Source of the DNA: Candidatus Omnitrophota bacterium
GTDB taxonomy: Bacteria > Omnitrophota > Gorgyraeia > Zapsychrales > Fredricksoniimonadaceae
Assembly (NCBI GenBank): GCA_903908245.1
Contig: CAIVRE010000023.1
Coordinates: 1-55,851, forward strand
Length of the DNA: 55,851 nucleotides
Reading direction: 5' to 3'
In this document: piece after piece, positions 1-55,851 of the stretch
Numbering within the stretch: position 1 is the stretch's first letter
Layout of the letters: the number at the start of each line of letters is the position of its first letter
Program-made: the position numbers and the translations under genes
Notes under the pieces: model-generated
What the model saw: only the letters and a program-made list of their open reading frames with translations
Database searches by the model: none
What the model was told of the DNA's origin: nothing

Positions 1-2370
1 CCATTTTACCCAAACCAGGATCAAATCTGCAAACTCAATTTTTCCCCAACATGTCCAATCGATGCTGACGCTCTACAGTCCGCGGTCTCCGCGCTGGCCG
101 CCATACCATTGGCGGCGGGAGAATCTTTTGACCCGACATCCACGTGGAGTGTCGTGGCTATTCTTTCTATCGGAGTTCCGGCGCTGGTTATGACTATGAG
201 ATATTGGACGATACAGCATTTCAAGTCGGTCCTACGGAAAACACAGGACCCGAAGGTTTTTTTCAAGGCGGCGGAGTCGTTGCGCTCTTTTGTGAAAGAA
301 GATGTTTGGCGTGATGAACTTCTGGCGCGTTATATGGATATGAACCCCGGGATCCGCGCGGCGGAGCGTGAGCTGTTTTCCAGGTTCGGTCAGATCGATC
401 CTTTATTTCGCTGGCTGGAGAGCAGGAATATCTTTGAGCAATTAAGACATCCCAATGCTCAGGTCCGGGATGGCGCAAAAGCCCTGATGGGGCAATTTCC
501 GTTCACTCCTCTGGAACGGGCCGAGGTCTGTCTTTTAGTGCTGGAAAGGGAATTGGGCCGGGATGTCCCTGCTTCTTTGAATATTGTCCAGGAGAATCTG
601 GCGGATCTTATTTCTTTCAGGAAGAAGGCCCGTTCCGCTTCAGTGGCCATGAATTCCCGGGAGAGGGCTTCGGCCGATTTTTTTGATCAGAAAATGATCT
701 ATATTCTTTCCAGGGTTTTGGGATGGGGGCCGGAGGCGTCTTTCCCTCTTGCCGTCAGCGGGCTTGATGAATTGGCCCCTGGGATGGAAAAGCATATCGA
801 TCTTTACCGTGATATCATTGAATCTTCGCCGAGATCGAAAGTCCGGATGGAGGTCTTTCAGCGCCTTCCGCTTCAAATGCAGAAAGAAATGGGAGACAGG
901 CTTTGGGACCGTTTCCGGGAGCCGCATATGTTCTTTGATGTATCGGTGCGGTTTTTCCTTGATACGGGCCTGGTCGGCCAGGGGCTTTTAACAGCCCGTG
1001 TTCTTGAGATCCTTAAGAAAAATCATTATATGCAGGATCCTCTTCGGGCTCCGCATATCCGGGCGCTTGAGACCCTTGGAGTGAAAGGTTTTTCGCAGGG
1101 CATGAGCCAGCGCCAGTTTGAGCAGGTCATTGATCAGGTCATGGCTTCTCAGCCGGACCGCGCCATGAGCCTTTCCGCTCTTTCTGTCCTGGCCGCGGCT
1201 CCCGTAGATCCGTCGGTGATCGATACGCTGGTGAACAGTCCTGTTGCCTGGGTTGTTGTGGGAGGGGTTGTTCTCGGCGCCTCTGTCGGCAGCGCTTTGC
1301 TGGTCCGGTACTGGAATATCCGGAAGCGTCAGCAACTGTTGTCCCGTGTTCATACCGGCAGCATGCCTTCTCGTATTGACGCGCTTATTGAATACAAAGG
1401 AAAAGTTCAGGAAGGTGCGGCCTATTATGAGTTTCTGGGGCTATTGAACGATCCATCGGCTGTTTTTATTTCCAGCGACCAGGAACGCCTGGAACAAGCC
1501 GGGTTTTCTTTCGGGAGATGGCTGGGTTATGACATGCCGGTCATGCTGATATCGACGGATAGCGAGGTCCGGGAACAGGCCAGGGGCCTTTTAAAGAACA
1601 AGGTTTCGCTGCTTGAGCAGGGGCTTGTACGGATCAGGGCGATCCATCGGGAGTATATGCGTCTTTCGAATACGAGGTATACGTATCGCACCAATGATAT
1701 TATCCTTGAGCTGGTTGATGACCTGTTAAGTGGCCGCAAGATCTTTCAGAATGCGGCCCTGGATCTGGAATTTGAAAAGGTCCTGCTGGAGCTGTTCCCT
1801 GTCGGGGATCTGCGTTCCATGCTCAAGATCAGGGACGCCCTGGTTGAACTGCGCCTGGGAAAGGACACATCCGATGCCAGCAGGACAGTGGTCCTGGGAA
1901 GGGTCAATGCGGAGCTTGGCGGCAAATTCCTGGAAAGGCTCAAACAGCCGTTGCCGGTCATGAACGTGAAGGATGTTGTTGTGTTCTTGTTGAATGTTAA
2001 CATTGGGAATCGGACCTTGATCCTTACGGATGTCATCAGCGTGCTGAGAAAACAGGGGCCTCAGATGGACGCATCTTTGAGAAAGAATTACAGCGATGCT
2101 TTGACGGCGTTGGGTTTGCCCGAGAAGGAGCAATGGCTGCAGGCGCCTTTGCTGGCGAAACCGGACGGGGACCGTCCGGATCCGTCCCAGGATATCAATG
2201 GTGGTATCGATGTCAGCGGCCTGAACGTTGAGCGTTCGGGGAAAGGTGTCGACGTTGTTTTTGATCCCGCCATGTTGACGGGATTTGCCAATGGCACGTT
2301 CAATGGGTTCACCCCCGTTATCGTTGGTTTTACTCCTGCCGGTAATATTCTTTCCGCGTTAGGGTTATGA
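1..2370 (+). CDS. C-terminal part of a long modular exported-type protein (5'-truncated by window edge)
   Basis: The reading frame is open from base 1 with no stop, so the TTG at 109 is probably not the real start and the gene most likely begins upstream. The 789 visible residues contain two hydrophobic segments (about bases 139-207 and 1240-1317). Each is followed by RYW and, exactly 70 codons after it, by RWL, with the two copies 1107 bases apart; this points to an internal duplication of about 369 residues. The rest is mostly helical with no enzyme motif I recognise. The last 60 residues carry the tail GGIDVSG...TPVIVGFTP, which also ends the three giant proteins at 16777-34214. I infer it is a fourth member whose N-terminal module lies outside the window. 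Function unknown. Confidence 0.75.
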   Translation, partial: PFYPNQDQICKLNFSPTCPIDADALQSAVSALAAIPLAAGESFDPTSTWSVVAILSIGVPALVMTMRYWTIQHFKSVLRKTQDPKVFFKAAESLRSFVKEDVWRDELLARYMDMNPGIRAAERELFSRFGQIDPLFRWLESRNIFEQLRHPNAQVRDGAKALMGQFPFTPLERAEVCLLVLERELGRDVPASLNIVQENLADLISFRKKARSASVAMNSRERASADFFDQKMIYILSRVLGWGPEASFPLAVSGLDELAPGMEKHIDLYRDIIESSPRSKVRMEVFQRLPLQMQKEMGDRLWDRFREPHMFFDVSVRFFLDTGLVGQGLLTARVLEILKKNHYMQDPLRAPHIRALETLGVKGFSQGMSQRQFEQVIDQVMASQPDRAMSLSALSVLAAAPVDPSVIDTLVNSPVAWVVVGGVVLGASVGSALLVRYWNIRKRQQLLSRVHTGSMPSRIDALIEYKGKVQEGAAYYEFLGLLNDPSAVFISSDQERLEQAGFSFGRWLGYDMPVMLISTDSEVREQARGLLKNKVSLLEQGLVRIRAIHREYMRLSNTRYTYRTNDIILELVDDLLSGRKIFQNAALDLEFEKVLLELFPVGDLRSMLKIRDALVELRLGKDTSDASRTVVLGRVNAELGGKFLERLKQPLPVMNVKDVVVFLLNVNIGNRTLILTDVISVLRKQGPQMDASLRKNYSDALTALGLPEKEQWLQAPLLAKPDGDRPDPSQDINGGIDVSGLNVERSGKGVDVVFDPAMLTGFANGTFNGFTPVIVGFTPAGNILSALGL

Positions 2371-2398
2371 TCCAAGGAAAGAGGGCGGATTGTCTTGA

Positions 2399-2428
2399 TT
2401 GCACAAGGCCGGCAGGCAAGGTTATAAT
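2399..2428 (+). promoter_or_regulatory. Possible promoter for the hemerythrin gene
   Basis: A perfect TATAAT at 2423-2428 lies 18 bases after TTGCAC (2399-2404), a poor match to the -35 consensus. It is in the gap between the left-edge gene and the hemerythrin gene. Only the -10 is convincing. Confidence 0.35.
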
Positions 2429-2472
2429 ATTTAGAAATGTTGTTCGGGCGAGACCTTAAAAGGACGGTGCGA

Positions 2473-2880
2473 ATGCTTTTCGAATGGTCACCAAAATTCA
2501 TCCTTGGGGTTAAAGCCATTGATGACCAGCATCGCAAGCTGGTGGTTATTCTTAATCAGCTCGATGATCTCATCAAGAACGGCGCGCCACAAAGTGACAG
2601 CTGGGTGAGTATTTTCAATGAATTGCTGGAGTATGCGCAGTATCATTTCAAGACCGAGGAGGAATTGATGTTCGACCATTCTTTCGGTGGCCTTCAGGAC
2701 CATATCAAGGAACATGCTTTTTTCAGGTCCAAGATCACATCCCTGAAGAAAGGGCTGGATGCCAATGATCTGCATGCTATCGACGAGCTATTGTATTTCC
2801 TGATGGTATGGTTGCAGAACCATATCCTGGTCGTCGACAGGCGCTGTTGTGTTTTTCTTAATCAAGAAGGAGTGGTGTGA
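2473..2880 (+). CDS. Bacteriohemerythrin
   Basis: This 135-residue protein has the full bacterial hemerythrin pattern: an N-terminal FEW..K..LGV..IDDQH, then YHFKTEEELM, DHIKEHAFF and WLQNHILVVD. The His, Glu and Asp ligands of the di-iron oxygen-binding site are all visible. Length is normal for a single-domain member. An ATG exists 12 codons upstream (2437), but 2473 is preferred because AGGACGG precedes it and family members start close to the W. The family binds O2 reversibly and may act as an oxygen scavenger or sensor; in a cell with [FeFe] hydrogenase, O2 protection is a reasonable inference. Its stop overlaps the GTG start of the next gene. Confidence 0.9.
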   Translation: MLFEWSPKFILGVKAIDDQHRKLVVILNQLDDLIKNGAPQSDSWVSIFNELLEYAQYHFKTEEELMFDHSFGGLQDHIKEHAFFRSKITSLKKGLDANDLHAIDELLYFLMVWLQNHILVVDRRCCVFLNQEGVV

Positions 2881-3236
2881 AGAAATTGTCCTGGGTTGCA
2901 ATTGTGCTGATCATCGCTGTAGGGGGCATTCATATCGTCGGTGCGCCGGACTGTTTTAAGGAAGCCGCGTACAAGGGCTGGCTGTTCTATGCGAATGGGT
3001 TTGGCGCTATGGCTGCGGCTTACGGGATCTTCCGCCGGCAGGAATGGGGATGGTGCCTTGGGCTGATGGTCGCGGCAGGGTCTTTCCTGGGTTATGTCGC
3101 CAGCCGTACGGTCGGGCTTCCTCTTATTCCGGCGGAACCGGAGGCCTGGTTCGAACCTCTGGGCATTTCTTCGCTGATCGCGGAAGGCGCTTTCATCGCG
3201 CTCTTTTGGGCGCGATCGCTCAAAAGAATTGAATGA
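2877..3236 (+). CDS. Small four-helix membrane protein of unknown function
   Basis: A 119-residue hydrophobic protein with about four predicted membrane segments (residues 5-22, 37-52, 57-76 and 93-112). It starts with GTG overlapping the hemerythrin stop (GTGA), with AAGGAG just upstream, so it is translationally coupled to that gene. No catalytic motif is visible. Its role is unknown; coupling to a di-iron O2-binding protein suggests a shared role, but this is only context. Confidence 0.7.
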   Translation: MKKLSWVAIVLIIAVGGIHIVGAPDCFKEAAYKGWLFYANGFGAMAAAYGIFRRQEWGWCLGLMVAAGSFLGYVASRTVGLPLIPAEPEAWFEPLGISSLIAEGAFIALFWARSLKRIE

Positions 3237-3342
3237 CCTTTCCTGCTTTAAGAGTTATAATCTCCGATCGTTGAAATGTTCCAGATCCTTTTACGACAAA
3301 TCAAAGTCTAACGTGGTTAGAAACAACAAACGGGAGGGCTTT

Positions 3343-4056
3343 ATGTTAAAAAAAGTTTTTTTGGTAACAAGTCTGTTTTTGGTTGCGGCTTTGGGCAGTG
3401 CCCAGGCAGCGGAGGACAAGTTCCTGCAGCTGTCTGTTTTTGAGCCGGTTCAGATGGTCCCCAAGGAAGAGTCTATCGGCGGTCTTCGTCTTAACCTCTT
3501 TTATACCAGAAACGTGAATATGACAGGGTTAAGCTACAGTGTTTTTGGTGTGAACCGTACGACCGGCGATGTGAAGGGTGTGGAACTTGGCCTTGGGAAC
3601 TGGACGGATGGCTCTTTTTATGGTTGGCAGCCTGGGCTGTTGAGCCGTACCGGCAAGCGTTTCGTGGGTTGGCAGGGTGGTATCGCGGCGGTCACGGAGG
3701 GAGACTTCACCGGGTTGCAATCCGGTCTTGTGGCTTATACGGAAGGTTTTTTCCATGGCTGGCAGGCGGGTTGGGTGAATTATACGGCCGGGCGTTTTGT
3801 GGGCTTGCAGAGCGGCCTGGTGAATGTTTCCAAGGGGGAGTTCAGCGGAGTGGCGCTGGGTGTGGCGAATTATGCCGACGGGTCTGTCAAGGGTTTCCAG
3901 GGTGGCGTGGTGAATTATGCCGCGGAAATGCATGGTTTTCAGCTGGGGTTATTTAATGTATCAAAATCGCTGGATGGTCTTCAGATCGGTTTCGGGAACT
4001 ATAATGGCAGCAAAGAACCGTTTGAATTCCTGCCTATTGTGAATTGGAAATTTTAA
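3343..4056 (+). CDS. Exported surface-repeat protein (LA_2272-like Gly/Trp repeats)
   Basis: The product is 237 residues with a clear signal peptide (MLKKVFLVTSLFLVAALGS, cleavage near AQA-AE). ATG 3343 is chosen over the in-frame ATG at 3229 because GGGAGG lies five bases upstream and the signal peptide follows directly. Residues about 75-225 consist of roughly 21-residue repeats of the type G.F.GWQ.G.V..T.G.F.G with alternating small and aromatic residues, likely stacked beta-hairpins or a small outer-membrane barrel. The repeats resemble those in leptospiral LA_2272-type surface proteins, which are functionally uncharacterised. A strong terminator follows. Confidence 0.7.
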   Translation: MLKKVFLVTSLFLVAALGSAQAAEDKFLQLSVFEPVQMVPKEESIGGLRLNLFYTRNVNMTGLSYSVFGVNRTTGDVKGVELGLGNWTDGSFYGWQPGLLSRTGKRFVGWQGGIAAVTEGDFTGLQSGLVAYTEGFFHGWQAGWVNYTAGRFVGLQSGLVNVSKGEFSGVALGVANYADGSVKGFQGGVVNYAAEMHGFQLGLFNVSKSLDGLQIGFGNYNGSKEPFEFLPIVNWKF

Positions 4057-4084
4057 GTTATTTGTTTTGGGTTGGATTTATACA

Positions 4085-4127
4085 CCCCTGCTATTCCCTT
4101 ATTAAGGAATAGCAGGGGATTTTTATT
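4085..4127 (+). terminator. Rho-independent terminator after the surface-repeat gene
   Basis: A 13-bp perfect stem (4085-4097 with 4106-4118) has an 8-base loop and is followed by ATTTTTATTTT. Confidence 0.9.
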
Positions 4128-4270
4128 TTAAAATTCCCTGACGGTTGAAATCGTGATATATTCCTTGGTTGTAGGGGGCGGTCCGGCGGGTCGCCGGTAT
4201 GAATATCAAGGAGGATCTTATGAGGGAACACCTGGAGAATTTTTTTAATTTCAGATGGGGGGAGTTTAAC

Positions 4271-5266
4271 ATGAATAAAGGCACAACATTCTTTCTGGGT
4301 ACGATCATTGCGGCATTGTTCTTTTTCTGGATGTTCGTTGGCATTGTTGATATCAAGCCTACCGAGGTTGGTGTCGAGATCGACAAGGTCCAGGGCAAGG
4401 TGATGGAAATGCCACGCCTGGTTGGTTATCATGTCTATAATAAAGTTTCGACGGATATTGTGGTCTATCATGTGGCGGCGCGCGCGTTCCCCGGCGACGT
4501 GATGAAAAGCGAGAATTCGGACAATTACAGCCTGGACCTCAAGACGAATGATGGCCAGAATATCCGTGTTGACCTGACCATTCTTTATGCTTTAAAGGGC
4601 AATGAAGTCCCGGCGCTGCACCAGGCGATCGGCCCGAATTATGAGGACCAGATCCTGTTGCCGCAGATCCGTTCGGAAGCGCGGATCACGATCGGAAGCT
4701 ATGCCGCCGAGGAGATCTACAGCGGCAAGGTCCGCGATGCCATCCAGAAAGAGATCGCGGTGCGCTTGCAGAGCGCGGTGGCCAAGTTCCCGGCGATCCA
4801 GATCCAGGATGCCCTGATCCGGCATTTTGCGTTCAGCAGGGAGTTCGAGAGCGCGATCGAGCAGAAGAAGCTCGCGGCCCAGCAGGTGGAGATCAACAAG
4901 AATCGCGCGCTGGCCCAGGAAGAAGAGGCCAAGCGTCAGGAGGCAGAGGCCCGCGGGAGCAAGCTCAAGGCGATTCAGGATGCCGAAGGGCGTGCTCAAT
5001 CCGCCAGGATCGAGGCGGATGCCGAGCGTTATAAGCTGGAGCAGGAAGCGGCGGGCAAGCTGGCGAATTACAAGGCGGATGCGGAAGGCAAGAAGCTTCA
5101 GGCGGACGCTTTGGGCGGCGGTCAGAATGTGGTCGCGCTCAAGTTCGCGGAAAATATCCCGGATAAATTCCGTGTCTTTGCTGTTCCGATAGGGCAGAAT
5201 TCCACGAGCCTGATGGACCTTAACGGCATCTTCAAGGGGATGTTCTCGGGAGAAGCTCAGAAATAA
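4271..5266 (+). CDS. SPFH/Band 7 (prohibitin-like) membrane protein
   Basis: A 331-residue protein with one N-terminal membrane anchor (residues about 7-27, TFFLGTIIAALFFFWMFVG). A Band 7 domain follows (VDIKPTEVGV ... LTILYAL ... EARITIGSYAAEEIYSG), then a long Ala/Glu/Lys/Gln-rich coiled coil (about residues 195-280). This is the prohibitin/HflK-type layout of proteins that form large membrane-bound ring scaffolds and regulate membrane proteases. Start choice is open: ATG 4220 has an ideal AAGGAGG five bases upstream, while ATG 4271 has GGGGGGAG and puts the anchor at the N-terminus as is usual. A 33-residue membrane peptide follows 23 bases later. Confidence 0.85.
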   Translation: MNKGTTFFLGTIIAALFFFWMFVGIVDIKPTEVGVEIDKVQGKVMEMPRLVGYHVYNKVSTDIVVYHVAARAFPGDVMKSENSDNYSLDLKTNDGQNIRVDLTILYALKGNEVPALHQAIGPNYEDQILLPQIRSEARITIGSYAAEEIYSGKVRDAIQKEIAVRLQSAVAKFPAIQIQDALIRHFAFSREFESAIEQKKLAAQQVEINKNRALAQEEEAKRQEAEARGSKLKAIQDAEGRAQSARIEADAERYKLEQEAAGKLANYKADAEGKKLQADALGGGQNVVALKFAENIPDKFRVFAVPIGQNSTSLMDLNGIFKGMFSGEAQK

Positions 5267-5289
5267 ACGGGTTATTCGAGGAGGTCGAT

Positions 5290-5391
5290 ATGGTAGCATT
5301 TTTGGAAACAGCGGTATTGGTGCAATCGCTTATTATCGGTTTTTTGCTTTTCAAGGTCCTGGAATTGCAGAAAAGCAAAGATGATAAATAG
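5290..5391 (+). CDS. 33-residue single-pass membrane peptide
   Basis: A short gene encodes MVAFLETAVLVQ..., a hydrophobic segment through residue 22 and a charged tail ending KSKDDK. GAGGAGG lies 6 bases before the ATG, a strong ribosome binding site, and the gene ends just before a terminator. It sits 23 bases after the SPFH gene and is probably co-transcribed with it. A role as small partner of the SPFH protein is inference from position. Confidence 0.6.
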   Translation: MVAFLETAVLVQSLIIGFLLFKVLELQKSKDDK

Positions 5392-5419
5392 GCGAAAGAG
5401 GTGTTAACCCGTGTTGATC

Positions 5420-5452
5420 AAAAGCCCTGGATGTTGAGTCCAGGGCTTTTTT
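5420..5452 (+). terminator. Rho-independent terminator after SPFH/small peptide operon
   Basis: Stem AAAAGCCCTGGA / TCCAGGGCTTTT with a 7-base loop, ending in a T run. Confidence 0.9.
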
Positions 5453-5467
5453 AGTCGGGAACGGTTC

Positions 5468-6208
5468 ATGACTTCGGGGAATGATATGGACGGAACGATG
5501 GTCTGGGACAGTCAGGGAATGCCGTGGTCGGTGGCTTTTGACGACCAGTATTTTTGCAAAGAATACGGGTATGAAGAGGCGCTTTATGTGGTCTGTCAGG
5601 GGAATAACCTCAAAGAGCGTTTTTCGTCGCTGGATTCGGCAGTCGACGGGGTATTCACCATTATTGAGACCGGATTCGGGACCGGCCTGGATTTCTGTTG
5701 TGCCTGGCAGTTGTGGGATGAGTGTGCGCCGCGTTCCTGGTCATTGCATTTCATATCGGTAGAGCTTTATCCTCTTTCGGCGGATCAGATCGTTCGCGCA
5801 TTGAGCTTGTGGCCCTGCCTTTCACCGCATAAAGAGGAATTGGCCGCGCAATATCGGCCGGGATCCGGGGGGATGGGGGATTTTTCCTTTGGATCGGGCC
5901 GGATCCGTCTGACGGTTATTTTTGATCATGTTATTCCGGCTTTGGCCGCGATCAAAGAACAGGGCCTTGCTCCGAACGGGGCGGATGCCTGGTCGCTGGA
6001 CGGGTTTGCGCCTTCCAAAAACCCTGAAATGTGGTCGGATGGCGTATTCTCGGGCATGGCCGCCCTGAGCCGCTGCGGCACGACGCTTGCGACTTTTACG
6101 GTGGCCGGATTTGTGCGCCGGGGGCTGGAGGCACAGGGATTTGAAGTTCAGAGGGTCCTTGGCCATGGCAGGAAGAAGAATGTACTGACCGGGCACTTCA
6201 AGGGATAG
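5468..6208 (+). CDS. mnmD: MnmC1/MnmD-like tRNA (mnm5s2U34) methyltransferase
   Basis: This 246-residue protein matches the methyltransferase half of MnmC. It shows the SAM-binding loop ETGFGTGLDF (about residues 74-83), the signature WSLDGFAPSKNPEMW (about 177-191) and a C-terminal FVRRGLEAQGF...GHGRKKNVLTG. The family methylates the aminomethyl group on wobble uridine 34 of certain tRNAs. The FAD oxidase half of the fused enterobacterial MnmC is absent, as in many bacteria that use a stand-alone form. No strong ribosome binding site precedes ATG 5468; ATG 5486 is an alternative. The next gene starts 7 bases after the stop. Confidence 0.85.
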   Translation: MTSGNDMDGTMVWDSQGMPWSVAFDDQYFCKEYGYEEALYVVCQGNNLKERFSSLDSAVDGVFTIIETGFGTGLDFCCAWQLWDECAPRSWSLHFISVELYPLSADQIVRALSLWPCLSPHKEELAAQYRPGSGGMGDFSFGSGRIRLTVIFDHVIPALAAIKEQGLAPNGADAWSLDGFAPSKNPEMWSDGVFSGMAALSRCGTTLATFTVAGFVRRGLEAQGFEVQRVLGHGRKKNVLTGHFKG

Positions 6209-6214
6209 GATCGC

Positions 6215-8131
6215 ATGAACCTTTTTTATTCGCATGAGGCCCGGACTTTTCAAAAGGCGTTCGGCTTGCTCTGCCGCTTTATCCTTCCCGCGCTGGTGAC
6301 GTATTATCTCCTGCATGTCGAATTGTTCGGTATCTACGATGTCAGGATCAGCGGTATCCGGGTTTATTCGACGTTGGCAATGTTTATTTTCGGGTTGGGG
6401 TTGACCCTGGCCTGGTCGTGGTTCTTTTCTGTGCTGGCAGACCTGTCGACCGGGCGGGAGCTGGTGATGAGGCTCGCATCGGCCAGGAGCGGAGTTGTTT
6501 TTTGGCCTTTGGTCATCGCGGCGATCCTGTTCCCGCAGGTGATCCATTTTTGTGTTTATGTCATCACAGGCAAGAATATCTTTTCAGTGGAACAGATAAG
6601 CATTGTCCTGATCCCGCTGATCAGTTGGTCCATCGCCGGGTTTGTTTTGCGCAGCAAGGCGTATATCGACAGGGATCAGTTGTTCCAGGTATCTGTTCTG
6701 GACTTTTTGATTCTGTGTATGGCCGTGCTGGCAGGGCTTGTGTTGGATCAGATGACGCATGTCATGGCTAAAGCCGGTTTTTTAAAAGCATGTGCGTCAT
6801 TCCTGATCGAGATCGTGAAGTTGTTTGTCCTGTATTATGTCTTTTTTGCTTTGGCGCGAAAGCCTGAAGAGGAAAAGACACCCGGTGTACCGCGACGGGA
6901 GCTTATCCTTGTTAATCCGCTCTTGGGCGGGCATTTTTTCGGGATAGCGTATGCGGTATTGCGGGCCTATCCGATGTTCTTTGCTTCGATCCGTGCATTC
7001 ACGCCGTCCGGATACCGGGTCTTTGAGCTTAACCGGGTTTTCTGGATCGAGGAGTACGCGCGCAAGGACGTGCTGGTTGCGATCAGCTGTTATTCGTCGA
7101 ATGCGGCCATCGCGTATTCGATCGCCAGGACATTCCGCGCGGCGGGGGCGAAAGTCGTCATGGGAGGGCCCCACGCGGGGCTGTTCCCTGAAGAGGCCCT
7201 GGAATTCTGCGACGCGGTCGTGATCGGCCCTGCGGAAGGGGCCTGGGAGAAGGTCCTGGAGGACTACGAGAAGGGTGCGCTGGCCGGTATCTATCAGGGG
7301 AGTTGTTCGGACAGGGACCTTGACCGGCTTCATGGGTATCTTTTGACGACGGCGCCGATGGTGGCGGCCGAGACCGTGATGGTCAGCCGCGGGTGCAAGT
7401 TCCGCTGTTATTTCTGCACGCATACATCGATCCTTGATACTCCGGCACGCTCTTTGGACGACGTGCTCGCTTTACTCAAATGCAGCCGCGGGGCAGGGGT
7501 CGTTTTTGCGGATTCCAATATTTTTATGGACCCGGTTTATGCCAAAGAGCTTTTCAGGCGAATGGTCCCGCTCAAGATCAAATGGGGCGCGTGCGCGAGC
7601 ATTGATATTGCCCGGGATGATGAAGCGATCGCCCTTTTGAAGCAGAGCGGTTGTTGCGAGCTGATGATCGGCTACGAGATCGCGCCTGGATCGGATGAGG
7701 CAAAGCGCAAGGGCAAATTCCTGCTGGCACAGGACTATTACGCGTTGTCCCGGAAATTGAAGAAAGCGGGGATCAAGATCAAGGCCCAGTTCATGTTCGG
7801 TTTTCCGTCGGATAATTGGCAGAGCCTCTGGCGTTTATGGAAGTTCTCTTTTAAACTTTGCCCTGATGTGTCCGGGATGTCATATATGTCCCCTATGCCC
7901 GGGTCATTGTATTACGACGATATTGTGCGCGAGGACCGGCTGATCAACCTCAACTGGAGCAGTTGCAGCGGGCATAAAATGATATGTTCGCATCCGTTAA
8001 TGGGGTCGCCGGCCATTCTTAAAGACGGATTTATGCTTATGCATTCCCTGTTTTTCTTTACAACATCCCGTTTTGGTTTTTATTGTCTGGCTTTGTTGCT
8101 GGCAGGGGTCTGGTGTTTGTTCCAGCTGTGA
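6215..8131 (+). CDS. Membrane-anchored B12-binding radical SAM protein
   Basis: A 638-residue fusion. Residues about 15-215 hold five or six membrane helices. Residues about 227-345 form a cobalamin-binding-type Rossmann domain (LILVNPLL..., VVMGGPHAGLFPEEAL, AVVIGPAEG). Residues about 385-600 form a radical SAM core with SRGCKFRCYFC, the CX3CX2C ligand set for the 4Fe-4S cluster. The classic DXHXXG cobalamin motif is not evident, as in many members of this class. Such enzymes often catalyse difficult methylations or rearrangements, but substrate cannot be read from sequence. It ends exactly where the minus-strand neighbour ends. Confidence 0.85.
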   Translation: MNLFYSHEARTFQKAFGLLCRFILPALVTYYLLHVELFGIYDVRISGIRVYSTLAMFIFGLGLTLAWSWFFSVLADLSTGRELVMRLASARSGVVFWPLVIAAILFPQVIHFCVYVITGKNIFSVEQISIVLIPLISWSIAGFVLRSKAYIDRDQLFQVSVLDFLILCMAVLAGLVLDQMTHVMAKAGFLKACASFLIEIVKLFVLYYVFFALARKPEEEKTPGVPRRELILVNPLLGGHFFGIAYAVLRAYPMFFASIRAFTPSGYRVFELNRVFWIEEYARKDVLVAISCYSSNAAIAYSIARTFRAAGAKVVMGGPHAGLFPEEALEFCDAVVIGPAEGAWEKVLEDYEKGALAGIYQGSCSDRDLDRLHGYLLTTAPMVAAETVMVSRGCKFRCYFCTHTSILDTPARSLDDVLALLKCSRGAGVVFADSNIFMDPVYAKELFRRMVPLKIKWGACASIDIARDDEAIALLKQSGCCELMIGYEIAPGSDEAKRKGKFLLAQDYYALSRKLKKAGIKIKAQFMFGFPSDNWQSLWRLWKFSFKLCPDVSGMSYMSPMPGSLYYDDIVREDRLINLNWSSCSGHKMICSHPLMGSPAILKDGFMLMHSLFFFTTSRFGFYCLALLLAGVWCLFQL

Positions 8132-8740
8132 TCAGCGCAGGCGCAGGAGGGCGCGCAGGATGCTGACCGGCCGGATAAAGAAAGGCCAGGCGAAGGTGAG
8201 GGTGAAGAGATACAGGATCGTCGTCCACGAGATATTGATGTAGACCAGGATGGCAACAGGATAAAGGATAATAAAGAAACGTTTTAAGGACCGTTCCAGC
8301 TTTCCGTTAAAGTCAACGAATGATGTAAGGCGATACCGCCGGCCGAGGTCTTCGCCGAACTGGAAAAAAGTTCCTTTGGGCGGGGCATCAGGGTATAATC
8401 CGGTCACAAGTTCTTTGGAGAGTTCTATTAAGAGTTGTTTTTTGACGGCTTCGTACCGGAGGAAAAGCCCGAACGCAAGCAGCCCTGTCATGAGCATGGG
8501 GCCGGAGCGATACAGCAGGGCCGGAGCAATATTGGCCAGTGTTGCGGTCAGCGCCAGGAAGGACAGCCTGGCCTTGAAGTCGTGGCTTTTGTAGAGAGCG
8601 GAAGCTTTTGGCGAACAGCTGGCCAGCGGTTGACGGATATTCGCAGAGAGGCAAATATACCGCATCCAGAGTTCGGTGTTGATGTCGTTGCGGACGGTTT
8701 CGGATAATGAGCGTGGATTGACGAGGTCGGCTTTGATCAT
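8132..8740 (-). CDS. Membrane protein of unknown function
   Basis: A 202-residue minus-strand protein. The N-terminal 55 residues are soluble-like (ELWMRYICLSANIRQPLAS). Hydrophobic segments follow near residues 60-77 and 80-95, then a loop (LYPDAPPKGTFFQFGEDLGRRYR), then segments near 152-170 and 172-190. No family recognised. It converges with the radical SAM gene with no gap and diverges from the ligase gene with 29 bases between starts, so promoters for both must lie in or near that short space. Confidence 0.65.
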   Translation of the reverse strand: MIKADLVNPRSLSETVRNDINTELWMRYICLSANIRQPLASCSPKASALYKSHDFKARLSFLALTATLANIAPALLYRSGPMLMTGLLAFGLFLRYEAVKKQLLIELSKELVTGLYPDAPPKGTFFQFGEDLGRRYRLTSFVDFNGKLERSLKRFFIILYPVAILVYINISWTTILYLFTLTFAWPFFIRPVSILRALLRLR

Positions 8741-8769
8741 AAATGTTAAGTGTTATTCTAGCGTGAGAT

Positions 8770-10533
8770 ATGGCCATGTCAATTAAACCCGGGAAGCAAA
8801 GCATCCCCTGGAGCCTGGGAGCCCTTGTCGCTGTGGCGGGGATCGTCCTTCTGCGCCTGGTGATCTGGAAGTTTTTTCGCGATGCCGGGACAATGGTGAA
8901 GGAGGACCTGAGCAACCTGATCGTGGCCGTCTGTCAGCTGGCCCTTGGCGCGGCGTTTGCCGCGCTGGCCATGCTTAAACGGGTAAAGCTTTCTGCGACG
9001 GGGTTTGAATGGCCGCTGGGGATACTGGTGGTTGTGTCCATGGTTTCGCTGTTTTATACGCTGGATTTCTCCGTGAGTATCCGGGTATGGCTTCCGCTGA
9101 TCGGCAGTATGGGCATGTTTTATGTTCTCGCCAATACATTGACTGATATCCGCCGGATAAAATGGTTCTTGTATTTTATTCTTGCCTGCGCGCTGGTTAC
9201 GTCTGTTTTTGGCATCCAGGAATTCTTTTATCTGTGTTCCCGTCACCCTCAGGCCGGAGATGCGAATATCGCGGAGTATAACAACAGCCTTTATTATATT
9301 TTGGTCAATCGCCGGGTGACCTCATTTCTGGGTTGGCCCAATTCCCTGGCCGGTTATTTGCTGCTGATCCTGCCTTTCGCGGGGTTATCGATCATGGCTT
9401 CCGGGCGGATATGGCTGCGCTGTCTGCTGGGGGTGGTGTTCGCGGTGCTGGTGGGGTGTTTGCTGGTGACTTTTTCATTTTTGGGGTGGCTGAACTTCCT
9501 GGTTGCCGCGGTTATTTTGTCGCCGCTGATCATCAGGAGGTTCGTTCCCCGGATGGATGTCCGTTTAAAGGCGGCACTTGTTGTTTTATGCGCGGTGTTC
9601 ATCGGGCTTTTTATCGTGGTTATCCTGCGAAAGAATTTTTCCGGGTCTATCGTGCCGCGGCTGGAATATTACAGCCAGGCGTGGCATCTGATCCTGGAAC
9701 GCCCGTTCCAGGGGTATGGGTACGGGACTTTCGGTTTTGCGGCCAGGCCCATGGTCGAATCGATCAATGCGTTCACGAATTATGCGCATAATGTCTACCT
9801 GCAGTGGTGGGTGGAATGCGGGGTCCTCGGCCTGGCCGGGATCCTTGGCCTTATCGGGGTTTTTATTGTCGCCGCGCGCCGTGTGCTGGAGCATTTCCGG
9901 GAGGGGGCCGAGAGCGTCGTGGCTTTGGCCGTGATATGGGGTTTGACGGCGTTCTTTATTGATAATTTCTTCAGCTTCACGTTCACCAAGCCGAATATCG
10001 CCGTGCATGGCTGGGCGATGCTGGGGGTTTTTGCTGCTCTTTATCAGCAAGCGCAGGGCGGGGGGAAGGAGCTTCCCGGCGGGCGCTTTGTTCCCGCGTT
10101 CGGATTCCTGATATGCGCCGGGACTTTTATACTGTCGTTCGTCCTTTGTACCGGGATCTTCTTTTTTCACTTCGGGGTCCTGGCCCTTAACCGAGGCAAT
10201 GTTGATGCGGCAGGGCAGTCGTTTGTTACGGGGTCTTTGATCGACCGCTGGTCGGCGTCATATCCCCTGGCGGCCGGAGATGCGGCGGCCGGGGTCTTTG
10301 CATCCAGTCGCAAGGAGGCGCATCTTCGCCTGGTCGAGGCCAATTACCTGGAGGCGGCGCGGCGTGAGCCTGTCCTGTACAACGCCCAGCTAATGCTTAG
10401 CCGCGTGTATCTTCTTCGGGGTGACCGCGAAAAAGCCCTGTCTTATGCCCGCGAGGCCCGTCGCCTGTCGCCCTTTGAGTACGACAGGGATATGGCCCGC
10501 ATTTCCCGCGTTTCCGCGCCTTCTGCAAAATGA
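8770..10533 (+). CDS. O-antigen ligase/polymerase-like membrane protein with C-terminal TPR-like region
   Basis: A 587-residue polytopic protein with about 11-12 membrane segments. The Wzy/WaaL-type signatures are present: RRVTSFLGWPNSLAGYLLL (about residues 180-198), a large periplasmic-type loop with ERPFQGYGYGTF, and NYAHNVYLQWWVECGVLGL (about 337-355). This family joins or polymerises lipid-linked glycans at the periplasmic face. The C-terminal 100 residues look like TPR helices (AARREPVLYNAQLMLSRVY, REKALSYAREARRLSP). Whether it ligates O-antigen or polymerises another glycan is not decidable here. ATG 8776 is an alternative start. Confidence 0.8.
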   Translation: MAMSIKPGKQSIPWSLGALVAVAGIVLLRLVIWKFFRDAGTMVKEDLSNLIVAVCQLALGAAFAALAMLKRVKLSATGFEWPLGILVVVSMVSLFYTLDFSVSIRVWLPLIGSMGMFYVLANTLTDIRRIKWFLYFILACALVTSVFGIQEFFYLCSRHPQAGDANIAEYNNSLYYILVNRRVTSFLGWPNSLAGYLLLILPFAGLSIMASGRIWLRCLLGVVFAVLVGCLLVTFSFLGWLNFLVAAVILSPLIIRRFVPRMDVRLKAALVVLCAVFIGLFIVVILRKNFSGSIVPRLEYYSQAWHLILERPFQGYGYGTFGFAARPMVESINAFTNYAHNVYLQWWVECGVLGLAGILGLIGVFIVAARRVLEHFREGAESVVALAVIWGLTAFFIDNFFSFTFTKPNIAVHGWAMLGVFAALYQQAQGGGKELPGGRFVPAFGFLICAGTFILSFVLCTGIFFFHFGVLALNRGNVDAAGQSFVTGSLIDRWSASYPLAAGDAAAGVFASSRKEAHLRLVEANYLEAARREPVLYNAQLMLSRVYLLRGDREKALSYAREARRLSPFEYDRDMARISRVSAPSAK

Positions 10534-10535
10534 AT

Positions 10536-10565
10536 TTGACATAGGGTAGGGGGGTATGGTATATT
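10536..10565 (+). promoter_or_regulatory. Promoter with CsoR-type operator in the spacer, upstream of csoR
   Basis: TTGACA (10536-10541) and TATATT (10560-10565) are separated by 18 bases. The spacer TAGGGTAGGGGGGTATGG holds the G-tract flanked by TA-rich half-sites seen in CsoR/RcnR-family operators. Repressor binding here would block polymerase directly, and release by copper would turn on the operon. Confidence 0.75.
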
Positions 10566-10585
10566 CACCTTAGGGAGGATATGCT

Positions 10586-10873
10586 ATGGCACTGTCAAAG
10601 TCCATGTCTCATGTTGAACAGATCGTTGCGTTAAAGAAGATCGAAGGCCAGATCCGCGGTGTTGCGAAGATGATCGAGGAGGGGCGTTATTGCGTTGATA
10701 TACTGACGCAGGTCCAGTCCGTCGGCGGCGCCGTCAAGCGTGTGGAGAACGAGATCTTCCGGAAGCATCTGGAAGGCTGTGTTGCCGACGCTATTAAGGG
10801 GAAGTCGGAACTGGAAAGCAGGAAGAAGATCGATGAGGTTGTTGACCTTATTGTGCGTTTCAAAAAGGGGTAG
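10586..10873 (+). CDS. csoR: CsoR-family metal-sensing repressor
   Basis: A 95-residue all-helical DUF156/CsoR protein: LKKIEGQIRGVAKMIEEGRYCVDIL then FRKHLEGCV. The Cys (YC), His (KH) and Cys (GC) positions match the three Cu(I) ligands of CsoR, which argues for copper rather than formaldehyde (FrmR) or nickel (RcnR) sensing. GGGAGGA precedes the ATG. The gene heads an operon with tolC-like, cusB and cusA genes and has a G-tract operator in its promoter. It most likely represses this operon and itself until Cu(I) binds. Confidence 0.92.
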   Translation: MALSKSMSHVEQIVALKKIEGQIRGVAKMIEEGRYCVDILTQVQSVGGAVKRVENEIFRKHLEGCVADAIKGKSELESRKKIDEVVDLIVRFKKG

Positions 10874-10875
10874 CT

Positions 10876-12165
10876 ATGAGACGAACGTTCGCAGGGTTCC
10901 TCATTGTTATATTTTTGGCGGCGCCAGTGGTCGCATCGGATATACCGATGGCGAAAGCGGCGGCATTGCCCAAGGCCTCATTAAATTCCCTGATCCAGGA
11001 GGCGTTAAAGAATAACCCCCGGTTGAAGGCCGCCCAATATCGTGCGGAGGCGGCCAAGGCGCGTGTTGCGCTCTTTCGTAATATCCCCGATCCCATGTTG
11101 GAGTATGAGTATGACAAGATCACTCCTGCCGCGTCCACGGCCGGCGGGGACAAGGTCCGTCCCATGAGGTCTCTGTCGGTTTCCCAGGAGATCCCTTTTC
11201 CTACCAAGATATTCATGCGGCAGAAATCGGCGCAGAAAGAGGCGAATGCGTTCGACCAGGAATATAAGGGAACGGAGCGGGGGGTCATTAAGGATGTTAA
11301 AGAGGCGTATGCGGGTTTGTACCTGAATCGCCGGAAGGTGGATTTTATCAGGGATTCATTGAGCTTGATGCGTCAGTTCGTTGATGTTACGAATACAAAG
11401 TATGCGGCGAACAAGGCCGGCCAGCAGGATGTGCTTCGCGCTCAAGTGGAGTATTCAAAGTTGTCGAATACCGTTATCCTTTATGAAAAAGAAGTAAGTA
11501 TCGCGGAAAGTCTGCTCATATCGTTGTTAGGCCGGGACGATGCCGCATCGATCGATATTGCCGAGGCCCAGCCGCTGGAAGATCTGAACATTAAAGAAGA
11601 GGATGTTATTGCAATGGCGAAAAAAGGCCGCCCCGAGCTTAAGTCGGTGAGGGAAATGCTTGAGAAGGCCCAGGCGGAAAGTTCTTTAAGTAAACAGGGA
11701 TTCCTTCCGGATATTACTTTGAAATACAAGCGGGACGAGGTCGATGGCAAGTTCAGCCGGCTGGATCAGGGGCAGTGGTCAGGGTCGGTCGGGATCAATG
11801 TTCCGCTTTGGTTCTGGGGAAAACAGCTTTCACAAGTGAGGGAGGCGAGGGCGGATCTTGAGGCAGCCAAAGCCGATTACAAGTCAGCCGAGAATACGGC
11901 CGTCTTTGAGGCGAGAAGTGCGTTCGCAAAGTATGATGCGGCCCGCCGGCTGGTGGAGATCTATGAGACCGGCGTCTTGCCCCAGGCGACATCGGCGGTC
12001 ATGACGGCCCGGCGTGCTTATGAGTCGGGGTCATTGAGTTTCCTGGAGCTTCTTGATTCGTTGCGGATGTTGCGCGACCTTCAGATGGAATATTTTGGAT
12101 CAGTGGCGGAATTGCAGGTGTCGTTCGCCGACCTGGAGCGGTCAGTGGGCGGAGATCTGCAATGA
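10876..12165 (+). CDS. TolC/CusC-family outer-membrane efflux protein
   Basis: A 429-residue protein with an N-terminal signal peptide (RTFAGFLIVIFLAAPVVA). It has the two internally homologous helical halves of the TolC fold (LIQEALKNNPRLKAAQYRAEAAKARV... and VREARADLEAAKADYKSAENTAVFEARSAF across several segments). It would form the outer-membrane channel of the copper efflux pump. No lipobox Cys is evident, unlike CusC of E. coli. It starts two bases after the csoR stop and is followed after 13 bases by the cusB-like gene, so it is certainly in the same operon. Confidence 0.88.
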   Translation: MRRTFAGFLIVIFLAAPVVASDIPMAKAAALPKASLNSLIQEALKNNPRLKAAQYRAEAAKARVALFRNIPDPMLEYEYDKITPAASTAGGDKVRPMRSLSVSQEIPFPTKIFMRQKSAQKEANAFDQEYKGTERGVIKDVKEAYAGLYLNRRKVDFIRDSLSLMRQFVDVTNTKYAANKAGQQDVLRAQVEYSKLSNTVILYEKEVSIAESLLISLLGRDDAASIDIAEAQPLEDLNIKEEDVIAMAKKGRPELKSVREMLEKAQAESSLSKQGFLPDITLKYKRDEVDGKFSRLDQGQWSGSVGINVPLWFWGKQLSQVREARADLEAAKADYKSAENTAVFEARSAFAKYDAARRLVEIYETGVLPQATSAVMTARRAYESGSLSFLELLDSLRMLRDLQMEYFGSVAELQVSFADLERSVGGDLQ

Positions 12166-12178
12166 CAGGAGAAACAGC

Positions 12179-13330
12179 ATGAGAAATAAAATATTCTTGG
12201 CGTTGATATTGGTTTTGTTCCTTGGTTCTTCAGGGATGATCGGCCTGTCGCTGGTGTTTGCGCAAGAGAAAGCGGGCCAGCATTCGGGTAAGGCCGTTTA
12301 TTTTTGCCCTATGCATCCGCAGATCACATCTGACCGTAAGGGGTCTTGCCCTATTTGCGGGATGGATCTTGTAAAGAAAGAGGAAGGTGCGGATGTGGCG
12401 GCGGTACCGGAAAAGAAAGAACGCAAGATCCTTTTTTATCGCAATCCCATGAACCCTGCCGTGACTTCACCGGCTCCGGCAAAGGATTCGATGGGGATGG
12501 AGTATGTTCCGGTCTATGAAGAGGAAAAGGGAGCGCCGGCGGGTGTTTCTATCAATTCAGGTAAACAGCAGTTGATCGGTGTTAAAAAAGATATTGTGAT
12601 GAAGCGCTCATTGTCGGTTGTTATTTCGACTGTCGGTAAAGTTGCGTATGATCCTGATCTTTATGTGGCGCAGGAAGAATATGTTCAGGCGGTTAAGACC
12701 GCCGCGGCAACAGAACACAGTGCTCTTGCTTCCATACGGGAGCAATCCGAGGGGTTACTCGCGTCGTCTGAGAGGAAACTGCTTTTGCTGGGCATGAGCA
12801 AGCCGGAAGTGGAAGCCCTTAAGAAAAGCGGATCGGCCCAGGACAGCCTTTATTTTCCGGGCAATTCCGGTAAAGCATGGATTTATATAACAGTTTATGA
12901 ATATGAACTGGGTCTGGTCAGGGAAGGCCTGGATGTTGTTGTAGATGCGGTCGCTTTTCCCGGTGAGGTCTTTAAGGGAAAGGTGGCGGGGTTAACGCCG
13001 GTCCTTAACGCTGAAAGCCGTTCGGTGCGTGTGCGGGCTTTCGTGGATGATAAGGACGGAAAACTTAAGCCCGAAATGTTCGTTAACGCGAAGATCAGCG
13101 TTGATCTTGGAACGAAATTATCTGTCCCGGAAGAAGCCGTGATGGATTCCGGCACGCGGAAGATCGTTTATGTTGTCAGCCGTGATCGTTTTGAGGCGAG
13201 GGAAGTAACGCTTGGCCCAAAGGCAGGTGAATATTATGAAGTCCTTGGCGGGCTCAAAGAGGGTGAAGAGGTGGTTACGAGCGGGAATTTTCTGATCGAT
13301 GCCGAGAGCAAGCTCAAAGGCTCTTTGTAG
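12179..13330 (+). CDS. cusB: CusB-type periplasmic adaptor with heavy-metal-binding domain
   Basis: ATG 12179 is the true start, with CAGGAGAA upstream and a signal peptide (KIFLALILVLFLGSSGM). Residues about 40-63 form a heavy-metal-binding domain, YFCPMHPQITSDRKGSCPIC, ending CGMDL. A second degenerate copy follows (YRNPMNPAVTS ... DSMGMEYVPVY). The rest is a membrane-fusion adaptor linking CusA to the outer-membrane channel, with the usual beta-barrel and hairpin regions (FPGNSGKAWIYITVYEYELG, LSVPEEAVMDSG). Length, 383 residues, is typical. Such adaptors hand Cu(I)/Ag(I) to the RND pump. A palindromic repeat lies just after the stop. Confidence 0.9.
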   Translation: MRNKIFLALILVLFLGSSGMIGLSLVFAQEKAGQHSGKAVYFCPMHPQITSDRKGSCPICGMDLVKKEEGADVAAVPEKKERKILFYRNPMNPAVTSPAPAKDSMGMEYVPVYEEEKGAPAGVSINSGKQQLIGVKKDIVMKRSLSVVISTVGKVAYDPDLYVAQEEYVQAVKTAAATEHSALASIREQSEGLLASSERKLLLLGMSKPEVEALKKSGSAQDSLYFPGNSGKAWIYITVYEYELGLVREGLDVVVDAVAFPGEVFKGKVAGLTPVLNAESRSVRVRAFVDDKDGKLKPEMFVNAKISVDLGTKLSVPEEAVMDSGTRKIVYVVSRDRFEAREVTLGPKAGEYYEVLGGLKEGEEVVTSGNFLIDAESKLKGSL

Positions 13331-13333
13331 CAA

Positions 13334-13362
13334 GTAGGGGCGGCCCTTGCGGCCGCCCGGTG
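13334..13362. repeat. GTAGGGG palindromic repeat copy 1
   Basis: GTAGGGGCGGCCC followed by TTGC and GGCCGCCCGGTG, between the cusB stop and the cusA start. It belongs to the family also found at 17419, 21792, 28208, 34211 and 47744. Confidence 0.75.
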
Positions 13363-13382
13363 TATATACGGAGAATGATTTT

Positions 13383-16300
13383 ATGATCGAGAAGATCATC
13401 GAGTTCTCAGCGAAGAATAAATACATTGTCATTTTATTGACGCTGGTGGCTGTCCTGGGTGCTGTTTATTGCCTGCGCAATATCCCGTTGGATGCTATTC
13501 CCGACCTTTCCGATACGCAGGTTATCGTGTATTCCCGCTGGGACCGCTCGCCGGATATTATTGAAGACCAGGTCACCTATCCTATTGTCACTGCCCTGCT
13601 GGGGGCGCCTAATGTCAAAGCCATCCGGGGTTTTTCCGATTTCGGATATTCGTTTGTTTATATCATTTTTAAAGACGGAACGGATATTTACTGGGCGCGC
13701 AGCCGGACGCTGGAGTATTTGAGCAAGATATTGCCCAAGCTGCCGGAGGGGGTCAAGACCGAGATCGGGCCTGATGCGACATCGGTCGGGTGGGTCTATC
13801 AGTACGCGCTGGTCGACAAAACGGGCAAGAATGACCTGGCACAGCTGCGGTCATTCCAGGACTGGTATTTGCGTTACTGGCTGCAGTCTGTTCAGGGGGT
13901 CGCCGAGGTCGCGTCCGTCGGCGGGTTTCAGAAACAGTATCAGGTCAATGTCAACCCTAATGCGCTTTTGGCGTACAACATCCCTTTGATGAAGGTGACG
14001 GAGGCAATCCGCAGCGGCAACAATGATGTGGGCGGCCGTTTGGTTGAATTCGCCGGTACGGAATATATGGTGCGCGGACGGGGGTATATCAAGTCGCCCG
14101 GGGATATAGAGGATATTGTCCTTGGCAATGACACGAATGGCGTGCCGATCCTTGTAAAGAATGTGGCGTCGGTCGTGATCGGCCCGGAGATCCGCCGCGG
14201 TATTGCGGACCTTGACGGCGAAGGCGATACCGTGGGTGGTATTGTCCTGATGCGTTCGGGGGAGAATGCGCTTAATGTCATTGCACGGGTGAAAGAGAAG
14301 CTGAAGGAAGTGAAAGGGTCCCTGCCTCCGGGGGTTGAGGTCGTGACCACGTATGACCGGGCCGATCTCATCACGCGCGCCATTGAAACCCTGAAGCATC
14401 AGCTGACGGAAGAAATGATCATTGTGGCGCTCGTCATTATCTTTTTTCTGTGGCATTTCCCGTCTGCCAGCGTCCCGATCGTGACCATTCCGATCGCCGT
14501 GCTCTTGAGCTTTATCCCGATGTTCATGATGAAGCTGACGTCCAACATCATGTCGTTGGCCGGGATCGCCATATCGATCGGTGTCCTTGTGGACGGTGCG
14601 ATCATTGAAGTCGAGAACGCCTACAAGAAGCTTCAATTATGGGATGCCGGGGGCCGTAAAGGGGATTATCATGATGTGCTTTTGAAGGCTTTGAAAGAGG
14701 TCGGCCCATCGGTGTTCTTTTCGCTCCTGGTGATCGCGGTCGCGTTCCTGCCGGTGTTTACGCTGCTTGACCAGGAAGGCCGGCTGTTCCGCCCTCTTGC
14801 GTTCAGCAAGAATTTTGTGATGGCGATCGCGGCGGTGCTGGCGCTTACGCTTAATCCGGCCATGCGTATGTTCTTTACGCGTATCGATCCGGTCAATTTT
14901 CATCCCCGTTGGGCTTCTGTCTTTTTAAACAGTATTTTCGTCGGGAAATATTATCCGGAAGAAAAGCATCCCGTAAGCAAGGTGTTGTTCCGGTTTTACG
15001 AGCCGTTGTGCCGGTTCGTCCTCAGGTTCCGGAAAGAGACGCTGATCGCTGCAGGTATCCTGGTCCTGTCGACTCTTCCCGTTTTCTTCCGTTTGGGATC
15101 AGAGTTCATGCCGCCATTAAATGAAGGCACGATCCTTTATATGCCGACAACCCTTCCCGGTCTTTCCGTGACCGAAGCGGGAAAGCTTTTACAGCAGATG
15201 GATAAAGTGATCAAGACCGTTCCTGAGGTCGAGCGCGTGTTCGGCAAAGCCGGGCGCGCGGAGACATCAACGGATCCTGCGCCGTTCTCCATGATGGAAA
15301 CGACCATCATCCTTAAGCCCGAAAGCCAGTGGCGCAAGGAGATGAATTGGGAGAAGATCATTGCGGAGCTGGACCGGAAGATGCAATTTCCCGGCGTGTC
15401 CAATGCCTGGACCATGCCGATCAAGGCCAGGATCGACATGTTGTCGACGGGTATCCGCACGCCCGTTGGTATCAAGGTTTACGGGGCGGACCTGGCGCAG
15501 ATCGAGAAGATCGGGGTCCAGGTTGAGAGTATTGTGAAAAACATCAAAGGGGCGCGCAGTGTTTATGCCGAGCGCGTGACCGGCGGATATTTTATTGATT
15601 TTGATATCAAACGTGGCCAGATCGCGCGTTACGGGCTTTCGGTCAAGGATGTGGAAGAGATCATCATGACCGCGATCGGCGGGGAACCTGTGACCACCAC
15701 GGTCGAAGGCCGTGAGCGGTATACCGTGAATGTCCGTTATGCCCGTGAATTACGCGACGATCTACCGAAGCTTCGCCGGGTTCTTGTGCCGACGATGTCG
15801 GGCGCGCAGGTCCCGCTGGAACAGCTGGCCGATATCAGGCTGACCACAGGTCCCGCGATGATCCGTGACGAGAATGGCATGCTGGCGGGGTATGTGTATG
15901 TTGATATTGACGGCCGGGATGTCGGCAGTTTTGTGGAAGAGGCCAAAAGGGTTGTCGAGAAAGAATTGAAAGTTCCCACCGGATATTCGCTTCAATGGAG
16001 CGGGCAGTTCGAAAATATGCTGCGCGTGCGCGAGCGTTTGAAGGTGGTGGTCCCGATCACGTTGTTTCTGATCTTCATGCTTCTTTATTTGAACACCCGT
16101 TCACCGGTCAAAGCGGGCATTGTTATGCTGGCGGTGCCGTTCTCCCTGGTGGGCGCGGTCTGGTTCCTGTGGATGTTGGGCTATAATATGTCCATTGCGG
16201 TATGGGTAGGCATGATCGCGCTCATGGGGCTGGATGCCGAAACGGGCGTTTTTATGCTCTTGTTCCTGGACATGGCATATTACGATGCTGTCCGTCAGGG

Positions 16301-16607
16301 GAAAATGCGCACGAAAGAGGACCTTGAAGAGGCGATCGTTCATGGCGCAGTCAAGCGTATCCGTCCGAAATTGATGACGGTTGCCGCCATGTTCATGGGG
16401 CTTGTTCCCATCATGTGGTCCATGGGCGCCGGCGCGGATGTGATGAAGCGCATCGCCGCTCCCATGATCGGAGGGGTGTTCAGCAGTTTTCTTCTGGAGC
16501 TTCTGGTTTATCCGGTTGTTTATTTCATCTGGAAGTGGAATTATGAGATGAAACAAGGAACGGTTGATATGAGCAAACGGCCTGTTCCAGAACAACATGG
16601 CTATTAA
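13383..16607 (+). CDS. cusA: CusA-type heavy-metal RND efflux pump
   Basis: A 1074-residue inner-membrane RND transporter with the expected 12 helices and two large periplasmic loops. ATG 13383 (MIEKIIEFSAKNKY) is the usual family start; the in-frame ATG 12 codons earlier falls in the repeat region. RIDMLSTGIRTPVGIKVYG and GLDAETGVFMLLFLDMAYYD are typical of the Cu(I)/Ag(I) CusA group rather than CzcA, and GRAETSTDPAPFSMMET fits the same group. With the TolC-like and CusB-like proteins it forms a tripartite pump expelling copper from periplasm or cytoplasm. It is the last gene of the csoR operon. Confidence 0.93.
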   Translation: MIEKIIEFSAKNKYIVILLTLVAVLGAVYCLRNIPLDAIPDLSDTQVIVYSRWDRSPDIIEDQVTYPIVTALLGAPNVKAIRGFSDFGYSFVYIIFKDGTDIYWARSRTLEYLSKILPKLPEGVKTEIGPDATSVGWVYQYALVDKTGKNDLAQLRSFQDWYLRYWLQSVQGVAEVASVGGFQKQYQVNVNPNALLAYNIPLMKVTEAIRSGNNDVGGRLVEFAGTEYMVRGRGYIKSPGDIEDIVLGNDTNGVPILVKNVASVVIGPEIRRGIADLDGEGDTVGGIVLMRSGENALNVIARVKEKLKEVKGSLPPGVEVVTTYDRADLITRAIETLKHQLTEEMIIVALVIIFFLWHFPSASVPIVTIPIAVLLSFIPMFMMKLTSNIMSLAGIAISIGVLVDGAIIEVENAYKKLQLWDAGGRKGDYHDVLLKALKEVGPSVFFSLLVIAVAFLPVFTLLDQEGRLFRPLAFSKNFVMAIAAVLALTLNPAMRMFFTRIDPVNFHPRWASVFLNSIFVGKYYPEEKHPVSKVLFRFYEPLCRFVLRFRKETLIAAGILVLSTLPVFFRLGSEFMPPLNEGTILYMPTTLPGLSVTEAGKLLQQMDKVIKTVPEVERVFGKAGRAETSTDPAPFSMMETTIILKPESQWRKEMNWEKIIAELDRKMQFPGVSNAWTMPIKARIDMLSTGIRTPVGIKVYGADLAQIEKIGVQVESIVKNIKGARSVYAERVTGGYFIDFDIKRGQIARYGLSVKDVEEIIMTAIGGEPVTTTVEGRERYTVNVRYARELRDDLPKLRRVLVPTMSGAQVPLEQLADIRLTTGPAMIRDENGMLAGYVYVDIDGRDVGSFVEEAKRVVEKELKVPTGYSLQWSGQFENMLRVRERLKVVVPITLFLIFMLLYLNTRSPVKAGIVMLAVPFSLVGAVWFLWMLGYNMSIAVWVGMIALMGLDAETGVFMLLFLDMAYYDAVRQGKMRTKEDLEEAIVHGAVKRIRPKLMTVAAMFMGLVPIMWSMGAGADVMKRIAAPMIGGVFSSFLLELLVYPVVYFIWKWNYEMKQGTVDMSKRPVPEQHGY

Positions 16608-16673
16608 ACGTTGAGTTTTAGTATTTAAAACACGATTTAAAAGTCTTTAATATCAATTAATTGTGTCATATCG

Positions 16674-16687
16674 GGAAAACGTTTTCC
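16674..16687. promoter_or_regulatory. 14-bp perfect palindrome upstream of giant protein gene
   Basis: GGAAAACGTTTTCC lies in the 169-base gap between cusA and the first giant gene. It resembles LacI-family operators (core AAACGTTT). The rest of the gap is AT-rich, with TTTATACTT at about 16729-16737, also found before the giant gene at 30792. No regulator of that family is encoded in the window. Confidence 0.4.
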
Positions 16688-16776
16688 TGCTTTTCTTTCA
16701 GTCCCCCCTTATTTTACATATTAATAGTTTATACTTCCCTTAGGGCTTGGTGGCCATGGTCTAAAAGGGCGGGGAT

Positions 16777-19700
16777 ATGTTGCGAAAATTCTTTAAGAAG
16801 ACTGTTTGTTATATAACATTAGCGGCGTTCATTGTTATGAACGCGGGCCAGTCGTATGCCCAGTCTTTAACATTGCCTGCGCCGGGCATTCCGGTGGCAT
16901 TGTCGCAGGCCTTTCAGCCTGTCAATCTTAAAGGCATCAAGATCGATCCTGTCAATCCGCTGAGGTTCGATTTTATTATTGATAAAGGGACCTCCTTCAC
17001 CCCCGGGATGAAGGAGGTTGATTATCGGCTGATCAAATATTTTCTTGCCGCATTGACTGTTCCTGAAAAAGACCTTTGGGTCAACCTTTCGCCTTACGAA
17101 AAAGACCGTATCATCCCCGATGCATTTGGCCTGACGGAAATGGGCCGTGATCTTTTGGGGCAGGATTATATCCTTAAGCAGATCACATCCAGTTTGATGA
17201 ATCCGGATGACAATACCGGCAGGTCTTTTTGGAAGCGTGTTTACGAGGAGGCTTACAGGAAGTATGGCACAACGGATATTCCGGTCGATACTTTCAATAA
17301 AGTGTGGATCGTTCCGCAGGAGGCCAGGGTCTATGAACACAATGGCGCCGCGTTCGTCGTCAAAGCCAGGCTGAAGGTAATGTTAGAGACCGATTATCTT
17401 GCCATGCGTGTTGCGCGTGCAGGGGAGGGTTCCCAATCCTCCCAACAAGAAGCTCCCCGACAAGAAAGTTCCACACAGGACATATCCCGGCAGATCATTC
17501 GCGAGGTGATCCTTCCTATCCTTGAAACAGAGGTCAACGAAGGCCGGAATTTTTCCCGGTTACGGCAGATCTATAACGCCATGATCCTGTCGACATGGTT
17601 CAAGGTGAGTTTGAAGCAGAGCCTTGTCGGCCAGGTTTATGCGGACAGGAACAAGGTCAAGGGTATTGATATCGATGATAAAGATGCCAAGCTCAAGATC
17701 TATGATCAGTACCTTGCCGCGTTCCGAAAAGGGGTCGTTAATATTATTCGCGAGGAGAAAGATACAGTTTCTGACGAGGTTATTCCCAGAAAGTATTTTT
17801 CGGGAGGGTATTCGGCTACTGGTGCCGATGGCACCCGTTTGTCCGAGCTGGTCGGCAGGGATAAGGTGAACAGCCGGGACCGGTTATCCTCATCCGACCT
17901 TGCGTCGTTAACTGAAGGTGATTATTCGGAAGTCACGGTTGATCTCTCGGGTGATCATCGGGGCGCGGCTGTATCCAGGCCAGACATGGCCGCGCAATCG
18001 TCCGGTCATTTGACGGGCCAGGGCCGTGTGCATTTCAAGGATCCGGTGTATCTCAATGAGGCGAGTTCTTTTGCCAATGATAAAAGGTCTTTTCTGGACA
18101 GGCATTATATGCAATGGCAATGGCTTCAGCAGAAAGCCATGCCTTATCTTATCCGTCGGGCACTGGGACGCGCCCAAGAGGCCAAGGCAAGGCCGAGGCT
18201 GGTCGTGGCGGATCTCGGGGCCAGTACGGCCGAGGAAATGGCACGGATATTTTATGAGGTCACAATGGCCCTGGAAGTATCCGGGCAGGTTTTAAATGAT
18301 TGGGACCTGCAGGTCAATGGTTTTGAGATCGATCCGCAGATCGTTGCCGAGGGGAATAAACGGATCGGGGGCAGACAGCCTTTCTTTCGTGCACGCAGTA
18401 AAGAAGAACAGATCATGATCGATGGCCGATATTATGCCGACCGGATCATCGAGCGGTTGAACCAGTATGCCGAGAAATTTCAGGCCAGCGCAAGGCTTTT
18501 GAAGCAGGATATTCTGACGATCCCTTCCGGGGACCTGGCTGACGCGGACCTGGTCGTGTTGAATCACGTCCTGCGGATCTTTAAAGAAGAGGATCGCGGG
18601 GCGCTTGTAAAAAATTTGAGCCTGGACAGCTCCCATGCCATCCTGGCGGTCGGTGATTCATTGCTGGCGGGAGAAGCATGGAAATCCCGGGCGGGGGAGC
18701 ATATTTTTGTTGAGTCAGAAGGTTCTTCCGGAGGGACGCGTTATTCGTTCGGCCTGCCGGAAGAAGCGCTTGATGAAATCGACCTGTCACAGGCTTCCGG
18801 GTCGTCTGACCGTGCCGAGGCCGGCCCTTTGCCGCTCAAGCGGCAGTTGGCTGTTGAGACATATTTGAAATTGCGCAATGACCCTGACCCCGGAAAAGTG
18901 AGGATACGGGACCGGTATGTGATCGATCTTTTATCGGCGGCTTTCAAGTCGCCGAGACTTTTCGGACAATTGTCCGGTTATCTTTACGCCCGGTTGAATG
19001 TAACGACGAGTGATCAGGACAAGAAGGATCTTGTCCAGATATTGGCCTGGATGGGGGATCAGGGATTGCCGAAGTTCCTGGGGACGTTTGGAGAAGGGGC
19101 CTGGGATCTTTCGTTTGATGCCGCGCGGTATATTGACAATGGCCTGACCATTGAGGAAGAATTGAAGGCTGTTGCTCCGCTGGATATCAGGGTTGATCTG
19201 TCATGGATGAGCAAGGGTGTTTTTCAGGATGAGCGCCTTGTTTATGAAAGCAGCCGGGAAGACTTTCTTGACAATGATGTCAGGGTCAAGGTCATGATCC
19301 GCCGCGACGCGAAAGGGAGGCGGATCATTGAAAAAAGATTTACTGTCGACGGAGAGCGGGTCACGAAAGATACCCTGGAAATGGAACAGAAATGGATACA
19401 GGATTATCTGGCGTTGAAGTGGTTTAAAAAGCTTGGGTTCAGGGTCCCGGATGTGGTTTTAGTCCGTGAGGAAGGGGCCCTGCTTTTACGGGAAGTATTT
19501 ATTGAGGGCGCACAGACCATTGAAGAAGCATATCCTCAAAGAGACGGCGATATTCCGTCTTTTGTAAAGAAACAGCTTATTCCTTTTGGTTTGGCCGGGG
19601 TTGCGGCCTTAAGTTATGACATGCATCCTGGCAATTATTTGTTAAGTGGTCTGGACAAGGCGCGGGGGACGGGTGATGTTATCGGCATTGACATGGAGCA

Positions 19701-21027
19701 TTCTTTTGCCCCCTGGCCGGGGAAAGATGCGGAAGATGCTGTTTACGATATGCTTAAAGGGCCGTTCGGGCGAGGGGATGGAAATGTTGAGGAGATGCTG
19801 GGGTTGATGGGATTCAAGGACCTCAGGCACGGGTTCGGGTTGAGCCGGCAGGATCAGGACACATATTATCAATTACGGCGGCTGGCGACCCGGATCGCGC
19901 GTTTTTCTGATGAGGAAATGATCGAAATGGCCAAGGAGGCTTTTTCGCACTGGGGCGGTAAAAAGGATGGGCCGGTGGTCAGGAAATTGATCAACGACTG
20001 GCTTAAGGCCAAGGGAGCAGTGGGGGATTTCTTTATGGTTCCGCCGGTGCAGGCGGACCCCGCGATGAGCCAGTTCAAGGGGCTTATAAATCCGCAGACT
20101 CCTGATTTTTCGAGGATGATCAAACTTGGTAACGGCGGGCAAGGGGATGTTTATCAGGATCCGGATGATCCGTCAGTTTTTTATAAAGAAGCGCGAGCGG
20201 ATCCCCGTGAGATCAGGAGCACCAAGCGTTCGGCCGTGTATCTTCGTCAATTCAACCGGGTAGAGCGTGTGAGCGGTATTCCGGAACTTCTGGAGGTCGG
20301 TGGTGATGGGCGCAGCGGCTTCTGGATGAAATTGCGGGGCATTCCGCAAGGCGTGAGCCTGGACAAGGCTCCGTTGTTCTGGTTCGCCATGCCGATCCGT
20401 CAGAAGATCGATATTGTGACGCAGATCATCCGTATCCTTGAACGATTGCATGGGTTGGGCCTGGTGCATAATGATATTAAGCCGGCGAATATTGTTGTGA
20501 ACAAGGGCGGGGAGGTGATGCTGATCGATTATGGCGAAACAAACAGGATCCGCAAGAATCGCCGGGGTTTTTCACAGGGATATTCTTCCGAGGAGGACCA
20601 GGGCAGTGTCGTGTCCGATATTTACAGCCTGGGCAGGACCATGGCCTATATCTTGTCCGAGCATGATGCGTCAGATCCGGTCTTTGAGGCGCTCGATCCC
20701 GAGGTCGATCGATTGGTCAAAAGGATGACGATGTGGCAGGCGGCGCAGAGGTCGCCGCGCACGATGGAAGGTGTCCGGGAAGAATTAAAGAAGATCGCCG
20801 GCCGTGTGGCGGATCTTGAGCGATCAGGCGTTAGTGATGTGGGGGGTATCGATCTGACGGCAGGCCGGACCGGCCTTCAGATCCTGCGCGATGGCAACGG
20901 CGCACTGATCGCGATGTCGCCGCAGACCATTCAGAATATTGATATTGAAGGCTTCTATCCCGTGATCATTAATATCGTGCCGGTTATAAGCATGAAGGCT
21001 CTTTTGGGCCTTTCCATTTCTCCATAA
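16777..21027 (+). CDS. Giant modular exported protein A: N-module + CheR-like methyltransferase + two kinase-like domains + GGID tail
   Basis: A 1416-residue protein. Residues 1-28 look like a signal peptide (CYITLAAFIVMNAGQSYAQ). Residues 30-345 are the constant module (DLWVNLSPYEKDRI, VDTFNKVWIV, IPRKYFSGG). Residues about 430-665 resemble a CheR-like SAM methyltransferase (VVADLGASTAEEM, NGFEIDPQIV, DLVVLNHVLRIFK). Residues about 820-1085 look like an ABC1/aminoglycoside-kinase fold (SYDMHPGNYLLS, VIGIDMEH). Residues about 1110-1345 are a Hanks-type kinase: GNGGQGDVY, LVHNDIKPANIVV, LIDYGE (DYG for DFG) and SDIYSLG. The last 62 residues are the GGIDL...YPVIINIVP tail. GGGCGGGG precedes the ATG. 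Enzymes depending on SAM or ATP in an exported protein are puzzling; substrates and site of action are unknown. Confidence 0.8.
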   Translation: MLRKFFKKTVCYITLAAFIVMNAGQSYAQSLTLPAPGIPVALSQAFQPVNLKGIKIDPVNPLRFDFIIDKGTSFTPGMKEVDYRLIKYFLAALTVPEKDLWVNLSPYEKDRIIPDAFGLTEMGRDLLGQDYILKQITSSLMNPDDNTGRSFWKRVYEEAYRKYGTTDIPVDTFNKVWIVPQEARVYEHNGAAFVVKARLKVMLETDYLAMRVARAGEGSQSSQQEAPRQESSTQDISRQIIREVILPILETEVNEGRNFSRLRQIYNAMILSTWFKVSLKQSLVGQVYADRNKVKGIDIDDKDAKLKIYDQYLAAFRKGVVNIIREEKDTVSDEVIPRKYFSGGYSATGADGTRLSELVGRDKVNSRDRLSSSDLASLTEGDYSEVTVDLSGDHRGAAVSRPDMAAQSSGHLTGQGRVHFKDPVYLNEASSFANDKRSFLDRHYMQWQWLQQKAMPYLIRRALGRAQEAKARPRLVVADLGASTAEEMARIFYEVTMALEVSGQVLNDWDLQVNGFEIDPQIVAEGNKRIGGRQPFFRARSKEEQIMIDGRYYADRIIERLNQYAEKFQASARLLKQDILTIPSGDLADADLVVLNHVLRIFKEEDRGALVKNLSLDSSHAILAVGDSLLAGEAWKSRAGEHIFVESEGSSGGTRYSFGLPEEALDEIDLSQASGSSDRAEAGPLPLKRQLAVETYLKLRNDPDPGKVRIRDRYVIDLLSAAFKSPRLFGQLSGYLYARLNVTTSDQDKKDLVQILAWMGDQGLPKFLGTFGEGAWDLSFDAARYIDNGLTIEEELKAVAPLDIRVDLSWMSKGVFQDERLVYESSREDFLDNDVRVKVMIRRDAKGRRIIEKRFTVDGERVTKDTLEMEQKWIQDYLALKWFKKLGFRVPDVVLVREEGALLLREVFIEGAQTIEEAYPQRDGDIPSFVKKQLIPFGLAGVAALSYDMHPGNYLLSGLDKARGTGDVIGIDMEHSFAPWPGKDAEDAVYDMLKGPFGRGDGNVEEMLGLMGFKDLRHGFGLSRQDQDTYYQLRRLATRIARFSDEEMIEMAKEAFSHWGGKKDGPVVRKLINDWLKAKGAVGDFFMVPPVQADPAMSQFKGLINPQTPDFSRMIKLGNGGQGDVYQDPDDPSVFYKEARADPREIRSTKRSAVYLRQFNRVERVSGIPELLEVGGDGRSGFWMKLRGIPQGVSLDKAPLFWFAMPIRQKIDIVTQIIRILERLHGLGLVHNDIKPANIVVNKGGEVMLIDYGETNRIRKNRRGFSQGYSSEEDQGSVVSDIYSLGRTMAYILSEHDASDPVFEALDPEVDRLVKRMTMWQAAQRSPRTMEGVREELKKIAGRVADLERSGVSDVGGIDLTAGRTGLQILRDGNGALIAMSPQTIQNIDIEGFYPVIINIVPVISMKALLGLSISP
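17419..17443. repeat. GTAGGGG-type palindromic repeat copy 2 (degenerate, in frame inside giant protein A)
   Basis: GCAGGGGAGGG TTCCCAAT CCTCCC encodes AGEGSQSSQQ in the linker after YLAMRVAR. Its sequence and position match the copy inside giant protein B at 21792. Confidence 0.6.
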
Positions 21028-21113
21028 AGTGGCATTTTTGAGAATTTTGTGTTATTTTTTACTATCATCTGGGGAGAGTATTGCTTTTTGTTGAGATCTT
21101 TTAAGGGGGGCTT

Positions 21114-24100
21114 ATGTTCTCTGCAGCATTTAAAAGTTCAAGGCTGGTCCGATTTATTTCATTATGGCTTGTTTTTACCCTTTCCCTTCCGTTGCAACAG
21201 ATCCATGCGCAAACGGCCCTGGATTTGCCGGCGCCAGGCACAATGATCGGGATCAGTTCCGCCTATATTCCGGTCATGATGAAGGGTCTCAAGGTCCATC
21301 CTGAAAATCCACTTTTGTTTGATTTTATCCTTGATACAGGAAGATCCGGGCTTAAGACGGACGCAGGGGAATTCAAGGCCGAATCTGAAAAACTCATTAA
21401 ATATTTTCTTGCTTCCATTACGATCAAGGAAGACGACTTATGGGTTAATTTGTCGCCGTATGAACATGATCGCATGATCACGGAAGATCTGGGCAGGACC
21501 GAGCTTGGCCGCGATATGCTGGCCCAGGATTACATTCTTAAACAATTGACATCTTCTCTTATTTACCCTGAAAAGGATCTGGGTAAAGAGTTCTGGAAAA
21601 GGGTTTATGCCCAGGCGCAGGAGAAGTTCGGTTCAACGGATGTGCCGGTAGATACTTTTAATAAAGTCTGGATCGTTGCGGATAAGGCCAGGGTATTGGA
21701 GCGTAATAATACGGCGTATGTCGTCGGGGCCAATTTAAAAGTCATGCTGGAGGCCGATTATCTTGCCATGCGTGTCGCGCCAGTTGCGCATGTAGGGGAG
21801 GGTTCCAAACCCTCCCTCCAAGAACCATCCCCCCAACAAGACGTTCCCACACAGGATATATCCCGGCAGATCATCCGTGAAGTGATCATTCCGGAGATCG
21901 AGAAAGAAGTCAACCAGGGCCGGAATTTTGCCCCGTTACGCCAGATGTTTTATTCCATGATCCTGGCAACATGGTATCGACAGGCGTTGAAAGGGGCTTT
22001 CTTAAATCAGGTTTACAGTGATAAAGCAAAGACAGGTGGTGTTGAATCGGACGATCCGCAGGTCAAAGAAAAGATCTATGCTCAATATCTGGAAGCTTTT
22101 AAAAAAGGATCTTTTAATTACATTAAGGAAGAGGTCAATTCTTCAGGCGAAACTTTCCCAAGGAAATATTTTTCCGGAGGGTTGGCTCCTGATCTGGGTG
22201 TTCATCGGGTCATAAATATTGAAAAAGAACCTCAAGCGGACGATGACCTTTCGGCAGATGGCTCCATGGCCAATGTCCAAACGAATATGGCCGTAACGCA
22301 AGGCCGTAATGAGGCCATGGCGGAGCAGGTTGAGCGCGCGTTCAAGGCGAAGACGGCCGAAGGGTTCGTGGCGGATATCCATAATGATTATCTGGTTGAC
22401 GCTCCGGAGCGGCTGCAGAAGATCGCGACTTATATTACGGATACTGATCCGTATTTTACCAGGAGCATCATGACGCCGGAGCGGCTTACGTCGCAATGGA
22501 CAACGGAAGAGCTGATCAACAGTGCGGGGAAGAAATATACGGTGGATGTCTTGAACGTCCGCGCCGCGAACAGTTCCGCTCGGGGTGTGCCCAAGGGCGG
22601 TATTCGTGCTTTGTTGAATTATCTGGATAAGAGCCCGGAAAAAGAAGGGGCGCGCACGGCCAGTGATCTGATGCGGGATCCGGCGTTCAGAAAGGCTTTC
22701 GCCTGGCTTAATGAATTGGCGCCTACGGAAGGGCAGGTCAGGGCATTTATCCAGAAATGGATCGAGGAAGAGGCCAAGGCTTTATCATTGTGGATGTCGT
22801 TCAAGACCTCTGTTTTGGGGATCCCCCTGGGAGGAGGCAAAGGTGTTTTCTTTGTCGGGCAGATCAGCAAAAATTCCGACGGGACATTTTCAATAGCGGA
22901 TACAGAGCTTTGGCGGGACACGGATCAAGAGAATAATGCGCGGATCTCGCGGAGATATGTCCGGATCCTTTACGCGGCCGAGAGTGTCGGGCCGGATATC
23001 GATGTTCCGGCTCCGGACAAGCGGACGGATGGTGTGTCCATGGGATTTTTGACGGATGAATATATCCTTTTAAACCTGAAGGTGATCCAGAAGCGCGATC
23101 CGGCGCTTTACAACCGCCTAAAAGCGGCTTTGGACACGGCAACGGCAAATAATGGCGGTGTTTATCCGACAACGAGCACGGTCTTGGTGGAAGAGGCCAA
23201 CCGTTATTTGCATGAAACGAATGTGCCGGTGCCGGAATTGGCTGTTTTTACCGGAAAAAAGATCGAGCATGGCGGTGCTTTGGGAAGGACAGAGGCTACG
23301 GGTTTTGGCGTGGCGTCCACGATCCGCAATGTTCTGAAGGCTAAAGGCGTTGACATTCGCGGCAAGACACTTGGGCTTCAGGGGGCCGGAAATGTGGCCC
23401 TGTATGCGGCTCTTCAGGCGGTCCGGGATGGAATGATCGTCCAGATCCTGGCGGATGAAGGGACAACGCTTATCAAGAAAGATGGTTTCTCCGAGAAAGA
23501 GATCCTGGAGTTGATCCGTCGTTTTGAAAAGAACAAGGAAAAGATGTACCAGATCTGGAGGCAGGTTTTCTCTGCCGACAGTGTGGTCGCTGTTGAAGGC
23601 GATCGTGACGCCCAGGGTGCGGCGGTGTTGGAAGCGGATGTCGATGTATTAAGCCCTTGCGCGACCGAAGGGGTCATTACAGAGAAGAACGCCGGGCGGA
23701 TCAGGGCAAAGTTCATTGTTCCCGGTGCAAATGGTCCGATCACGTCGGCCGCATTGAAGATGCTTGAAGTGAATGGCATTATTGTTGTCCCCGACACGTT
23801 AACGAACGCGCGGGGTGTCCTGGTCTCTTATTTTGAACAGGTCCAGGCCTTGACGGGGCATATTTTTACAGCGGAAGAAGTTGCTTTGATCGCCGAGCGT
23901 GTTCATACGGCCGCATTTGCTGTGATGTGGGCTGAAAAGGAGAAAAGAGGGGTTTCTTTGACCGTGGCGGCGGATATTGTTTCGGCGCAGGGGATCATCC
24001 GGGCGCAATATCTGGGGTTGATCAAACGATTTAACGGTGATCTTAAAAAGATCAGTGACGAGCGCGGGTATGGAGAGTCTGAAAACAATCTTCGTCAGCA

Positions 24101-25760
24101 GATCGAAGCGTCGGGCCTGTCGGCTTATCTGAAGGCGATCGGGAACGATTCCCTTAAGATACGCGTTGTCAATCAAGGTGACGAGCCGGCAGTAAAAGCC
24201 GCATTGTCGTCCGCTGATGTTATTATCGCCGGTTCTTCTGTCCAGGCAAAGTCGTCATTCTTTATCAGTAAAAAAATGCTGGGAGAGATCGGGGAAGGGA
24301 AGCGGATCATTGATACGGTTGTCGATCAAACGAATGTTTTTGAAGACGGGAACACGGCACCCGGGGTTTGGCCAGGACAGCCTGCCTGGCTTGATGAACA
24401 CGGGAATTTGCGTTTTACTGTCGCGCATATGCCGGCAGTGTTCGGTTCCGTGGCCGCTGAACTTTTATCGCAGGCGACACAGGCGTTGACAAGAGAAATA
24501 GTCGCCGGAACTGCTCCGCGGAATGTTTCCGGGCTGCGTAGCGGCATCGTTGTTGCTAATGGCCGGTCTGTCAGTCGGGAGGCTCCGGTCACGGATGAAG
24601 AGTTCCTGAACCTGTTCACAACTTCGGATGGCCGGAAACGGACGATCGGTATTCCCAAAGAACGGTGGGCCGGTGAAACCCGTGTTGGCGCTACTCTGGA
24701 GGAGATCAAGGAATTCGTCGCTTCAGGTTATGAGGTCTTGGTCGAGCAGGGAGCCGGGGCAGCCAGCAGGATATCGGATATTGATTTTCAAAGGACCGGG
24801 GCAAAGATCGTTACGCGCAATGGCGTCTGGGGGGCGGATGTGATCCGTAAGGTTAAGTCTCCTTTAGCGGAAGAGTATCAATATTTTCGGCCGGGCATGA
24901 TCCTGGAATCATTTCTTTTCCTTGATCGTCCGGAGAACCAGGAGTTGAAACAGGAATTAACGGGCAAGGGAGTGACGGCTGTCGCTTATGAAGAGGTCAG
25001 GAAGTCGGGGCATCGCACGTTGCTTGACCGGGTGTTCTTTATGGAGGATGTCGGGGCCCCGGAAGATGAAGGGCGTTATATTCTCGATCCAATGTCACGG
25101 GTTGGCGGTTATGTCGCTGTTCTTTGGGCGGCGTTGTATGGCCGGGCGGATGTGAATGGCCGCGGGACAAAGGGATCATACAAAGACCTGGTCGGCGGGG
25201 ATGGGCTTCTTGAGACGTCTGTTGTTCAGGAGCGGCAGTTGCACCTGGACAGATTCCTGGCGAATATCGGGACTCATTTGCAGGAATTTGTCACCCATGG
25301 TTACGGGTTGCCTCCGGGATTGCTTAGGGATACAGGGATGGAGAGCCGGCTGGGCAAGGTCGTTGTCCTGGGCGGGACTTTGACAGCCCGTGAAGCCGCG
25401 TATTTAAGTTTGCTGTTCGGTGCGGAGAATGTTGAAGTGCTTGTTGCCGATGAGAATGAAAAGGACCTTCTGGAGCGACAATTCCGAAAAGCCGGATTAT
25501 TGAGGGATGTTGATCCGGCGGGGGCGGCAGATGATGCTGTAGCGGGAAAACCGGATATTCAGGGTGGTATCGACATGAACGCCAAAAATATGGAAATGGA
25601 TGTGTCCAGAGAAGGCAGAGGGGTCGAGGCCGGGCTTGACCCTGTTATTCTTGAGCAATTCAAGGGCGGTGATTTTTCCGGTGTGGTGCCGGTCATTATT
25701 CGTATCACGCCGGTCGCGAGCCCGATAGCAATTCTGGGAATGGAAGCAAGCCCGCCGTAA
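21114..25760 (+). CDS. Giant modular exported protein B: N-module + glutamate dehydrogenase + permuted alanine dehydrogenase + GGID tail
   Basis: A 1548-residue protein starting 87 bases after protein A, with AAGGGGGG before its ATG. A signal-peptide-like start (FISLWLVFTLSLPLQQIHAQ) leads into the constant module (to about residue 350). Residues about 470-965 are a complete Glu/Leu/Phe/Val dehydrogenase: PKGGIR, SFKTSV, PLGGGKGV and DVPAPD keep the three Lys and the Asp used in catalysis, with GALGRTEATG, LQGAGNVAL and GANGPITS. Residues about 1010-1130 match the C-terminal half of alanine dehydrogenase (ADVIIAGSS, RIIDTVVDQT, TVAHMPAVF). Residues about 1177-1445 match its N-terminal half (IGIPKERWAGETRVG, RKVKSPL, PMSRVGGY, KVVVLGG). 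That order is circularly permuted, and the usual His in LFTFLHL is Phe. The tail is GGIDMNA...VPVIIRITP. Confidence 0.82.
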   Translation: MFSAAFKSSRLVRFISLWLVFTLSLPLQQIHAQTALDLPAPGTMIGISSAYIPVMMKGLKVHPENPLLFDFILDTGRSGLKTDAGEFKAESEKLIKYFLASITIKEDDLWVNLSPYEHDRMITEDLGRTELGRDMLAQDYILKQLTSSLIYPEKDLGKEFWKRVYAQAQEKFGSTDVPVDTFNKVWIVADKARVLERNNTAYVVGANLKVMLEADYLAMRVAPVAHVGEGSKPSLQEPSPQQDVPTQDISRQIIREVIIPEIEKEVNQGRNFAPLRQMFYSMILATWYRQALKGAFLNQVYSDKAKTGGVESDDPQVKEKIYAQYLEAFKKGSFNYIKEEVNSSGETFPRKYFSGGLAPDLGVHRVINIEKEPQADDDLSADGSMANVQTNMAVTQGRNEAMAEQVERAFKAKTAEGFVADIHNDYLVDAPERLQKIATYITDTDPYFTRSIMTPERLTSQWTTEELINSAGKKYTVDVLNVRAANSSARGVPKGGIRALLNYLDKSPEKEGARTASDLMRDPAFRKAFAWLNELAPTEGQVRAFIQKWIEEEAKALSLWMSFKTSVLGIPLGGGKGVFFVGQISKNSDGTFSIADTELWRDTDQENNARISRRYVRILYAAESVGPDIDVPAPDKRTDGVSMGFLTDEYILLNLKVIQKRDPALYNRLKAALDTATANNGGVYPTTSTVLVEEANRYLHETNVPVPELAVFTGKKIEHGGALGRTEATGFGVASTIRNVLKAKGVDIRGKTLGLQGAGNVALYAALQAVRDGMIVQILADEGTTLIKKDGFSEKEILELIRRFEKNKEKMYQIWRQVFSADSVVAVEGDRDAQGAAVLEADVDVLSPCATEGVITEKNAGRIRAKFIVPGANGPITSAALKMLEVNGIIVVPDTLTNARGVLVSYFEQVQALTGHIFTAEEVALIAERVHTAAFAVMWAEKEKRGVSLTVAADIVSAQGIIRAQYLGLIKRFNGDLKKISDERGYGESENNLRQQIEASGLSAYLKAIGNDSLKIRVVNQGDEPAVKAALSSADVIIAGSSVQAKSSFFISKKMLGEIGEGKRIIDTVVDQTNVFEDGNTAPGVWPGQPAWLDEHGNLRFTVAHMPAVFGSVAAELLSQATQALTREIVAGTAPRNVSGLRSGIVVANGRSVSREAPVTDEEFLNLFTTSDGRKRTIGIPKERWAGETRVGATLEEIKEFVASGYEVLVEQGAGAASRISDIDFQRTGAKIVTRNGVWGADVIRKVKSPLAEEYQYFRPGMILESFLFLDRPENQELKQELTGKGVTAVAYEEVRKSGHRTLLDRVFFMEDVGAPEDEGRYILDPMSRVGGYVAVLWAALYGRADVNGRGTKGSYKDLVGGDGLLETSVVQERQLHLDRFLANIGTHLQEFVTHGYGLPPGLLRDTGMESRLGKVVVLGGTLTAREAAYLSLLFGAENVEVLVADENEKDLLERQFRKAGLLRDVDPAGAADDAVAGKPDIQGGIDMNAKNMEMDVSREGRGVEAGLDPVILEQFKGGDFSGVVPVIIRITPVASPIAILGMEASPP
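21792..21820. repeat. GTAGGGG palindromic repeat copy 3 (in frame inside giant protein B)
   Basis: GTAGGGGAGGGTTCC AAACCCTCCCTCC encodes VGEGSKPSLQ in the linker after YLAMRVAPVAH. The arms GGGAGGGTT and AACCCTCCC pair. Confidence 0.75.
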
Positions 25761-25795
25761 GCATTCAATAAAGGGTAATGTCCTGGTTCTTGACT

Positions 25796-25839
25796 CCTCC
25801 GGGTATGTGTCATTTGATGCGTAACGGAGGTTTTCTTTT
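25796..25839 (+). terminator. Possible terminator after giant protein B
   Basis: CCTCCG and CGGAGG arms (6 bp) enclose 23 bases and are followed by TTTTCTTTT. The stem is short and the loop long, so this is tentative. Confidence 0.4.
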
Positions 25840-25862
25840 GACTTCAGGCATTAGTAAAAAGG

Positions 25863-25891
25863 TTTGCATTAAACTCCATTATTTAGATAAT
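25863..25891 (+). promoter_or_regulatory. Candidate promoter for pckA
   Basis: TTTGCA (25863-25868) and GATAAT (25886-25891) are 17 bases apart in the gap after giant protein B, about 50 bases before the pckA start. Confidence 0.5.
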
Positions 25892-25942
25892 AGTTGGCGT
25901 GACTTTTTTGATCATTGTTGATTTACTTTCTGAAAGGATCTG

Positions 25943-27586
25943 ATGCTTATGAAGAATCTCCGTTTGGAACGCCACGGGATCACGATGTACGACGAGATCT
26001 TTTATAACCTTTCGCTTGATGAACTGATCAAACATGAGACTTCTCCTGAAACTCCGGCCAACGAGCGCGGGGTTATCACCGCGACCGGGGCCGTGGCCAT
26101 TGATACGGGGAAATTCACCGGCCGTTCGCCCAAAGACAAGTATGTGGTCAACGAAGAAACCTCCCACGACAAGATCTGGTGGGGGATCGGGCCTGTCGCA
26201 CCGACCACCAACAACTCGGATAATCAGCAGATCTCTGAAGAGACCTGGTATTACCTCAAGGATCTGGCTTTAAAGCGCCTTAACGGAAAGAAGTTGTATG
26301 TGATGGATGCTTTTTGCGGCGCCAATCCGGATTCCCGCCTGCGTGTCCGTCTTATTACCGAGATCGCCTGGAAAGCGCATTTTTTCAAGAACATGTTCAT
26401 CCGTCCGACCGAGGAAGAGCTGGCGGATTTTGTTCCGGACTGGACCATTATGGACAGCTGCAAGATCTCTTGTCCGCAGCCGCACCGCCATAATCTGCGG
26501 ACGGAAGTTTTTGTTGCGTTCAACATGATGGAGCGCATGACCCTTATCGGCGGCACCTGGTATGGCGGCGAGATCAAGAAGGGCGTTTTTTCGGTCATGA
26601 ATTATTTCCTGCCGATCAAGGGCATCGGTTCATTCCATTGTTCGGCCAATATGGGCAAGGACGGGGCTACTGCGCTGTTTTTCGGTCTTTCCGGCACGGG
26701 CAAGACCACGCTTTCCGCTGACCCCAAGCGCCTGCTGATCGGTGATGACGAGCATGGCTGGGATCATGACGGCATTTTTAATTTTGAAGGCGGCTGTTAT
26801 GCGAAATGCATCAACCTTTCGCCCAAGAATGAGCCGGATATTTACCGTGCCATTCGTAAGGACGCCCTTCTGGAGAACGTGGTTATCAATGATAAGGGCG
26901 AGCCGGATTATAATTCCGACAAGAAGACCGAGAATACCCGCGCTTCGTACCCGATCCATCATATTGATAACATTGTGCGCCCCATGTCTCGCGGCGGGCA
27001 TCCTTCCAAGATCATCTTTCTGACCTGCGACGCTTATGGCGTGCTTCCTCCGGTCGCCAAATTGACCCGGGACCAGGCGATGTATCATTTTTTAAGCGGT
27101 TATACGGCGCGTGTGGCAGGGACCGAGTTGGGCGTTACCGAGCCGAAGGCCACGTTCTCTGCCTGTTTTGGTCAGGCGTTCTTGCTGTTGCACCCTACGC
27201 GTTACGCGAAGATCCTCGGCGATCAGATGGATAAGCATGGTTCGCATGCTTATCTGGTGAATACCGGATGGGTCCGCGGGAAGTGCGGGGTCGGCCAGCG
27301 CATGGACCTTCCCAGTACGCGCAAGATCATTGACGCTGTTCTGGACGGGTCGCTGGAAAAAGCTGAGTTCGAGACCATGCCGATCTTTAATTTTCAGATC
27401 CCCAAGGCAGTGGCGGGAGTAGACCCGGCTATTTTGAATCCGCGCAACGGCTGGGCCGACAAAGGGGAGTACGACAAGACATACCGTAAGCTGGCGGGAA
27501 TGTTTGTGGCGCATTTTATTAATTTTACGGATACGGAAAAAGGCCGGTCTCTGGTCGATGCCGGTCCTCAGCTGAATGAGTCGTGA
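25943..27586 (+). CDS. pckA: Phosphoenolpyruvate carboxykinase (ATP)
   Basis: A 547-residue protein with all ATP-type PEPCK landmarks: [15 protein letters not shown] near the N-terminus, the P-loop [13 protein letters not shown] (about residues 249-261), the kinase-2 motif [22 protein letters not shown] and GTELGVTEP. It interconverts oxaloacetate plus ATP with PEP, CO2 and ADP in the cytoplasm, at the link between the C4 acids and gluconeogenesis. AAAGGA lies four bases before ATG 25943; ATG 25949 is possible. The next gene overlaps its stop (TGATG). Confidence 0.97.
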
Positions 27587-28224
27587 TGTTAAGCTCTTTG
27601 CGGAGCTGGGTTGACCGGATATTTTATTCTTCAGCCGGAGAGACCTTGCGGGGCAAGGCTCTCCGGCTTAATGCGATCTACCGTTCTTTGGACAAAGAGA
27701 TATTTCGCTTTAAGGCCGCTTCGAGGATCGCGTGTCCCAGTCCTTGCGGCCAATGCTGTGTTAATTCAACCGTAGAAGCTTCCGAACTTGAAATGCTTCC
27801 GATGGCTTTTGAGCTTGTCCGTCTGGGTAAGGCGGATGAATGGTACGGCAAAGCGGAAGCGAAGGATTTTGAAGGGCAATGCGTTTTTTACAGCTCGAAC
27901 GACCTTTTGGGGCAGTGTTCGTATTATGCGTTTCGTCCTTTGGTATGCCGCCTGTTCGGTTTTGCCGGGAACAGGGATAAATACGGCCGGCCGCGCCTGG
28001 TGACCTGCGGGCGGATCAAGAAAGAGCACCCTCTGGGGATGGAACAGGTTCTGGAGAATGTTGCCAGTGGCCGGATCGTTCCGCCGATGATGAGTGACCT
28101 GGTCATGCGCGTTTCATCGGTGGATCCCGCGCTTTCCCGTGAAAGTATTCCCGTGAATATGGCGTTCAAGAAAGCTGTCGAGCGGGTTTTGTTAGGTCAA
28201 CAGTTGAGTAGGGGAGGGTTCTAA
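27586..28224 (+). CDS. YkgJ-family cysteine-cluster protein
   Basis: A 212-residue protein with the YkgJ (UPF0153) pattern: CPSPCGQCCVNSTVEAS near residues 50-66, then GQCVFY, GQCSYYAFRPLVCRLFGF and TCGRI. The Cys spacing suggests binding of zinc or an iron-sulfur cluster; biochemical role unknown in the family. The ATG overlaps the pckA stop, so it is coupled to pckA. A palindromic repeat at 28208-28233 forms the last codons and supplies the TAA stop, giving the tail SRGGF; the ancestral C-terminus may have been different. Confidence 0.82.
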   Translation: MLSSLRSWVDRIFYSSAGETLRGKALRLNAIYRSLDKEIFRFKAASRIACPSPCGQCCVNSTVEASELEMLPMAFELVRLGKADEWYGKAEAKDFEGQCVFYSSNDLLGQCSYYAFRPLVCRLFGFAGNRDKYGRPRLVTCGRIKKEHPLGMEQVLENVASGRIVPPMMSDLVMRVSSVDPALSRESIPVNMAFKKAVERVLLGQQLSRGGF

Positions 28225-28233
28225 ACCCTCCCT
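28208..28233. repeat. GTAGGGG palindromic repeat copy 4
   Basis: GTAGGGGAGGGTTC TAAACCCTCCCT. It overlaps the 3' end of the YkgJ-type gene and contains that gene's stop codon. Confidence 0.78.
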
Positions 28234-28259
28234 TGAGAAATTTTAAAAGGGGATTTCCA

Positions 28260-30011
28260 ATGACATCTTATCAAGTGATCGATAACAAGATCATCCTGCA
28301 GATCCAGGGGAATATTTGCGCCACAGAAGCCGAGATCCTTGACAGCGACCTGTTCGAGGGCCTTGTGACCGTGGGCTTGAAGAAATTGATGAAACGCAAT
28401 TCGATCCTGCTCGATGTGTTCGGGAAGAGAGAGGTCGGGCCTGAAGAGATCAGTGTTTTTATCGAAGCCCTTAAATTCCTGATGAAAATGCCTATCGCCC
28501 AGGTGCGTTGTGCTTATCCGGCAGCGGAAGGCCTGCTTAAGAACACGTCTTTGCTCAATGACCTGATCGAATATCTTTATAATTTCTGGCGCAGTTACGA
28601 CCGTTTTATCATCACTGACCGTAAAGAGTGCGAAGATTGTGATACAAAACCCTATCGCACTTTCAATCTTACCGTCGGGCATTTGACCAATCTGATCCGC
28701 GGTATGTATCGCGATATCCAGGAGAATGTTACCGGCCGGCATCCGCATATTTACCGCCAGGTAGCGGCAGGCGGAGAGGTCGCGACCATTGCCATCAAGC
28801 ACGGGGTGCCTTTGCCGTCGGAATATTCGGAGCTTAACCGGATCCCCATGATCCGTCAGATCCTTTTGTATCCTCCGCTCATCCTGAAGCCTCCGATGAA
28901 CAAGCGTACTGGGCGTATTGAGCCGGTAGCCGAAAGCCCGCTCAAAGGGCTTACGTTCAATCCTCAGGAGTGGCTGTGCTATCCGGCGAAAGTCGGTGAT
29001 CTGGTCATCCTGGTGTATTTTCACAATTCTTTTACCGAGCTCGGGCATTCGCTGTGCAATCTGTTCGAGATGGCCAGTGATGAAGATCTCAAGCGTCAGC
29101 CCGATGCTGTTTATGCTTATGGTGTTCCTGAAGCGGCGCTCGTACGGTTTGGCCAGCCTCAGGTGTTTTTTGACGACCGGAAGAATAATATCCTGGTCGC
29201 CGCTATTCCGCTCAAGGCGGAGTTCGGCTATTTCGGTTATGTGAAGAAGATGGTCTTGACCCTTCATAACGTTATCATGATGAAGCGCGGGCGTCTTCCG
29301 TTCCATGGCGCTATGGTGCGCATCATCATGAAAGGCGACATTGACCGCAATCTGCTTTTTATCGGTGACACCGGCGCCGGAAAGTCTGAAACGCTTGAAG
29401 CGCTGCGCGGTTTGGGGGAAGATGTGATCCAGGACCTTATTATTATCGCGGATGATATGGGGTCGATCGATCTGGGGTACAATGGTGATGTTCTTGGTTA
29501 TGGCACGGAGATCGGGGCATTCCTGCGGCTTGATGACCTTCAGCCGGGCTATGCGCTGGGCCAGATCGACCGCGCTATTATCATGAGCGCCAACCAGGTC
29601 AATGCGCGCATTATCATTCCTGTTACGACTTTCGAGAATGTTATCAAGGGGCACAGGATCGATTTTGTGCTTTACGCGAACAACTATGATGATATTGATG
29701 ACGAGCATCCCATTATCGAACGGTTCAAGACCCCGGAGCAGGCCATGAGCGTGTTCCGCGAGGGGACGGCGATGAGCAAAGGGACGACTACGACCACCGG
29801 CCTCGTGCATTCCTATTACGCTAATGTTTTTGGCCCAGCGCAGTTCAAGGAGCTGCATGAACCGCTGGCGAAGAGGTATTTCGAGGCGTTTTTCAAGAAT
29901 AATGTGTTTGTGGGCCAGATGCGCAGCCGCCTTGGATTGGCCGGGTGGGAGCAGAAGGGCCCGCAGGAAGCCGCCAAAGAACTTTTACGGGTTATTCAGA
30001 GAAACGGTTGA
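28260..30011 (+). CDS. HPr kinase/PEPCK-superfamily P-loop protein of unknown function
   Basis: A 583-residue protein. ATG 28260 is chosen over ATG 28233, which lies in the palindromic repeat, because AAAAGGGG precedes it. Near residue 365 is LLFIGDTGAGKSETLEAL, closer to the HPr-kinase P-loop (GDSGIGKSE) than to PEPCK. IIADDMGSI follows about 25 residues later, like the kinase-2 ADD of HPr kinase. A conserved-looking TTTTTGLVHSYYANVFGP lies near the C-terminus. The N-terminal 350 residues (ECEDCDTKPYRTFNLT and so on) match nothing I recognise. It sits in a row with pckA and a YkgJ gene, so a link to PEP metabolism is possible. It could be a protein kinase or a diverged carboxykinase. Confidence 0.7.
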   Translation: MTSYQVIDNKIILQIQGNICATEAEILDSDLFEGLVTVGLKKLMKRNSILLDVFGKREVGPEEISVFIEALKFLMKMPIAQVRCAYPAAEGLLKNTSLLNDLIEYLYNFWRSYDRFIITDRKECEDCDTKPYRTFNLTVGHLTNLIRGMYRDIQENVTGRHPHIYRQVAAGGEVATIAIKHGVPLPSEYSELNRIPMIRQILLYPPLILKPPMNKRTGRIEPVAESPLKGLTFNPQEWLCYPAKVGDLVILVYFHNSFTELGHSLCNLFEMASDEDLKRQPDAVYAYGVPEAALVRFGQPQVFFDDRKNNILVAAIPLKAEFGYFGYVKKMVLTLHNVIMMKRGRLPFHGAMVRIIMKGDIDRNLLFIGDTGAGKSETLEALRGLGEDVIQDLIIIADDMGSIDLGYNGDVLGYGTEIGAFLRLDDLQPGYALGQIDRAIIMSANQVNARIIIPVTTFENVIKGHRIDFVLYANNYDDIDDEHPIIERFKTPEQAMSVFREGTAMSKGTTTTTGLVHSYYANVFGPAQFKELHEPLAKRYFEAFFKNNVFVGQMRSRLGLAGWEQKGPQEAAKELLRVIQRNG

Positions 30012-30051
30012 GGGGGTCGTAAGTTATTTTTGCCTGTCCCGACCAAAAGGT

Positions 30052-30645
30052 ATGAGAGTATTCCTGTCCCTCCTCATTTGCCTGGGGGTGTTGATGACCG
30101 AACCGCAAGCCGCTCCGTTGCAGAAAGCCACATTTGCGGGAGGCTGTTTTTGGTGCATGCAGCCGCCGTATGATAAACTTGCCGGAGTTGTTTCAACGAC
30201 CGTTGGATATACCGGCGGGAATGTGCCCAACCCCACGTATGAACAGGTTTCTTCCGGGATGACCGGCCATTTGGAAGCTATCCAGGTGGTTTACGACCCG
30301 TCGCAAACGTCTTATCGTGAATTGCTGCGTGTTTTCTGGATGTCGATCGACCCTACCGATAATGGCGGGCAGTTCGCGGACCAGGGTTCGCAGTATCAGC
30401 CGGCTATTTTTGTTCATGATGAACAACAGCGCCTGGAGGCCGAGGCATCCAAGAAGGAATTGGCTGCGTCAGGCCGTTTTAAGAAGCCGATCGTGACAGC
30501 CGTTTTACCTGCCAAAGAGTTCTATCCGGCGGAAGCCTATCATCAGAAGTATTATCAGAAGAATTCACCGCATTATAATGCTTACAAGGCCGGTTCCGGC
30601 AGGGCCGGGTTCATCGAAAAGTCCTGGCCCGAGGCTCATCGTTAA
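30052..30645 (+). CDS. msrA: Exported peptide methionine (S)-S-oxide reductase MsrA
   Basis: A 197-residue protein. ATG 30052 gives a signal peptide (VFLSLLICLGVLMTEPQAA), so the enzyme is probably periplasmic or a lipid-free envelope protein. The active site is GGCFWCMQPP; the Glu usual at the Q position is replaced. VGYTGG, HLEAIQVVYDP and DQGSQYQPAIF are canonical. It reduces methionine-S-sulfoxide in oxidised proteins. The matching MsrB is encoded separately at 54288. It follows the HprK-like gene by 40 bases and ends at a very strong hairpin. Confidence 0.92.
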   Translation: MRVFLSLLICLGVLMTEPQAAPLQKATFAGGCFWCMQPPYDKLAGVVSTTVGYTGGNVPNPTYEQVSSGMTGHLEAIQVVYDPSQTSYRELLRVFWMSIDPTDNGGQFADQGSQYQPAIFVHDEQQRLEAEASKKELAASGRFKKPIVTAVLPAKEFYPAEAYHQKYYQKNSPHYNAYKAGSGRAGFIEKSWPEAHR

Positions 30646-30647
30646 GG

Positions 30648-30704
30648 AAAAAACCGGGACACATTGCATTTTTGTGTAAAAAATGCAATGTGTCCCGGTT
30701 TTTT
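30648..30704. terminator. Perfect 26-bp inverted repeat, bidirectional terminator-like
   Basis: Arms 30648-30673 and 30679-30704 pair perfectly around a 5-base loop, running from an A tract through CCGGGACACATTGC to a T tract. A-run and T-run at both ends fit termination on either strand. The GGGACA...TGTCCC core is also typical of dispersed REP-like elements. Confidence 0.8.
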
Positions 30705-30791
30705 GTCTGGGCTTCTTGGATGGTTTTTTAACTATTTATAATTTATACTTATTAAAGGTTTGGGCAAGGGTGTATTTACAGGAAAAGGGCT

Positions 30792-33700
30792 ATGATTTAT
30801 CTGGATTTCTTCAAGAAAAGCATTACATGGCTTGTTCTTGTGGCTTTTTTAGTCACCGGGGTGCCAGGGGCTTATGCCCAGGAAGCCCTTATACTTCCTG
30901 CAGCAGGAAGCCGTTTGGCATTGAGCCCCGCGTTTGTTCCGCCGTTACTTAAAGGGATCAAAGTTTATCGTAACGACCCTTTCCGTCTTGATTTCATTCT
31001 TGATCAAGGCGATGCCGTTGACCCGGGCCCGCAGTTGAAAAATGAATCGGATCGTTTGATCAAATATTTTCTTGCCTCGCTCACTGTTCCTGAAAAAGAC
31101 TTGTGGGTCAACCTGTCGCCTTATGAAAAAGACCGTATTGTCCCCGATGCCTTTGGCCAGACGGAAATGGGGCGTGATCTTCTGGCCCAGGATTATATTC
31201 TCAAACAGATGACCGCGTCCGTTATTTATCCGGAAGGAGATGTTGGCAAGGTTTTTTGGGCAAAAGTCTATGCGGAAGCCCAGAAACGTTATGGCACGAC
31301 AGATATGCCGGTCGATACGTTCAACAAGGTTTGGATCGTCCCTGAAACAGCGACGGTTTATGAGAATAGAGATGCGGCATTCGTTGTTGAAAGCAGACTT
31401 AAGGTCATGCTGGAATCCGATTATCTCGCGCAGGAACAAAATGCTGGGATCCCAATGCCGGCCGAAGTCCCTCATGGGAATGTCCAGTCGCACAACGATA
31501 CGAAAGAGATCCTCCGCGAGATCGTTATCCCCATTCTTGAGAAAGAGATCAATGAAGGGAAGAATTTTGCTCAATTGCGTCAGGTTTACAATTCCCTTAT
31601 TCTTGCCGCCTGGTATAAACGAAAGATAAAGAAAAGTTTGATGGGAGAGGCCTATGCGGATAAGAACAAGACCGCAGGCGTTGAGATCAGCGACAAGAAA
31701 GAAAAAGACAGGATCTGGGCGCAGTATGTTGAGGCGTTCAAGAAGGGCGTTTTTGATCTGGTCAAAGAAGAAAAAGACGAGCTGTCCGGCGAAACCGTTC
31801 CGCGCAAATATTTCTCCGGCGGTGTCGGCGCGTATCGCATTGGAAGTGTTCTGCGGGAGACTTCGGACCCATCCATGCTGCCGTCCGATAGCCGAGGGAG
31901 GATGGTGATCGCGGCCAGTTTTAAGGTGGCGGATGCTTCGGCCTCTTCGGATCTGTCCGGGGATGACCGTGTTATGCGGGCCTCTGCCGCAGGATACAAG
32001 AAGTACCTGGAGGCGAAGGTCCGTTTGAGATGGGAGGACCTTCCCCGGGAGGCCAGGGAAATCATTGAACAGGCGGATATGGAAAGCCTTGTTGTTATGG
32101 CACAGAATGCCGCGGGTGAGGCGGATTATTTGTTTGAGTACGGATTTGTCGCTTTAAGAAAGATCCTTACCCTGGAAGAGATCAGAGCATTCTGGCCGGA
32201 TCTGGTCAGGATGACTGCGGCTTCAAGAGAGCAATCAGGCGAGCTTTTTCATCGAGGGCTTCCGGCATTAAAACAGGCATTGGGGAACGATCTGTTCAAG
32301 GCGTATTGGCCTGGGCTGACGAATGCGGTCCAGATTGCAGGCTGGTATTCTTCGGTTTTTCTGCAGTTCGCTTTCTCGTCGGTACGAAATATTGTTACAG
32401 CAGAGAACATTAATGAGGTGGGAGAGAGCCTCTCGGGCATTTCCCGATTGGAAGGCGGCGATCCCGGAGCATTTTATCAGTATGCGCTTCCTGCTATTGC
32501 CAGAAGGATCAAGTCCGTCAGTGATTTAAAGTTTTGGATCGATCGGCTTAAGCAGGCGGTCCGATCGATGGACATTGAACAGGAAGGGCTGTTCGTCGGG
32601 TATTTGGATAATGATCGTTTTGTCGATGATCTTCAGGCCATGAAGGATGAGACCGCGTCCAATCCTTTCGGGATCGCCCGCCTTTTGCTGGAATATGCGG
32701 CAGGCCGGCGGGAGGTTTTGCATATATTCCTTGAGCCATGGGCGTTTAGCCATGCCGGCGAGTTAACGCCGGCGCTTTCGGAACAGATCGCGTTATCTTT
32801 TCAGATGACACAGGAATTGAAGTATTTCTTTTATTATATCTCTGTTAACAGCCATACTCGCCAGGATACCCGCCGGAAAGTAAAAGATATTTTAAAAGCC
32901 CTTAGATCGCGCAATGTTTTTTCTTTGCATGGGCCTGTAGAAAGGTTGCTGGCCAAAGGAGAAAAAAGGGTCCTTATCGTTCAGAACATCGATGATGGCG
33001 TCGGGGATGAACAGGTCCGTGTGCTGCCGATCTTAAACGGGCTTTTGGCGTTGAATCCGGAGCTTAACGTGAAAATTGTTACCGGGAAGCCCGATCTATA
33101 CAATCACCCGAGGGTGACGGTGCTTTCGATAGATGAGGTCTTTTCAGCTGTTTTGAAGCATGCCATTGATATTCAGACGGCATCGTATGATGCGGTGATC
33201 AATTTTTATGATGAGAATCTGCCCTCGTATAGCCGGTCGCTGGAGATGGCTGTCAGGGCCCGCGATAAAGGAAAGATTTTTATCACGACAGGACGGGGGC
33301 GGGAAGATACTTTTATTTTTGATAAAGTTTTTGTTGAAGGCTCGGAATACGCTTTATCGTTAGGGTTGAACCAGGCAAGGGTTGACAGTGTGTATGAGCC
33401 GGGGTTTCGTCTTTTGGCGGAATTGGGGCTGCCTGTTTCAGCCGGCGGTGTTGTCTCCCGGGAAGGCTCGGCCATGACGGCTCTTCTTTATCCTGTCGCC
33501 GAAACGCGGTGGCGCGAGGCCATGACAGCGTTGAACAATGAGAAACATACAAGCCCGGTTATTCTTTTTAGCCCTTATGGTGGTCAATTGGAAGCGAAAG
33601 GATTTACTCGTAGTGAGGCGGATCGCGAAGAATTGCGTGATATTGTTACAGAGATCGTGAAGAAAGGGAACAAGGTTGTTGTACTCGCTAATGGGACTTC

Positions 33701-34214
33701 CTGGGGTACCAGGGAAACTGCCGAAGCGTTACAGGCAAGCCTTCCGGATGATGTCCGTTCGGAAGTCTTTGTCGTTGATCCCGGAAAAGATTTTCGGCTT
33801 CCGACTTATTTTTCCGCGTATGCGGATCTTAATTTGATGGTCGAAGGCAAGATGGCTCACACGGCAGGGAATATCGGGAAACCATTCCGCGTATTTTTAA
33901 AACCTGGCGCCAGCCAGCGGAGATGGATCCCGTATGGCCAGGCAGAGCATGGCGTTGTCGATGATATCAGCCAGGTCCTGGGCCGTCTTCAGGCACAATG
34001 GACCGCCAGGTCCGATCGGGCGACGGTCATGAAGGGTGGTATTGACCTTGATCCTGATAGAATGAATTTGAATATGAAAGATCCGGTCGAGCCGCTGGAA
34101 TTTAATTTTACCCGGGTCCAGTTCGAAGCGCTCAATGCCGCCTCCGGCGTTAGCCCTGTAATCATAAATATCATCCCGCTGGAAGACCTTCGTACATTCC
34201 TTTCTGTCCCGTAG
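30792..34214 (+). CDS. Giant modular exported protein C: N-module + helical repeats + GT9-like glycosyltransferase + GGID tail
   Basis: A 1140-residue protein with a signal-peptide-like start (SITWLVLVAFLVTGVPGAYAQ). The constant module covers residues about 35-345 (DLWVNLSPYEKDRIV, VDTFNKVWIVPE, VPRKYFSGG). Residues about 390-700 are alpha-helical with roughly 40-residue repeats (GFVALRKILTLEEIRAFWPDL; RGLPALKQALGNDLFKAYWPG). Residues about 715-1070 resemble family GT9 (heptosyltransferase) proteins: VLIVQNIDDGVGDEQV, VILFSPYGG, GNKVVVLANG, KMAHTAGNIGKPFRVFL. The usual D of the DTG(P)xH motif is not kept. The last 65 residues form the GGIDLDPDRM...SPVIINIIP tail. GGAAAAGGG precedes the ATG. 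The stop TAG lies inside a palindromic repeat. Role unknown. Confidence 0.8.
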   Translation: MIYLDFFKKSITWLVLVAFLVTGVPGAYAQEALILPAAGSRLALSPAFVPPLLKGIKVYRNDPFRLDFILDQGDAVDPGPQLKNESDRLIKYFLASLTVPEKDLWVNLSPYEKDRIVPDAFGQTEMGRDLLAQDYILKQMTASVIYPEGDVGKVFWAKVYAEAQKRYGTTDMPVDTFNKVWIVPETATVYENRDAAFVVESRLKVMLESDYLAQEQNAGIPMPAEVPHGNVQSHNDTKEILREIVIPILEKEINEGKNFAQLRQVYNSLILAAWYKRKIKKSLMGEAYADKNKTAGVEISDKKEKDRIWAQYVEAFKKGVFDLVKEEKDELSGETVPRKYFSGGVGAYRIGSVLRETSDPSMLPSDSRGRMVIAASFKVADASASSDLSGDDRVMRASAAGYKKYLEAKVRLRWEDLPREAREIIEQADMESLVVMAQNAAGEADYLFEYGFVALRKILTLEEIRAFWPDLVRMTAASREQSGELFHRGLPALKQALGNDLFKAYWPGLTNAVQIAGWYSSVFLQFAFSSVRNIVTAENINEVGESLSGISRLEGGDPGAFYQYALPAIARRIKSVSDLKFWIDRLKQAVRSMDIEQEGLFVGYLDNDRFVDDLQAMKDETASNPFGIARLLLEYAAGRREVLHIFLEPWAFSHAGELTPALSEQIALSFQMTQELKYFFYYISVNSHTRQDTRRKVKDILKALRSRNVFSLHGPVERLLAKGEKRVLIVQNIDDGVGDEQVRVLPILNGLLALNPELNVKIVTGKPDLYNHPRVTVLSIDEVFSAVLKHAIDIQTASYDAVINFYDENLPSYSRSLEMAVRARDKGKIFITTGRGREDTFIFDKVFVEGSEYALSLGLNQARVDSVYEPGFRLLAELGLPVSAGGVVSREGSAMTALLYPVAETRWREAMTALNNEKHTSPVILFSPYGGQLEAKGFTRSEADREELRDIVTEIVKKGNKVVVLANGTSWGTRETAEALQASLPDDVRSEVFVVDPGKDFRLPTYFSAYADLNLMVEGKMAHTAGNIGKPFRVFLKPGASQRRWIPYGQAEHGVVDDISQVLGRLQAQWTARSDRATVMKGGIDLDPDRMNLNMKDPVEPLEFNFTRVQFEALNAASGVSPVIINIIPLEDLRTFLSVP

Positions 34215-34238
34215 GGGCGACCTGTCAGGTCGCCCGGT
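34211..34238. repeat. GTAGGGG palindromic repeat copy 5
   Basis: GTAGGGGCGACCTG TCAGGTCGCCCGGTG. The TAG inside it is the stop codon of giant protein C. Confidence 0.78.
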
Positions 34239-34327
34239 GATCAAACTATATTCTATGCACCGCGCCGAAAGAATTTAACACTTCATCTTGTTATTCCATT
34301 TATTCTGAATTTGGTTAGAATAAGTTC

Positions 34328-35080
34328 ATGCTTTCATTGAAGAATGTTTTTGTCCGCAAAGGCGGGAAAGATATTTTAAAGGATATAACCTGGGTGACTT
34401 GTCCAGGTGAGCATTGGTTCGTGATGGGCGGCAATGGCTCAGGCAAGACCACCCTGATGGAATTGCTGGCCGGGTATGTTTGGCCGCAGAGGGGCGAGGT
34501 CGCGGTCCTGGGGGAGAAATTCGGACGGGTGAACCTTCTTGATCTGCGCGGCCGGGTCGGATTTGTGTCGCCCTGGATATTTCGCCGGATGGCACAGGAA
34601 GTTCCTTTGGAAGATGTGGTGGCTTCGGGTTTTGACGGTTCGGTCGGCCATTGCGGGCGCAAGAGCGCGAAAGTGTCTGCTGCGGTCCGTCGTCAGTTGC
34701 GATTTTTCGGGTGCGAGGACCTCAAGGGCAGGGAGTTCGGCACATTGTCGTCCGGTCAGCAGCTTAAAGCGGTATTGGCCCGTGCATTGGTCCATTTGCC
34801 GAGGATACTTATTCTGGACGAGCCGTTCTCTTTGCTTGATATCGGCGCCCGGCTCGATATGTACTCGCTTTTGTTGAAGCTGGCCGAGGCGAAGAATGCG
34901 CCGCAGATCATTATGGTCACGCATCATCGGGAAGATATTTTACCGGTCTTTACCCGGGGGCTTTTGTTGAAAGACGGGCGGATATTATATAAAGGCCCGC
35001 GGGAAAAAGCTTTTCAGCCCGGGGTATTGGCAAAATGTTTCGGGTTGTCCGTCGCCACTTTAAAGAAGGTGCTTGTTTAA
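34328..35080 (+). CDS. ABC-type ATPase (ModF/PhrA-like single ATP-binding domain)
   Basis: A 250-residue ATP-binding cassette: Walker A MGGNGSGKTTL (about residues 38-48), signature LSSGQQLKAVLARAL, Walker B RILILDEPFSLLD and the H-loop VTHHREDI. The overall look (THHREDILPVFTRGLLLKDGRI) resembles the ModF/PhrA group of soluble cassettes. No permease gene is adjacent. Its stop overlaps the start of a spermidine-synthase-like membrane gene (TAATG), so they are coupled. Substrate unknown. Confidence 0.85.
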   Translation: MLSLKNVFVRKGGKDILKDITWVTCPGEHWFVMGGNGSGKTTLMELLAGYVWPQRGEVAVLGEKFGRVNLLDLRGRVGFVSPWIFRRMAQEVPLEDVVASGFDGSVGHCGRKSAKVSAAVRRQLRFFGCEDLKGREFGTLSSGQQLKAVLARALVHLPRILILDEPFSLLDIGARLDMYSLLLKLAEAKNAPQIIMVTHHREDILPVFTRGLLLKDGRILYKGPREKAFQPGVLAKCFGLSVATLKKVLV

Positions 35081-35757
35081 TGCTGCTTTTAAAATTCATC
35101 CTGGCTTTTTGCGGTTTATCCTACGAGCTGATCCTGGCCCAGGGGCTTTCGGCGTTCCTGGATAACACGGTCCTGCGTTACAGTACGACCATTGGCCTTT
35201 ACATGTTCGCGATGGGGCTGGGGGCTCTGGCATCCGCCACGGCCGATGCCCGTCGACCGGCGTTGGCTCTTTGGCAGACGGAGGTATTGCTGGCGTTCGC
35301 GGGAGCGGGAGGGATCATCAGCCTTTTTATTGTATCGGGGATGCATGTGCCGGTTGTTTTGATCGTTATTTGGGCGTATTGGCTTGTTGCGGTCATCGGG
35401 TTCCTGACGGGGTTGGAATTGCCGCTGATGCTGATGATGGCCGGCAGGGCAGATGGTCGGCCATCCCGGGGCAGCCTGATCGGGATCGATTATGCCGGGG
35501 CTTGTGCCGCTACTTTGGTGTTCGTATTCTATTTTTATCCTTTGGCAGGCCTGGTGCGTTCGGCCATGGCGGTCGTTCTGCTGAACGCGCTGGCTGCGGT
35601 TGCTGTTGTCATCCAGTATCGTGATGACCTGGCGGAGTTCCGTGATCCCGCCTTGCTTGCGTCGCTGGCGCTGGCGGGGGGGGTATCTGCGTTGCTTTTT
35701 GTGAGCGGCCCTCTGGAGGCGCATTTATTGGCATTGTATTTAAGGCAGGGATATTGA
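35080..35757 (+). CDS. Spermidine-synthase-like membrane domain only
   Basis: A 225-residue polytopic protein with about seven membrane segments, starting at the ATG overlapping the ABC gene stop. Its N-terminus (FILAFCGLSYELILAQGLS) aligns with that of the full-length membrane spermidine synthase two genes later (FVLAFCALLYELLIARVVS), and both share GMGLGA/AMGLGA and ELPLL/ELPLM. The catalytic aminopropyltransferase domain is missing. It may be a scaffold or transport partner, or the product of a partial duplication. It overlaps speD by one base (TGATG). Confidence 0.75.
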   Translation: MLLLKFILAFCGLSYELILAQGLSAFLDNTVLRYSTTIGLYMFAMGLGALASATADARRPALALWQTEVLLAFAGAGGIISLFIVSGMHVPVVLIVIWAYWLVAVIGFLTGLELPLMLMMAGRADGRPSRGSLIGIDYAGACAATLVFVFYFYPLAGLVRSAMAVVLLNALAAVAVVIQYRDDLAEFRDPALLASLALAGGVSALLFVSGPLEAHLLALYLRQGY

Positions 35758-36119
35758 TGGAGATACAGGATCATTCTTTCGGAAAGCATTATCTGGTGGA
35801 GTTCATCGGTTGTCCGTCCCGGCGGATCGCTTATATTGATGATATCCGTGAAGTTTTTCTTGAGGCCGCCCGCCTGAGCGGGGCGACCATCCTTGAGTCG
35901 TATTTCCATCAGTTCGAGCCGCAGGGAGTTACGGGGATGATATTCATCGCGGAGTCGCATTTTTCCATTCATACATGGCCGGAGTCCGGGTATGCCGCTT
36001 TTGATATCCTGACTTGCGGTGCAATGGCCCCGGAGAAGGCGATCGATCATTTAAAACAGGCTTTACAGGCGGCGCGGGTTGAGGTGCGGGTGTTCACGCG
36101 CGGGTTCAACGACCTATGA
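35757..36119 (+). CDS. speD: S-adenosylmethionine decarboxylase proenzyme
   Basis: A 120-residue SpeD of the short bacterial type. The self-cleavage site ESHFSIHTWPE (Glu-Ser; the Ser becomes the pyruvoyl group), the downstream proton-donor Cys in DILTCG, and QGVTGMIFIA are all present. It makes decarboxylated SAM, the aminopropyl donor for spermidine. ATG 35757 overlaps the upstream stop, and its own stop overlaps the next gene (ATGA), so speD and the aminopropyltransferase are tightly coupled. Confidence 0.95.
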   Translation: MEIQDHSFGKHYLVEFIGCPSRRIAYIDDIREVFLEAARLSGATILESYFHQFEPQGVTGMIFIAESHFSIHTWPESGYAAFDILTCGAMAPEKAIDHLKQALQAARVEVRVFTRGFNDL

Positions 36120-37867
36120 CATTTATTTATTCATTCAGTTTTGTCCTGGCTTTCTGCGCGCTGCTTTATGAGCTCTTGATCGCGCGGGTCGTATCGTTGT
36201 GGGCGGTCAATAATGCGGTCTGGTATGCCCTGGTTATCGGTATTTTTATCGGAGGCATGGGGCTGGGCGCCTGGTTCGCCGAGCGCGGGCCAAGGGAAGA
36301 ACCGGCGTGGCCCAGGCTTTTCCGGGTTGAGTTCTGCCTGGCTTTGGCCGGCGGGTTTTCGGTTCTGGCGGTTTATTGCGCGGCTTTAGGCGGGCTTTTT
36401 CTGGGTTTGTGCGGGTTTGAGGTTTGGGGCAGGGTCCTTTTTTTCGGGGTTGCTTTCGTTGCGGCGCTGGGGGTGGGGATCGGGGCGGGGATGGAGTTGC
36501 CGCTCTTGATGTCCATGGCGGATGATGTTCCTGGCGGGACATCGTATGAAAAGGCGTCCCGCGTGCTTTTAATGGATTATGCCGGCGCCCTCGCGGCCGG
36601 GGTCTTTTTCCCCTTGGCCATTATTCCTTTTATGAGCGCAATGTCCGCAGTTGTTCTGGTGGCCCTGGTCAATGCTGTTGCGGCGGTATGGTTGTTATGG
36701 CATTACCGGTCTTCCTTCGGGCGTAAGCGTGTATGGCTGTTGATGCTGCTGCTGGCGGTCGTTTATTGTTCTTCTGTCCGGATCGAGGCGTATTTTACCT
36801 CCAAATATTATTTCAGTTTTCAGGATACCCTTTCTTTTAAGGAATTTTTTAAACCACGTGTCTATCCTGGCCGGGTAGAACATTTGCGTTCGCCTTATCA
36901 GCTGGTGGACCTTGTGACGGTGGATGATATCGGCCCCGAAGCGCGTGGGTTGCTGGCGGCGTATATTAAGCCAGGCCCTGCCGTTAATAAAGATATAGAG
37001 GGGACTGTATTATTCCTGAACAATGATTTTCAGTTCGCGGTTTCTTTTGAACGGATCTATCATGAAGCGTTCGCGCATATTCCGATCTCGGTGACGGCTC
37101 GCATTCCGGTGAAGGTCCTTGTTTTGGGCGCGGGGGATGGCCTTCTTTTAAGGGAAATATTGAAATATCCCGAAGTTAAAGAAGTTGTTCTGGTCGATAT
37201 TGACCCGAAGGTCCTGGGGTTGTTCAGGAATGTCAAGGCGCTGGCGGATTTGAATGATAACGCGTTGCGGGACCCGCGCGTGCGGGTGGTCCTGGGGGAT
37301 GCGTACCAGTATGTCCGGCGCTTGCGGGAGAATTTCGATATGATCTTTTGTGATTTCCCCAATCCCGACGATTATGACCTGGCCAAATTGTACAGCCGTG
37401 AATTTTATGTTTTTATCCGGTCGCGCCTGCGGCCTGGAGGATCGCTGGTGGTTGATGCGCCGGGTTTGGCTTATGAAAAGGCGCAGAGAGGCCGCAATGT
37501 GTGGCATGTTCTAAGCAATAGTCTTGCTTCGGCGGGATTTAAGGCGATCGTGCCATTCTTTTCAAGGCTTGAGGATGATAATCCTGCTGCGTTGGCGCTC
37601 CTGGATGGGGATAGGGATGCTTTGCGCGGGTATCTTGACGGGCTGACCGCGGGTTTTATCATGGCCTCGGGTGATGAGCGGTCGTTGACCTTTGCCCGGC
37701 CGTTAAATGTCAGCGGCCTTAGAGTGATGACGGATGACCGGGTTCGGCTAGGCCTGGCAGAGTCCGGGCAGTATGTTCTTGAAAAGGACCCGTTGGCCGT
37801 TAATTCTATTCTTCGTCCGTTATTTCCGTTACGCGGGGATGCCGGAAAGGTCCGTAGCGCTTTTTGA
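36116..37867 (+). CDS. speE: Membrane-fused spermidine synthase (polyamine aminopropyltransferase)
   Basis: A 583-residue protein with about seven N-terminal membrane helices (residues 1-225). A spermidine-synthase-type methyltransferase fold follows from about residue 330: VLVLGAGDGLLLREIL, VVLVDIDPKVL, VVLGDAYQYV and FDMIFCDFPNP...LYSREFY. This matches the long membrane-bound aminopropyltransferases. It would transfer an aminopropyl group from decarboxylated SAM to a polyamine acceptor; the acceptor is not readable. Direct coupling to speD supports the role. Confidence 0.87.
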   Translation: MTFIYSFSFVLAFCALLYELLIARVVSLWAVNNAVWYALVIGIFIGGMGLGAWFAERGPREEPAWPRLFRVEFCLALAGGFSVLAVYCAALGGLFLGLCGFEVWGRVLFFGVAFVAALGVGIGAGMELPLLMSMADDVPGGTSYEKASRVLLMDYAGALAAGVFFPLAIIPFMSAMSAVVLVALVNAVAAVWLLWHYRSSFGRKRVWLLMLLLAVVYCSSVRIEAYFTSKYYFSFQDTLSFKEFFKPRVYPGRVEHLRSPYQLVDLVTVDDIGPEARGLLAAYIKPGPAVNKDIEGTVLFLNNDFQFAVSFERIYHEAFAHIPISVTARIPVKVLVLGAGDGLLLREILKYPEVKEVVLVDIDPKVLGLFRNVKALADLNDNALRDPRVRVVLGDAYQYVRRLRENFDMIFCDFPNPDDYDLAKLYSREFYVFIRSRLRPGGSLVVDAPGLAYEKAQRGRNVWHVLSNSLASAGFKAIVPFFSRLEDDNPAALALLDGDRDALRGYLDGLTAGFIMASGDERSLTFARPLNVSGLRVMTDDRVRLGLAESGQYVLEKDPLAVNSILRPLFPLRGDAGKVRSAF

Positions 37868-37954
37868 TCCGGAAATAAACAAGATTATCACCCTGAAAGA
37901 ACGAGTTTGTTATAGAATAAAGATGGTTGTTCAAACTTTAACAAGGAGGGGCTT

Positions 37955-38635
37955 ATGTACGGATGGGATCAGATCATTTTAGACCCGGTCAAAACAATGC
38001 TCACCAAGGTGGCGTTGTTTGTTCCGGTGCTGTTTGGTGCGTTGGTGATACTGCTCGCGGGTTGGGTGGTTGCCAAGGTTGTCAGCGGCCTCGTGCAGAA
38101 AGCGTTGGATGGGATCAAGTTCAATGATTTTTCAGCCAAAATAGGGTTGACCGATCTGCTGCTTAAAGGGAACGTGGTATTGCCTCCGTCCGCGTTATTG
38201 GTTTCGGCGGTGTACTGGGCGGCGATGATCGTTGTTTTCGCGATCACGGTCGATGCCATTGGTCTTAATGTGGCGGCAACGCTCCTGGTGAAGGTTTCTT
38301 CTTATATCCCGAATGTTATTTCCGCGGTATTTGTTCTGATCGTGGGGATGTTCCTGGCCAACCTGATCAGCGGTGTGATCAAGGCGGCAGCGTCCGATGC
38401 GGGCCTGTCCCGTGCCGAATTCCTGGGCAGTATTGCCAAGGGCGCGATCCTGGTCTTTACGACAGTTGTTGTCCTCGAAGAGCTGAATGTGGCCTCGTTT
38501 TTTGTGACCACAACATTCCAGATCTTTTTCGCGGCGACTTGTCTGGCTTTGGCTCTGGCGTTCGGCCTTGGCGGCAAGGACCTGGCGGCCAAGATCCTCT
38601 GGGATTTCTTTAATAAACAGAACATCAATAAGTAA
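37955..38635 (+). CDS. MscS-related TM-helix protein (CmpX-like)
   Basis: A 226-residue protein with four to five membrane segments. It contains the 'conserved TM helix' repeat typical of small mechanosensitive-channel relatives (ALVILLAGWVVAKVVSGLVQ and SAVFVLIVGMFLANLISGV are the two similar copies). The C-terminal soluble domain of true MscS is absent. AAGGAGGGG lies before ATG 37955, and an 87-base gap separates it from speE. Family members are thought to respond to membrane tension or act as anchors; evidence is limited. Confidence 0.8.
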   Translation: MYGWDQIILDPVKTMLTKVALFVPVLFGALVILLAGWVVAKVVSGLVQKALDGIKFNDFSAKIGLTDLLLKGNVVLPPSALLVSAVYWAAMIVVFAITVDAIGLNVAATLLVKVSSYIPNVISAVFVLIVGMFLANLISGVIKAAASDAGLSRAEFLGSIAKGAILVFTTVVVLEELNVASFFVTTTFQIFFAATCLALALAFGLGGKDLAAKILWDFFNKQNINK

Positions 38636-38640
38636 TTCCT

Positions 38641-40614
38641 ATGAGTATTTCCGGTTTGCTGAAAAGCGCAGGGTTCATTCCCTGCGCTTTTTTATTGGGG
38701 GTTGTTTGTGCCGCGGCCCAGGTGTTGTTGTTCCGGGAGCTGATGGTATCCCTTTATGGGAATGAGCTGATCTTTGTGGGGCTTATGGCGGCCTGGTCTG
38801 CGGGGATCGCCTGCGGAGGGGTTTTGGGCCGGCGGTTCCGTAATGCCTGGGGGGTTCTTTTTTCAGGAGTCATCCTGCTTGTTCTGGTGCTTTGGGCTTG
38901 CCGTTATGCCCGGAGTGTTCTTGGCTGGCCTGTCGGGGTGACCGGGGCCTTGTTCCCGTCCTTGCTTGTTGCCGGTGTTTTGGTGTTTTCTCCGGCATTT
39001 TGTCTGGGGGCATGTTTTGCGGCAATGGTTTCAGGCCAGGGGAAAGACAAAGGCCCGCAGGTTTACGCGGTTGAAACGCTGGGCTTTGCGGCCGGGGCAT
39101 TGTTAATGGTGGGTTTTCTGGTCAGTCCATTTTGCGCCGTGAGCGTTGAGGCCCGTTCCCCTCAATGGCCGGGATACCGGGTTGTTGCGGCGCGCGAAAC
39201 ACCGCAGGCATCGTGGGTTGTGGTGGAGCGTCAGGGGGAGCGGAGCCTTTTTGAGAACGGATCGCATGTGGCAACGACCCACGACCGGTTGACGGCCGAA
39301 GAGAATGTCCATTATGCGCTTCTCGCGCATCCCCTCCCGCGGCGGGTCCTTTTGATCGGCGGGGCGGCTTCCGGGGCGATTGAGGAGGCATTGAAATATC
39401 CTGGTCTTTTGGTTGATGTGGTGGAGCCGGATCCGGCGGTATTTGATCTTGTCCGTTCGTTCTTTCCGGATGCTGCGGCAGCCATTCGCGATCCACGGGT
39501 ACGGGTTTTGGCGGGGGACGCGCGCCGCCTGGTCAGGACGTCGAGCGAGAGATACGATGTTATTATTGTCCTGGCCGGAGAGCCGTATTCTTTGTTGGTC
39601 AACCGGTATTTTACAGCGGATCTTTTCGCGGATGCCCGTGCCCGTCTCGCATTCGGCGGGATCCTGTGTCTGTCTTTGCCGGCTTCTGAAAATTATGTGA
39701 ATGAGGAAGGGCGTAGAGCGCTCGGGGGCATGTATTCAACGTTGGCGTCCGTCTTTTCGGAGGTCAGGGTTATTCCCGGTGGAAAATATATTTTTCTTGC
39801 TTCCGGTCGATCGGGGGGGATATCCGTTGATCCGGCGATCCTGGCCGGCCGACTTAAGGCGCGCGGCATCATGACGCAGTTCGTTCGTCCCGAATATTTT
39901 AATGACCGGCTCGGGGCCTCACGGCTTAAAGAGGCGACGGAGGTTGTCGCTGCTGGCGGCAGTATCAATTTGGATATCAGGCCGTCGGGCCTGGTGGATG
40001 CGTTGGCATATTGGGCGACACGGTCGGGTTCGTTATTTTCGGGTGTTGTGGAGGCGTTTCGACGCTATGGCGTTGTGTTGTGGTTGTTCCCTGTTCTGTT
40101 GTTATTACTTGTCCGCAAGAATAATGGCGTTGTTGTCCCGGCCGTGATCGGGTTCGGGCAGATGTCTTTTCAGACAGCCGTTGTCATGCTTTTTCAAAGC
40201 GCGTTCGGGAATGTTTACAGCATGATCGGGTTGCTTACGGCGGGTATGATGCTGGGGCTTTTTGCCGGGACGAGAGGCAGATCCTGGGATAAAAGGATCG
40301 CGCCATTCCTGGCCGGGGCTTTTGTGTTTGCGGCCGCGGCGGCTTGGGTACCGTGGATCGCGGGGAATGATCTTTCAGCCGGTGTTTTCTTTCTGGTCTT
40401 CCCGTTCCTGGCCGGAGTGTGTGGCGGCCGGCAGTTCGCCTTGGCGGTTACGCGGAATAATGCCGCAAAGGTTTATAGTTCCGACGTTCTTGGCAGCGGG
40501 GCAGGCGCTTTGTTCGGCGGCCTTTTTTTGATCCCGCTTTGGGGCATTCCCCAAACGCTTCTTTTCGCCGCTGCCCTTCAGCTTGCGGTTATTCGTCAAA
40601 GTAATTTTGATTGA
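38641..40614 (+). CDS. Spermidine-synthase-like protein with flanking membrane domains
   Basis: A 657-residue protein: about seven membrane helices (residues 1-165), a soluble spermidine-synthase-like fold (about 225-400: RVLLIGGAASGAIEEAL, VDVVEPDPAVF, VLAGDARRLV), then about six more helices. In the active-site strand the usual acidic DLPDP-type sequence reads VLAGEP, so aminopropyl transfer is doubtful. It is a third paralogue in this block and starts 5 bases after the MscS-like gene. It may be a transporter or a diverged enzyme. Confidence 0.75.
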   Translation: MSISGLLKSAGFIPCAFLLGVVCAAAQVLLFRELMVSLYGNELIFVGLMAAWSAGIACGGVLGRRFRNAWGVLFSGVILLVLVLWACRYARSVLGWPVGVTGALFPSLLVAGVLVFSPAFCLGACFAAMVSGQGKDKGPQVYAVETLGFAAGALLMVGFLVSPFCAVSVEARSPQWPGYRVVAARETPQASWVVVERQGERSLFENGSHVATTHDRLTAEENVHYALLAHPLPRRVLLIGGAASGAIEEALKYPGLLVDVVEPDPAVFDLVRSFFPDAAAAIRDPRVRVLAGDARRLVRTSSERYDVIIVLAGEPYSLLVNRYFTADLFADARARLAFGGILCLSLPASENYVNEEGRRALGGMYSTLASVFSEVRVIPGGKYIFLASGRSGGISVDPAILAGRLKARGIMTQFVRPEYFNDRLGASRLKEATEVVAAGGSINLDIRPSGLVDALAYWATRSGSLFSGVVEAFRRYGVVLWLFPVLLLLLVRKNNGVVVPAVIGFGQMSFQTAVVMLFQSAFGNVYSMIGLLTAGMMLGLFAGTRGRSWDKRIAPFLAGAFVFAAAAAWVPWIAGNDLSAGVFFLVFPFLAGVCGGRQFALAVTRNNAAKVYSSDVLGSGAGALFGGLFLIPLWGIPQTLLFAAALQLAVIRQSNFD

Positions 40615-40677
40615 TCATCAATCATTCTTATGGTATTTTTTGCTACAAAGCTATTGCAGATCTTGCGGCAGGGAGGA

Positions 40678-40830
40678 TTATCCGGCGAGGGTGTTCGGGC
40701 TGCGGTAGTAGCGGGCTTCTTTTATTCCGTTCGGGGGCGTGGTTTTCGGTGTGAATAAACCGGATATCCGGCCAAGAACGGGCCCGATGACCGCGAGTGC
40801 GCATATTTTCAGGAATTGTTTTCTGGTCAT
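40678..40830 (-). CDS. 50-residue Tat-signal-like peptide next to AmmeMemoRadiSam gene
   Basis: Minus-strand gene overlapping the radical SAM stop (ATGA). The product starts MTRKQFLKICALAVIGPVLG, close to a twin-arginine signal although RK replaces RR, and ends GIKEARYYRSPNTLAG. A K-EA-YY stretch like this normally comes just before CxLCPRxC at the start of AmmeMemoRadiSam-type radical SAM enzymes. Here that enzyme begins MNKVECTLCPRHC, so this peptide looks like the N-terminus of such a protein encoded downstream of it. A second in-frame ATG lies at 40836. Confidence 0.5.
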   Translation of the reverse strand: MTRKQFLKICALAVIGPVLGRISGLFTPKTTPPNGIKEARYYRSPNTLAG

Positions 40831-41801
40831 TGCCATATCCCCGGGATCGGCGCTTTGCAGTATCCGCATTTTCCACCGTCCATGTGGTTTTCCAATATTT
40901 GATATCCGTAACGCTTGATGATGATCTTTTCGCACGACGGGCATTTCGTACTGTTTCCCGGATGTTCGGGAATGTTCCCCACATAAACGTAGTCCAGCCC
41001 TTCGGCGCGGGAGATATCCCAGGCCCGTGATAGTGTGGTTTCCGGCGTGGGAGGCAGATTCTGGAGTTTATGCATGGGCCAGAAACGGGAAAGATGCAGC
41101 GGCGTTTCTTTGCCGCAGTTCTCTTTGACCCAGCGGGCCAGCCCGCGGATGTCGTCATCACTGTCGTTCCAGGTGGGGATCACCAGATTGATGATCTCGA
41201 CCCATACACCTTTCTTTTTCATGGCGAGAATGGCGTCCTGTACGGGCCTGAGCGTGGCATTGCACATTTTTTTGTAAAAGTCATCGGTGATGCCTTTGAG
41301 GTTCACGCTGGCGGCATCGGTGACTTTACAGAGTTCCAGCAGAGGTTCCTGTTCGATATACCCCGCGGTGACGATAATATTCCTGATGTTCTTTTCTCTG
41401 GCCAGGCGCGATGTATCAAGGGTGTATTCGTAGAACACGACCGGTTCGGAATAGGTATAGGCGATACTGCGGCAACCGGCCTGCAGGGTACTGGCCACGA
41501 CGATCTCCGGTGCCATTGCGGAGTTGCGGGTTTCTTCCGGCTGGCTTTGGGATATCTCCCAGTTCTGACAGTACAGGCAGTGCAGGTTACAGCCGGCGGT
41601 CGCGATGGAAAAAGCGGTTGTACCCGGGAGCATATGGAACACCGGTTTCTTTTCGATAGGGTCAACATGCACAGCGCAGGGATTCCCGTAGACGAGAGAA
41701 AAGAGTTTGCCATTCACGTTCGTGCGTACGCGGCAGTCCCCCCGCTGGCCTTGGGCAAGCTTGCAATGACGAGGGCATAAAGTACATTCAACTTTGTTCA
41801 T
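40827..41801 (-). CDS. AmmeMemoRadiSam-system radical SAM enzyme (PflA-like)
   Basis: A 324-residue radical SAM protein. It opens with CTLCPRHCKLAQGQRGDCRVR, then the cluster site AGCNLHCLYCQNW (CX3CX2C), YSEPVVFYEYTLD, ASVNLKGITDDFY and HLSRFWPMHKLQNLPPTP. It ends with CPSCEKIIIKRYGY and a Cys-rich tail, all typical of the AmmeMemoRadiSam enzyme, which is usually encoded with Memo and AMMECR1 proteins. Neither partner is visible in this window. The reaction is unknown. It begins 5 bases after the stop of a 66-residue peptide gene in the same minus-strand operon. Confidence 0.88.
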   Translation of the reverse strand: MNKVECTLCPRHCKLAQGQRGDCRVRTNVNGKLFSLVYGNPCAVHVDPIEKKPVFHMLPGTTAFSIATAGCNLHCLYCQNWEISQSQPEETRNSAMAPEIVVASTLQAGCRSIAYTYSEPVVFYEYTLDTSRLAREKNIRNIIVTAGYIEQEPLLELCKVTDAASVNLKGITDDFYKKMCNATLRPVQDAILAMKKKGVWVEIINLVIPTWNDSDDDIRGLARWVKENCGKETPLHLSRFWPMHKLQNLPPTPETTLSRAWDISRAEGLDYVYVGNIPEHPGNSTKCPSCEKIIIKRYGYQILENHMDGGKCGYCKAPIPGIWQ

Positions 41802-41805
41802 AAGA

Positions 41806-42006
41806 TCATTTTACCGCGTTCCAATATTTTGCGGGATGTAATTTTATTCCTTTGGCGTCCATTGCAGCCAGCATGGCGGTGACCTGTGCGGGCGAAAGTT
41901 CCTGCGCGATCAATGACGGGGCGCGGGCAAGGCGGATGTTCTCCGCGGCATGGAAGGTCATCAGGGCGACAGCAAGCATGATAATGAGGATCAGCGGTTG
42001 TTTCAT
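41806..42006 (-). CDS. 66-residue membrane-anchored peptide
   Basis: The ATG overlaps the stop of the NosR/NapH-like gene (ATGA). The product has one hydrophobic segment (PLILIIMLAVALMTFHAAE) and a soluble tail (SPAQVTAMLAAMDAKGIKL). It resembles nothing I know. Tight placement between two redox Fe-S proteins suggests it is a real coupled small subunit. Confidence 0.6.
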   Translation of the reverse strand: MKQPLILIIMLAVALMTFHAAENIRLARAPSLIAQELSPAQVTAMLAAMDAKGIKLHPAKYWNAVK

Positions 42007-43166
42007 CCCTTCCTCCCCAGTGACAGGAAGTCCCGTTTGCAGGCCGGCAAACATTTGCCGCACAAGATGCATTCGGCCGCATTGATCGTGATGCCTTTGC
42101 CGCAAGGAGTAATAGCCCCGACTGGACACACCATTATGCATGCACCGCAGGCGTCACAATTGTCGCTGGCCTTGATCTTTATCGGGGCGATAGTAGCGCA
42201 AATGCCCAAAAGTGCACCGGCCGGGCAAAGATATCGGCACCAGAAATGGCTGTAAAATACGCTGGCGATGAGGGACAGGCCGAGCAACCCCCAGGCAATA
42301 ATGGTCCCGTTGCCAGTGAATAAGGTGGTATAGGCCTCGATGTTCGCCGCTGCCGCATTCCCGATGATAAAACAGAAAGTCAGGATGATGGTAAGGATCA
42401 AATATTTAATATGCCACGGGTTGAAAGAATAAAGGGATCGTTCGATCGCAGGGTGATGGGGCGTCCGGCGATCCAAGGTCCCTAATCCTTCCTGTACCAG
42501 GGCAAAAGGGCACAGGCCCGAGCAGTATATCCTTCCGATAATAAATGCGGGGAGGAGGCTTACGGCAAGCGTTATCCACCATAAGGCATTGATAGCAAAG
42601 AGGGGAATATGCAGCAGGGCCGCGTTGCTGACCTGCACAATAGAGAACATGGTTTTGGTAATAAGGCCGAAATAGATAAATCCTGCGGACATCGCGGCCC
42701 AGTGCAATTTTCGATCTTTGAGCAGGAGGGCGGCCAGTGCCAGGGGCAGTAAAAGCAGAGGGATGACAATATCCCAGGGGTTAACGTGATGCCGGTAAGC
42801 TGCCGGCTGGCCTTTGACAGCGGCGTGGACGGCGTCCGTGACCGCCCGGCTTGTGACCGTTGCGCCGGTGATGCCGTCAATATCTTTGCCGAGTTCAATG
42901 GTATTCGTTGTGTCCTTGCCGTTGAACTGGGCCAGGAACCTTTCCGGATCGTTGATATAGGAGGGTGTCTCGTTATGCCCGAGGATCGAAAGGCTTTTGA
43001 TGCGGCCGTCGGCTGTGCGTACCAGGTCAAGCGTGATGGTGCCGCCGTAGCCGTCGGTCCTTAGTATCGCCCCTTCATGCGGCGGTTCCCGGTGGCGGAA
43101 AAGGTTCAGGGCCGCGCCCAGAAGGAAAAGGGCGGCAAGGATGATCGCGATGGTCCGGGTGAACAT
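42003..43166 (-). CDS. NosR/NapH-like membrane flavin and iron-sulfur protein
   Basis: A 387-residue protein. The signal anchor (residues 5-20) is followed by an FMN-binding domain (DGYGGTITLDLVR ... GKDIDGITGATVTS); the T in TGAT is the likely covalent flavin site. About five membrane helices come next, with two CX3CP motifs (IYCSGLCPFAL, WCRYLCPAGAL). The C-terminus holds two 4Fe-4S sites (CDACGACIMVCP; CILCGKCLPAC). This layout carries electrons across the membrane to periplasmic acceptors, or the reverse, as in NosR, PceC and related proteins. The electron partner is not identified. It is divergent from the hydrogenase operon and shares its upstream region. Confidence 0.87.
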   Translation of the reverse strand: MFTRTIAIILAALFLLGAALNLFRHREPPHEGAILRTDGYGGTITLDLVRTADGRIKSLSILGHNETPSYINDPERFLAQFNGKDTTNTIELGKDIDGITGATVTSRAVTDAVHAAVKGQPAAYRHHVNPWDIVIPLLLLPLALAALLLKDRKLHWAAMSAGFIYFGLITKTMFSIVQVSNAALLHIPLFAINALWWITLAVSLLPAFIIGRIYCSGLCPFALVQEGLGTLDRRTPHHPAIERSLYSFNPWHIKYLILTIILTFCFIIGNAAAANIEAYTTLFTGNGTIIAWGLLGLSLIASVFYSHFWCRYLCPAGALLGICATIAPIKIKASDNCDACGACIMVCPVGAITPCGKGITINAAECILCGKCLPACKRDFLSLGRKG

Positions 43167-43194
43167 AAGCCTATTTTATCACAAGGGCTGTTCA

Positions 43195-43215
43195 TATCGA
43201 GAAAGTTTCTCGATA
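43195..43215. promoter_or_regulatory. 21-bp perfect palindrome between divergent redox operons
   Basis: Arms TATCGAGAAA (43195-43204) and TTTCTCGATA (43206-43215) surround a single G. A half-site AATCGAGAAAT recurs at 43289-43299, just after the hydrogenase -10. Placement between the NosR-like gene and the hnd operon suggests a shared operator. Confidence 0.6.
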
Positions 43216-43248
43216 GTCCGTCGTAAGGGAATTATACGAATAATTATC

Positions 43249-43277
43249 TTGCCAAGGTCGCACGGCTTTCCTATAAT
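43249..43277 (+). promoter_or_regulatory. Promoter of the hydrogenase operon
   Basis: TTGCCA (43249-43254), 17-base spacer, TATAAT (43272-43277). A smaller inverted repeat (AATTAT ACGA ATAATT, 43230-43245) lies directly upstream of the -35. Confidence 0.7.
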
Positions 43278-43344
43278 CGAAGCTCTTAATCGAGAAATCA
43301 TTCATCATTGGATTTTCAGGTTTTCAATGGAAAGAGGACGGGTT

Positions 43345-43827
43345 ATGGTCGAGGAAACACTGGTCGAAGATGTCAAGAAGGTCGTGGAGCGCTGGAAAGA
43401 AAAAAGAGGCAACCTGATCATGGTCCTGCATGATGTCCAGGACCGTTACGGCTATGTTCCGCGCGAAGCCTCGCTGGAAGTGTCACGCCAGCTTGATGTG
43501 CCGCTGGCCCGTATTTATGAAGTCCTTACTTTTTATAATTATTTTAAACTGCAGTCTCCGGGCAAGTTCAATATTTCGGTTTGCCTGGGTACAGCCTGTT
43601 ATCTGAAAGGCGCACCGGCGCTTATCGACGAGGTGCGTCATCTTCTTCATGTGGAGGAAGGCCAGTCGACCAAGGACGGCCTTTTTCATCTGCAGATCGT
43701 GCGTTGCCTGGGTTGCTGCGGCCTGGCACCTGTTATTACGGTCAAAGACAAGGTGTACAGCGCGGTCAAAAGGGCGGATGTGGTCAACATTATCGCGGAA
43801 CATTCCAACCAGAAGGTCGAGGTTTGA
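43345..43827 (+). CDS. hndA: [FeFe] hydrogenase NuoE-like 2Fe-2S subunit
   Basis: A 160-residue NuoE-type protein (HndA, also called HydC). ATG 43345 is preferred, with AGAGGACGGG upstream; ATG 43327 lacks a good site. A helical N-domain (DVQDRYGYVPREA, IYEVLTFYNYFKL) leads to a thioredoxin-like 2Fe-2S fold with SVCLGTACYLKGA and VRCLGCCGLAP supplying four Cys. It passes electrons between the flavin subunit and the hydrogenase. First gene of hndABCD, behind a good promoter. Confidence 0.92.
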   Translation: MVEETLVEDVKKVVERWKEKRGNLIMVLHDVQDRYGYVPREASLEVSRQLDVPLARIYEVLTFYNYFKLQSPGKFNISVCLGTACYLKGAPALIDEVRHLLHVEEGQSTKDGLFHLQIVRCLGCCGLAPVITVKDKVYSAVKRADVVNIIAEHSNQKVEV

Positions 43828-43829
43828 TT

Positions 43830-44171
43830 ATGGGTATCATGAAGCAGGATCTTGATCGTATCAAAGAAGAATCGGGGAAGAACGTTTCGAAGAACTGGAT
43901 CCGTGTCGGTTATAGCACCTGCGGGGTTGCCGCCGGGGCGGATGTGGTCTATCAGGTTTTGTCCGAAGATGCCAAGGCCAGGGGGCTGGCGGTCGAGGTC
44001 AAGAAGTGCGGTTGTGTCGGCATGTGTTCGGCGGAACCGCTGGTCGAGGTCAATGTGGAAGGCGCGCCGCATGTGTTTTACGGCAAGGTCACCAGGGAAG
44101 TCGCTCACAAGATCATGGACGAACATGTCTGCCAGAAGAAACTGGTCGAGAATCATATTTTTGAACTATAA
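43830..44171 (+). CDS. hndB: [FeFe] hydrogenase small 2Fe-2S ferredoxin-like subunit
   Basis: A 113-residue thioredoxin-like 2Fe-2S protein (VGYSTCGVAAGADVVYQ ... VEVKKCGCVGMCSAEPLVEV), matching HndB of NADP-linked and bifurcating hydrogenases. It starts 3 bases after hndA. Four-Cys spacing resembles the N-terminal ferredoxin domain found fused to NuoF-like subunits elsewhere. Confidence 0.88.
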   Translation: MGIMKQDLDRIKEESGKNVSKNWIRVGYSTCGVAAGADVVYQVLSEDAKARGLAVEVKKCGCVGMCSAEPLVEVNVEGAPHVFYGKVTREVAHKIMDEHVCQKKLVENHIFEL

Positions 44172-44206
44172 ATTTTATTCGCGGATAATTAATAGGAAAA
44201 GACCAT

Positions 44207-45940
44207 ATGAAACAGATCTTGATCCAGGATACGAACGGGAACCTTCGCAAAGAATTGAGGGATTTCCTTGTTTCTTTGACCAGTCAGCTGCGCGACCGGA
44301 GCCTTGCCGATACGGTCCAGGTGGTGACGGTGGCGGATATCGGCATTTATCAAAAAGGCATTGTGGCCAAAGTCCTGCCGGAAGGGTTTGTTTACGGGAA
44401 CCTTGAAGTGAAGCATATCCCGGAGATCATTGAAAAGACCATTCAGAAGGGGGAAAAGGTCGCGGCGCTCGCGCTGGACCGGAAGAATAAGCAGATGCGC
44501 ATTGTTCTGCGCAATTGCGGCCGTATTAACCCCGAGTGCTTTGAGGATTATGTGGCCTGTGACGGTTATCAGGGGCTGGCGAAGGCGCTTGAGATGGGGC
44601 CGGAGAAGGTTATCGAGGAAATGAAGAAGTCCGGGTTGCGTGGCCGCGGCGGCGCGGGGTTCCCCACCTGGATGAAATGGAACATTACGCGCGGGGTGAG
44701 CGGCGCGGTCAAATATATTATTTGTAACGGTGATGAAGGCGACCCGGGTGCGTACATGGACCGTTCGGTCCTGGAGGGCGATCCTCATTCCGTGATCGAG
44801 GGGCTTATGATCGGAGGGCTTGCGATCGGGGCTTCCAACGGGGTTTTTTATATAAGAGCCGAGTATCCGCTGGCCATCGAGCGTATCCAGAAGGCCATTA
44901 ACGAGTGTTATGCCAGGGGGTTGCTGGGCAAGAATATCCTCGGCAGTAATTTTAATTTTGATGTTGAGATCCGCCTGGGCGCCGGGGCTTTTGTGTGCGG
45001 TGAGGAAACCGCGCTCATCGCATCCGTGGAAGGCTTGCGCGGCTATCCGCGCCCGCGCCCTCCGTTCCCGTCCGTCAAAGGCCTTTGGGAGAAGCCGACC
45101 GCCATTAACAATGTTGAGACACTGGCGAATGTGCCTTATATCCTTTTTCATGGCGGTGAGTCGTTCGGCAAGATCGGGGTCGAGGGTTCGACCGGTACCA
45201 AAGTGTTCGCGCTCACCGGCAAGGTCCGTAATTCCGGATTGGTCGAGGTGCCGATGGGGATTACGTTGCGAGAGGTGGTATTCGATATTGGCGGCGGGGT
45301 TTTTAATAACCGTGCCATCAAGGCCATTCAGACTGGCGGGCCGTCGGGTGGTGTTATTCCCGAGCAGTTCTTTGATACCGGGATCGGTTATGAAAGCTTG
45401 CAGAAACTTGGCTCTATCATGGGTTCGGGCGGGATGATCGTTCTTGACGAGAATGATTGCATGGTCGATATTTCCAAATTCTATCTTGGGTTTTGCGTGG
45501 ATGAGTCTTGCGGAAAATGCGCGCCCTGCCGGATCGGCGGCACACAGATGTTGGCTATTCTTAAGCGGATCTCGGATGGTAAAGGGGAGGATGATGATCT
45601 TAAGAAGCTCAATGAGATCGCGTCGGCCATGCAAAAAGCTTCTTTGTGCGGGCTTGGGCAAACGGCGCCGAACCCGGTATTGTCGACGCTCAAGTATTTC
45701 GATGCCGAGTATAAAGCCCATGTGGTGGACAAGAAGTGCCCGTCGGGGAAGTGCGCGAGCCTGGTGACGTATTCGATCACCAAGGATAAATGCACCTCGT
45801 GCGGCATGTGCGCGCGCGTTTGTCCGGCCGAGGCTATTACCGGTTCGCGGGCGGATAAATACACGATCGATCCCGCAAAGTGTATCAGTTGCGGGCAGTG
45901 TTTTGATGTGTGCAAGTTCGCGGCAGTTCTTCGTCAATAA
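44207..45940 (+). CDS. hndC: [FeFe] hydrogenase NuoF-like flavin/NAD(P)-binding subunit
   Basis: A 577-residue diaphorase subunit (HndC/HydB). An N-terminal thioredoxin-like region lacking the usual Cys set precedes the NuoF core: RGRGGAGFPTWMKW, ICNGDEGDPGAYMDRS and GAGAFVCGEETALI for FMN and NAD(P)H, then PPFPSVKGLWEKPT. The 4Fe-4S site follows (ESCGKCAPCR ... SLCGLGQ), and the C-terminal 2x4Fe-4S ferredoxin domain (CTSCGMCARVCP; CISCGQCFDVCK) is as in bifurcating enzymes. It oxidises or reduces NAD(P)H and is the expected site of electron bifurcation with ferredoxin. Third gene of hndABCD. Confidence 0.95.
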   Translation: MKQILIQDTNGNLRKELRDFLVSLTSQLRDRSLADTVQVVTVADIGIYQKGIVAKVLPEGFVYGNLEVKHIPEIIEKTIQKGEKVAALALDRKNKQMRIVLRNCGRINPECFEDYVACDGYQGLAKALEMGPEKVIEEMKKSGLRGRGGAGFPTWMKWNITRGVSGAVKYIICNGDEGDPGAYMDRSVLEGDPHSVIEGLMIGGLAIGASNGVFYIRAEYPLAIERIQKAINECYARGLLGKNILGSNFNFDVEIRLGAGAFVCGEETALIASVEGLRGYPRPRPPFPSVKGLWEKPTAINNVETLANVPYILFHGGESFGKIGVEGSTGTKVFALTGKVRNSGLVEVPMGITLREVVFDIGGGVFNNRAIKAIQTGGPSGGVIPEQFFDTGIGYESLQKLGSIMGSGGMIVLDENDCMVDISKFYLGFCVDESCGKCAPCRIGGTQMLAILKRISDGKGEDDDLKKLNEIASAMQKASLCGLGQTAPNPVLSTLKYFDAEYKAHVVDKKCPSGKCASLVTYSITKDKCTSCGMCARVCPAEAITGSRADKYTIDPAKCISCGQCFDVCKFAAVLRQ

Positions 45941-45986
45941 ACGATTTTAAGAACGAATTCGTTCGTCAGTATACAGGAGATAAAGC

Positions 45987-47747
45987 ATGGCAACGGTCAC
46001 TATGATAAAAGCGCTTATTAACGGGATCCCGGTCGAGATCGAGCAGGGGACGTCTATCCTTGATGCCGCGCGCAAGGTTCAGGTTAATATTCCGACGCTC
46101 TGTAAGCATGCGGACCTGGCGGCATCGGCTGGTTGCGGGATCTGTATCGTCAAGATCAAGAACAGCCGCAAGATGTTGCGTTCGTGCTGTACGCCTCTTG
46201 AGAATAATATGGAGATCATTACGCATGACCCCGAGATCGTGCAGACCCGCCGGACGGTGCTGGAGCTGATCCTTTCCAATCATCCGAAAGACTGCCTGAT
46301 CTGCGGCCGTAATAATGATTGCGAGTTGCAGAAGATCGCGGCGGATTTCGGTATCCGTCAGGATCGTTTTGATCATATCCTGCCCGAGATCCCGGTGGAC
46401 AGATCAACGGGGACGATCATCCTTGATCCCAAGAAGTGCATCAAGTGCGGCCGTTGTGTGGATGTCTGTCAGAACAGGCAGGATGTTTGGGCGTTGTCGT
46501 TCATTCAGAGGGGGTTCAAGACGCGTATTTCGCCGGCCGGGGATATTAAGCTGGCGGATTCGCCGTGTGTCCGCTGCGGCCAGTGCTCGGCGCATTGTCC
46601 GACTGGAGCTATTTTTGAGAATGATGAGACGCAGAAGGTCTGGGACCTTTTACAGGATCAGGACAAGTTCTGTGTGGTCCAGATCGCGCCGGCCGTTCGT
46701 GTGGCTGTCGGCGAAGGGTTCGGCTATCCTGTCGGGACCAATCTGACCAAGAAGCTTTACGCCTTGTTGCGCCGGTTGGGGTTCAAGACGGTGTTCGATA
46801 CGAATTTCGGTGCGGATCTGACCATCCTGGAGGAGGCGGCCGAGTTTGTTGAGCGTTTTGTGAATAAGAAGGGGCCTTTGCCGCTCATCACCAGCTGCTG
46901 CCCGGCGTGGGTTGATTATCTTGAGAAATATTATGGCGACATGATCGGATTGTTTTCGTCCGCCAAAAGCCCGCATGAGATGGTGGGGGCGATGACCAAA
47001 ACGTATTACGCGCAGAAGAAGAATATCGATCCGGCAAAGATCAAGGTGATCTCGATCATGCCGTGTACGGCCAAGAAATACGAGATCTCGCGCACGTCGG
47101 ATATGTCTGCGTCCGGTTTTCAGGATGTGGATGTGGTGCTGACTACGCGCGAGCTTATCCGGATGATCAAGCAGGCGGGGGTAGACTTTAATAACCTTCC
47201 TGATGAAGATGCGGACCTGATCCTGGGTGATTATGCCGGAGCCGGAACGATCTTCGGCGCAACGGGCGGTGTAATGGAAGCGGCTTTGCGCACGGCTTAT
47301 TTCAATGTTACCGGTGAGAACCTGAAGAATGTGAATTTTACGGCTGTTCGCGGGCTGGAAGGTGTTAAGGAAACGACGGTTGATGTTAAGGGGATCCAGG
47401 TCAAGATCGCGGTGGCCCATGGTTTGGCCAATGTGAAGTTTGTTATGGATAAGGTGCAGGATGCGATCAAGAATGGCCAGCCGGTGCCGTATCATTTCAT
47501 AGAAGTCATGGCTTGTCCGGGCGGCTGTGTTGGTGGCGGCGGTCAGCCGTATATGGTAACCGACGAGATCCGCAAGCAGCGCGCAAAAGGGCTTTATGAT
47601 GAAGATGCTGCAGCCAAGGTCCGCTGTTCGCATGAGAATTTCCATGTTCAGCAGCTCTACAGGGAGTTCCTGGAAAAGCCGTTGTCGCATAAAGCGCATG
47701 AGCTGTTGCATACGCATTACAAGTCGCGTCCGCTGTACGTAAAGTAG
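45987..47747 (+). CDS. hndD: [FeFe] hydrogenase catalytic subunit
   Basis: A 586-residue group A3-like catalytic subunit (HndD/HydA). The N-terminal 2Fe-2S domain (LCKHADLAASAGCGICIV) is followed by the His-ligated cluster (NHPKDCLICGRNNDCELQ) and two 4Fe-4S sites (CIKCGRCVDVCQ; CVRCGQCSAHCP). The H-cluster motifs are intact: L1 TSCCPAW, L2 MPCTAKKYE, L3 EVMACPGGCVGGGGQP, with the proton-relay Cys in TSCC. With hndABC it would couple H2 to NAD(P)H and ferredoxin. GGAGA precedes ATG 45987. The TAG stop lies inside a palindromic repeat. Confidence 0.97.
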   Translation: MATVTMIKALINGIPVEIEQGTSILDAARKVQVNIPTLCKHADLAASAGCGICIVKIKNSRKMLRSCCTPLENNMEIITHDPEIVQTRRTVLELILSNHPKDCLICGRNNDCELQKIAADFGIRQDRFDHILPEIPVDRSTGTIILDPKKCIKCGRCVDVCQNRQDVWALSFIQRGFKTRISPAGDIKLADSPCVRCGQCSAHCPTGAIFENDETQKVWDLLQDQDKFCVVQIAPAVRVAVGEGFGYPVGTNLTKKLYALLRRLGFKTVFDTNFGADLTILEEAAEFVERFVNKKGPLPLITSCCPAWVDYLEKYYGDMIGLFSSAKSPHEMVGAMTKTYYAQKKNIDPAKIKVISIMPCTAKKYEISRTSDMSASGFQDVDVVLTTRELIRMIKQAGVDFNNLPDEDADLILGDYAGAGTIFGATGGVMEAALRTAYFNVTGENLKNVNFTAVRGLEGVKETTVDVKGIQVKIAVAHGLANVKFVMDKVQDAIKNGQPVPYHFIEVMACPGGCVGGGGQPYMVTDEIRKQRAKGLYDEDAAAKVRCSHENFHVQQLYREFLEKPLSHKAHELLHTHYKSRPLYVK

Positions 47748-47769
47748 GGGCGGGTTCTAAACCCGCCCG
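47744..47769. repeat. GTAGGGG palindromic repeat copy 6
   Basis: GTAGGGGCGGGTTC TAAACCCGCCCG. Its TAG is the stop codon of hndD. Confidence 0.78.
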
Positions 47770-47836
47770 TGTGTTTTTCTGATCCTGAAGCCAGGCATAG
47801 TGCTGAAGCCAGGGACAAAACAGGGATTTTTTTGAT

Positions 47837-47872
47837 CCCCCGTTCTGTCTCTGACAGAACGGGGGTTTTTTT
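47837..47872 (+). terminator. Terminator or attenuator abutting the TM1266-type gene
   Basis: CCCCCGTTCTGTC pairs perfectly with GACAGAACGGGGG around a 3-base loop, followed by seven T. The T run touches the ATG at 47873, and the only purine-rich site for ribosomes (GGGGG) is the hairpin's 3' arm. It would both end hnd transcripts and limit downstream expression. Confidence 0.85.
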
Positions 47873-48121
47873 ATGGATAAACGTTTAGGGTTCGTTGGCA
47901 TTATTATTGAAGACCGGAAAAAGTCGGCGCCGCTGGTGAATAAGATCCTTTCGGATTATGGTGACGAGATCCTGGCCAGGGTTGGTTTGCCGCATAAACA
48001 GCGCAATTGCAGTGTGATCACGCTGACGGTCGAGATGACGCCGGACGAGATCGGGAGCCTGGCTGGAAAGCTGGGAGCGATCCAGGGTGTGGCGGTCAAA
48101 TCCTCCCTGGGAAAGGTATGA
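47873..48121 (+). CDS. TM1266-type iron-only hydrogenase system regulator
   Basis: An 82-residue ACT-like protein: KRLGFVGIIIEDRKKSAPLVNKILSDY (over two segments) and ITLTVEMTPDEIGSLAGKLGAIQGVAVK. It matches the TM1266 family, regularly encoded with [FeFe] hydrogenase maturases; mechanism is not established. It heads the maturation gene set, with its ATG right behind a terminator hairpin, and overlaps the next gene. Confidence 0.85.
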   Translation: MDKRLGFVGIIIEDRKKSAPLVNKILSDYGDEILARVGLPHKQRNCSVITLTVEMTPDEIGSLAGKLGAIQGVAVKSSLGKV

Positions 48122-48123
48122 TC

Positions 48124-49515
48124 ATGGGATATCGTACAGAAAAAGATGCTTTAGGGGAGAAGCAGGTCCCGGCAGAAGCCTATTGGGGTATCCATACTCA
48201 GCGGGCGTTGGAGAATTTCTGTCTTGGCGGAGAGAAGGTTTTGCCGTCGCTTATTCGCGCGCTGGCTATGGTCAAGAAGGCGGCGGTAATGGCGAACAAG
48301 GAGTTGGGGGACCTCCCTCAGGATAAAGCGGATGCCATTATTACGGCCTGTGACGAGGTGCAGGAAGGCAAATGGAATGCGGAGTTTCCGCTCGAGGCCC
48401 TGCAGGGCGGAGCCGGGACATCGACCAATATGAATGTGAATGAAGTCCTTGCCAATCGGGCGAATGAGCTTCTGGGGGGGAAGAAAGGCGAATACGTTTT
48501 GATCCATCCGCTGGATCATGTAAATATGCATCAGTCCACCAATGATGTGTATCCGACAGCATTAAAATGCGCGGCCATATCGGCTCTACGGGTGTTGAGC
48601 GATACGGCGGCGCTTTTACAGGGGGCGCTTCAGCGCAAGGAGAAAGAGTTCGCGCATATCATCAAGATCGGACGGACCGAATTACAGGACGCGGTTCCAA
48701 TGACCCTGGGGGCGGAGTTTTCCGCCTGGGCTGAAGCCGTGTCACGGGACCGTTGGCGCGCGTTTAAATGTGAAGAGCGTTTGCGGGTGGTCAACCTGGG
48801 CGGGACAGCGATCGGCACCGGCCTTGGGAGTCCGCGTGATTATATTTTTCTGGTCATTGAGCGCTTGCGGGATATTTCCGGGTTAGGGCTTGCCCGCGGG
48901 GAGAATATTCCCGGGGAAACAGCCAATGCCGATGCATATGTGGAAGTGTCGGGGATACTCAAAGCGCACGCAGTCAACTTGATCAAGATCTCCAATGATC
49001 TTCGCCTGCTGAATTTCCTCGGGGAGGTCCGGCTTCCGGTTTGCCAGGCCGGTTCATCCATTATGCCGGGGAAGGTGAACCCTGTTATTCCGGAAGCCGT
49101 GATCCAGGCAGCGCTCAGGGTCATGGCGAATGACTTGTTGGCGACAGAGGCGGCTTCCCGCAGTTCGCTGCAGATCAATGAGTTCTTGCCGTTGTTGGCG
49201 CAGGCATTGTTGGGGTCTATCGGGCTTTTGACTGCGGCCAACAAGGTCCTGGCGGCTCATATTGACGGGATCCAGGCGGATGAGGCGCGCTGCCGGCATT
49301 CTTTTGAGCACAGCCGCATGTGCGTGACGGCCCTGGTCCCGTTGATCGGCTATGATAATGCCGGGGCGCTTTTAAAGGAATTTGATGCTTCAGGCCGGGA
49401 TGACCTGCGTTCTTTTCTTGAGGAACGGGTTGGCCGGGAAAAAGTGGCGGAAGCTTTCAGCCCGCAGGCATTGATGTCGCTTGGTCACAGGAGGGGTCAT
49501 GGCGGAAAAAGTTAA
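48124..49515 (+). CDS. aspA: Aspartate ammonia-lyase (hydrogenase-associated)
   Basis: A 463-residue fumarase/aspartase-superfamily enzyme: MGYRTEKDALGEKQVPAEAYWG, GTSTNMNVNEVLANRA, HVNMHQSTNDVYPTALK and the signature GSSIMPGKVNPV. The opening and the hyd-operon location favour aspartase over fumarase; aspA-type genes often accompany hydE/F/G. Aspartase releases ammonium, which could feed assembly of the dithiomethylamine bridge of the H-cluster (inference). ATG 48124 has GGAAAGG at good spacing; ATG 48118 overlaps the upstream stop. The 3' end overlaps the next gene by 17 bases. Confidence 0.87.
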   Translation: MGYRTEKDALGEKQVPAEAYWGIHTQRALENFCLGGEKVLPSLIRALAMVKKAAVMANKELGDLPQDKADAIITACDEVQEGKWNAEFPLEALQGGAGTSTNMNVNEVLANRANELLGGKKGEYVLIHPLDHVNMHQSTNDVYPTALKCAAISALRVLSDTAALLQGALQRKEKEFAHIIKIGRTELQDAVPMTLGAEFSAWAEAVSRDRWRAFKCEERLRVVNLGGTAIGTGLGSPRDYIFLVIERLRDISGLGLARGENIPGETANADAYVEVSGILKAHAVNLIKISNDLRLLNFLGEVRLPVCQAGSSIMPGKVNPVIPEAVIQAALRVMANDLLATEAASRSSLQINEFLPLLAQALLGSIGLLTAANKVLAAHIDGIQADEARCRHSFEHSRMCVTALVPLIGYDNAGALLKEFDASGRDDLRSFLEERVGREKVAEAFSPQALMSLGHRRGHGGKS

Positions 49516-50122
49516 GAGAACATATGACGAGTTTTTTGTACTGGGCTGGGTTGTGGGGATCGGCTGTCTGCTGGACCTGATGGCCAATATGGGTGATCCT
49601 TTTGAGATCCTGTGGTTTTGTTCGGCGACCGCGTTGCTTTTAAGTGTCGGGTTGTTCCGTAAGAATACGATCATTATTACGATGGTTTTCTTAATGGCCG
49701 TTCCGGCCCAGTTTTTCTGGATCGCGGATTTTATATTGCAGAATTTCGGGGTTGGCTTGGGGAGGACGGCATTGCTGTCGACTTCCGGTCCTTTTGTTTA
49801 TTGGACATCGCTTCTGTTGCATGTTTTGTTGATCCCTGTTTCTACGTACGGGGTCTGGAAACTCGGTTTTAATGCCCGTGCGTTCTGGCCTTCGCTGGGG
49901 TATGGATGGGGATTGTTGATATTGTCTTATTTTCTGACGGCCCCGGTCTTAAATCATAATTGTGTATTTTTCTCCTGTGACGGGATGGATCCGGGCGGCG
50001 GGTATCAGGTTTATTTTATGCGGTCGCTGCTCACCTGGAGTGCTGTTTTTATCCTTTATTTTACGGTCATGCGGGTGATCTTTGTGTATAAGGCGATATT
50101 GGATGACAGGCGCAATGGATAA
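49499..50122 (+). CDS. Unknown membrane protein inside the hydrogenase maturation operon
   Basis: A 207-residue protein with six or so membrane segments (DEFFVLGWVVGIGCLLDLM, TALLLSVGLF, TIIITMVFLMAVPAQFFWIA, TSLLLHVLLIPVSTYGVW, LGYGWGLLILSYFLTAPV, LLTWSAVFILYFTVMRVIF). A central loop holds NHNCVFFSCDGMDPGGG. AGGAGG precedes ATG 49499. It overlaps aspA by 17 bases and hydF by 8, so it is embedded in the operon. Not a known hydrogenase accessory protein to me. The two Cys and His in the loop could bind metal, which is speculation. Confidence 0.75.
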   Translation: MAEKVKRTYDEFFVLGWVVGIGCLLDLMANMGDPFEILWFCSATALLLSVGLFRKNTIIITMVFLMAVPAQFFWIADFILQNFGVGLGRTALLSTSGPFVYWTSLLLHVLLIPVSTYGVWKLGFNARAFWPSLGYGWGLLILSYFLTAPVLNHNCVFFSCDGMDPGGGYQVYFMRSLLTWSAVFILYFTVMRVIFVYKAILDDRRNG

Positions 50123-51452
50123 AACCCCCAGATCCCTTCGATTGCATATCGGCCTGTTCGGCCGGATCAATGTCGGGAAATCCAGTTTCTTGAACATGGT
50201 TTCGGGCCAGGATGTGGCGATCACGTCCCCGGTGCCGGGGACAACGACGGATGTGGTCGAGAAGGCCATGGAATTCCTGCCTCTTGGCCCGGTGGTGTTC
50301 CTGGATACGGCGGGGCTTGATGATGTGTCATCGCTGGGCGAGCAGCGGCTGGAACGGACGATGCGGGCGCTGGACCGGACGGATGTGGCGCTGGTGCTGG
50401 TTGAACCGAATATATGGGGATCGGCGGAAAAGAACATCGTCCGTCTTCTTAGGGAAAAAAAGAAGCCTTTTGCGGTGGTCGTTAACAAGGCGGATACGGT
50501 TTCACTTTCGGAGGGATTCCTGGCGGAAGCCAGGGCGCAGGCAGACCGGGTCCTGGTCGTTTCAAGCGTGCAGCCGGAGCTGCGTGACAGGCATGTCAAT
50601 GCGCTCAAGGAGGCATTGATCCATTGTTGCCCGGAAGAACGGCTGTCATCGGGAAGGCTCATCGGTGATCTGTTGATGCCGGGCGGATTGGTGGTGCTGG
50701 TGGTGCCGATCGACCTGCAGGCGCCCAAGGGCAGGCTGATCCTGCCGCAGGTCCAGGCTATTCGTGATGTGCTGGATAATGATGCCGCCGTGCTGGTGGT
50801 CAAGGAGCGTGAATACTCGGCATATCTGAGGAAGTTAAAAGAGCTTCCGGCGCTGGTGGTTTGTGATTCACAGTCGGTCATGAAGGTTGTGGCTGATACA
50901 CCGCCGGGTGTTAAATGCACGACTTTTTCTATCCTTTTTGCCCGTTTTAAAGGCGACCTGGAGGAATTGGCACGGGGGGCTGCTTATATTGAGCGGTTGA
51001 GATCAGGGGATCGGGTCCTTATTGCGGAGAGTTGTTCTCATCATGCCGCGCAAGACGATATCGGACGGGTTAAGATCCCGCGGTGGCTCAGGCAGTACAC
51101 GGGTGTTGACCTGGATGTGGGCCATTGTTCCGGCCGGGATTATCCCGGGGACCTGGAGAAGTATCAGCTGATCATCCATTGCGGTTCATGCATGCTGACG
51201 CGGGGCGAGATGATGCTGCGTATTTATCAGGCGAAGGAGCGTGGTGTGCCGATAACGAATTACGGTGTCGCGATCGCGTTCGTGCAGGGGGTGTTGAAAC
51301 GCGTGCTGGGACCATTTCCGTCGGCATTGGAGTTTTTTGAACAAGAAGCTGAGAAAGCGAAAAGAACCCCGCTGCCAACCGGGGGACATGTTGTCCCCGG
51401 AGATGGGCAGGGAGGGACAACGTGTCCCCAGGCCGGTTGCCAATCGCAATAG
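50115..51452 (+). CDS. hydF: [FeFe] hydrogenase maturation GTPase HydF
   Basis: A 445-residue protein. The GTPase domain shows GLFGRINVGKSSF (P-loop), PGTTTD, FLDTAGLDD and VVNKADT. The C-terminal cluster domain has the HydF signature: ESCSHH, then about 50 residues later IIHCGSCML (CxH...HCxxC). HydF is the scaffold on which the 2Fe subcluster is completed before transfer to the hydrogenase. ATG 50115 overlaps the membrane-protein gene. The last 25-30 residues (LPTGGHVVPGDGQGG...) are encoded by a dispersed inverted repeat and look like a recent extension. Confidence 0.94.
   Translation: MDKTPRSLRLHIGLFGRINVGKSSFLNMVSGQDVAITSPVPGTTTDVVEKAMEFLPLGPVVFLDTAGLDDVSSLGEQRLERTMRALDRTDVALVLVEPNIWGSAEKNIVRLLREKKKPFAVVVNKADTVSLSEGFLAEARAQADRVLVVSSVQPELRDRHVNALKEALIHCCPEERLSSGRLIGDLLMPGGLVVLVVPIDLQAPKGRLILPQVQAIRDVLDNDAAVLVVKEREYSAYLRKLKELPALVVCDSQSVMKVVADTPPGVKCTTFSILFARFKGDLEELARGAAYIERLRSGDRVLIAESCSHHAAQDDIGRVKIPRWLRQYTGVDLDVGHCSGRDYPGDLEKYQLIIHCGSCMLTRGEMMLRIYQAKERGVPITNYGVAIAFVQGVLKRVLGPFPSALEFFEQEAEKAKRTPLPTGGHVVPGDGQGGTTCPQAGCQSQ
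51374..51432. repeat. REP-like inverted repeat forming the 3' end of hydF
   Basis: Two similar palindromic cores, GGGGACATGTTGTCCCC-like and GGGACAACGTGTCCCC-like, face each other inside flanks CCAACCGG and CCGGTTGC. The whole unit is a long imperfect inverted repeat read in frame as the HydF tail. Confidence 0.7.
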
Positions 51453-51514
51453 GGCTGAATGTGAAAGCAACCCAGGTCTCAACGGTAGCGAACCATTTTA
51501 TTTGAAAGGTTTTT

Positions 51515-53005
51515 ATGGAAAAGGTTTCAGCATCCTGGGCCGGTCAGCGCATCAAGCGCGGTCAGGTCGAGAAGTATATGGATAATGGCCGGGATTTTAT
51601 CAATGAGGGCCTTATTCATTCTCAGCTGGCGGCCGCGCCCAAAGAACCGGCGCCGCAGCAGGTGCGTGATATCCTGGCCAAGTCGCTTACGGTCAAGGAT
51701 CTCACACCCGAAGAGGTTGCGGTCCTTATTAACGTGACGGACAAGGGGATGCTCGAAGAGATGCGTGCGGCCGCGCAGGCCATTAAGCTTAAGATCTACG
51801 ACAATCGCATTGTGACGTTTGCGCCTTTTTATTTGGGGAATTACTGTGTGAACCGCTGCGTGTATTGCGGGTTTAACAACGATAATCATGACGCCCGTCG
51901 CAAGGTCCTGGACCAGGAAGAGATCAAAAAAGAGGTTGCGGTCCTGGCGGGCAAGATCGGCCATAAACGGTTGATCGTTGTTTATGGCGAACATCCCAGG
52001 AATGACGTGGATTATATTGTTGAAAGCCTCAAGACCATTTATTCGGTGCGCGTTAAAACGAAGAACGGGCATGCTTCGATCCGCCGGGTGAATGTGAATG
52101 CCCCGGCATTTTCTATTGAGGACCTTAAGCGTATCAATGAAGCGGGGATCGGCACGTATCAGGTCTTTCAGGAGACTTATCATAAAGCAACGTATGCCAG
52201 GATGCATCCTGCCGATACGATCAAGGGCGATTATCATTGGCGTCTGTACTGCATGCATCGCGCGATGGAGGCCGGCATCGACGATGTCGGCATCGGTGTC
52301 CTGTTCGGGCTTTACGACTGGCGGTTTGAGCTCATGTCGCTGATCTACCATACCCAGGAACTGGAAAAGAAACTTGGGATCGGCGCGCATACGATCTCGT
52401 TCCCGCGGCTGGTGCCGGCGCTTAATTCGATGATCGGCCCTGACTGGAAGTATCTGGTGAATGATGAGGACTTTAAGAAGATCATGCTTATTATCCGCCT
52501 GGCGGTCCCGTATACGGGGATGATCATTACCGCGCGCGAGAAGGCTTCTATCCGTGACGAGGCGGTGCTGATGGGCGTGACCCAGATGGATGCGTCTTCC
52601 CGCATCGCGATCGGCGGGTATTCGGATGTTGTTGTCGCCCAGGCAGAGAATAAACAGCAGTTTATCCTGGGGGATACCCGTTCGCTTGATGAGTTGATCC
52701 GTGACCTTGCACGAAAAGGCGTCATTACATCGTTTTGTACTGCGGGGTATCGCTGCGGTCGGACCGGTAAATGCATTATGGACCTGTTGCGCAGCGGTGC
52801 GGAGGGAAAATTCTGCAAGCTCAACGCGATCCTGACGTTCCAGGAATGGCTTGATGATTTTGGCAGTGAGGAAACACGCAAGGTGGGGTTACCTTTGATC
52901 GAAAAAGAGATCGAACAGGTCAAGGCAAAGAATCCCAATGCTCTGGAGATCTTTATGGATTATCACGCGCGGATCAAGAAGGGCGAACGGGATTTATATT
53001 TATAA
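51515..53005 (+). CDS. hydG: [FeFe] hydrogenase maturase HydG (tyrosine lyase), altered C-terminal cluster motif
   Basis: A 496-residue radical SAM enzyme. FAPFYLGNYCVNRCVYCGF carries the CX3CX2C site, and YQVFQETYHKATY, GVLFGLYDWRFE and HTISFPRLVPA are HydG hallmarks. HydG cleaves tyrosine and builds an Fe(CO)2CN-cysteine synthon on a C-terminal auxiliary cluster held by CX2CX22C. Here the motif reads CTAGYRCGRTGKC ... KFC: the first (residue 408) and third (434) Cys are kept, but the second is Gly (411), with extra Cys at 414 and 420. Either an altered ligand set or altered activity. Good family length and operon context; GAAAGG before the ATG. Confidence 0.94.
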   Translation: MEKVSASWAGQRIKRGQVEKYMDNGRDFINEGLIHSQLAAAPKEPAPQQVRDILAKSLTVKDLTPEEVAVLINVTDKGMLEEMRAAAQAIKLKIYDNRIVTFAPFYLGNYCVNRCVYCGFNNDNHDARRKVLDQEEIKKEVAVLAGKIGHKRLIVVYGEHPRNDVDYIVESLKTIYSVRVKTKNGHASIRRVNVNAPAFSIEDLKRINEAGIGTYQVFQETYHKATYARMHPADTIKGDYHWRLYCMHRAMEAGIDDVGIGVLFGLYDWRFELMSLIYHTQELEKKLGIGAHTISFPRLVPALNSMIGPDWKYLVNDEDFKKIMLIIRLAVPYTGMIITAREKASIRDEAVLMGVTQMDASSRIAIGGYSDVVVAQAENKQQFILGDTRSLDELIRDLARKGVITSFCTAGYRCGRTGKCIMDLLRSGAEGKFCKLNAILTFQEWLDDFGSEETRKVGLPLIEKEIEQVKAKNPNALEIFMDYHARIKKGERDLYL

Positions 53006-53006
53006 T

Positions 53007-53294
53007 ATGGATAATAATAAAATTGTCGAAGTTTTTGATAAATTGTCCCCGATCGTTGCCGATATGGTCGGCGGCCCGGTTTATCTCGTGAAGGTCAGCG
53101 GCCCGCGCTGGTCATATGTTGCCGGTCACATTCCATCGGACCTTCCTTTTGTCGAGCCGCAGAAAGTCCTGTTATTCGATGATTGGGCGGTCCTGTATTA
53201 TCCGGAAGCTGCCCGAAAAGTTCTGCCGGAACAGGTGCGGCAGATGTTCCTGGATGTCCGGGAGGACGAGAATGACGCGCGCCGAGATCCTTGA
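53007..53294 (+). CDS. Unknown 95-residue protein between hydG and hydE
   Basis: A small acidic soluble protein (MDNNKIVEVFDKLSPIVADM, VGGPVYLVKVSGPRWSYVAGH, VLLFDDWAVLYYPEAARKVLP). It starts 1 base after the hydG stop and overlaps the hydE start by 23 bases. No Cys residues, no known domain. Position in the maturation operon suggests a role in H-cluster assembly or its regulation, but nothing in the sequence proves it. Confidence 0.7.
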   Translation: MDNNKIVEVFDKLSPIVADMVGGPVYLVKVSGPRWSYVAGHIPSDLPFVEPQKVLLFDDWAVLYYPEAARKVLPEQVRQMFLDVREDENDARRDP

Positions 53295-54258
53295 CCTGTT
53301 GGCTGTCGCGGACCCGTCGGCGCTTTACGCGCGCGCTGACCAGATCCGCCGGGAGAATGTGGGCGATGCCGTGCATTTGCGCGGGCTTATTGAATTTTCG
53401 AATATCTGCGGGCGGGACTGCCTGTATTGCGGTTTGCGCCGCAGCAACCGGAAGGTGGATCGTTACTGCATGGGGATCGATGAGATCTGTGCAGCCGCCT
53501 GTAATGCGGCCAGCCTGGGGTATAAAAGCGTTGTCCTGCAGTCGGGGGAAAACGAGCGTTATCCGACAGAAAATATATGCAGCCTGGTCCGGCGTATCAA
53601 GCAGGACCTGAAACTGGCCGTTACACTATCGATCGGCGAGAAAACCCGTGAGGAATATGCCGCGTTAAGAGCGGCCGGAGCTGACCGCTATCTCTTGCGT
53701 TTTGAAACATCCTCTGAAATGCTTTTTGGCGGGCTGAAACCGGATTCTTCGTATGAACAGCGGATGCGCTGTTTGGCCTGGCTGCGTGAACTGGGGTTCC
53801 AGGTCGGCTCCGGGATCATGGTCGGTCTTCCAGGACAGACCATAGAGATGATCGCGGATGATATCCTATTAATGGAGAAGCTTGATCTTGATATGATCGG
53901 CATCGGGCCGTTCATTCCCAATCCCCAAACGCCTTTGGAAGGTGCGGTTGGGGGAACCCTTGACCTGACGTTAAGGACGCTGGCCGTTATCCGTATTGTG
54001 ACAAAGAATGCGCATTTGCCCGCGACAACGGCGATGGGGTCGATCGACCCGATCGGCCGCCAGAAAGCTCTTCAATGCGGGGCTAATGTCCTGATGCCCA
54101 ATGTTACTCCCACTCAATACCGTTCCAGTTATCAGCTTTATCCGGGCAAGATATGTATTGAGGATAAGCCCGGAGACTGTTTTCTCTGCGTTTCCGGTAT
54201 GCTCAAGATGCTTGGACGGACCATTGCCCGTGACCCCGGCCATAGTTTAAAGTTGTAA
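53272..54258 (+). CDS. hydE: [FeFe] hydrogenase maturase HydE (radical SAM)
   Basis: A 328-residue radical SAM protein: VHLRGLIEFSNICGRDCLYCGL (CX3CX2C), VVLQSGENERY, LLRFETSSEMLFGGLKPD, GSGIMVGLPGQT and MGSIDPIGRQKALQCGANVLMPN. HydE acts on the HydG-made iron synthon to help form the 2Fe subcluster. ATG 53272 is preceded by GGGAGGA within the preceding gene; the overlap indicates coupling. It is the last gene of the maturation set. Confidence 0.95.
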   Translation: MTRAEILDLLAVADPSALYARADQIRRENVGDAVHLRGLIEFSNICGRDCLYCGLRRSNRKVDRYCMGIDEICAAACNAASLGYKSVVLQSGENERYPTENICSLVRRIKQDLKLAVTLSIGEKTREEYAALRAAGADRYLLRFETSSEMLFGGLKPDSSYEQRMRCLAWLRELGFQVGSGIMVGLPGQTIEMIADDILLMEKLDLDMIGIGPFIPNPQTPLEGAVGGTLDLTLRTLAVIRIVTKNAHLPATTAMGSIDPIGRQKALQCGANVLMPNVTPTQYRSSYQLYPGKICIEDKPGDCFLCVSGMLKMLGRTIARDPGHSLKL

Positions 54259-54287
54259 GTTTTTATGGGGTATTTTGACTAAATTCC

Positions 54288-54818
54288 ATGAGATCTTTAT
54301 ACATTACTTTTTGTGTGATCTTGTTTATGCTTCTTTCCGGAGGATTTCTTATGGCAGATGATCAAAAAGGGGTTGTTGCCAATACGCTTTGTCCTTTGCC
54401 GAAATTCTCCCATGGAGCTCCAAAGACGGAAGATCAATGGAAAAAGGTCTTAACGCCTGAAGAATATAAGGTTTTGCGTGAAAAAGGCACGGAAGCGCCT
54501 TTTAGCGGTGTTTATCAGGACAATCATGAAGTTGGTGTATATCACTGCGCTGCATGTGGTTCCGTATTGTTTAAGTCAAAAGATAAATTTGACTCCGGTA
54601 CTGGTTGGCCCAGTTTTGTACGCCCTGCGCCAGATAATAATGTTGGTTTTCGTGAAGATAACAGCCTTGGGGTGAAGCGTACCGAGGTTTATTGCAAGAT
54701 TTGCGGGGGGCATCTTGGTCATGTGTTTGATGATGGGCCACAGCCTACAGGTAAGCGTTTTTGCATTAATTCCGCCGCTCTTCACTTTAAAGCTGAGGCG
54801 AAAGGGCAATATCCGTGA
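54288..54818 (+). CDS. msrB: Peptide methionine (R)-S-oxide reductase MsrB, probably exported
   Basis: A 176-residue protein with two zinc-site pairs ([14 protein letters not shown]), [12 protein letters not shown] and the catalytic Cys in [10 protein letters not shown]. From ATG 54288 there is a signal peptide ([19 protein letters not shown]), but no good ribosome site. ATG 54351 has GGAGG seven bases upstream and would give a cytoplasmic form, so both may be used. It reduces methionine-R-sulfoxide and complements the exported MsrA at 30052. Confidence 0.92.
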
Positions 54819-54866
54819 CGATGGGTGATGTTTGTGGTCTTTTTCTAACATATTTCACTGAAGGAC

Positions 54867-54894
54867 TTGACAAAACAAAAGTGGATGTTACACT
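54867..54894 (+). promoter_or_regulatory. Promoter for the secreted-protein gene
   Basis: TTGACA (54867-54872), 16-base spacer, TACACT (54889-54894), about 130 bases before the coding start. The leader is A-rich and ends in AAAAAGGAG. Confidence 0.65.
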
Positions 54895-55023
54895 TGTTCT
54901 ATCCAAAGTGATGTTCTACAAGAAACAAACAAGTATAGTTTTCTCTCGTTTAGCTGGATTCTTTTATTTTTCTACTTTCTAAAAAAATAAAAATCTAAAC
55001 TGAACAAACAAAAAGGAGTAGTT

Positions 55024-55638
55024 ATGAAAAAATCAACGAGTTTTATTTTGGCAGGGTTGTTCTTCTTAACAACGACAGGAGTGCTTTGGGCGGCAACAGT
55101 ATTCACGCTTACAGCGGTGGTTCCGGCCGCGACAGGTGTTAGTATCTCTGTTGCTTCTGTGGTTGAAAATCCGACGACGCATGCGATCATCTCGTCTACT
55201 CCTGTTACAGGGACGGCGCTGACGTACAGCACGATGACCTTTGATGCGACGAACAAGATCTGGACACCTCCGAATTACTTCGCGATCGATATTGCGAATA
55301 TCGGCGCCGGCAGTCCGCATGTTACCGTTGCCTATGCTGAGGGTTCGAAGCCGACAAGTCAGGTTCAGGGTCTTGGCAACAGAGCGACGGTCACCTATAA
55401 AAAGGTTGTTTGGGTAGATGCGACTCACAATACTGAAACGGATATTAGTGGTCATCCGAAAGAGGCTCTTATTGCCGCGAATGATGATTTTCTGCCTGCG
55501 TTGACGCAGGGCGGTTGGTTCAAGATGTATGTGGGCGTCGCTACTGATGCTACGGTCACCAACGCTTCTCCGTTCACCAATGCGGATCTGCCTGGTACAT
55601 ACACGGGAACATTGACGGTAACTACGTCCCTTACGTAA
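55024..55638 (+). CDS. Secreted beta-rich protein, first of a tandem pair
   Basis: A 204-residue protein with signal peptide (SFILAGLFFLTTTGVLWAA). The mature part is rich in Thr, Val and Ala with no Cys (AVVPAATGVSISVASVV, NYFAIDIANIGAGSPHVTVAY, GTYTGTLTVTTSLT), likely an all-beta surface or fimbrial subunit. No family assigned. AAAAGGAG precedes the ATG. A terminator follows, then a near-identical gene start at 55727. Confidence 0.75.
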   Translation: MKKSTSFILAGLFFLTTTGVLWAATVFTLTAVVPAATGVSISVASVVENPTTHAIISSTPVTGTALTYSTMTFDATNKIWTPPNYFAIDIANIGAGSPHVTVAYAEGSKPTSQVQGLGNRATVTYKKVVWVDATHNTETDISGHPKEALIAANDDFLPALTQGGWFKMYVGVATDATVTNASPFTNADLPGTYTGTLTVTTSLT

Positions 55639-55643
55639 TTCAT

Positions 55644-55687
55644 AAAGCTCCACGATCATATTCATTATGGTCGTGGAGCTTTTCTTT
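55644..55687 (+). terminator. Terminator between the tandem secreted-protein genes
   Basis: AAAGCTCCACGATCATA pairs with TATGGTCGTGGAGCTTT (one G-T pair) around a 4-base loop, then TTTCTTTT. Confidence 0.88.
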
Positions 55688-55726
55688 TAAAAATCTAAGC
55701 TGATTAAACAAGAAAAAGAGGTGTTT

Positions 55727-55851
55727 GTGAAGAAATCAACGAGTTTTATTTTGGCAGGGTTGTTCTTCTTAACAACGACAGGAGTGCTTTGGGCGGCAAC
55801 AGTATTCACGCTTACAGCGGTGGTTCCGGCCGCGACAGGTGTTAGTATCTC
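55727..55851 (+). CDS. Second copy of the secreted-protein gene (3'-truncated by window edge)
   Basis: A GTG start with a leader resembling that of copy one. From base 55733 to the window end the sequence is identical to 55030-55148, covering the signal peptide and the first mature residues. Only 41 codons are visible. Confidence 0.8.
   Translation, partial: MKKSTSFILAGLFFLTTTGVLWAATVFTLTAVVPAATGVSI

Follow-up and report, generated by a model that had tools for sequence, protein, structure and literature searches.

L-alanine dehydrogenase (AlaDH; TIGR00518; Protein Data Bank [PDB]: 2vhx, 1pjb, 8hyh) is a well-studied two-domain enzyme in which the chain runs from the N-terminal domain through the Rossmann domain and returns to the catalytic domain. 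The same AlaDH/PNT fold family includes domain I of the NAD(P) transhydrogenase alpha subunit (PntA). Hexameric glutamate dehydrogenase (GDH; PF02812/PF00208; PDB: 1euz) is built from two ELFV domains. Giant open reading frames (ORFs) are known in Omnitrophota, where they are poorly annotated, have an export-type N terminus and have been discussed as adhesins, coats or predation proteins (PMC10066038). Here we describe an ORF from an uncultured Candidatus Omnitrophota bacterium. The window analyzed is the whole 55,851-nucleotide stretch of contig CAIVRE010000023.1 (assembly GCA_903908245.1), and the ORF lies at 21114-25760 on the plus strand (1548 aa). A preliminary description, made from the sequence alone, had proposed an exported GDH with intact catalytic residues fused to a circularly permuted AlaDH. 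The parts of the chain are as follows:

21114..25760 (+), whole ORF, 1548 aa: putative signal peptide, leader, GDH, permuted AlaDH, tail
21114..21209 (+), putative Sec-type signal peptide, aa 1-32 (basic N terminus, hydrophobic core, end at HA|Q), read by eye
21219..22229 (+), leader domain of ∼330 aa, shared by 25 ORFs of the genome
22464..24053 (+), GDH (hexameric-type ELFV family), with catalytic Lys494, Lys564, Lys576, Asp630 and Ser905 kept
24159..24578 (+), second half of AlaDH placed first (AlaDH model positions 216-353), keeping catalytic Asp1071
24579..24641 (+), 21-residue joint linking the original C terminus of AlaDH to its original N terminus
24642..25490 (+), first half of AlaDH placed last (model positions 3-214): N-terminal domain with Arg1190, Lys1246 and Phe1269 (was His), then the start of the Rossmann fold with a degenerate glycine loop at 1420-1425 and Val1444 (was Asp/Glu)
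25563..25742 (+), C-terminal tail (GGIDM...PVIIRITPV), shared by 21 other leader-bearing chains of the genome

The observation made in the preliminary description is confirmed. The motifs it had listed for GDH (PKGGIR, SFKTS, GGGKG and DVPAPD) and for AlaDH (ADVIIAG, VVDQ and VAHMP, followed by IGIPKE, RKVKSPL, PMSRV and KVVVLGG) are all present. Pfam places ELFV_dehydrog_N at residues 533-650 and ELFV_dehydrog at 720-965, in the normal order for GDH, and then AlaDh_PNT_C at 1020-1152 (profile 79-211) ahead of AlaDh_PNT_N at 1179-1300; both AlaDH domains score above curated cut-offs. Relative to 1euz, the GDH is preceded by the signal-peptide-like segment and leader and has inserts within and between its domains.

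Several lines of evidence show that the AlaDH domain is a true circular permutation. The PDB AlaDH 8hyh aligns in three pieces, with its residues 224-354 at the front of the query fragment, 3-123 in the middle and 139-197 at the end. A model built from 18 normally ordered Omnitrophota AlaDHs matches residues 1016-1155 as positions 216-353 (35.6 bits) and residues 1177-1459 as positions 3-214 (108.9 bits), so that the two pieces are complementary to within one position. Profile–profile comparison assigns the front half to template columns 242-377 (98.5%, E 1.7e-15) and the back half to columns 1-237 (99.9%, E 9.6e-38). A chance match of the front half was rejected by these comparisons and by shuffling; the best of 4000 shuffled front halves scored 9.9 bits, against 42-46 bits for the real ones. 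The preliminary description had named a different fold for the 1010-1130 segment as the result that would overturn it; this was tested and was not borne out. The cut falls between the second helix and the third strand of the Rossmann domain. PntA scores lower than AlaDH in the sequence searches and is not permuted. The chain also carries an insert before the Rossmann start, a shorter version of which occurs in the related fused AlaDHs and in those of another class of the phylum.

An assembly or frame artefact was ruled out by an orthologue (L095) in G257, a genome of the same family but another genus. This is an intact 1548-aa ORF that aligns over nearly the whole passenger at 53% identity, and over the whole protein from leader to tail; it has the same domain order, with AlaDH pieces matching as positions 207-351 and 3-215. 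Amino acid identity is 0.65 in the leader, 0.59 in GDH, 0.45 and 0.52 in the AlaDH halves and 0.30 in the linker after the leader. Fourfold-degenerate sites agree at only 0.27 to 0.35 in leader, GDH and AlaDH (0.27 to 0.31 in GDH and the AlaDH halves), against 0.23 expected by composition; synonymous sites are therefore near saturation and both AlaDH halves are under constraint. The two genes also differ in GC (0.52 and 0.39), from which we infer that a recent transfer between them is unlikely. Only these two genomes were found to carry the permuted form, which limits every comparison to the pair. About 58 other AlaDH-family ORFs were collected, and all run in the normal order or hold only one half; no further permuted copy was seen in the class, order and phylum samples beyond G257, and a first scan of genome contigs with the passenger found nothing. 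One long, low-identity match suggested a tandem AlaDH intermediate in locus L041, but direct search showed no extra half there, nor in the other exported AlaDH giants.

Structure prediction is consistent with a single compact domain. With only the two orthologues, AlphaFold gave a poor model (pLDDT 44) that was not used. With 24 front-half and 12 back-half fragments of normal AlaDHs entered as separate rows (alignment A7), the model reached a pLDDT of 83.4 and a pTM of 0.85. No row other than the orthologue spans both halves, so the packing of the halves was not dictated by normally ordered sequences; however, the row set was chosen because MAFFT then placed the halves correctly (alignments A4 and A5 placed half-domain rows wrongly, and A6 only partly rightly), and the model is thus supportive rather than independent. 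Foldseek, which is order-dependent, returned AlaDH and transhydrogenase domain I as the top PDB folds, over ∼285 columns per hit at TM-scores of about 0.35 (query) and 0.45 (target). A search of a viral fold library gave one weak hit to a giant-virus protein and otherwise nothing.

We next compared the active sites. In the GDH, Lys494, Lys564, Lys576, Asp630 and Ser905 match the catalytic set of ordinary GDHs of the order (Lys89/113/125, Asp165 and Ser380 in Clostridium symbiosum numbering), as they do in the orthologue. Some other exported GDHs have lost part of this set, with Arg for the first Lys in loci L070 and L099 and Ile for Asp in L099; the latter (L099:2-9241, +) is a chain that also carries phosphoglucomutase and histidine phosphatase. 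These losses, and the discussion of giant Omnitrophota proteins as adhesins or coats, leave room for a reading in which neither domain is an active enzyme in vivo and the chain is a surface or structural protein built from retired enzyme folds, kept for shape or binding, for example in contact with other cells. We consider this unlikely, as the GDH and its orthologue keep every catalytic residue tested and are 59% identical with synonymous sites near saturation.

The AlaDH site presents a different picture. Nearly all AlaDH-type sequences in normal order, exported fused ones included, keep Arg, Lys, His, Asp, Asn, the three glycines and the ribose-binding acid; L120, inside a 10,197-aa ORF, is one that does not, and two more distant side groups of the AlaDH/PNT family have patterns of their own. 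The permuted pair keep Arg, Lys and Asp (Arg15, Lys75 and Asp270 in Mycobacterium tuberculosis numbering), but both have Phe for the catalytic His96, a degenerate GxGxxG loop (GGTLTA and GDSLVA, with T/S and A for two glycines) and Val for the acid at the end of the second Rossmann strand. The preliminary description had noted that Arg, Lys and Asp are kept and that the His of LHL is Phe, and His is indeed the only loss among the residues it listed; it had not examined the glycine loop or the ribose acid. Its interpretation is therefore only partly supported: the export-type N terminus, the intact GDH residues and the permutation stand, but treating the second domain as a second working dehydrogenase is not supported. 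The permuted domain is probably not an NAD-dependent alanine dehydrogenase, although residue loss does not prove that NAD binding is lost.

On the tree, the permuted pair form a 100/100 clade on a long branch (1.78 changes per column) near exported fused AlaDHs and AlaDHs of another class of the phylum; the fork is only moderately supported (92/88), and the exact placement is accordingly tentative. The preliminary description had called two amino acid dehydrogenases in one exported chain, one of them permuted, highly unusual. This applies to the permutation; exported fusions of metabolic enzymes recur in the phylum. Leader-bearing GDH chains occur in six genomes (G000, G257, G101, G194, G296 and G293), and a second G194 chain, cut at the contig edge, has GDH and tail. 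Export-type chains without that leader but with normal-order AlaDH occur in genomes G007 (aminotransferase, transketolase, AlaDH) and G195 (AlaDH, hexokinase, aldolase), while G222 and G213 hold similar AlaDHs in incomplete ORFs. Among the ORFs of this kind are a 2478-aa chain joining aminotransferase, transketolase and AlaDH (L039:9276-16709, +) and a 3194-aa chain in which a normal-order AlaDH with a complete active site is followed by hexokinase and class II aldolase domains (L044:2669-12250, −). In genome G087, an export-type 1404-aa ORF (L045:8486-12697, −) joins a normally ordered AlaDH with a full active site to a GDH-like region that matches large-GDH models weakly, in the other order, so that an AlaDH plus GDH pairing probably arose twice. 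This second pairing, the retained Arg, Lys and Asp, and a report that PLP synthesis is missing or incomplete across Omnitrophota (PMC10407285) would fit a chain in which both domains are active and run a closed NAD/ammonia cycle, coupling alanine oxidation to 2-oxoglutarate amination (net alanine + 2-oxoglutarate to pyruvate + glutamate) as a transamination without a PLP enzyme. Given the substitutions shared by both orthologues and the long branch, we regard this as unlikely.

The N terminus, MFSAAFKSSRLVRFISLWLVFTLSLPLQQIHAQ, looks like a Sec signal peptide, and paralogues end alike (e.g., SYA|Q and VYA|Q); this was read by eye, and export is inferred from sequence alone. The leader has no Pfam, NCBIfam or PDB relative and was not found in phages; it is present in all 4 genomes of the order sampled and in 5 others of the class, and in none outside the class. 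Named genomes that carry it are nearly all Candidatus Omnitrophota. Of the 24 other leader-bearing chains of this genome, most carry nucleotide-cofactor enzymes or unknown passengers, and those passengers with Pfam hits are largely enzymes that need ATP, UTP, SAM, sugar nucleotides or NAD. Members of this family (leader plus tail GGIDL...GFxPVIIxIxP) crowd the contig, with three full chains and one seen by its tail only (window positions 1-2370, 16777-21027, 21114-25760 and 30792-34214). The sister chain at 16777-21027 has a protein-kinase-like domain (aa 1205-1297) and a possible methyltransferase region, and would be another ATP- or SAM-dependent passenger. Elsewhere, a 5164-aa leader-and-tail chain of the same genome has no Pfam domain above its cut-off (L055:2451-17942, −), and a leader-bearing chain of 3232 aa in full contains HlyD- and outer-membrane-efflux-like regions within one polypeptide (L052:1-7155, −). 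Compared with the giant ORFs described previously, this family (roughly 0.5 to 5 thousand aa) has a conserved leader and tail and, in part, recognizable metabolic-enzyme passengers; it is not described in the papers found.

The window chain holds the only GDH found in its 92%-complete assembly, and the one other AlaDH/PNT-family protein there has a different active-site pattern. As NAD(P) and 2-oxoglutarate are cytoplasmic, the N terminus could instead be an anchor, with the protein not exported past the membrane and the enzyme serving the cell's own nitrogen metabolism as the only GDH of the genome. This appears very unlikely; the signal-peptidase-like end is shared across paralogues, the charges before the hydrophobic stretch predict the chain outside, and many sister genomes have no match to an ordinary GDH either.

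The reading we favor, with moderate confidence, is a single exported multidomain protein in which leader and tail form a lineage-specific frame used for about 25 chains of this genome. The working enzyme would be the GDH (glutamate + NAD(P)+ to 2-oxoglutarate + ammonia + NAD(P)H, or the reverse), and the following domain an AlaDH-derived, non-redox accessory domain, probably permuted by tandem duplication and loss of the outer halves. In this view it has lost NAD binding and the catalytic His but is kept under selection as a folded domain, most likely to bind a keto acid or amino acid through the remaining Arg/Lys/Asp pocket, or to help assemble or oligomerize the chain. The domain order, the permutation, its conservation and the residues kept and lost are established by our analysis, whereas export by Sec, GDH activity, the loss of NAD binding and the inactivity of the AlaDH domain are inferred from sequence and family knowledge; the role of the permuted domain and the place of action are speculative. 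A dehydrogenase outside the cytoplasm would need a source of NAD(P)(H), and the cofactor needs of the passengers fit action in a compartment with cofactors, such as prey or host cytoplasm, although nothing here shows delivery. A bolder and unlikely, but not excluded, possibility is that Omnitrophota use a dedicated leader-and-tail frame to export whole central-metabolism enzymes, here a GDH tied to a permuted AlaDH pseudoenzyme that senses keto or amino acids, so that they work in such a compartment outside their own cytoplasm, for instance inside prey or host cells.

Searches for permuted AlaDH, GDH-AlaDH fusions or exported metabolic enzymes of this phylum found nothing relevant in the literature, where absence is weak evidence because only open-access papers were covered. 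In that literature there is no natural circular permutation of AlaDH, and the cut here runs through the Rossmann fold; the protein offers a natural test of how that fold tolerates permutation and the probable loss of its cofactor. The wider point is larger, and raises the question of why a cell would export GDH, hexokinase, aldolase, transketolase or AlaDH: a conserved, undescribed leader and tail would carry cofactor-dependent metabolic enzymes out of the cytoplasm of an uncultured, possibly host-dependent phylum.
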